Counted from the first letter of the stretch, positions 1 to 36,174 are shown. The stretch: DNA of 36,174 nucleotides from Solirubrobacteraceae bacterium (GCA_030690545.1 JAUYGN010000058.1:1-36174), one strand, 5' to 3'. Made by a program: numbers and translations. Notes: a model not told the origin generated them from the letters alone.

Positions 1-62
1 GCCCATCGTGGGCGCGACGGTCGCATCACCCTACCGGAACGGCGCGCAGCCAAGCCGCGGGC

Positions 63-983
63 GTGCTGCCGCCGGTTCGCGATGGCGGCGACGCGCAGCC
101 GGTCGCGCGGACCGTCGAGCGCCTCGCACCGCCGCTGCCGGCCGAGCCGCCCCAGCAGGAGGAGCTCGGGCCGCTGCCCGCGCCCGCCGGTGCGTCGCAC
201 GTCGACCTGACGCAGCCGTCGCTGATGTCCTACCTCAAGCTCGAGCCGCGCCCGAAGGCCGGCCTGGCGTTCGATCTCGCCGACGGCCGGCTGCTCTGGC
301 GCCTGCACGCCACGACGGTGCGCCCGATCGCGAGCCTGACGAAGCTGATGACCGCGCTGCTGGCGGTCGAGCGCTTTGAGCCCGATCAGCTGGTGCGGGT
401 CACGCGCGAGTCCGACTGGGTCGGCGGCTCGCGGCTGGGCGGCCTGAAGCCGGGACGCCGCGTGCGCGCCGACGTGCTGCTCAAGGCCCTGATGATCGCG
501 TCGTCCAACAACGCCGCGTACGCCCTCGCGGTCGCGGGCGCCGGCTCCGAGCGCGCCTGGGTGACGCTGATGAACGAGCGCGCGCGCGAGCTCGGGCTGA
601 CGTGCACGCGCTACGCGGACTCGCATGGCCTGGATCGCCGCAACCGCTCGTGCGCGGCCGACCTCGCCGTGCTGGCGATGCACGTCATGAACGAGCCGCG
701 GATCGCCGAGCTCGCGCGCAAGCGCTACGCGCGCGTCTGGCCCGGCTCGGGCAAGCAGCTCACGCTGCGCACGACCAACCACCTGCTGCGCGACCGCTAT
801 CCGGGCGCGATCGGACTGAAGACGGGCTTCACGAACGCGGCAGGGTTCTGCCTCGTCGCGATCATCGAGCGCGGCGAGCGTCGGATCGGCGTCGTCCTGC
901 TCGGCTCACGAAACACCTTCGCCGACGCGCGGCGCGTGGCGCGCGAGGCGGCGCGGGCGGGGGTCTTGCCGCCGGCGGTGTAG
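63..983 (+). CDS. D-alanyl-D-alanine carboxypeptidase (peptidase S11), probably 5'-truncated by the window
   Basis: Serine DD-peptidase that trims the terminal D-Ala from peptidoglycan stem peptides outside the membrane. All three penicillin-binding signatures are present in order: SLTK with nucleophile S91 and K94, SNN at 148-150, and KTG at 253-255 (numbered from the GTG at 63). The spacing fits the DacF/PBP5-like S11 family; no C-terminal anchor domain is seen. The first 50 residues are Pro/Ala-rich and low in complexity, and no signal peptide is visible. The frame stays open to the left edge, so the true start with its export signal probably lies upstream and the GTG at 63 is only the first in-window candidate. 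It is followed by the nuclease pair on the same strand after about 50 bases. Confident in family, unsure of the start. Confidence 0.9.
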   Translation: MLPPVRDGGDAQPVARTVERLAPPLPAEPPQQEELGPLPAPAGASHVDLTQPSLMSYLKLEPRPKAGLAFDLADGRLLWRLHATTVRPIASLTKLMTALLAVERFEPDQLVRVTRESDWVGGSRLGGLKPGRRVRADVLLKALMIASSNNAAYALAVAGAGSERAWVTLMNERARELGLTCTRYADSHGLDRRNRSCAADLAVLAMHVMNEPRIAELARKRYARVWPGSGKQLTLRTTNHLLRDRYPGAIGLKTGFTNAAGFCLVAIIERGERRIGVVLLGSRNTFADARRVAREAARAGVLPPAV

Positions 984-1036
984 GTGTCGGGTCGTCGGCT
1001 CGTCGGGTCGTCGGGCCGACGCGCGACGATGCAGGC

Positions 1037-3988
<2,952 letters not shown>

Positions 3989-4041
3989 GCCGTGCCGGCG
4001 ATCATCGTGATCGGCGACCGTGCGAGCGACGGCGCACGGCC

Positions 4042-7000
4042 ATGACCGCCGGCACGAGCGCGCTGCTCGGCCCCGGCGGCCGTCCCTTCACCGCCGAGCA
4101 GTCCGATGCCGTCAGGCGGCGCGACGGCTCGCTGCTGCTGGAGGCCAACGCCGGCAGCGGCAAGACGTCCGTGCTCGTCGAGCGCTTCGTGCGCTCGGTG
4201 ACCGAGGACGGCGTGCGCCCGTCGCGGATCCTCGCGATCACGTTCACCGAGCGCGCCGCGGGCGAGCTGCGCGCGCGCGTGCGCCGGCGCTTCGTCGAGC
4301 TCGGCCGTCGCGACCTCGCGCGCGAGACGGAGTCCGCCTGGGTCTCGACGATCCACGGCTTCTGCACGCGCGTGCTGCGCGCCCACGCCGTCGCCGCCGG
4401 CCTGGACCCGTCGTTCACCGTGCTCGACGAGGCCGCGGCGCGTCCGCTGCACGACCGCGCCTGGGACGACGCCCTCGCGCGCCTGCTCGGCGGCGAGCAT
4501 GCCGCGGCGGCGCTCGACCTCGTCGCCGCCTACGACGCCGACCGGCTGCGGACGGCGATCGCCGGAGTGCACGACGCGCTGCGCAGCGCCGGTCAGACGC
4601 GCCCGCGGCTGCCGCGCCCAAGGACGCTCGCCGATCCGCACGCGCTGCGCGTGCCACTGCAGGAGGCGTGTGCGGCGGCCGTCGCCGAGCTTGCCCACGC
4701 CGGCGACGGCAAGACCGTGACGGCGGCGCGCGAACGCCTGCGGCGCTGCGCCGACCTGCTCGCCGCGACGCCGCCCGGCGAGCTCGCCCCGGCGCTCGGC
4801 GCGCTGACGGTCGGCATGAACGCCAACGCCCTGAAGACGGCGGCCTGCGACGCCTACCGCGCCGCGCTGGCGGCCTACGCGACGGCCTGCAACGACGTGC
4901 GCGCGGCAGCCGCGGTCGCGCTGCTCGACGAGCTGCTGGGCGACTACGCCGATGCCTACGCCGCGGTCAAGCGCGCCCGCGCCGCGCTGGACTTCGACGA
5001 TCTCGAGCTGCACGCGCGCGACCTGCTCGACGGCGATCCCGCGCTGCGGCGGTCCTACGCCGAGCGCTTCGACCGCGTCATGGTCGACGAGCTGCAGGAC
5101 TCCAATCCGCTGCAGCTCGACCTCTTCGGAGCGCTCGACCGCGACGACCTGTTCGTCGTCGGCGACGAGCAGCAGTCGATCTACGGCTTTCGCCACGCCG
5201 ACGTCGACGTCTTCCGGGCGCTGCGCGCGCAGTTCGCCGCGCGCGGCAGGGTCGCGACGCTGGCGACGAACTTCCGCTCGCACGGCGCGATCCTCGACAC
5301 GGTCAACGCCGCCTTCGGCCCGCGCTTCGGCGCCGGCTTCGTGGCCTTGCGCGAGGGCCGTGAGACGCAGCCGCCGGCGGAGCCGCTCGTCGAGCTGCTG
5401 ATCACCGACCAGGAGGGCTGGGAGGACGTCGACCTCGGCGAGGCTCGGCCCGGCACGAAGGCCTGGCGCCAGGCCGAGGCGCGCCTGCTCGCCCAGCGCG
5501 TGCGGGGTCTGGTCGATGGCGGCACGCACCGGCCCGAGGAGATCGTCGTCTTGATGCGCGCGCTCGGCGACCTGCCCGTCTACGAGCGCGCGCTCGAGGA
5601 TCAGGGACTGCAGACGCTGTCGGTCGGCGGTCGCGGCTACTGGGGCCGCCAGGTCGTGCGCGACCTCTGCGCCTGGCTTGCCGCGCTCGCCAACCCGCGC
5701 GACGAGGCCGCGCTCCACGGGGTCCTCGCCTCGCCGCTCGTCGGCCTCTCGTCCGACGCGCTCGCGCACGTGGCGGGGGCCGGGAAGGGCAACGCCTGGC
5801 GGGCGATCGCCGACGACGCCGAGCTGCGCGAGCGGCTGAGCGACGACGATCGCGAGCGGCTCGACGTCTTCGCGACGCGCTTTGCCAACGAGCGGGCGCT
5901 GGCGCCGCGCCTGGCGCTCGACGAGCTGCTGCGACGCGTCGTCGACGCGACCGGCTACGACCTGCACGTCCTGTCGCTTGCCGGCGGCGCGCGGCGGCTG
6001 GCGAACATCCACAAGCTGCTGCGGCTCGCCGCCGACTTCGAGCGCGACCGCGGCCGCGACGTGCGCGGCCTCGCTGACCTCGCCACCGCCGAGCTCGAGG
6101 CGGAGGCGCGCGAGACCGACGCGCCCGTCGAGCTGGGCGACGTCAAGGCCGTGCGGCTGATGTCGATCCACGCCGCGAAGGGCCTGGAGTTTCCCGTCGT
6201 CTGCGTCGCCGACCTGGGCCGCCAGCGGCCCGCCGACGGCGACGAGGACCTGCTCGTCGCAGGCGACGAGGTCGGCCTGCGGCTCGTCGGCCTCGACGGC
6301 ACGAGCGAGACGGCGCTCGCCTACGGGCCGCTGCGCGAGCGGGCGCGGTCACGCGCGGCCGCCGAGGAGGAGCGGGTGATGTACGTCGCGCTGACCCGCG
6401 CGCAGGAGCGGCTGATCGTCAGTGGCGGCGTGCCGCTGTCGCGCTGGCCCCAGGAAGGCCCCAAGGCGCCGCCGCTGGCGTGGCTCGGACCCGCGCTGCT
6501 CGGCGGCGACCTGCGCGCGCTGCCGACGCTCGACGAGCCGCTCGCGGACGTCGCGTTCGGCGGCGCCCGGGTGCGCTGCGCGATCAATGCGCCGGACACG
6601 ATCGGTCGCGTGCTGCGCAGCGAATCGCTGGCACCGGCGGGAACGCGCCTGCCGGTCGCGCCGGCGCCGGCGCCGCGTCCGCTCGAGCCCGAGCCGGAGG
6701 GCGCCCCGCCGGTGGCGCGCACGCTGTCCTACTCGCGCCTGGCAGCGTGGGAGCGATGCGGCTACCGCTTCTACCTGCAGCGCGTGCTCGGGCTATCCGA
6801 CGAGTCGCCGCCGGACGGTGGCGGCGGCGGCGCGGACGAGGCGCACGGCCCCTGGAGCGCACAGGACGTGGTCTTGCCGCCGAGCTCAGCCGGCGGCGGC
6901 GAGCGCGCCGTCGCCGAGCTCGATCCGCGCACGCGCGGATCGCTCGTCCATGCCCTGCTCGAGCGGGAGGACGCCGATCTTGCCGAGCTCGCCGACGCGG

Positions 7001-7629
7001 CGGGCTTGCAGCTCAGCGATGAGCAGGTCGCCGACGTGCTGCGCCTGCGGGCCGCGTTCGCCGAGTCGCCGCTCGCGCAGCGGATCGCGCGCGCCCGCAC
7101 CGTGCATCGCGAGCATCCCTTCACGGTCCTGCTCGGCGACACGCTGCTGACCGGCATCGTCGACGTGCTGGCGATCGAGCGCGGCAGGGCGCAGCTCGTC
7201 GTCGACTACAAGACCGACGCGGTGGCGCACGCCACGGACCTCGCCGCCTATGTCGACGAGCGCTACGGCATCCAGCGCCGGGCCTATGCGCTCGCTGCGC
7301 TACGCGGCGGGGCGGCCCGCGTCGACGTCGCCTACGCGTTCCTCGAGTACCCAGCCGAGCCGGTCGCCGAGCGCTTCGCGGCCGCTGACGCCGATCGCCT
7401 CGAGCAGGAGCTCCGCGCGCTCGCCTCCGGCCTGCTCGCCGGTCGCTACCCGGTCACGCCGGTCCCGCACCGCGAGCTGTGCGAGACCTGCCCCGGCCGC
7501 CGCGCGCTGTGCTCCTACGATGACGAGCTGACCCTACGCCCGTTCGCCGACCTGCAGCATGGCACGCGTGGGCACTCCGATCAGCCGCGATCGACCGGCC
7601 CGTCGGGCGCGAGCACGTCACGCCCGTAG
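4042..7629 (+). CDS. addA: AddA-like UvrD-family helicase/nuclease subunit
   Basis: 1195-aa SF1 helicase with a fused nuclease, the motor partner of the preceding protein in processing broken DNA ends. Motif I (GSGKT, 38-42) lies just after the Q-motif region; motif II is VDELQD at 348-353; the Q-rich motif III region follows (GDEQQSIYGF). Late helicase motifs include the SIHAAKGLEFPVV and VMYVALTRAQERL segments. The C-terminus has a RecB-type nuclease motif, GIVD upstream and VVDYKTD with D1055 and K1057. Two cysteine pairs near the end (CETCPG, ALC) may bind metal. The last about 40 residues are low-complexity, and the 3' end overlaps the convergent YihY gene by 49 bases. Length and domain order match AddA. 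Confidence 0.9.
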   Translation: MTAGTSALLGPGGRPFTAEQSDAVRRRDGSLLLEANAGSGKTSVLVERFVRSVTEDGVRPSRILAITFTERAAGELRARVRRRFVELGRRDLARETESAWVSTIHGFCTRVLRAHAVAAGLDPSFTVLDEAAARPLHDRAWDDALARLLGGEHAAAALDLVAAYDADRLRTAIAGVHDALRSAGQTRPRLPRPRTLADPHALRVPLQEACAAAVAELAHAGDGKTVTAARERLRRCADLLAATPPGELAPALGALTVGMNANALKTAACDAYRAALAAYATACNDVRAAAAVALLDELLGDYADAYAAVKRARAALDFDDLELHARDLLDGDPALRRSYAERFDRVMVDELQDSNPLQLDLFGALDRDDLFVVGDEQQSIYGFRHADVDVFRALRAQFAARGRVATLATNFRSHGAILDTVNAAFGPRFGAGFVALREGRETQPPAEPLVELLITDQEGWEDVDLGEARPGTKAWRQAEARLLAQRVRGLVDGGTHRPEEIVVLMRALGDLPVYERALEDQGLQTLSVGGRGYWGRQVVRDLCAWLAALANPRDEAALHGVLASPLVGLSSDALAHVAGAGKGNAWRAIADDAELRERLSDDDRERLDVFATRFANERALAPRLALDELLRRVVDATGYDLHVLSLAGGARRLANIHKLLRLAADFERDRGRDVRGLADLATAELEAEARETDAPVELGDVKAVRLMSIHAAKGLEFPVVCVADLGRQRPADGDEDLLVAGDEVGLRLVGLDGTSETALAYGPLRERARSRAAAEEERVMYVALTRAQERLIVSGGVPLSRWPQEGPKAPPLAWLGPALLGGDLRALPTLDEPLADVAFGGARVRCAINAPDTIGRVLRSESLAPAGTRLPVAPAPAPRPLEPEPEGAPPVARTLSYSRLAAWERCGYRFYLQRVLGLSDESPPDGGGGGADEAHGPWSAQDVVLPPSSAGGGERAVAELDPRTRGSLVHALLEREDADLAELADAAGLQLSDEQVADVLRLRAAFAESPLAQRIARARTVHREHPFTVLLGDTLLTGIVDVLAIERGRAQLVVDYKTDAVAHATDLAAYVDERYGIQRRAYALAALRGGAARVDVAYAFLEYPAEPVAERFAAADADRLEQELRALASGLLAGRYPVTPVPHRELCETCPGRRALCSYDDELTLRPFADLQHGTRGHSDQPRSTGPSGASTSRP

Positions 7630-8513
7630 CCGTCGGCGGTCTGCGCGGGCGTCGTCGCGGCCGGCGCGTTTGCATCCGAGCGCGGCTCGCGTCCCCTGCG
7701 GTCGACGATGCTGTTGAGCTCTCCGCCGAACAGGAAGGCGATCGACGAGATGTACAGCCACAGCAGGAGGATCACGGCGCCGGCGAAGGCACCGTAGGTG
7801 GCGCCGTACTTGCCGAAGTTGGAGACGTAGAAGAAGAAGCCGGCCGACGCGATCATCCAGATCGCGACGCCGACGAGTCCGCCCGGGCTGAGGATCCGCC
7901 GACGCCGAGCGTCGATGTCGGGCGCGAACGCGAAGACGATCGCGTACATCCCGAGCACCGCGCCGAGCGCGACGCCCCAGCGTGCGACGCGCCAGATCGA
8001 CGCCGCCGTGTCGCCGAGTCCGATCGTCCCGAACAGGTCGTTTGCCAGGCTGCCGCCGAGGAAGACCGAGACGAGCGACACGAGCGCCAGCAGGATGACG
8101 AGCATCGTGAAGCCGATGTCGGCGAGCTTGTGCTTGACGAAGCCGCGTGTCTCCCGCGTGTCGTATACGTCGTTGAGCGCGCGGCCGGCGGCGCCGAAGG
8201 CGCCCGACGCGCCGTACAGCGCGACCGCGATGCCCAGCACGAGCGCGCCCGAGACGGCCCCGCCGGCCGAGTCGACGGTTGCCGTCAGCAGCGCCTCGAG
8301 CGCGTCGGTGACCTCCGCCGGAGCCCCGTTGTCGCTGGCGTAGTCGACGGCCTCGGTCACGAGTGAGCGGTCGCCGAGCAGGCCCAGCAGGGCCACGCCG
8401 ACGAGCAGCGCGGGGAACAGCGACATCATCACGTAGTACGTCAGCGCGGCGGCGCGGTCGGCCATCTCGTCGGCCTGGAACTTCTTGAACGTCCGCTTGA
8501 GGATGTCGATCAT
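7581..8513 (-). CDS. YihY/BrkB family inner-membrane protein
   Basis: 310-aa integral membrane protein of the YihY/virulence-factor BrkB family (once misnamed RNase BN); the molecular function is unsettled. The N-terminal amphipathic stretch and the conserved D-R-A-A-ALTYY segment (about residues 19-27) introduce the first membrane helix. About six hydrophobic segments follow, including the family hallmark FGKYGATYGAFAGAV region (about 233-247) and the LFGGELN end of the last helix. A polar tail of about 40 residues completes it. The ATG at 8513 gives the canonical N-terminus. It lies 47 bases downstream of the ANTAR regulator on the same strand and could be cotranscribed. Its tail overlaps addA convergently. 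Confidence 0.9.
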   Translation of the reverse strand: MIDILKRTFKKFQADEMADRAAALTYYVMMSLFPALLVGVALLGLLGDRSLVTEAVDYASDNGAPAEVTDALEALLTATVDSAGGAVSGALVLGIAVALYGASGAFGAAGRALNDVYDTRETRGFVKHKLADIGFTMLVILLALVSLVSVFLGGSLANDLFGTIGLGDTAASIWRVARWGVALGAVLGMYAIVFAFAPDIDARRRRILSPGGLVGVAIWMIASAGFFFYVSNFGKYGATYGAFAGAVILLLWLYISSIAFLFGGELNSIVDRRGREPRSDANAPAATTPAQTADGYGRDVLAPDGPVDRG

Positions 8514-8560
8514 CTGCCGTGCGGGTGTTGCCCGTCGGGGCGCATCGGTAATCGGGAGCG

Positions 8561-9205
8561 TCAGTCGCCGTGGCCGGGCAGCAGGGCATGGCCGTCGCCG
8601 ACGGCATGCGCGAGGTCGATCACGCGCCGGTTGGAGCGTCGCGCCTGCTGGCGCAGGAGCTCGAAGGCCTGACGCTCGCTGAGGCCGTGGCGCTCCATCA
8701 GGATGCCCTTCGCGCGTTCGATCGCGCCGCGGCGCTGCAGCGCGCTCTCGAGCTGCTCGACCTGCTCGGTGAGCGCCTGGGTCTCGGCATGGCGCTTCAT
8801 CGCCAGCTTGATCGCACCGTGCACCTCGTCATCGAACTGCGGACGCGCAAACGCGTCGATGCCGCGCTCCGCGGCGCTGCGCACGAAGTGCGACTCGTGC
8901 GCTCCGAGCAGCACGATCAGTGGGCCGCGCGCGTACTCGCTGATCTCCTCGATGAGATCGAGGGCATGGTCGTCGTCGTCGTGGACGACGACGACCGAGA
9001 GATCCGGATCCTCGCGGGCGATCAGCTCGGATGCCTGCTCGACGGTGACGGCATGCGCCATGACGGTGTGGCCGAGGCCGCTGAGCAGCCGGTTGGTCTC
9101 GCGCAGCGTCGCCTCGTCTTCGTCGGCGGCCAGGATGCGCAAGCTCGTGGTGTTCGTGTTGGGGCCCATGGATTGCCGAGGAACGCGCCGCAGCTTGAGT
9201 ATCAT
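8561..9205 (-). CDS. REC-ANTAR response regulator (putative antiterminator)
   Basis: 214 aa from the first ATG; an alternative ATG at 9169 (13 codons in) begins right before the receiver domain and may be the true start, since neither has a clear ribosome site. Residues about 20-135 are a CheY-like receiver beginning LRILAADEDE. A coiled-coil linker rich in Gln/Glu follows, then an ANTAR domain (about 150-205) with the signature ERAKGILMERHGLSERQAF. ANTAR domains bind paired hexaloop RNA hairpins and prevent termination. The acidic pocket is present, but the region expected to hold the phospho-accepting Asp reads VVVVHDDDD, so activity as a classical phospho-acceptor is unsure. It is divergent from the sigma-factor gene across about 120 bases. 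Confidence 0.88.
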   Translation of the reverse strand: MILKLRRVPRQSMGPNTNTTSLRILAADEDEATLRETNRLLSGLGHTVMAHAVTVEQASELIAREDPDLSVVVVHDDDDHALDLIEEISEYARGPLIVLLGAHESHFVRSAAERGIDAFARPQFDDEVHGAIKLAMKRHAETQALTEQVEQLESALQRRGAIERAKGILMERHGLSERQAFELLRQQARRSNRRVIDLAHAVGDGHALLPGHGD

Positions 9206-9327
9206 GGCGCACGCGCGGCCGTGTCCCCGCTGCGCGATGCATGCGCCCCAGACCTCTGGCGCTCTACCGTCGCGGAGGCCAACGTGCTCGATGCTCGAAT
9301 CTCGCTGTGCCGGGTGAGGATCCGGTC

Positions 9328-10146
9328 ATGCTCATGACGGCGAAGCCTCCGGCTCGCACGCCGGGTTCGGGACCTGAGCGCTCGCGGGAGGACCGCGAGC
9401 TGTTCGTGCGCTATCACCAACACGGCGACGGTCAGGCACGCGACCAGCTCGTCGAGCGCTTCCTGCCGCTCGCGCGCCAGCTCGCACGCCGCTACCAGCG
9501 CACGGGCGAGCCGCTCGACGATCTGCTGCAGGTCGCCTCGCTGGGGCTCGTGAAGGCGATCGACCGCTTCGACCCCGCGCGCGAGATCGCGTTCTCGTCC
9601 TATGCCGTGCCGACGATTCTCGGCGAGATCAAGCGCTACTTCCGCGACCGCACCTGGGCCGTCCGCGTCCCGCGCGACCTGCAGGAGCTCACGCTGAAGG
9701 TCGACCGCGTCGTCGGAACGCTCGCCGAGGAGCTGCATCGCCAGCCGTCGGTGGCGGAGATCGGCGCGGCGCTCGGCGTCGACGAGGAGGAGGTGCTCGA
9801 GGCGCTGCAGGCCGGCGGCGCCTACCGCGCGGTCTCCTTCGACGCGCCGCGCGGCGGGAGCGGCGGCGGTGAGGATGACATCGCGACGCTCGCCGATTCG
9901 ATCGGCGTCGACGAGGACGGCTTCGATCGCGCCGAGGAGCGCGCGACGTTGCAGCGGCTCATGTCGAATGTCAGCGCGCGCGAGCGCGACGTGCTGCGGA
10001 TGCGCTTCGAGCAGGACATGACGCAGGCCGAGATCGGCACCGTCATCGGCGTCAGCCAGATGCAGGTCTCGCGCATCATCCGCCAGGCGATCTCCCGGCT
10101 GCGCAGCGCGGCCGACGCGCGGCCGGCGGTGGAGGACCAGACGTAG
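9328..10146 (+). CDS. SigB/SigF/SigG-family RNA polymerase sigma factor
   Basis: 272-aa alternative sigma-70 family factor of the stress/sporulation class. Region 2 is well conserved (DDLLQVASLGLVKAIDRF, then the FSSYAVPTILGEIKRYFRD segment that includes 2.3-2.4). Region 3 is at about 130-170, and region 4 shows a clear HTH (DMTQAEIGTVIGVSQMQVSR). A long ORF in this frame begins at 9241, but the segment 9241-9327 does not resemble the family. I prefer the ATG at 9328, which has a GGTGAGGA ribosome site at 9313-9320. Such factors are held by RsbW-type kinases and released by STAS antagonists; genes for both lie about 5 kb away (14328-15575), so they are plausible partners, although the pairing is inferred. 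Confidence 0.93.
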   Translation: MLMTAKPPARTPGSGPERSREDRELFVRYHQHGDGQARDQLVERFLPLARQLARRYQRTGEPLDDLLQVASLGLVKAIDRFDPAREIAFSSYAVPTILGEIKRYFRDRTWAVRVPRDLQELTLKVDRVVGTLAEELHRQPSVAEIGAALGVDEEEVLEALQAGGAYRAVSFDAPRGGSGGGEDDIATLADSIGVDEDGFDRAEERATLQRLMSNVSARERDVLRMRFEQDMTQAEIGTVIGVSQMQVSRIIRQAISRLRSAADARPAVEDQT

Positions 10147-10236
10147 CTCCTGAGGACGTTGTTCATCCGGTACCGCTGGCGCGATGCACGTCGCCGGGGG
10201 TTCGTCGCGTCGCGGATCCGGGCATGAGAATCGCCG

Positions 10237-10719
10237 ATGACCAGCGACGTCGATCCTTCCGAGCGCGCGGAGACCGAGCAGGAGCGGCTCAACCGCCAGC
10301 TCGACCAGCTGCTCAACGAGCTGCGCGTCGCGATGCCGGGCGTGCAGGTGCTGTTCGCGTTCCTGCTGACCGTGCCGTTTCAGGAGCGCTTCGCGGAGGC
10401 CACGTCCCTGCAGCGCGACGTGTACTTCGCGACGCTGCTGGCGTCGGCCGCGGCATCGGCGCTGTTCATCGCGCCGACGGCCTATCACCGGCTGATGTTC
10501 CAGGCCGGCGACAAGCGCCGTCTCGTCGCGATCTCGAGTCGGCTCGCCGTAGCCGGACTGGTCTGCCTGGCGGTCGCGATGAACGGCGCGGTGCTGCTGG
10601 TGACCGACGTGCTGTTCGACGGTACGACGGCCGCCATCACGACCGCGGCCACGAGCGCGCTCTTCGTCGGGCTGTGGTTCGCGCTCGGACTCGTGCGGCG
10701 CGCCACCGGCGAGCGTTGA
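10237..10719 (+). CDS. DUF6328 family four-helix membrane protein
   Basis: 160-aa membrane protein resembling the actinobacterial DUF6328 family, of unknown function. A charged N-terminal segment with QERLNRQLDQLLNELRVAMPG leads into a first hydrophobic helix (VQVLFAFLLTVPF). Three further hydrophobic segments follow, centred near residues 70, 110 and 140, with the conserved APTAYHRLMF loop between helices 2 and 3. The short basic C-terminus is probably cytoplasmic. It sits after the sigma factor and is followed after one base by the HAD phosphatase gene, so the latter two are likely co-translated. Confidence 0.85.
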   Translation: MTSDVDPSERAETEQERLNRQLDQLLNELRVAMPGVQVLFAFLLTVPFQERFAEATSLQRDVYFATLLASAAASALFIAPTAYHRLMFQAGDKRRLVAISSRLAVAGLVCLAVAMNGAVLLVTDVLFDGTTAAITTAATSALFVGLWFALGLVRRATGER

Positions 10720-10720
10720 G

Positions 10721-11374
10721 ATGACGGCGCCGACCGCGATCCTCGACGTCGACGGGACGCTCGTCGACTCCAACTATCAGCACGCGCTCGCGTGGTATCG
10801 CGCGTTTCGCCTGCACGGCCTGACGGTCCCCGTCTGGCGCTGTCACAGAGCGATCGGGATGGGCGGCGACCAGCTCGTCGCGCACCTCGCCGGCGAGGGC
10901 TTCGAGGGCGAGCACGGCGACGAGGTTCGCACCCTCGAGCATGCGCTGTTCGCCCAGATGGTCGCCGAGGTGCAGCCGTTCGAGGGCGCCCGCGGGTTGC
11001 TCGAGGACCTCAAGGCGCGCGGCTGCACGATCGTGCTCGCCTCCTCTGCGAAGGCCGAGGACGTCGCACGCTTCCTCGACCTGCTCGACGCACGCGAGCT
11101 CGCCGACGGCTGGACGGATTCGAGCAGCGTGCGGCGCACGAAGCCGGCGCCGGACCTCATCGAGGCGGCGCTGGAGCTCGCCGGCGGCGGTCGCGGCGTG
11201 ATGGTCGGTGACTCGACCTGGGACGTGATCGCCGCCGCCAAGCTCGAGCTGCCGACGATCTGCGTGCGCACCGGCGGGTTCGGCGCCGACGAGCTGCGTG
11301 AAGCCGGCGCAGCGATCGTGCTCGATTCGATTGCCGAGCTGCGCGAGCGCTTGTCCGATACCCCGTTCGGGTAA
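10721..11374 (+). CDS. HAD-superfamily hydrolase (phosphoglycolate-phosphatase-like)
   Basis: 217-aa soluble phosphatase of the HAD subfamily IA type with a helical cap. Motif I is DVDGTLVDSN (residues 8-17; nucleophile D8 and acid D10). Motif II is the serine in VLASSAK (about 108). Motif III is the lysine in RRTKPAPD (about 140). Motif IV is MVGDSTWD (about 161-168), giving the metal-binding aspartates. The cap (about residues 18-85) is alpha-helical and unlike any substrate-specific group that I can name, so the phosphoester substrate is unknown. It starts one base after the DUF6328 stop. Confidence 0.9.
   Translation: MTAPTAILDVDGTLVDSNYQHALAWYRAFRLHGLTVPVWRCHRAIGMGGDQLVAHLAGEGFEGEHGDEVRTLEHALFAQMVAEVQPFEGARGLLEDLKARGCTIVLASSAKAEDVARFLDLLDARELADGWTDSSSVRRTKPAPDLIEAALELAGGGRGVMVGDSTWDVIAAAKLELPTICVRTGGFGADELREAGAAIVLDSIAELRERLSDTPFG
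11369..11374 (+). promoter_or_regulatory. GGGTAA, possible SigB/F-type -10 element
   Basis: A GGGTAA hexamer sits 9 bases before the ATG at 11384 and overlaps the HAD stop codon. It matches the -10 half of SigB/SigF promoters (GGGTA). No convincing -35 (GNNTT/GTTT) is visible at the usual distance, so this is a weak call made mainly because similar hexamers precede Ku, the YeaQ-like gene and the ferritin-like gene. Confidence 0.3.
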
Positions 11375-11383
11375 GCGCGCGAC

Positions 11384-11620
11384 ATGCTCCCGACACTCGT
11401 CCGCTCAGCCCCGCGACTGAAGGTGCCGTCTCCCTCCGAGGATCCGACGCCGGTCGTCCCCGAGCCCGGGGTCGTGCCCGATCCTGGGGTCGTGCCCGAT
11501 CCTGGGCCGGCGCCGCCTGGCGATCCGCGGCCGCCGAGCGTGCCGCTGCCCGATCCCGACCGCGACGCGCCGATCGAGCCGCCGAGCACCGATCCCCCAG
11601 ACGTGCCGCGGACGGTCTGA
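11384..11620 (+). CDS. small proline-rich protein with tandem repeats
   Basis: 78-aa ORF of unknown function. After a basic N-terminus of about 13 residues it is almost entirely Pro/Asp/Val, with an imperfect repeat PGVVPDPGVVPDPG encoded by two near-identical 18-base units around 11470-11505. There is no signal peptide, membrane helix or cysteine. It follows the HAD gene closely and stops before the convergent ferritin-like gene. The proline-rich reading could be an accident of GC-rich repeats; the GGGTAA box ahead and the well-placed ATG give modest support. Confidence 0.45.
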   Translation: MLPTLVRSAPRLKVPSPSEDPTPVVPEPGVVPDPGVVPDPGPAPPGDPRPPSVPLPDPDRDAPIEPPSTDPPDVPRTV

Positions 11621-11655
11621 CGCTCGTCCGACGAGTCCACGGTTGCGGGCCCGCG

Positions 11656-12171
11656 CTACCGGACGGTGCCCTCGGCCTCGTACTCGCGCAGGAACCCCTC
11701 GAAGAGGCGCAGGTGGCGCTCCTCGTCCTGGAGGATCGCGATGACCATGTCGTTCGTGACGGGGTCGATGCCCTCGGTCTCCTCGATCACGCGGTTGTAG
11801 TGCTCGATCGCGCCGGACTCGGCCGCGATCACGCCCTTGATGACGTGGACGATGTCGGTCTGCTGCTCAGGAGGCTGGAGGTAGTCCTGCTCGGCTGCGA
11901 ACTGCGCCGATCCCGGCACGACGCCGTAGAGCGCCTTGATGCGGGCGGCGAACTGCTGCGCGTGTCCGAGCTCTTCCTGGACGTCGGCGCTCAGCGACGC
12001 GATGATCTCCTGCGCGCGGACGCCGTCGGGGTTCGTCGAGTTGGCGATGTAGCTCATCACCGTCTCGATCTCCATCCAGTAGGCCGTCGTCAGCAGATCG
12101 ACGACGTGCTCGCGCTGCTCGGTGCGCTCGTCGGACAGGATGCCGTGCGATGCGGTGCGGATGGTTGCCAT
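11656..12171 (-). CDS. ferritin-like diiron protein (rubrerythrin/bacterioferritin-type fold)
   Basis: 171-aa four-helix-bundle protein. Two E-x-x-H units and their partners are visible: EIETVMSY on helix 1, EELGHAQQF on helix 2, AAESGAIEHYNRVIEE on helix 3, and DEERHLRLFEGF on helix 4. This is the ligand pattern of a carboxylate-bridged diiron site. Members of this broad family detoxify peroxide or oxidise iron; the exact activity is not fixed by the sequence. The ATG at 12171 is preceded at 8 bases by a GAGGAG ribosome site (12180-12185). A GGGTAG box on the minus strand at 12220-12215 could be a SigB/F-type -10. Stress-related role inferred. Confidence 0.85.
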   Translation of the reverse strand: MATIRTASHGILSDERTEQREHVVDLLTTAYWMEIETVMSYIANSTNPDGVRAQEIIASLSADVQEELGHAQQFAARIKALYGVVPGSAQFAAEQDYLQPPEQQTDIVHVIKGVIAAESGAIEHYNRVIEETEGIDPVTNDMVIAILQDEERHLRLFEGFLREYEAEGTVR

Positions 12172-12214
12172 CTCTCTTGCTCCTCGCAGGTCGATGAACT
12201 GGCCTGCTCATGGG

Positions 12215-12220
12215 CTACCC
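12215..12220 (-). promoter_or_regulatory. GGGTAG, possible SigB/F-type -10 for the ferritin-like gene
   Basis: On the minus strand GGGTAG lies about 44 bases upstream of the ferritin-like ATG, leaving a leader with a good GAGGAG ribosome site. The -35 region is not recognisable, so this is tentative. Confidence 0.3.
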
Positions 12221-12336
12221 ACGCTGTCGACGCTCACGCGTGCGGGGCTTCGCCCGTCGGGCGCGCGGCAGCGGCCGTCGGCAGGGTGGCGGGTCTGCAA
12301 CGCAGCGTGCGCGGTGCAGGACAGCGGGCCTGCCCC

Positions 12337-12342
12337 GGGTAC
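12337..12342 (+). promoter_or_regulatory. GGGTAC, possible SigB/F-type -10 for ku
   Basis: GGGTAC ends 9 bases before the Ku ATG. If it is a -10, transcription would start almost at the ATG and give a (near-)leaderless message, consistent with the absence of a ribosome site. A -35 match is not evident. Confidence 0.35.
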
Positions 12343-12351
12343 TCTGCAGCT

Positions 12352-13248
12352 ATGCCCAGGTCGATCTGGACCGGTGCCATCTCCTTCGGGCTTGTCACCG
12401 TGCCCGTCAAGCTGTACTCGGCGGTGTCGCGCAAGTCCGTGCGCTTTCACCAGCTCAACAGGGAGACCGGCGTGCGCATCCAGCAGAAGCGCGTCGATCC
12501 GACGACTGGCGACGAGGTGCCCTACGAGGACATCGTCAAGGGCTACGAGCTGACGCCCGACCGCTATGTCGTCATCGAGCCCGGCGAGCTGGAGGCGCTC
12601 GACCCCAAGAAGACGAAGTCGATCGAGATCGAGGACTTCGTCGCGCTCGACGAGATCGACCCGATCTACTTCGACCACCCGTACTACCTCGCGCCCGGAG
12701 CCGGCGGCGCGAAGCCCTACCGGCTGCTGCTGGAGGCGATGCGCGCGACCGGTCGCGTGGCGATCGCCAACGTCGTCATCCGCTCCAAGCAGCAGCTCGT
12801 CGCGGTACGTCCGATGGGCGACGGCGCGCTGGCGATGTCGACGATGGTCTATCCCGACGAGGTCGTCGACCCCGCGACGATCGACGAGCTGTCGGCCGCC
12901 GGCGAGATCGAGATCAACGAGCGCGAGCTCGACATCGCCAAGCAGCTCGTCGACTCGCTCGCCGGCGCCTTCGAGGCCGACCGCTACCGCGATACGTATC
13001 GCGAGCAGGTCCTGTCGCTCGTCGAGCGCAAGGCCGAGGGCGAGGAGATCGCCGTGCAGCCGGCCGCCGAGGAGGACGACGCCCCCGTGCCCGACCTCAT
13101 GTCGGCGCTGAAGGCGAGCCTGGATGCCGTCAAGGCGCGCGACGGCAACGGCGGCACGCAGTCCAAGCAGGCGCCGGCCAAGCAGGCTTCGCCGAGCAAG
13201 CCGGCAGCGAAGAAGCCGGCAGCGAAGAGGACGGCCTCCAAGCAGTAG
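12352..13248 (+). CDS. ku: Ku protein, non-homologous end joining
   Basis: 298-aa bacterial Ku homodimer subunit that rings DNA ends and recruits LigD. The start MPRSIWTGAISFGLVTVPV is the family hallmark, and the beta-barrel core runs to about residue 255. The ATG at 12352 gives this exact N-terminus; the frame is open much further upstream, but that part has no Ku similarity. Beyond the core is a tail of about 30 residues rich in Lys/Ala/Pro/Ser, with AKK/AKR repeats. It resembles the basic extensions of mycobacterial Ku, which bind DNA. No ligD is seen in the window; the next gene is TopIB. A GGGTAC box just upstream suggests stress-sigma control. Confidence 0.95.
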   Translation: MPRSIWTGAISFGLVTVPVKLYSAVSRKSVRFHQLNRETGVRIQQKRVDPTTGDEVPYEDIVKGYELTPDRYVVIEPGELEALDPKKTKSIEIEDFVALDEIDPIYFDHPYYLAPGAGGAKPYRLLLEAMRATGRVAIANVVIRSKQQLVAVRPMGDGALAMSTMVYPDEVVDPATIDELSAAGEIEINERELDIAKQLVDSLAGAFEADRYRDTYREQVLSLVERKAEGEEIAVQPAAEEDDAPVPDLMSALKASLDAVKARDGNGGTQSKQAPAKQASPSKPAAKKPAAKRTASKQ

Positions 13249-13289
13249 CCGGCGCGCCGGCCGTCGGCGACGCGCGATCCTCCCCGTCC

Positions 13290-14324
13290 ATGGCCACAGC
13301 CGTCGCCCGTACCGGACCGCCGCGCCTGCGGCGGTCGGACCTGAGTGCTCCCGGGTACACGCGCCGGCGCTGTGGCAAGGGCTTCGTCCACCGCGACGAG
13401 CAGGGCGCGCGGATCACCGACGCCGAGGCTGTCGCACGGATCACGGCGCTCGTGATCCCGCCGGCCTGGAAGAGCGTCTGGATCTCGCCCGACCCGTTCG
13501 GGCACATCCAGGCGACCGGGATCGACGCACGGGGACGCAAGCAGTACCTCTACCACCCACGCTGGCGCGAGCGCCGCGACCAGGCGAAGTTCGAGGACAT
13601 GGTCGCCTTCGCGCGCTCGCTGCCCGCGCTGCGCTCGGTCGTCGAGCACGACCTTGCGCTCGGCGACCTGTCGCGCGAGCACGTCCTCGCCTGCGCCGCG
13701 CGCCTGCTGGACCGCGGCTTCTTCCGGATCGGCTCGGAGGTCTACAAGGTCACCAACGAGACCTACGGGCTGGCGACGATGCTCAAGCGCCACGTCACGA
13801 TCGCCGGCGAGACGATCCGCTTCGACTACGTCGCCAAGGAGTCCAAGCGCCGCGTGCAGGCGGTCATCGATCCCGAGGTCGCGCAGATCATCGGGACGCT
13901 CAAGCGCCGTCGCGGCGGCGGCGAGGAGCTGCTGGCCTACAAGCGTGGCCGGCGCTGGCACGACGTGCGCTCGCCCGACATCAACGCCTACCTCAAGGCG
14001 GCGACCGGCTCCGACGTCTCGGCGAAGGACTTCCGGACCTGGGGCGCGACCGTGCTGGCCGCGGTCGGCCTCGCCGTCAACCAGCCCGATCAGCTCAGCA
14101 TGACGGCGCGCAAGCGCGCGATCGCGCGTGTCGTCAAGGAGGTCGCGTTCTACCTCGGCAACACGCCGGCGGTGGCGCGCGGCTCGTACATCGACCCGCG
14201 CGTCTTCGATCGCTATCGCGACGGCGAGACGGTCACGCTCGATCTCGTCGCTGCCGAGCAGGGGGCGACGGCGATCCAGGGCCCCGTCGAGGCCGCGGTC
14301 CTGGACCTGCTCGTCGCCGACTGA
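13290..14324 (+). CDS. type IB DNA topoisomerase (poxvirus-like)
   Basis: 344-aa enzyme that relaxes supercoils by transient 3'-phosphotyrosine linkage. The N-terminal beta domain (about 1-90) contains PPAWKSVWISPDPFGHIQATG, the bacterial/viral TopIB signature. The catalytic domain has the RKQYLYH segment, the KESKRR loop and FRTWGA (with an active-site Arg). The nucleophile is Y300, in GSYIDPRVF. It begins 41 bases after ku on the same strand and ends 3 bases from the convergent STAS gene. Bacterial TopIB is sporadic and its physiological role is not settled; the pairing with Ku suggests a DNA-damage setting, which is inference. Confidence 0.94.
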   Translation: MATAVARTGPPRLRRSDLSAPGYTRRRCGKGFVHRDEQGARITDAEAVARITALVIPPAWKSVWISPDPFGHIQATGIDARGRKQYLYHPRWRERRDQAKFEDMVAFARSLPALRSVVEHDLALGDLSREHVLACAARLLDRGFFRIGSEVYKVTNETYGLATMLKRHVTIAGETIRFDYVAKESKRRVQAVIDPEVAQIIGTLKRRRGGGEELLAYKRGRRWHDVRSPDINAYLKAATGSDVSAKDFRTWGATVLAAVGLAVNQPDQLSMTARKRAIARVVKEVAFYLGNTPAVARGSYIDPRVFDRYRDGETVTLDLVAAEQGATAIQGPVEAAVLDLLVAD

Positions 14325-14327
14325 GCT

Positions 14328-14699
14328 TCAGCCGGCGGCGTCGCGGGCGGGATCGACGGCGTCGATCGCCTCCTCGCGCGTGGCGACGATCGTGAAGATC
14401 TGATCCAGGCCGGTGATCTCGAAGGTCTTGGAGATGTTCTCGTCGAGGTTGACGATCGCCAGCGCGCCGTCGCGCGAGCGCAGTCGCTTGACCGCGCCGA
14501 TCAGCACGCCGAGCGCCGTCGAGTCCAGGAACGTCGTCTCCGTGAGGTCGATGACGATCCGGACGCGACCGGCCTCGATCGCCTCGGCAAGCACCTGCTT
14601 GAGCTCAGGCGCCGTGAACAGGTCGATCTCGCCGCGCACGGCGAGCAGGTGGTGATCGCCCTCGCTCGGGTGCTCGCTGATCGCGAACTCAGGTGACAT
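14328..14699 (-). CDS. STAS-domain anti-sigma factor antagonist (RsbV/SpoIIAA-like)
   Basis: 123-aa protein that, when unphosphorylated, binds the RsbW-type kinase and frees its sigma factor. The STAS fold is complete: GEIDLFTAPEL near the start, then DLTETTFLDSTALGVL with the phosphorylatable S60. It is the last gene of the minus-strand operon; its start overlaps the preceding gene by 11 bases. Partner kinase: the RsbW-like protein two genes upstream. Likely target: a SigB/F-type factor such as the one at 9328-10146. Confidence 0.92.
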   Translation of the reverse strand: MSPEFAISEHPSEGDHHLLAVRGEIDLFTAPELKQVLAEAIEAGRVRIVIDLTETTFLDSTALGVLIGAVKRLRSRDGALAIVNLDENISKTFEITGLDQIFTIVATREEAIDAVDPARDAAG

Positions 14700-15123
14700 C
14701 GGATTCCATTCTGTCGCTCGTCGTCTGCCCTTGAGCGTCGAAGCCGAGGCGGATGAGCAGGAACTCTCCGCCGTCGTCGCGCTGCCGGGGCTCGATCAGG
14801 TCGGCTACCCGCTCGAGCACGTTTCCTATGCCCGGCAGCGCGGTCGATGCGACGAGCTCGCTCGCACCGCCGTCACGCAGCGGGCCGACGTGCAGCTCGA
14901 CGGATCCCAATCGGGCCACGACGCGGACGTTGATCCGCCCGTCGCGCGTGAACGAGCCGGCCTTCGCGGCGACCGCGTCGGCGATCAGCAGCGCGTCGTC
15001 GAGCCGGTCGATCGGACAGTCGGCCCGTGCGGTCAGCATGCCGACGACGCGTCCCAGGACGGGCACGCCGAGCGGTCCGCTCGCGACGGCGACCGTCGCC
15101 TCGTTGAAGATCGGCTGCATCAC
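14689..15123 (-). CDS. degenerate RsbW-like (GHKL-fold) protein without an ATP site
   Basis: 144-aa protein between the anti-sigma kinase and the STAS gene. I know no named family for it, but its secondary-structure pattern parallels the neighbouring kinase. DRLDDALLIADAVAAKAG aligns with the N-box helix, INVRVVARLGSVELHVG with the next two strands, and the region GIGNVLERVADLIEP through FLLIRLGFD with the final helix and strand. The Asn of the N box is replaced (K54 or A53) and the DSGPGI motif reads VGPLRDGG, so ATP binding and kinase activity are unlikely. It starts at a GTG whose GTGA overlaps the kinase stop (an ATG follows directly). Inferred role: a non-catalytic binding partner in the same switch. 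Confidence 0.75.
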   Translation of the reverse strand: MMQPIFNEATVAVASGPLGVPVLGRVVGMLTARADCPIDRLDDALLIADAVAAKAGSFTRDGRINVRVVARLGSVELHVGPLRDGGASELVASTALPGIGNVLERVADLIEPRQRDDGGEFLLIRLGFDAQGQTTSDRMESDVT

Positions 15124-15575
15124 TCGGGGGCCTCGTCGAGGCTGAAGGTCATGCGCACCTCGGTCTGCTCGTCGCCGTCCTTCCCGAGCTCGAGCGTCTC
15201 GGCGAGCGTTGCGATCAGCGGCAGGCCGAGGCCGAGTCCCGGCGAGTCCGGCCGCGGGACGATCCCGGGGCCGCTGTCGCGGATCACGACCGTCAAGCGA
15301 CGATCCTCGATCGTGGCATCGACCTCGAGGGTGCCCTCATCGTCGCGGTCGTACGCGTGGATCACGACGTTCGTGCACGCTTCGGTCACGGCGAGCTTGA
15401 TGTCGGCGAGCGTCTGCTCCTCGACGCCCGCCGCTTCGGCAAGGCCACCGAAGGCGTGCCTGACGACCGCGACGTTCTCGGCGCGGGCGGGCAGCATGAG
15501 CTCAAGATCAGGCGTGGCGGTCACCACCTCGTTGGATGTGGACGGAACGGCTCCGTCCGAGCCGTCAGACGCCAT
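15120..15575 (-). CDS. RsbW-like anti-sigma factor / serine kinase (HATPase_c)
   Basis: 151-aa anti-sigma factor that sequesters a sigma factor and phosphorylates its STAS antagonist. GHKL ATPase motifs: N box TEACTNVVIHAY with E65 and N69, G1 box RDSGPGI (99-105), G2 box GLGLGLPLI (113-121). The first 25 residues are low-complexity and may not be ordered. It heads the minus-strand operon and is divergent from gltB across 244 bases. The ATG at 15575 is the first clear start; a shorter form starting nearer the fold cannot be ruled out. Partner switching with the STAS protein is established for this family; which sigma it binds is inferred. Confidence 0.9.
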   Translation of the reverse strand: MASDGSDGAVPSTSNEVVTATPDLELMLPARAENVAVVRHAFGGLAEAAGVEEQTLADIKLAVTEACTNVVIHAYDRDDEGTLEVDATIEDRRLTVVIRDSGPGIVPRPDSPGLGLGLPLIATLAETLELGKDGDEQTEVRMTFSLDEAPE

Positions 15576-15819
15576 GGTGCCCGTGCTGAGCGCGTTTCAC
15601 TCTTTTCCCGTCGGCAGTTCGTCGATTGCGCAAGATCCCCCGATCCGCCGGGAGAATAGACGCCCGTCGCGAAACGGGGCGTTCGGACGAGGCGCAGATC
15701 GTCGCGGCTCGCACGCCGTCGGCGACCGTCGTCGCGCGCGAGGGATTCGGCGCCATCGCGCTGCTACGCTTCACGGCTCCGCCTCACAGTGCCACGCACC
15801 GCCTTCTGGAGGCACTCCT
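15576..15819. promoter_or_regulatory. divergent intergenic region anti-sigma operon / gltB
   Basis: 244 bases with no credible gene. It must hold the promoters for the minus-strand anti-sigma operon and for gltBD. A strong GGAGG ribosome site (15808-15812) precedes the gltB ATG by 7 bases. I cannot point to a convincing promoter; a TACGCT near 15764-15769 could be a gltB -10 but lacks a good -35. No riboswitch fold was recognised. Confidence 0.5.
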
Positions 15820-20415
<4,596 letters not shown>

Positions 20416-20421
20416 GGGCTG

Positions 20422-21954
20422 ATGGGCGAGATCGGTGCCTTCCTGAAGATCGAGCGCGTCGGGGTTCCCTACCGCGATCCCGCCGAGCGTGCGCACGACT
20501 ACGAGGAGTTCCTGATCCGCCGGGCGGATGCCGAGCTCTCCGCGCAGGGCGCGCGCTGCATGGAGTGCGGTGTGCCGTTCTGCCACAACGGTTGCCCGCT
20601 GGGCAACCTGATCCCCGACTGGAACGATCTCGTCTATCGCGATCGCTGGCACGACGCGATCCGCCAGCTGCACGCGACGAACAACTTCCCCGAGTTCACC
20701 GGGCGGCTGTGCCCGGCGCCCTGCGAGGCCGCCTGCGTGCTGGAGATCCGCGAAGGCGACGCGGTGACGATCAAGCAGATCGAGAACTCGATCATCGATC
20801 GTGCCTGGGAGGAGGGCTGGGTCGTCGCGCAGCCGCCCAAGCGCGAGACCGGCCACACGGTCGCGGTCGTCGGCGCCGGCCCGGCCGGGATGGCGGCCGC
20901 CCAGCAGCTGCGCCGCGCCGGTCACCGCGTGACGCTGTTCGAGCGCGACGAGGCTGCCGGCGGGCTCGTCCGCTTCGGCGTTCCGGACTTCAAGATCGAG
21001 AAGCAGGTCGTCCAGCGCCGCGTCGATCAGCTCGTCGCCGAGGGCGTCGACGTGCGCTGTGGCGTCGACGTCGGCAACGACATCAGCGCCGACGACCTGC
21101 GCGGCTCCTTCGAAGCGGTCGTCCTGACGACGGGCTCGCGCACGCCGCGCGACCTGCCGGCGCCCGGCCGTGAGCTCGAGGGCATCCACTTCGCGATGGA
21201 GTACCTCTATGACCGCAACCGCTGGGTCGCGACGCAGACCGGCACGCCGACCGGCTCGCAGCCACCCGCGCTGCAGGGCCTGACCGCCGAGGGCAAGCAC
21301 GTCGTCGTGATCGGCGGCGGCGACACGGGCGCGGACTGCGTCGGCAACTCGCTGCGCCAGGGCGCCGCCTCGATCACCCAGCTCGAGCTGCTGCCCGAGC
21401 CGCCGGCCAAGCGCCCCGACGATCGCACCCCGTGGCCGCTGTGGCCGCAGAAGTTCCGCCTCTCCTACGCGATGGAGGAGGCCAAGGGCGCCGGACTCGG
21501 CGAGCAGGACTACTCGGTCGTCACGACGCACTTCTCCGGCGACGAGGACGGCCATGTCCGCACGCTGCACTACGCGCAGGCCGACGCCGCGCCGCCGTTC
21601 AAGCCGGTCGCAGGCACCGAGGGCGAGCTGCGCGCCGACCTCGTCCTGCTGGCGATGGGCTTCCTGCATCCCGAGCAGGATCTGCTCGACAAGCTCGAGA
21701 TCGCCAAGGACCCGCGCGGCAACGCGCTGGCCGTGCAGCCGTACACGACGTCCGTCGAGGGCGTCTTCGCCGCCGGCGACGCGCGCCGCGGACAGTCGCT
21801 GATCGTCTGGGCGATCAACGAGGGCCGTCAGTGCGCGCGCATCGTCGACCGCTACCTCGGCACGCTCGACGTCGAGGCCGGCACGAGTGGCGACGCCGAC
21901 GAGGGACCCGCGGGCCCGCCGCAGCACGTCGGGCCCGGCATCGTCGCGGCCTGA
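20422..21954 (+). CDS. gltD: glutamate synthase (NADPH) small subunit
   Basis: 510-aa beta subunit that passes electrons from NADPH through FAD to GltB. The N-terminal ferredoxin-like part has C46, C49, C54, C58 and C97, C101, C105, the pattern of the two 4Fe-4S clusters. The FAD site is [14 protein letters not shown] (G151-A-G-P-A-G). The NADPH Rossmann motif is [15 protein letters not shown] at about 294-308, and the final FAD-contact motif is [14 protein letters not shown]. The ATG at 20422 follows gltB by 6 bases with GGGGAG as ribosome site, so the two are cotranscribed. Full length for the family. Confidence 0.97.
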
Positions 21955-21979
21955 GCCGGGCGAAGGCGGGACGCAGACG

Positions 21980-22174
21980 ATGGGTACGAGATCATTCGCG
22001 CTGGCGATCGTCGCCGGCGTGCTCCTCGCCGGCGTGCTCGGAGGCGCGGCGGGCGTGCTCGCCCCGGGCGCCGCGGGCAGCATCCTGCCCGGCCTGGTCG
22101 CGGGCCTGATCGCCGGCCTGTGCGTCACCACCGTGCTGCGCCGCAGGCGGCGCAGCGGTCCGCCGCCCACCTGA
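21980..22174 (+). CDS. small two-helix membrane protein, unknown
   Basis: 64-aa protein starting at the ATG at 21980 (GGCGGGA ahead). Two Gly/Ala/Leu-rich hydrophobic segments (about 5-28 and 33-54) are followed by a polyarginine end (RRRRR), giving an inside-positive C-terminus. It is not a family that I recognise; it resembles small glycine-rich membrane proteins often found next to YeaQ-like genes. It lies 25 bases after gltD and 67 before the YeaQ-like gene. Confidence 0.55.
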   Translation: MGTRSFALAIVAGVLLAGVLGGAAGVLAPGAAGSILPGLVAGLIAGLCVTTVLRRRRRSGPPPT

Positions 22175-22225
22175 CCCGCGCGAGGCGCGACGATCGGCGG
22201 ATCCGGCGTATGCCGCCGCGGCGCC

Positions 22226-22231
22226 GGGTAG
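22226..22231 (+). promoter_or_regulatory. GGGTAG, possible SigB/F-type -10 for the YeaQ-like gene
   Basis: GGGTAG ends 10 bases before the ATG at 22242. GlsB/YeaQ proteins are stress-induced in other bacteria, which makes a stress-sigma element reasonable. No clear -35. Confidence 0.35.
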
Positions 22232-22241
22232 GGTCCGACGC

Positions 22242-22523
22242 ATGGAGCTTCTGACCTTCATCATCGCGCTTGCGCTCGTCGGTCTCGTCGTCGGCGCGTT
22301 CGCCCGTCTCGCGCTTCCCGGACCGGACCCGATGAGCATCCCGATGACGATCGGCATCGGGCTCGCCGGCGCGTTTCTCGCCGGCCTCGTCGGCAGCGCG
22401 CTGTTCGGGCGCGGTGGTGGCTCCCTCCTGCTGGCGATCATGTTCGCGGCGCTGATCGTGTACTTCGTGCGCCGCTCGCGCGGGGGCGGCCTGACGGATC
22501 CCGGAGCGCCCCCGGGCTACTGA
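22242..22523 (+). CDS. GlsB/YeaQ/YmgE family stress-associated membrane protein
   Basis: 93-aa member of the transglycosylase-associated (YeaQ/GlsB) family. The N-terminal helix carries VGLVVGAFARLALPGPDP, the family signature, followed by a second glycine-zipper helix (TIGIGLAGAFLAGLVGSALF) and a third hydrophobic segment (LLLAIMFAALIVYFV). Short polar C-terminus. The biochemical role is unknown; the family is linked to envelope stress. Confidence 0.88.
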   Translation: MELLTFIIALALVGLVVGAFARLALPGPDPMSIPMTIGIGLAGAFLAGLVGSALFGRGGGSLLLAIMFAALIVYFVRRSRGGGLTDPGAPPGY

Positions 22524-22539
22524 GCCGGGATCGCGCACG

Positions 22540-23022
22540 ATGGCGCGGTCGGGCAAGGTGCGGCGCCGCTTCACTCGATCGCCTGCCGTCGCCGCGGCGG
22601 TCCCGGTGCGGCGGCGAGACGCCGGCGGTCTCGAGTTCCTGCTCGTCCGCACGAGCAACGGTGCTCGCTGGACGTTCCCCAAGGGCGGGATCGAGCCGGG
22701 CGAGAAGGCGCCGGCTGCCGCCGCCCGCGAGGCGCTCGAGGAGGCCGGCGTGGAGGGCCGGGTCGGCCGCCGGCCGCTCGGCGTCTACCGCTACGCGCCG
22801 TCGCGCGGCGGCGCCGGCGACGTGACCGCGTTTCTCCTGCGGGTGCGCCGCGACGGCCTGCCCGCCGAGCCCGGTCGCGACCCGACCTGGTTCGGCTTCG
22901 AGGCGGCGCGCAGCCGGCTCACCGAGGGACGCGACGCCGGCTACGGCGAGACGATGGAGGGGATCCTGCGGGCGGCCGAGCAGGCAGCGCCCCGCGGTGA
23001 CAGCGGCGGTCCGTTGGCGTAA
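22540..23022 (+). CDS. NUDIX hydrolase
   Basis: 160-aa pyrophosphohydrolase with a complete Nudix box (GX5EX7REUXEEXGU) at about 48-70, in which the REALEEAG catalytic core is intact. The basic N-terminus followed by a beta strand AVAAAVPVRR and the WTFPKGGIEPGE entry resemble diadenosine polyphosphate / inositol-pyrophosphate type NUDIX enzymes. Substrate unproven. It starts 16 bases after the YeaQ-like stop; the last about 15 residues are low-complexity. Confidence 0.9.
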   Translation: MARSGKVRRRFTRSPAVAAAVPVRRRDAGGLEFLLVRTSNGARWTFPKGGIEPGEKAPAAAAREALEEAGVEGRVGRRPLGVYRYAPSRGGAGDVTAFLLRVRRDGLPAEPGRDPTWFGFEAARSRLTEGRDAGYGETMEGILRAAEQAAPRGDSGGPLA

Positions 23023-23073
23023 GGTGACGCCTGCGTCACGTTGGTCGTTCGTCGATCGAGGAGCCCGCCGCGC

Positions 23074-23154
23074 ATGCCCACGCTGCCCACCACCGCGATC
23101 ATCGGCGCCGGCTCGTCCGGGATCGTCGCTCCGCGAGGCCGGGGTTCGCGATGA
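23074..23154 (+). pseudogene. N-terminal remnant of a flavin-dependent monooxygenase
   Basis: A 26-codon frame starts at an ATG with the FAD-binding Rossmann start LPTTAIIGAGSSGI (GxGxxG), typical of flavin-containing monooxygenases. The frame then fails, but in the +1 frame the next bases read LREAGV, exactly what follows in such enzymes (in the alpha-A helix and beta-2). So a short deletion/frameshift after the dinucleotide motif and loss of everything downstream explain it. Its TGA overlaps the ATG of the tetR gene (ATGA), so it might now act only as a leader peptide. Similarity is from memory of family signatures, not from a search. Confidence 0.5.
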
Positions 23155-23783
23155 GCGTCGCCGAGGAGCGCGAGGGCGTCGCCGCCGGGCCTGGAGGCCG
23201 GCGCGCCGCGACGAAGGCCGCCAACCGCGCCGCGATCCTCGATGCGGCGCGCGCCGCCTTCGCCGACGTCGGCTACGGCAGCACGACGGTGCGCGACATC
23301 GTCCGTCGCACGGGTCTCGCCAGCGGCACGTTCTACAACTACTTTCCGGACAAGGAGTCGCTGTTTCGCGCGGTGCTCGAGCAGAGCGCGGAGAAGGTCC
23401 GCGCGCGCGTGCAAGCCGCTCGCCGCGAGGCGCGCTCGCTGGAGCAGTTCGTGGCCGCCGGCTACCACGAGTACTTTCGCTTCCTCGCCGAGGATCCCGA
23501 GGCGTTCGCGCTCATGCAGCGCAACAGCGGCACGATTCGCGCGATGTTCGACGAGCCGATCTTCGGCGCCGGCATCGACGAGCTCGCCGCTGACCTGCGT
23601 ACCGCGATGAAGCTTGGCATCGTCCCGCAGATCGACGCCGACTACATGGCCGCTGCGATGGTCGGCGCGGCGCTCGAGGTCGGCGTCGCGATGATCCAGC
23701 GCGAGCCGCCCGACGTGGATGGCGCGACGCAGTTCGCGACACGCGTGTTCCTCGGCGGGATCGAGCGGCTCGGCGCGGCGTAG
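23151..23783 (+). CDS. TetR/AcrR family transcriptional regulator
   Basis: 210-aa one-component repressor. The N-terminal HTH (about residues 23-68) has the consensus AAILDAARAAFADVGYGSTTVRDI and the recognition segment GTFYNYFPDKESLF. The C-terminal ligand/dimer domain is helical and gives no substrate hint. It lies immediately after the monooxygenase remnant, so it may once have regulated that gene. First ATG of the frame chosen; there is a Gly-rich segment before the HTH. Confidence 0.92.
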   Translation: MSVAEEREGVAAGPGGRRAATKAANRAAILDAARAAFADVGYGSTTVRDIVRRTGLASGTFYNYFPDKESLFRAVLEQSAEKVRARVQAARREARSLEQFVAAGYHEYFRFLAEDPEAFALMQRNSGTIRAMFDEPIFGAGIDELAADLRTAMKLGIVPQIDADYMAAAMVGAALEVGVAMIQREPPDVDGATQFATRVFLGGIERLGAA

Positions 23784-23892
23784 CGCGGCCGACCCGAAGC
23801 GCTTGCGGGCGTTCGGGGCACCCGTCGCCGGCGCGGCCCAGATCAGGCGCGTGGACGCCGCTGTCACGGAGCTGTGCTGCGTCGGCTCGTCC

Positions 23893-23898
23893 TAGACT
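23893..23898 (+). promoter_or_regulatory. TAGACT, candidate -10 giving a leaderless message
   Basis: TAGACT lies 7 bases before the GTG at 23906, so transcription would begin at or next to the start codon. The same hexamer at the same distance serves the element's repressor gene at 30605. The -35 here is weak. Confidence 0.35.
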
Positions 23899-23905
23899 CG
23901 TCGCG

Positions 23906-24871
23906 GTGCCTCCGACCTTCTGTCGTCACAACCGCTTCATCGAGAACTGCACGATCTGCGCCCCGAAGCCTTCGCCGGAAGCGCCCAAACGACCGGCTCG
24001 TCCGTCTGGGGCGTCGTCGACGGCGCGCTCCACGGGGCGCAGCACGGCGCGCACGGGACGCAGCAACGCCGTCCGCGTGCGGCAGCTCGCGCAGGCGGCC
24101 GACGATGGCTACCGCTCACCGCTTGCCAGCGGCCTGAAGGCGACCGCCGACGCCGAGCGGCTCGCCGACGAGCTCGCGTTCGCGACCGCCCGCCTGGCGG
24201 AGCTCGCCGCCGACCCGCCGGCGCTGTACGCGGACATCGCGCTGCTCGACGACGCCGACGAAGCGCTGTGGCTCGCGTTCCTCGTGGCGTACCTCGGCCC
24301 GCTCGAGGACGAGCCGGACGCGTTCTCGGCGATCCGCGCGGCACACGTGCCATGGGCGTCGGGTGAGCTGCCGCAGCTCGACGTCGCGCGCGGCCCGCGC
24401 ACCGCGGCCGACGCAGTCACCGGCGAGCGCACGATCGTCGCCTATCGTGCCTGGGCACAGCGCGCCGGGGGTCAGCAGGCGGCGTTCGCCGGCGAGCCGT
24501 CCTGGACGCCCGAGCGGCGCTTCGACCGGCTGTTCGAACGCCTCGCGCTGCCGGGGCTCGGCCGCGGCCCACGCTATGAGCTGCTCGTCTCGCTCGGTCG
24601 GCTGGGCGTCGTGGACATGCGCCCCTCGTCGCTGCAGTTCAGCGACGACGAGACGACGACAGCCGCCAAGCGCGTGTTCGGGATCGGCGACAAGATCCTG
24701 CTCGAGCGCCGGGCGCGGGCGCTGGCCGACGAGCTCGGGCTGCCGATCGAGGCGCTGGACCTAGCGCTGTTCAACTGGAGTGCGCGCGGCGGCAAGCGCG
24801 CGACGTATGGCTCCACGGCCGTCGTGGCCGGCGTGGAGCGCGTCGCGATCGCCGGCGTGCTCGGCGTCTGA
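23906..24871 (+). CDS. hypothetical protein with N-terminal CxHxRF..CxxC motif
   Basis: 321 aa, unassigned. The start reads PPTFCRHNRFIENCTIC, in which C6, H8, C15 and C18 could form a zinc knuckle. A Ser/Thr/Arg-rich linker (about 25-55) follows, then a mostly alpha-helical domain (about 60-321) with a LFERLALPGLGRGPRYELL segment and, near the end, AKRVFGIGDKILLERRA and a conserved-looking FNW. The helical domain with a GLGRGPRYELL turn recalls helix-hairpin-helix / DNA-glycosylase-like folds, but this is only an impression. GTG start chosen because nothing lies upstream in frame and TAGACT precedes it. Confidence 0.75.
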   Translation: MPPTFCRHNRFIENCTICAPKPSPEAPKRPARPSGASSTARSTGRSTARTGRSNAVRVRQLAQAADDGYRSPLASGLKATADAERLADELAFATARLAELAADPPALYADIALLDDADEALWLAFLVAYLGPLEDEPDAFSAIRAAHVPWASGELPQLDVARGPRTAADAVTGERTIVAYRAWAQRAGGQQAAFAGEPSWTPERRFDRLFERLALPGLGRGPRYELLVSLGRLGVVDMRPSSLQFSDDETTTAAKRVFGIGDKILLERRARALADELGLPIEALDLALFNWSARGGKRATYGSTAVVAGVERVAIAGVLGV

Positions 24872-24979
24872 GCCGAGTCCCGCCTGCGCCTCGGACGTGC
24901 GTCTACGTGGATGCGCGCGACGGTGGGGACTGGCGTGGAACTGCCGATGGGTTCGGGAGGCCACGGAAGGCGCACACCT

Positions 24980-25240
24980 ATGAACCCCCGCGTGAAGCTG
25001 CTCAAACTGCTCGTCGACGACGAGCTCTACGTGGTCGACGAACCTGCCGTCGCCGATGCAATGCTGCTGCGAACGATGGCGCGGCACATGCTGCCCGAGG
25101 CGACCTCGTGCAGCAGGCCGGCGCCGACGCCGGTGGTCAGGTCGTTCCGGCCCCACCGAGGCGCCAAGTCGTTTCGGCTGACCCGCGCCGAACGCCGGCC
25201 GCTGCACCGGCGTGACAGCTCGTTGATCTCGGCCTGCTGA
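24980..25240 (+). CDS. small hypothetical protein (86 aa)
   Basis: Starts at the ATG at 24980, with a GGAAGG ribosome site 9 bases ahead; earlier in-frame codons look like shadow. The N-terminal half is a regular helix/strand mix (MNPRVKLLKLLVDDELYVVDE), the C-terminal half is basic with an internal echo RSFRPHRGAKSFRL. No membrane segment or cysteine pair. Not recognised. It is the last apparently intact host gene before the disrupted sigma-like gene. Confidence 0.5.
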   Translation: MNPRVKLLKLLVDDELYVVDEPAVADAMLLRTMARHMLPEATSCSRPAPTPVVRSFRPHRGAKSFRLTRAERRPLHRRDSSLISAC

Positions 25241-25387
25241 GCCGTCGATTCTCGGTGAACGGGGGCATCGCCAAGAAATAGACCGCAAATTGCGACTTTT
25301 ACGCTCGTAGAGGGGGACGAACTTCTGCATACGGTGCCCTAGTGAATGCAGAGGGTCCGATGGAGGCCCGAGCAGAGGGAGACCGTT

Positions 25388-26083
25388 GTGGCGGCAGGGC
25401 AGGGTGGACGGCGAGGAGGTGACGACGCGGAGGACTTGATCCTTCGCACGGTTGGAGCGCACGCCGACTCGCTCCTGCGGACGGCCCGTCGTTTCTCGCT
25501 CTGCCCGGATGATGCCCACGACGCCTACCAGCGAGCGCTCGAGATCTTCCTCGGCCACGCGGAACGGCTCGAGCCCGAACAGGCCGCACGCTGGCTGCAC
25601 GTCGTCGTCAAGCGCGAGGCACAGACGATCCGCCGCTCCCGGCGCAGACTCGTAGGCACCGACAACGCCGACCTGGACGAGCATGAGGCCGGCTGCCATC
25701 CAACGCCCGAGGAGCGGTTGGCGACGTTTGACCTGATCGGGCGCTCGGCCGAGGCGCTTCAACGTCTGAAGCCGCAGGAGCTGCGAGCGCTGTGGCTGCG
25801 CGCTCAAGGCCACAGCTACAACGACATCGGCGCGATCACCGGATGGTCCTATACCAATGTGTGGCACCATCAAGGCATACATGCGTCTCGACGGCTACGT
25901 ACGCGTCTCGCAAACCCGCGGCAGGGTCGGCGACAGCTTCCAATCGCCGACCGCGCAAGCCGATCGCATCAACGCGTGGGCAACCGCGTTCGGCCACCAC
26001 ATCGAGATCCTGCACACCGAGCTCGACGAGTCCGGGGCGCGCCGCGACCGACCGAAGCTCGCCGAAGCGATCCGTCGTGTTGA
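25388..26083 (+). pseudogene. sigma-70 family factor gene truncated in region 4 by an integrated element
   Basis: The GTG at 25388 follows a GAGGGAGA ribosome site; an ATG at 25346 is also in frame. Region 2-like sequence (LLRTARRFSLCPDDAHDAYQRALEIFLGH) and region 4 (ELRALWLRAQGHSYNDIGAITGWSYTNV) are normal up to about base 25860. From V172-W173 (numbered from 25346) the sequence turns into low-complexity Arg/Pro-rich residues, which is simply the integrase gene read in another frame. In this family GWSYTKVNR-like residues continue the recognition helix, so the second half of the HTH and the C-terminus are missing. The product is probably inactive; the remaining host part may lie at attR beyond the window. 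Confidence 0.75.
25841..25880. other. attL attachment-site region of the serine-integrase element
   Basis: Host-like coding of the sigma gene ends within the segment GGATGGTCCTATACCAATGT (25841-25860), and the integrase ATG candidates lie at 25857 and 25881. Large serine integrases typically sit directly beside one attachment site. The exact core dinucleotide cannot be fixed without attR or the unoccupied site. I did not find a second copy of this segment before the right edge. Confidence 0.6.
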
Positions 26084-27368
26084 GGCAGGGGAGAGCGACG
26101 GGATCATCGTCGCGCGACTCGACCGGTTCGGCCGCAGCCTCCTCGACGGCCTCACGCTCATCAACCGCATCCGCGAAGCCGGAGGCACGTTCGTCAGCGT
26201 CGCCGACGGATTCGACCTGTCGACGGACACGGGACGGCTCGTCCTGCGGATCATGCTCAGCCTCGCCGAGTTCGAACTCGACCGATTCCGCGGCCAGTGG
26301 CACGACGCGAAGAGCCGCGCCGTCGCGCGAGGCGTCCACCCGAGCGCGACCGTCCCGTTCGGCTACCAGCGCCGGTCGGACGGGCGCCTCGAGCCGCACC
26401 CCGTGAACGCCCCGCTCGTGACCGAGGTCTTCGCGCGCCGCGCCGCCGGCGACGGCTGCAGCGCGATCGGCCGATGGCTGGAGTCGCAGGGCGCGGTCAC
26501 GCAACGCGGGAACCAGTCGTGGCCGCTGAGAGCCGTCAAGGACATCGTCCGCAACGAGGTGTATCTCGGTGTCGCGCACGCCGCGTCGCGCACAGACCCC
26601 GCCCTTGACATCCGCAACCCCGACGCGCACGAGCCGCTCACCGACCAGCGGACATGGGATCGCGCGCAACGGACCGGCGTGAAGCGCCCGGCCCGCGGGC
26701 ACGAGCCGAACCCCATCGCGCCGCTGATGCGCTGCGCGTCCTGTCGATACGTGATGCGTGCGAGCCGTCATGTGCGGATCTCCGACCAGCGTGTCACGTG
26801 GCGCTTCACGTGCAAGTCGGGGCACTCGAGCGCGCACAGGTGCCCATCGCCCGTGCAGATCACGGACGATGGCGCGTTGACCGGCTGGGTCGAGGACGCG
26901 CTGCGGGCACGCGCGCCGGTCATGCGTGCCGAGGCGAAGCGTGGTGCACCGGGCGTCGCGTCGCTGCGCGAGAAGGCGCAGTTCGCGCAGGCCGCGTTCG
27001 AGGAGTGGCGCGACGACAGCGAGCTGCAGCGTCGACTCGGGATGGCGACGTATGTCACGGGCCTCGCGGCACGCCAAGACGCGTGGGATGAGCTGCTCAA
27101 CGAGCTGTCGCGAGCGGAGATGGCCGCTGACACGAGCGTGCTGCCCGACGACCTGTTGGAGCGCTGGCAGGACCTGCCGGCGGCACGCCGGCGCGAGCTG
27201 CTGCAAGCCTCGATCCGCTGCGTGTTCGCGCGACGCATCGATGACTCAGGCGGCACGCTGGCCTCCCGTCTGCATGTCGTGTGGGCGAGCGAGGCTGTCG
27301 CACTTCCCGCTCCCGGCGGGCGCGGGCCCGCGCCCGGACCGTTCCGGTTCGACGATCACGACGCGTAG
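25881..27368 (+). CDS. int: large serine recombinase (integrase)
   Basis: 495-aa site-specific recombinase that integrates/excises the element. The resolvase domain begins MRLDGYVRVS with catalytic S10; DGIIVARLDRFGRSLLD carries active-site arginines, and a long E helix follows (about 110-150). The recombinase domain follows (ATVPFGYQRRSDGRLEP and RNEVYLGVAH), then a zinc ribbon with CASC and later CKSGH...C, and a coiled-coil plus C-terminal region. Start: ATG at 25881 places the catalytic motif at the usual distance; an ATG at 25857 adds eight residues. It may be read from the disrupted sigma gene's promoter. Its last 123 bases overlap a convergent small gene. Confidence 0.95.
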   Translation: MRLDGYVRVSQTRGRVGDSFQSPTAQADRINAWATAFGHHIEILHTELDESGARRDRPKLAEAIRRVEAGESDGIIVARLDRFGRSLLDGLTLINRIREAGGTFVSVADGFDLSTDTGRLVLRIMLSLAEFELDRFRGQWHDAKSRAVARGVHPSATVPFGYQRRSDGRLEPHPVNAPLVTEVFARRAAGDGCSAIGRWLESQGAVTQRGNQSWPLRAVKDIVRNEVYLGVAHAASRTDPALDIRNPDAHEPLTDQRTWDRAQRTGVKRPARGHEPNPIAPLMRCASCRYVMRASRHVRISDQRVTWRFTCKSGHSSAHRCPSPVQITDDGALTGWVEDALRARAPVMRAEAKRGAPGVASLREKAQFAQAAFEEWRDDSELQRRLGMATYVTGLAARQDAWDELLNELSRAEMAADTSVLPDDLLERWQDLPAARRRELLQASIRCVFARRIDDSGGTLASRLHVVWASEAVALPAPGGRGPAPGPFRFDDHDA

Positions 27369-27464
27369 CCCGGTGAGGTCCGGGTTCTCTTCGCGCAGGA
27401 TCCGCTCCCAGCACGCACGCAGCGACTCCTGCGCGTCACGGGGCATCGGTCCGGGCATGCCCAT
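27246..27464 (-). CDS. small hypothetical protein, last gene of the overlapping set
   Basis: 72 aa, not recognised. The first 40 residues look like a real amphipathic protein (RDAQESLRACWERILREENPDLTGLRVVIVEPE); the rest is low-complexity. Its ATG overlaps the preceding stop as TGATG. Its 3' 123 bases are antisense to the end of the integrase gene, so its transcript could interfere with int expression. Confidence 0.5.
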   Translation of the reverse strand: MGMPGPMPRDAQESLRACWERILREENPDLTGLRVVIVEPERSGRGPAPAGSGKCDSLARPHDMQTGGQRAA

Positions 27465-27640
27465 CACGCCGCTTGCCTGTCGATGTCGACCGGACGGTCG
27501 CCGGACCTGTCGCGCTCGATGAGCGGACAGCCACGCTCGCGCTCGAGGTACGGGTTGCGGGGATGGTCGAGGCCGGCCCGCTCGTCGCAGATACAGAGCT
27601 CCGACCGGCCGATGCCGCAGTCTTCGCAGATCCGGGGCAT
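27464..27640 (-). CDS. small Cys-rich (zinc-ribbon-like) protein
   Basis: 58 aa starting at the ATG at 27640 in a TGATG overlap with the nuclease gene. Cysteines C5, C8, C16 and C18 (CEDC and CIC) form a probable zinc knuckle; the C-terminal half is charged (RERGCPLIERDRSG). No assigned function. Similar small zinc proteins are common in actinobacteriophage early regions. Confidence 0.6.
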   Translation of the reverse strand: MPRICEDCGIGRSELCICDERAGLDHPRNPYLERERGCPLIERDRSGDRPVDIDRQAA

Positions 27641-27966
27641 CACGCAGCATCCTCGGTCGTAACTGGCCACTCGCTGACCGGAATCCACCGGGGCTGCTTA
27701 CGCGGCGGCCACCAGCACAGGATCGGACGGGCGCCCGACTTGACGGCCGCGGCAATCAGGTCCGCGCGATCGGCGGGGCGGAAGTTCGCGAACGGGCCGG
27801 CGACGTCGCTCTTGACCTCGACGAGCAGGGCTTCGCAGCCGGTCGGGGTTGATCGCAGGGCGATGACGTCAGCGTCGCCGAGGGAGCCGGCAGCACGCGC
27901 GGTCCAGTAGCCCTCGGTCTCGAGGAGTCGGCGGACTTGGCGCTCTCGCAGGATGCCGCGGCTCAC
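27640..27966 (-). CDS. Holliday-junction-resolvase-like PD-(D/E)XK nuclease
   Basis: 108 aa from a GTG at 27966 that overlaps the upstream stop (GTGA). The pattern ERQVRRLLETEGYWTARAAGS, GDADVIAL and LLVEVKS matches the Hjc-type fold: E in helix 1, D33 (or D31), then E50 and K52 as the metal/catalytic residues. The C-terminal part (CWWPPRKQPRWIPVSEWP) resembles the tail of small archaeal/phage Hjc-like proteins. Probably acts on branched DNA during element replication or recombination; VRR-NUC is an alternative label. Confidence 0.75.
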   Translation of the reverse strand: MSRGILRERQVRRLLETEGYWTARAAGSLGDADVIALRSTPTGCEALLVEVKSDVAGPFANFRPADRADLIAAAVKSGARPILCWWPPRKQPRWIPVSEWPVTTEDAA

Positions 27967-28310
27967 GTTGTCACTCCTCGAAGGGCTTGTCCCGTGCCGC
28001 TCGGTGCAGCGGCCGGCAACGCGCGGCTGTCCCGAGTCGCTGTGCCGGAGCTCTCACCGATCGCCAGCTTGAGGGTGGCGTTGACGGCACGGGCCAAGAC
28101 GGGGGCGGCGGGTCCCGCGCACACCAGCGGGAGGAGAGCTGTGCGCGGGACCGCCGACCGGCCGGGGCGGGCAGAGTCAGTGACCGTGCCCCGACGTCTC
28201 CCAGCCAACCGTTCGGGCCGAACTGCTGAGAGAGATGGATGCCCGACGATCCGGCCGCCGACGAATGGGTGGCGCGCACATGACGCGGGCAAGGGCAGGA
28301 GGGAGGTCAC
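27963..28310 (-). CDS. hypothetical protein in the overlapping gene set (weak)
   Basis: 115-aa frame from a GTG at 28310. The sequence is poor in recognisable structure and Ala/Arg/Pro-rich. Support comes from position: both ends form GTGA overlaps with flanking genes (at 28307-28310 and 27963-27966). A competing frame inside the same bases (27971-28279) lacks such junctions. Confidence 0.4.
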   Translation of the reverse strand: MTSLLPLPASCARHPFVGGRIVGHPSLSAVRPERLAGRRRGTVTDSARPGRSAVPRTALLPLVCAGPAAPVLARAVNATLKLAIGESSGTATRDSRALPAAAPSGTGQALRGVTT

Positions 28311-28576
28311 GACGCGACCTGCTCACGATGGGGCGGCAGCCGCCGAAGGAGCCGTGCGGCGGCGCCCTCAAGGTCACCGTCGATGCGTTCGCTCACCGAC
28401 TGCTTCGAGCGTTCGCCGACGCGCGTCACGACCAAGGTCGTCATCGGCCGGTACACGGAGCCGTCCGGAAGGCTGCGTGGCGCGGCCTGTGCCTCGATCC
28501 CGGCCCGCAGGCCGCGTTCGTCGACGACGGCCAGCAGGTCGAGGTAGGCGCGAGGCGCTGGACTCATCGCGCTCAC
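28307..28576 (-). CDS. hypothetical protein (89 aa)
   Basis: Starts at a GTG at 28576 in a GTGA overlap with the membrane-protein gene; the longer frame upstream is shadow. It looks like a folded protein: APRAYLDLLAVVDERGLRAGI, then GSVYRPMTTLVVTRVGE, and a helical end (DGDLEGAAARLLRRLPPHRE). Not recognised. Confidence 0.55.
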   Translation of the reverse strand: MSAMSPAPRAYLDLLAVVDERGLRAGIEAQAAPRSLPDGSVYRPMTTLVVTRVGERSKQSVSERIDGDLEGAAARLLRRLPPHREQVAS

Positions 28577-28761
28577 GCGGCCCCACCACCGATGTCGCGG
28601 CGCCCAGCGAACCGGTCGCGGGCATCGACGACGACGCCCGCGGGCGCGCCGGACTGCCGGCGCATATCCCAGCGGATCGCGACGATCGCGAGCGCGAGCA
28701 GCACGAGCGGGAGTGCCCACAGGCCGACGATGACGATCAGGATGATCGTGAGGTCGCTCAC
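28573..28761 (-). CDS. single-pass membrane protein (62 aa)
   Basis: Starts at the GTG at 28761, which overlaps the SWIM gene stop (GTGA). One strong N-terminal hydrophobic helix (about residues 3-29: DLTIILIVIVGLWALPLVLL) is followed by an arginine-rich cytoplasmic segment. Small one-helix proteins of this sort are frequent in phage and element early regions; role unknown. Confidence 0.6.
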   Translation of the reverse strand: MSDLTIILIVIVGLWALPLVLLALAIVAIRWDMRRQSGAPAGVVVDARDRFAGRRDIGGGAA

Positions 28762-28991
28762 GCCGCCACCCCAGCGAGGCCCTCGGCGCACAGTGCCGCG
28801 TCGAGCAGCAGCGCGGCCTCAACGTGTGTGCACAGCTCACGGTGCTCGGGGCACGGGCACATCGCCCATCCGTCACCGATCACGACCCTGTAGGTGCCGT
28901 CGTCACCGACGACGGTGTACGCAGTCGCGGCGCCGATCGGGAACAAGCGCTGCTCCGCGAGGAGGCGGCGGGCCTTGAAGGACGCGGTCAT
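28758..28991 (-). CDS. small SWIM-type zinc-finger protein
   Basis: 77 aa. A beta-hairpin (YTVVGDDGTYRVVIGDG) leads to C45-x-C47-x6-C54-x-H56 (MCPCPEHRELCTHVEAALLL), the CxC...CxH pattern of SWIM domains, which bind zinc and often DNA or protein. Starts with an ATGA overlap (ATG at 28991). Role in the element unknown. Confidence 0.75.
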   Translation of the reverse strand: MTASFKARRLLAEQRLFPIGAATAYTVVGDDGTYRVVIGDGWAMCPCPEHRELCTHVEAALLLDAALCAEGLAGVAA

Positions 28992-29281
28992 CCTCGCCCC
29001 CAGTTGATCGCGATGGCCATGCCGTCAGGGCGATGGAAGATCCGGCAGCGGCCGCGCTCCCGTGGTGTCAGCTCGTCAAGACCGGCCTCGACGCCGCCGG
29101 CGATCCCGTAGTTGATGCCGAGCCGACCGATGTACGCGAAGTACGCGTTGGGCAGGCGCACGTTGCGTAGCCCCGGCGAGGACACGACGATCACGCAGAT
29201 GCCGAGGCGCGAGGCACCGTAGCGCCGCTGAACGATGCCGCCCGCCTCGGACTTGCCGTAGAGGATCGCGGGGACCTTCAC
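28988..29281 (-). CDS. hypothetical protein (97 aa)
   Basis: GTG start at 29281 within a GTGA overlap. Beta-rich sequence (SRLGICVIVVSSPGLRNVRLPNAYF) with an aromatic-rich middle and a C-terminal MAIAINWGRG. It does not match a family that I know. Position and regular composition support a real gene. Confidence 0.6.
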   Translation of the reverse strand: MKVPAILYGKSEAGGIVQRRYGASRLGICVIVVSSPGLRNVRLPNAYFAYIGRLGINYGIAGGVEAGLDELTPRERGRCRIFHRPDGMAIAINWGRG

Positions 29282-29493
29282 GACGCGCTCCGTTCGCGTT
29301 GGCCGCGACGAGCCGCGGCCTCCGTCTTCAGGCGTTCCTGCGTCGCGAGGATCTCTTCGCGCTCGCGGGCCTCCGCGTCACGACGTGCACGCGCCGTGTT
29401 GCGCTTCGGCTTGGCGGCACGATCCCGTTCGCGCTGCTTGAGGCTGCGGCGATGCTGCCGCTGAGCGGCCGTGTCCTGACGCTGCTTTCTCAT
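29278..29493 (-). CDS. small highly basic helical protein
   Basis: 71 aa, about half Arg/Lys/Gln/Glu, predicted to be one long charged helix (RKQRQDTAAQRQHRRSLKQR at the start). It overlaps the upstream gene by ATGA. It might bind nucleic acid, but composition alone cannot show this. Confidence 0.5.
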   Translation of the reverse strand: MRKQRQDTAAQRQHRRSLKQRERDRAAKPKRNTARARRDAEAREREEILATQERLKTEAAARRGQRERSAS

Positions 29494-29723
29494 GACGACG
29501 CCTCGGTGTTGTCGAGCGCGCGACGCGCTGCCGCGACGTCACGCAGCATGACCGCGAGCTCGTCGAGACCGTCGGCCGTCGGATAGATCGTCGTGCTAGT
29601 CGCGCCCGACTTGATCCACAGCTGGACGCAGGCGGCCGCATCCTCTGTCGTCGGATACACGCGAGCGGATAGCGTCGCCGGCTCACCCATCGAGACGGGG
29701 GGCGTGACCTCGTGGTGGCTCAT
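29490..29723 (-). CDS. hypothetical protein (77 aa)
   Basis: ATG at 29723 in an ATGA overlap; the longer frame upstream is not convincing. Alpha/beta look: ATLSARVYPTTEDAAACVQLW, then TTIYPTADGLDELAVMLRDV. Not recognised. Confidence 0.55.
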   Translation of the reverse strand: MSHHEVTPPVSMGEPATLSARVYPTTEDAAACVQLWIKSGATSTTIYPTADGLDELAVMLRDVAAARRALDNTEASS

Positions 29724-30163
29724 GCGGCCACATCCTCGCGCCCAGCGGATCGGGCGCGCCCACACGCATGCAGAAGATCGTGCCGACCCGAGCGAACTTT
29801 CTCGCAGGATGCGGCGTACCGCTGGAGCCCATGGACGTTCTGGTCGCCGCGTGCCCTATACCTCAAGGAGCGCGAGTGTGGATAGCACTCACGACCGCGG
29901 CACGCGGCGACCACAACTTCAGAGACCTGCCCCGCTATCGGGGCGTCCGGAATCCCGGCGGGCATGGGGGTCCAAACCCCGTGGTCCACCCCGTCGAGGA
30001 GAAGCCCTCCGGGCGAGGAAGCGATCGTTCCTCGCCCGGAGGCACCCGTTGCCGGCCGGTTACGGCCCGACTGCAGTCTCATCCTACGAGCGCTCGCGTG
30101 GGGCGCAAGCACAGTCGCCGGACGGAACCGTGTCTGCCGAGCAAATTGCGGAAGCTGCGTCAT
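29720..30163 (-). CDS. uncertain ORF bridging the repressor pair and the small-gene set
   Basis: 147-aa frame whose ATG overlaps the repressor stop (ATGA at 30160-30163) and whose TGA overlaps the next ATG (29720-29723). Those two junctions are its main support: the product is low-complexity with no visible domain, and third-position GC is clearly lower than in confident genes. The segment contains several strong inverted repeats (see 30006-30042), so it may instead be a non-coding structured region. Left as a low-confidence call. Confidence 0.35.
   Translation of the reverse strand: MTQLPQFARQTRFRPATVLAPHASARRMRLQSGRNRPATGASGRGTIASSPGGLLLDGVDHGVWTPMPAGIPDAPIAGQVSEVVVAACRGRECYPHSRSLRYRARGDQNVHGLQRYAASCEKVRSGRHDLLHACGRARSAGREDVAA
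29929..29944. repeat. 6-bp stem hairpin GCCCCG-ctat-CGGGGC
   Basis: Perfect 6-bp inverted repeat with a four-base loop, inside the weakly coding segment between the repressor pair and the small-gene set. It may fold in RNA of either strand; no T-tract follows. Confidence 0.45.
30006..30042. repeat. perfect 15-bp inverted repeat with 7-base loop
   Basis: CCTCCGGGCGAGGAA (30006-30020) pairs fully with 30028-30042 around GCGATCG. This is the strongest hairpin that I noticed in the window. No T-run follows on either strand, so it is not a canonical terminator, though GC-rich actinobacterial terminators may lack one. It could stop or dampen transcription beyond the repressor pair, or be a protein/DNA structure site. 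Confidence 0.7.
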
Positions 30164-30378
30164 GCCGCCACGTCCGAAGAGTCGAGCCTTGAGACACCGA
30201 GGAGCTCAGCGACCGAGATCCCGTAGAAGTCCGCGAGTGCCCTCGCGACCGGAGCGGATGGCTTCGGCTGCTCCGCGGCCTCAAGCGCGCTGATCGTTGG
30301 GCGAGAGACGCCTGCGCCCGAGGCGACCTCGCCGATCGTCAGGCCACGCTCGTAACGCAGCAGCTTGAATAGGTTCAT
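30160..30378 (-). CDS. XRE-family HTH repressor-like protein (second of pair)
   Basis: 72 aa from the ATG at 30378, in an ATGA overlap with the upstream HTH gene. The domain is a compact Cro/C1 HTH: MNLFKLLRYERGLTIGEVA, GVSRPTISALEAAEQ and then PVARALADFYGISVAELLGV. Likely binds the divergent control region and governs the early genes; the specific operator is unknown. Confidence 0.85.
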   Translation of the reverse strand: MNLFKLLRYERGLTIGEVASGAGVSRPTISALEAAEQPKPSAPVARALADFYGISVAELLGVSRLDSSDVAA

Positions 30379-30605
30379 GCCAGCACCCTGCGATTGGCTC
30401 CCAGCGACCACACCTCGGTCGGGCGCATATCAAGCGCCCGTGCCAAGAGAAACTGCACGCGTGGCGTAGGCACAACCCCATCCCGCTCGATCCGGCGAAT
30501 CGTGTGGCCGGACACCCCGGCCGCGTAGCCCAGCTGCTCGGGACTCATCCCGCGGTCGATCCGCATCGACTTGATCTGGGAGGCAGCTAAACGATCTCGA
30601 CTCAC
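30375..30605 (-). CDS. XRE-family HTH protein (first gene of the leftward set)
   Basis: 76 aa from a GTG at 30605. HTH elements: IKSMRIDRGMSPEQLGYAAG, VSGHTIRRIERDG, then a helix LLARALDMRPTEVWSL typical of Cro/C1 proteins. There is no ribosome site; the promoter (TTGACA-N16-TAGACT) places transcription start at the GTG, so the message is probably leaderless. It probably regulates its own promoter and the divergent gene. Confidence 0.85.
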   Translation of the reverse strand: MSRDRLAASQIKSMRIDRGMSPEQLGYAAGVSGHTIRRIERDGVVPTPRVQFLLARALDMRPTEVWSLGANRRVLA

Positions 30606-30612
30606 GCGAGGC

Positions 30613-30640
30613 AGTCTAGATCTTTGCCAAGCAATGTCAA
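30613..30640 (-). promoter_or_regulatory. sigma-70 type promoter of the leftward gene set
   Basis: Minus strand: TTGACA (30640-30635), 16-base spacer, TAGACT (30618-30613). The -35 is a perfect match and the -10 keeps the key T-A-x-A-x-T positions. The expected start is about 30606, right at the GTG at 30605. Confidence 0.7.
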
Positions 30641-30672
30641 GTCATCTGGTGTTCTGCGAGACGATTTGGTCC

Positions 30673-30678
30673 TACGGT
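30673..30678 (+). promoter_or_regulatory. candidate -10 (TACGGT) of the divergent rightward gene
   Basis: TACGGT ends 7 bases before the GTG at 30686, which would make this message leaderless as well. No good -35 is seen at 16-18 bases, so it may need an activator or be wrong. Confidence 0.35.
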
Positions 30679-30685
30679 CTCGATC

Positions 30686-31162
30686 GTGAGTGACCCCAAC
30701 GACCCGATCAGTGCCCTTGAACTCGCCCGCCGTGCTCACTACGCCCGGCGCCTGAAGGCCGGGAAGTGGCTCGCCGGCGACCTGACCTACGCGGGCGGAA
30801 AGGACGGCAGAGGAAAGACAAAGGGTCCGTCGATCGCTGTGAGCGAGATCCGCCAGATCGATTTAGCTGAACGGCTTGAACAGGTCGGCTTTACGCCCTC
30901 CAAGATTGGGTCGATCGAGCGGATGGAGCGCACCACGCAGCCGTACGAGCTCGAGCCCGTTCGCAAGGCACTTGGCCTTCCTGACGGCTGGTTCGACTTC
31001 CGCGGCGTCGACGATCTGCGGCCTTACGAGGTCGCGCTCGCGGAGGTGGCCGCTAGGCGCTTCGCAGGTGCGGCTCACTCGGAAGCCGAGCCGCAACGCG
31101 AGCATCCAGCGCAAGGCGACGAAGATCGTCCCGGCGCGGATGAAGGGGGTGGAGCCCGTTGA
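30686..31162 (+). CDS. HTH-domain regulator-like protein, divergent from the repressor set
   Basis: 158 aa. The central part has an XRE-like HTH: IRQIDLAERLEQVGFTPSKI, GSIERMERTTQP and LEPVRKALGLPDGWFDF. The N-terminal 50 residues are basic and may extend the DNA contact; the last about 40 are Ala/Glu/Gly-rich and overlap a convergent gene, so they may be unstructured. Facing the XRE pair across 80 bases, it has the layout of a Cro/C1-type or excision switch, which is inference. Confidence 0.7.
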   Translation: MSDPNDPISALELARRAHYARRLKAGKWLAGDLTYAGGKDGRGKTKGPSIAVSEIRQIDLAERLEQVGFTPSKIGSIERMERTTQPYELEPVRKALGLPDGWFDFRGVDDLRPYEVALAEVAARRFAGAAHSEAEPQREHPAQGDEDRPGADEGGGAR

Positions 31163-31379
31163 GCCCCTCCTCGCACGCGGCGGCGATGCAGCGCCACGCC
31201 GACAGCCACTCGGCTTCGATCTGCTCCGGGGCTAGCGTCTGGCCGCCCTCAAGGACCGCTATCAACGGGTGCTGCTCCTGCATGGAGTCTTCCTCCGCGC
31301 TACCGGGCCGCTGCACTGCCTCGGATCCCATGGCCAAGACCTCGCCATCGGCGACCATCCACGGCGAGATACCGAACAT
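31053..31379 (-). CDS. hypothetical protein (108 aa)
   Basis: From the ATG at 31379 (a TTG lies at 31403). Acidic N-terminal half, then a clear amphipathic part PEQIEAEWLSAWRCIAAACE followed by HPRRDDLRRLALDARVAARL. It reads as a real small helical protein, unrecognised. The 3' 110 bases overlap the convergent HTH gene. A plus-strand TTG frame in the same bases (31159-31428) is Ser/Cys-rich and looks like its shadow. Confidence 0.5.
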   Translation of the reverse strand: MFGISPWMVADGEVLAMGSEAVQRPGSAEEDSMQEQHPLIAVLEGGQTLAPEQIEAEWLSAWRCIAAACEEGLNGLHPLHPRRDDLRRLALDARVAARLPSEPHLRSA

Positions 31380-31483
31380 ACGTTCCCGCTGCCCGGATTG
31401 CAAGGGGAGGATCGACGCCTGTCGTTGACTGGCCCCATGCTCGTCACATAGGCTCGGGCATCCGGCGACAGGAGCGAGTGTCC

Positions 31484-31915
31484 GTGAACACTTCGAAAAC
31501 TAGAGGCTTCCTGGGGCCCGCTCTCGTTGCACTCGTCCTTGCCTGCGCACTATCGCTCGCTGGCTGCGGTGACGACGATGCCACTTCGGCGACCAAGACG
31601 GTCACCGTCGTTCGGCCCGCCGCCGCCCCTGAGCCCACGTCGGCGACAGCATCCCCAGAATCCCCGCCACCGCCGGCCGCGAAGCCCAGCAATACGATCG
31701 TCGTCCCGGACGTCGTCGGCAAGGATCATCAGCTCGCACAGGACACGATGCAGGCTGCGGGCCTGTACATGCTCGCCGAGGAAGACGCTACCGGCCAAGG
31801 GCGAGCACTCGTGTGGGATCGCAACTGGACGGTCGTCTCTCAATCCCCGAAGCTGGGTGGCCGAGTGGCGCCAGACACCACCATCGTGCTGCGCTCCAAG
31901 AAGGACAACGAGTAG
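31484..31915 (+). CDS. lipoprotein with a PASTA domain
   Basis: 143 aa from the GTG at 31484 (AGGAG at 31470-31474, 9 bases away; a GTG at 31478 is too close to it). A signal peptide with lipobox LSLAGC puts the lipidated cysteine at C28. A Pro/Ala/Thr-rich spacer (about 40-68) follows, then one PASTA domain (about 69-141: IVVPDVVGKDHQLAQDTMQA ... PDTTIVLRSKK). PASTA domains sense muropeptides or beta-lactams in Ser/Thr kinases and PBPs; as an isolated lipoprotein it should sit on the outer face of the membrane. First of three envelope genes in a row. Confidence 0.88.
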   Translation: MNTSKTRGFLGPALVALVLACALSLAGCGDDDATSATKTVTVVRPAAAPEPTSATASPESPPPPAAKPSNTIVVPDVVGKDHQLAQDTMQAAGLYMLAEEDATGQGRALVWDRNWTVVSQSPKLGGRVAPDTTIVLRSKKDNE

Positions 31916-31927
31916 CGAAGTACCTGC

Positions 31928-32575
31928 ATGCCTCCGCCCCCTCCAGCAGGCTGGTTTCGCGATGGCGACGGAGAGCGCTGGTGGAACGGCGAGCAATGGA
32001 CAGACCGCCGACGGTCGCTCGTCGGTGGTCAATGGGTCGAGCACCAAGGCGGCGGTCCGCTGACGCCGCCGTCGCAACTCTCCATCGTCGACTCTGTCGC
32101 GCGAGGCACGCGACGCGTAACGATCGCCCAACGAGCCGCCGCGTTGACCGTTCTTCTCGCTGCCCTCGCCGCTGGCTATGCACTCTTTGCGAGCGACGAC
32201 GAATTGTCCGTCGCAAGCTCTGGCGCAGTGGCGCCTGGGGACGTTGTCGCCAGTTTCCGCGCGGCAAACCTCGAGGTGGGCGAGACGACCCCAATGGGTC
32301 CCAAGGACTATGGGCATGGTCCAGCGGTTGCGACCGAGGGCATTCGGTTTCTGATCCCGTCACTGGGCCGCGACAACGGTGGCCGGGCGATGTCCTTCTC
32401 AAGTGTCGAAGACCTCTGGTCGCTCAAGGAGTACTACGACGGCGTCGGCCGCGCAACAGCAGCCCTGTTCTCCTGGACCTTCGCGAACGAGCAGAGCCTC
32501 GTTCTCGTGCAGATCAACGGGGACTTGCCCGCATCGCAAGCGCATCGATATCGCCGTATCATCGCTGATCTATGA
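31928..32575 (+). CDS. DUF2510-domain membrane protein
   Basis: 215 aa. Residues 5-26 (PPAGWFRDGDGERWWNGEQW) are a DUF2510 motif, usually cytoplasmic and N-terminal to a membrane helix; the helix is at about 69-87 (LTVLLAALAAGYALF). The rest (about 88-215) is extracytoplasmic, with an aromatic middle (WSLKEYYDGV) and no known domain. The gene starts 12 bases after the lipoprotein and its TGA overlaps the next ATG. Confidence 0.85.
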   Translation: MPPPPPAGWFRDGDGERWWNGEQWTDRRRSLVGGQWVEHQGGGPLTPPSQLSIVDSVARGTRRVTIAQRAAALTVLLAALAAGYALFASDDELSVASSGAVAPGDVVASFRAANLEVGETTPMGPKDYGHGPAVATEGIRFLIPSLGRDNGGRAMSFSSVEDLWSLKEYYDGVGRATAALFSWTFANEQSLVLVQINGDLPASQAHRYRRIIADL

Positions 32576-33237
32576 GTCGCCGAGCGAAACTCTATATGTG
32601 GGTTGGAGGCATCCTCGCCAGCCTGATCGTGCTCGCAGCGATCGTCGGCGACGACGAAGCGCGAGAGGCCGCGGTGACCACGACGGTGACGGTCACAACG
32701 CCCGCGCAGCCGCTGCCGCCTCCCAGCGAGCCGGTCGAGCCCACGGAGACGCTCGCGGACGCCCAGAGAGCTGTCGCCGCGAACGAGTACGCCCGAGCAC
32801 TCGCGATCGCTGAGCGCATCGACATGGAGGACACCGTGCGTCAGCGGATCGCGAACCAGCTCGGGCGCCGCGCGGCCGCAGCCGTCAAGCGCGGCGATCG
32901 GCGATCAGCCAGCAGCCTGCTACGTCAGGCCGGCGACTACCCAGGCACGCAGGCGACTACCCAGGCACGCGCGAGTCTCCGCGCGGCGCAGGGGAGGGCG
33001 AGTGCTCGGCGCGCTGCTGCCCGCGCCGCGGCGGAACGGGCGCGTCAGGCGCGCGAGGCGGCACAGGAGCAGGCGGAGACGACGGCGCCGGCGAGTGGCT
33101 GCGACCCGAACTACTCCGGGTGCGTCCCGCCGTACCCGCCGGACGTCAACTGCTCGGACGTCAGCGGTCCGGTCCAGGTGCTCGGCAGCGACCCGCACGG
33201 CTTGGACGGTGACGGCGACGGCATCGGCTGCGAATAG
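32572..33237 (+). CDS. membrane-anchored protein with C-terminal Excalibur-like calcium-binding domain
   Basis: 221 aa; starts in an ATGA overlap. An N-terminal helix (about 8-25: YMWVGGILASLIVLAAIV) anchors it. A Thr/Pro-rich segment, a helical repeat-like part (ADAQRAVAANEYARALAIAE) and a long Ala/Arg-rich coiled coil (about 125-168) follow. The end holds C-rich DPNYSGCVPPYPPDVNC and DGDGDGIGCE, the Excalibur DxDxDGxxCE signature. A 20-base tandem repeat lies in the coiled-coil lead-in. Extracellular location inferred. Confidence 0.85.
   Translation: MSRRAKLYMWVGGILASLIVLAAIVGDDEAREAAVTTTVTVTTPAQPLPPPSEPVEPTETLADAQRAVAANEYARALAIAERIDMEDTVRQRIANQLGRRAAAAVKRGDRRSASSLLRQAGDYPGTQATTQARASLRAAQGRASARRAAARAAAERARQAREAAQEQAETTAPASGCDPNYSGCVPPYPPDVNCSDVSGPVQVLGSDPHGLDGDGDGIGCE
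32932..32971 (+). repeat. 20-base direct repeat inside the Excalibur gene
   Basis: The unit GGCGACTACCCAGGCACGCA (32932-32951) recurs immediately (32952-32971, last base changed). Because 20 is not a multiple of three, the two copies are read in different frames (GDYPGTQ then ATTQAR). Confidence 0.85.
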
Positions 33238-33825
33238 CTAGCGAGCGCGATCAGCCGGCGCGGAAGAACTGGGCACATCATCGGTGGGCTGCTCAGCTTT
33301 GCCTTCCATCCCGCTATCAGTGTCGCGCCGCACCGCCCAGATCATCGCACCGAGACCGACGGCAGCCCCGGCGATGCCCTCCCACGCGTAGCCGCTCAGA
33401 ACGGCGGCGAACATGATGGCTTCGTACCCGGTGCCTAGCGCCAAAGAGATGTAGTGCCCACGGCGCTGCCCCTCGTAGAACTTCGGCATCGCGACTTCGT
33501 CGAGATGAGCAAGGCGCGACTCGATCTCGTGACGATGTGCCTGTTCGCGCTCACCGGCAGCGAGAAGGCGCTCGGGCGCGTCGGACAACATCGCGCTGTA
33601 GCGCTCAAGGTCGTCCGGTGAAGGGAGCGGGCTGACATAGCGGGACTCCTGCCAGCCGACGTCAAGCCTGCGTGATTCCTGTCCGGACCGCCGTGGGGGT
33701 CCAACTACCTGCCCATCCAAGACCTCATCTGGGTCGTGGCGCAGGCCTGTCTCCTTGTCGGCGCTCCCGCCGCTAGGTGTTGCCACGATCAGCGCGACCG
33801 ACGTCGCCCTTGACGCGAGCAACAT
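33238..33825 (-). CDS. DUF2335 family membrane protein
   Basis: 195 aa from the first ATG-type start; the N-terminal 60 residues are not conserved-looking, so the true start may be further in. The core matches DUF2335: SPLPSPDDLERYSAMLSDAPERLL, a conserved HRHEIESRL helix, GQRRGHYISLAL, then two membrane segments (about 128-165). The function is unknown; such proteins often occur in phages and islands. Its stop abuts that of the Excalibur gene (convergent). Confidence 0.8.
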   Translation of the reverse strand: MLLASRATSVALIVATPSGGSADKETGLRHDPDEVLDGQVVGPPRRSGQESRRLDVGWQESRYVSPLPSPDDLERYSAMLSDAPERLLAAGEREQAHRHEIESRLAHLDEVAMPKFYEGQRRGHYISLALGTGYEAIMFAAVLSGYAWEGIAGAAVGLGAMIWAVRRDTDSGMEGKAEQPTDDVPSSSAPADRAR

Positions 33826-34289
33826 CGCCGTAGCGCGCGGCCCGGTCGGTGCGCGGCGATCCCACGTTCCTGTGGACGCGAACGGGGGCCGTTCTGTAGG
33901 AGCCGCCGCTCAGGACGCCAGCCACGCCGGACCGGAACCCGGCCCGCTGGGCGCTACGGAGCGTGGCGAGATCGGAGAAGCTGGGCATGGTTCCCATCCT
34001 AGGGCCACTGCGGTGGACGCGCGCACGTAACATGCGTTCGCATGGACGATTGATCCACGGGCAGCGTAATACATCCGCACGCGGAAGGGGCGTATACGTG
34101 CCGCGCGGCGGAGCTCTTGCGGAACCGCGTCGATCGCCCAGACCCGTACGCATCGCGAGCGGCAGACCTCTCCGGTCCTGCGTTCGAGGCCGCGGGGGGG
34201 TCCTCCCCCCTGTGTCCGCAGCTGCTGCGCGCCGGTGGGACGGTGCCGCGACTTGACGCCGGCTCCCGTGTCGTAGAGGCTTGATCCCG
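33826..34289. other. 464-base stretch without a confident gene
   Basis: Between the DUF2335 start and the next gene there is no convincing coding region. A minus-strand frame from an ATG at 33988 (GGATGGG ahead; 33773-33988, MPSFSDLATLRSAQ...) is possible but overlaps the DUF2335 start region. The 3' part has a G-run/C-run hairpin at 34194-34210. Promoters of both flanking genes should lie here. Confidence 0.5.
34194..34210. repeat. G7-TCCT-C6 hairpin
   Basis: A run of seven G, then TCCT, then six C, can form a six-pair stem with a tight loop. No T-tract follows. It could be a GC-rich terminator or a slippery mutation-prone site. Confidence 0.4.
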
Positions 34290-34652
34290 ATGAGACTCAG
34301 GCGCGCTGTTCCTGCCGGTCTGTTGGTGGCCGTGATCCTCTCGGCGCCGGCCTCGGCGTCCGCGCTGGAGCGTGCGCCCGTCGGCTACACGTGGTGTGGC
34401 TACCGCGACTTCGTGACGAACGAGTGGTCACGCAACGTGACGCCGGATGGTGCGTTCATGGTCGCGTACGCACGCGGCATGACGTGCGCCGCAGCGATCC
34501 GCAACGCACGGCGCGTCACGTTCGCTCGCGGGGGGCCGCGCCGCCCGGGCTACCGGTGCTTGACGATGCGGTCCGCACATGAGTTCCTTGACTATCGGTG
34601 CACGGCTCGCTCGGGCAAGCGTCGCGCGTTTCGGGTTCGCACCGGCGCGTAG
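34290..34652 (+). CDS. small secreted four-cysteine protein
   Basis: 120 aa from the ATG at 34290 (a TTG at 34281 is in frame). A classical signal peptide (MRLRRAVPAGLLVAVILSAP, cleavage near ASASA at 22-26) precedes a basic domain with C36, C66, C90 and C104, probably two disulfides. Not recognised by name, though small secreted Cys proteins of this layout are common in Thermoleophilia. Isolated on the plus strand. Confidence 0.7.
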   Translation: MRLRRAVPAGLLVAVILSAPASASALERAPVGYTWCGYRDFVTNEWSRNVTPDGAFMVAYARGMTCAAAIRNARRVTFARGGPRRPGYRCLTMRSAHEFLDYRCTARSGKRRAFRVRTGA

Positions 34653-34696
34653 CCAGCGGACGTCCGCTCGCGCCCGCGACGGACGCGGCGGGCCGC

Positions 34697-35134
34697 CTAC
34701 TCCGAGGATGGATTCAGCCCGGGTGGGGGCCCGATCGCGATGTGGAGTGGGACCGACTTGCTCGATTCGTCGACGATGTGCTCAAAGGTGTACGTACCGG
34801 GTTCCGTCGCCTCGAACTGGATCATCGTGACGAGCGCCACGCCGTTCAGCCACTCCGTGCGCGCGGAGTCAGCTTCCGCTGTCGTCCCGACCTGGAACGG
34901 TCCGCCCAGGTCGCTGAGCGGACCGCCGGAGGGGTCTCGGATGATATTCCGGACGGTGTGCGTGTGATCTGGGCCGAGTTCGTCAGATGCCGCGAGCAGG
35001 CGAACGACGATGCCGACCTGCACTGTGGCCGGCAGCGTCGGAAACCACCAAGTGTCGATCCCCGCGCCGACGATGGTCGCGAGGTTGTCGTGGACCTCCG
35101 CGTAGCGACACGGAATGATCCAGTCAATGTTCAC
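34697..35134 (-). CDS. DUF6941 family protein
   Basis: 145 aa from a GTG at 35134 that overlaps the preceding stop (GTGA). The start MNIDWIIPCRYAEVHDNLAT and the following beta-rich sequence with GAGIDTWWFP resemble DUF6941 proteins, which look like small beta-sandwich proteins of unknown role. No signal peptide. Ends near a 44-base gap before the secreted protein gene (convergent). Confidence 0.75.
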   Translation of the reverse strand: MNIDWIIPCRYAEVHDNLATIVGAGIDTWWFPTLPATVQVGIVVRLLAASDELGPDHTHTVRNIIRDPSGGPLSDLGGPFQVGTTAEADSARTEWLNGVALVTMIQFEATEPGTYTFEHIVDESSKSVPLHIAIGPPPGLNPSSE

Positions 35135-35277
35135 CGGGCCGGCGAGCCACCGCTGCTGGTGACCTGACCGCGCTGTGCCGCGAGAGCTTCGACGACCTTC
35201 TTGTCGCTCACGCTCCCCTGTGCGACGACGGTGACGGTCTGCTTGACGTGGTCAAAGACCATGATCGGGCTCTGCAT
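35131..35277 (-). CDS. 48-aa protein coupled to the DUF6941 gene
   Basis: ATG at 35277 with a strong GGGAGG site 7-8 bases upstream. The sequence MQSPIMVFDHVKQTVTVVAQ then GSVSDKKVVEALAAQRGQ looks like two strands plus a helix. The stop overlaps the DUF6941 start by GTGA. Not recognised; the longer frame above it is shadow. Confidence 0.6.
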   Translation of the reverse strand: MQSPIMVFDHVKQTVTVVAQGSVSDKKVVEALAAQRGQVTSSGGSPAR

Positions 35278-35384
35278 TGGCTGCCTCCCGGTTGGACGTG
35301 GAAGAGATCGGCCGAGGTCCGCGTATGGCCTCTGTCGCGAGTCTCGTTGCACCCAGCAGTCTTGCACGCTGGGCGCAAGACGAC

Positions 35385-35417
35385 AAAGAGCCCCGCCAGC
35401 ACGATGGCTGACGGGGC
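35385..35417 (-). terminator. rho-independent terminator after the transglycosylase-like gene
   Basis: On the minus strand, GCCCCGTCAGC pairs with GCTGGCGGGGC (one G-U) around a CATCGT loop (35417-35390), followed by TCTTT. It is downstream of the gene ending at 35451, so it should end that transcript. Confidence 0.75.
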
Positions 35418-35422
35418 GCAGG

Positions 35423-35438
35423 TATGCAGATCTGCATA
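35423..35438. repeat. perfect 16-bp palindrome TATGCAGATCTGCATA
   Basis: Fully self-complementary with no spacer, between the gene stop at 35451 and its terminator. It stands out as AT-balanced in a GC-rich setting and looks like an operator for a dimeric protein, although its place after a gene is unusual. Confidence 0.6.
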
Positions 35439-35450
35439 GTCGCGGGGGGG

Positions 35451-35894
35451 CTATCGCAAACATTGCGTCCAGTGGCGGGCGCCGCGCCCGCCCGCCCACA
35501 AGCGGTGCGCGATCCTGTGATGCGCGAGCCGCCGTGCCGGCGTGTTCGCCGGCCACGGCCTGCCGTGTAGCTGCATCAGTTGGTAGCGGCCGGCGGCACC
35601 AGACGGGTTGAGCGCTGTCCAGCTGCCGCGGCTCTCGCACATCACGATCGCGCACGGAATGGCTGAGCGGCCGAACGAGCAGCGGTACGGCGTCAGGCGC
35701 CGGGTCTCGCGAGCGATGCGCTTCGCTCGCACCCGGTAGACGCAGCGCATGCTCGTGCAGCCGCCGTGACGCTTGACGAACTCGCGCTGCTTGACGCGCT
35801 CCCGGCATGCCTTGCCGCACGAGGCAGCATCGGCGATCGTGGGCGCAGCGGTGAGTGCCGCGGCCACGACGGCCGCGGTGACGATGAGTCGGAT
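35451..35894 (-). CDS. secreted transglycosylase-like (Rpf/lysozyme-type) protein
   Basis: Peptidoglycan-cleaving domain at the C-terminus: CESRGSW, then NPSGAAGRYQLMQLHG, the pattern of Rpf/transglycosylase-like enzymes, with the catalytic Glu in CES. Upstream are several cysteines and a basic region. The earliest standard start is a GTG at 35867 (138 aa), but this cuts the signal peptide. An ideal AGGAGG (35909-35904) points instead to an ATC at 35894, which would give IRLIVTAAVVAAALTAAP, a good signal peptide (147 aa). Coordinates follow that choice; it is uncertain. A terminator follows at 35385-35417. In a phage it would be a lysin or moron; in an integrative element, a wall-opening enzyme. 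Confidence 0.75.
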   Translation of the reverse strand: MRLIVTAAVVAAALTAAPTIADAASCGKACRERVKQREFVKRHGGCTSMRCVYRVRAKRIARETRRLTPYRCSFGRSAIPCAIVMCESRGSWTALNPSGAAGRYQLMQLHGRPWPANTPARRLAHHRIAHRLWAGGRGARHWTQCLR

Positions 35895-35966
35895 GAGGTC
35901 GTGCCTCCTGCTTCGGGTCGCGTGCCCGCTACGGAGCGCGCCGAGCCGGCCGCCCTGGCGGCCTCT

Positions 35967-36035
35967 CTAGTGCCGCCGGCCGACGCGCGCGACCCAGAGG
36001 AACACGCGCGCCGAGATGCCAGCAAGCAGCTTCAT
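35967..36035 (-). CDS. 22-aa hydrophobic microprotein candidate
   Basis: MKLLAGISARVFLWVARVGR followed by two residues and a TAG. The ATG overlaps the TGA of the upstream frame (ATGA at 36032-36035), repeating the coupling style of the element. Size makes this tentative. Confidence 0.3.
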   Translation of the reverse strand: MKLLAGISARVFLWVARVGRRH

Positions 36036-36174
36036 CGGGTGCGGGCGAGCAGCGACGCGTAGCGCCTGTGGCGCTGCAAGTGCGACCACCCGCGACCATC
36101 ACCAGTCGGTGGTGGCTGGGCGGCGCGCCAGATCCGCTTGCGTTGCTCCACCAGCACGCGCACGAGGACCTCCT
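36032..36174 (-). CDS. small basic ORF, possibly continuing past the right edge
   Basis: Reading from the edge: VLVRVLVEQRKRIWRAAQPP and a basic tail, ending at the TGA at 36032. Within the window a GTG at 36163 with AGGAGG 5 bases ahead would start a 43-aa protein, but the frame stays open to the edge, so it may be the C-terminus of a larger protein. Not recognised. Confidence 0.35.
   Translation of the reverse strand, partial: EVLVRVLVEQRKRIWRAAQPPPTGDGRGWSHLQRHRRYASLLARTR

Follow-up and report, generated by a model that had tools for sequence, protein, structure and literature searches.

How many genes does a chain of overlapping stop and start codons contain, how are they translated, and to what kind of element do they belong? 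These questions are raised by the reverse strand between positions 30605 and 27246 of a contig from Solirubrobacteraceae bacterium (GCA_030690545.1, JAUYGN010000058.1), the 36,174 nucleotides of which were analysed as a whole and are referred to here as the window. A preliminary description of this DNA had proposed an unusual cassette of up to thirteen small genes without a single intergenic base, strictly coupled in translation from one leaderless start.

Overlapping frames and coding signal

All of the twelve proposed overlaps could be read from the minus strand where they had been placed, namely ATGA at 30378-30375, 30163-30160, 29723-29720, 29493-29490 and 28991-28988, GTGA at 29281, 28761, 28576, 28310 and 27966, and TGATG at 27642-27638 and 27466-27462. 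When a chain is defined as ORFs of at least 40 aa joined by 4- or 1-nt overlaps, dinucleotide shuffles never gave one of 13 ORFs; over 500 of them, the mean was 2.6 and the maximum 6. Among 3.5-kb tiles, one lying over part of the cassette gave a chain of 10, and the longest in any other tile of the window was 3.

The thirteen genes without an intergenic base were not borne out by the coding statistics, as ORF 3 (29720..30163, minus strand) and ORF 10 (27963..28310, minus strand) carry no coding signal and, despite being open, are almost certainly not genes. The clearest statistic was the frame contrast, which measures how widely a codon-usage score varies across the six frames and was compared with shuffled sequence. 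It was preferred to a codon log-likelihood control because the latter was noisy for the related lower-GC loci L092 and L094. The frame contrast was equal to that of shuffles in ORF 3 (0.13, P=0.54) and ORF 10 (0.12, P=0.67), whereas it ranged from 0.40 to 0.72 in the other eleven ORFs (each P<=0.02). GC content was flat across the codon positions of ORF 3 (0.72/0.61/0.70) and ORF 10 (0.72/0.70/0.73), with a rise at position 3 present in most other cassette ORFs, and GC at position 2 reached 0.61 and 0.70, respectively, compared with a maximum of 0.59 in all the others. Periodicity relative to mononucleotide shuffles was absent or marginal in the two frames (p=0.22 for ORF 3, p=0.04 for ORF 10) and had p values of 0.0002 to 0.04 in the other eleven, the weakest being g1 (p=0.03) and g13 (p=0.04). 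Searches of Pfam and PHROGs returned no match for either frame.

The cassette therefore most likely holds eleven small genes, grouped as g1-g2 (one junction), g4-g9 (five junctions) and g11-g13 (two junctions); these three runs are kept apart by two structured stretches, about 436 and 340 nt long, that show no sign of coding. Real couplings account for 8 of the 12 claimed, and when only the 11 coding ORFs are considered, 8 of their 10 junctions are overlaps of 4 or 1 nt. The overlaps had also been recommended as a means of calling genes that otherwise look weak, a use that proved misleading here by promoting two non-genes (ORFs 3 and 10). Since a long series of stop/start overlaps in high-GC DNA may owe part of its length to non-genes, overlap alone is unfit for this purpose.

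The gene content had been described more accurately: a compact reverse-strand cassette encoding two XRE-type regulators together with SWIM-like, Hjc-like, Cys-rich and one-TM proteins. The first run comprises g1 (30375..30605), an XRE-type regulator by Pfam with a GTG start and a putative leaderless transcript, and g2 (30160..30378), a second, coding, XRE-type regulator (Pfam HTH_31, E=4e-13) coupled to g1 by ATGA. The six-gene run is headed by g4 (29490..29723), which is coding, has GAGG upstream and shows very weak similarity to DUF6907; it continues with g5 (29278..29493), an Arg/Lys/Glu-rich coil-like protein, g6 (28988..29281), an orphan of 97 aa, g7 (28758..28991), a SWIM-like CxCx(n)CxH protein whose motif was recognized by eye in the absence of a Pfam match, and g8 (28573..28761), a small protein with one TM segment, also identified by eye, and ends with g9 (28307..28576), an orphan of 89 aa; g5 to g9 all have coding signal. 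The last run contains g11 (27640..27966), a Hjc-like Holliday-junction resolvase/nuclease (Pfam Hjc, E=1e-6, 28.9 bits against a cut-off of 21.1) with its own Shine-Dalgarno motif, g12 (27464..27640), a coding Cys-rich zinc-ribbon-like small protein coupled by TGATG, and the small protein g13 (27246..27464), whose 3' 123 nt (27246-27368) lie antisense to the 3' end of the recombinase gene and which shows a clear coding signal only outside this overlap. Apart from the XRE and Hjc proteins, the cassette proteins yielded no relatives in searches of viral contigs, genome contigs, phages, plasmids and 146 genomes of the family, and the Hjc-like protein had only marginal matches within the order. 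Evidence of function by homology is thus thin, and roles for g4-g9, g12 and g13, as well as expression of the cassette, may only be conjectured.

Structured gaps

The stretches occupied by ORF 3 (gap A) and ORF 10 (gap B) are more strongly folded than shuffled sequence, with energies 4.0 SD (z=-4.0) and 2.65 SD below shuffles, respectively, and sliding-window extremes at about 29925-29826, 30045-29946 and 28205-28066. Near 30045-29985, gap A contains a terminator-like hairpin of 15 bp; a second, long hairpin has arms of 22 nt (29920-29899/29855-29834). In the fold of gap A, the 15-bp hairpin is accompanied by a 15-bp stem enclosing an inner hairpin. Gap B contains a 12-bp hairpin, GTCCCGCGCACA...TGTGCGCGGGAC, and its 3' end is the GAGGAG Shine-Dalgarno motif of g11. 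For a non-coding stretch, shuffles put the chance of staying open in register at about 0.06 x 1/3 in gap A and 0.41 x 1/3 in gap B, giving a joint chance of ~0.3% for a fixed pair; this figure counts against the non-coding reading, but is tempered by the fact that the longest chain had been picked for the preliminary description.

Such folding suggests that the gaps might be more than spacers and serve the element as structured RNAs with a function of their own or as sites of regulation; candidates would be small RNAs, conditional terminators, processing sites and protein-binding palindromes. This reading would be compatible with the three-run cassette and is a tentative possibility, although on balance somewhat doubtful: no Rfam match was obtained above the gathering score, and searches for relatives of the gap or cassette DNA yielded only short matches, none spanning a whole gap in phage records and none representing a gap relative in whole-cassette searches of plasmids and the genus. 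A search of the gaps for tRNAs also found none. It is rather improbable, and should be regarded as speculation, that the gaps are dedicated RNA elements of a prophage early operon (conditional terminator, antitermination or processing sites, small RNAs), by which one transcript would deliver regulator, middle and nuclease modules, with the open frames letting ribosomes read through and thereby keeping or breaking the coupling.

Integration site and related elements

To the left of the cassette lies the N-terminal part of a sigma-factor gene (25346..25861, plus strand; Pfam Sigma70_r2 and r4), with which orthologues align up to residue 172. The gene breaks off in region 4 at 'GWSYTNV', where intact orthologues of the genus go on with 'GWSYTKVNRCLTEGRR...', and its 3' half was not found in this assembly. 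Directly after the break is the gene of a large serine recombinase (25881..27368, plus strand, convergent with the cassette; Pfam Resolvase E=2e-27 and Recombinase E=3e-13), which matches phage serine integrases by tblastn. In skin-type elements, a serine recombinase likewise interrupts a sigma-factor gene (sigK in B. subtilis). The likeness seen here consists of a serine-recombinase element splitting a sigma gene, with no sign of developmental excision; the present locus differs in that another sigma gene is involved and the 3' half is missing from the assembly.

Two observations on the sigma gene and its surroundings may be added. In a genome of the same genus (G004, locus L041), the similarity of the sigma orthologue ends abruptly as well, though at another codon, 'ALWLRAQG|VRRQ', which suggests another interruption or truncation in this sister genome. 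Just left of the sigma gene in the window, positions 23906-24871 match Pfam aGPT-Pplase3 (E=1e-10), the alpha-glutamyl/putrescinyl thymine pyrophosphorylase clade 3 family, whose name refers to hypermodified DNA bases.

Of 232 genomes of the order, 26, the present one included, have related recombinases (E<=1e-30). Those of L078 (another genus) and L082 (another family), which are 44-46% and 35-37% identical to the recombinase of the window, lie directly behind the same sigma gene, cut at most two codons from the break in the window. Region 4 of this sigma-factor gene thus appears to be a conserved skin-like target common to serine-recombinase elements across genera of one order, indicating a group of such elements with one common target.

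One of these elements was found in genome G126 (L078, L109 and L110; same family, another genus); its recombinase is 46% identical, and 40 kb separate the break from the sigma 3' half on the right. Both ends of this 40-kb interval have in common a 13-nt core, GACGAAGGTCAAC, and between them lie genes for large terminase, portal, tail sheath, tape measure and baseplate proteins; the element is a prophage, myovirus-like. Like the window, it carries next to the recombinase a cassette on the opposite strand in which an XRE gene is followed by an ATGA/GTGA-linked chain, here of 8 ORFs; unlike the window, the chain includes a DnaB-type helicase and other larger genes, and only the XRE protein is similar. 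The same prophage region has a second integrase-like gene nearer its right end (L110:7273-8511; phrog_1, E=7e-64). Linked ORFs also lie beside related recombinases at L084, L094 and L092. The 8 at L084 include genes for a PD-(D/E)XK nuclease, an HNH protein and an AAA ATPase, the 7 at L094 include those for an HNH protein and a small terminase, and there are 6 at L092. Some of the related chains have a first ORF that begins before the likely true start, and the coding test is noisy in L092 and L094.

To the right of the cassette, a divergent gene (30686..31162, plus strand) encodes a 158-aa protein without a Pfam or PHROGs match. Based on an XRE-like helix-turn-helix recognized by eye, in contrast to the Pfam assignments of g1 and g2, it is a probable repressor opposing g1. 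Beyond it, genes for a PASTA lipoprotein and for DUF2510-like, Excalibur-like, DUF2335 and other proteins (31478..36174; Pfam and PHROGs) have PHROGs matches ranging from weak to strong, among them phrog_8870 (E=1e-24) and phrog_3996 (E=7e-14), which is consistent with phage accessory genes, and this region is likely still inside the element. No structural phage genes (capsid, terminase, tail) were found in the window, with ~10 kb of the element on the contig, which ends at 36174.

Taken together, the cassette is probably the early or regulatory operon of a prophage-like element that was integrated by its serine recombinase into the sigma-factor gene, with three locally coupled runs and two untranslated gaps. 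The prophage reading is supported by the same sigma target and a related recombinase in the 40-kb prophage of G126; phage ancestry of the present copy, a lysogeny-type switch, a terminator role of gap A and expression are what we infer from this arrangement. Alternatively, the absence of structural phage genes from the window and of the sigma 3' half from the assembly would fit a small non-phage integrative element of ~5.3 kb, consisting of recombinase, cassette and repressor, with host genes from ~31.2 kb and the sigma 3' half deleted. This is unlikely, given the target and recombinase in common with a myovirus-like prophage and the PHROGs matches on the right-hand side.

Starts, coupling and organisation

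A scan of 25.8-31.5 kb revealed a single promoter-like site, TTGACA-16-TAGACT (30640-30613), whose TAGACT ends 7 nt before the GTG of g1 at 30605. With a Shine-Dalgarno duplex of +0.4 kcal/mol, g1 has no Shine-Dalgarno motif and thus shows the arrangement expected of a leaderless mRNA, in which the start codon lacks such a motif and follows a -10 element at a distance of 6-9 nt. Because of this spacing and lack of a motif, the leaderless start proposed for the first gene is plausible. Shine-Dalgarno-like motifs precede most internal starts, being clearest for g7 and g11 and moderate for the others; the GAGGAG of g11 forms a duplex of -8.2 kcal/mol (top 2% of positions), and the GAGG of g4, after gap A, is in the top 8% of positions. 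Strict dependence of the whole set on the single leaderless start is thus unsupported, with two of the links crossing non-coding structured gaps. Within the runs, local coupling of neighbours is likely, since translation proved to be coupled in 13 of the 14 pairs that were examined for this type of stop/start overlap (PMC6728339). That all thirteen ORFs are genes under strict reinitiation throughout from that one start is very improbable, for although every overlap is present, no shuffle yields the chain and ORF 3 stays open by chance in just 6% of shuffles, ORFs 3 and 10 lack the codon frame preference of the other eleven and hold strong hairpins, and g11 and most other genes have clear or moderate Shine-Dalgarno motifs of their own.

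For the prophage-like element, the following course of events may be proposed. After serine-recombinase-mediated integration into the sigma-factor gene, the divergent XRE-like pair, with the 158-aa protein on the right and g1-g2 under the leaderless promoter on the left, could form a lysogeny-type switch. Leftward transcription from g1 would produce a polycistronic RNA carrying the Hjc-like nuclease and small orphan proteins, in which g1-g2, g4-g9 and g11-g13 would be coupled locally by termination-reinitiation at 4- or 1-nt overlaps, mostly aided by Shine-Dalgarno-like motifs within the upstream gene. The two untranslated structured gaps would part the three runs. Once the regulators have been transcribed, the terminator-like hairpin of gap A may dose, attenuate or stop further transcription, and the genes that follow each gap would start from ribosome sites of their own.

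The description of this cassette as unusual was overstated, as comparable runs occur in the related prophage cassettes and in an annotated actinophage. Stop-start overlaps of this kind are ordinary in phage operons; the cassette is ordinary in organisation and orphan in gene content. Among phage records, the best match to the recombinase was the integrase of the temperate Streptomyces phage HFrancette (NC_073487; 28.6% identical), which resembles the window in having a serine integrase and an HTH-led operon of small uncharacterised genes, and which has divergent HTH regulators comparable to the putative pair of the window. It differs in encoding no relatives of the cassette proteins beyond generic HTH proteins, and the cassette of the window, unlike its counterpart in HFrancette, faces the integrase. 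In the early operon of HFrancette, 13 of 26 junctions (50%) are at -1 or -4 and the longest run has 5 junctions, the same as the longest real run in the cassette.
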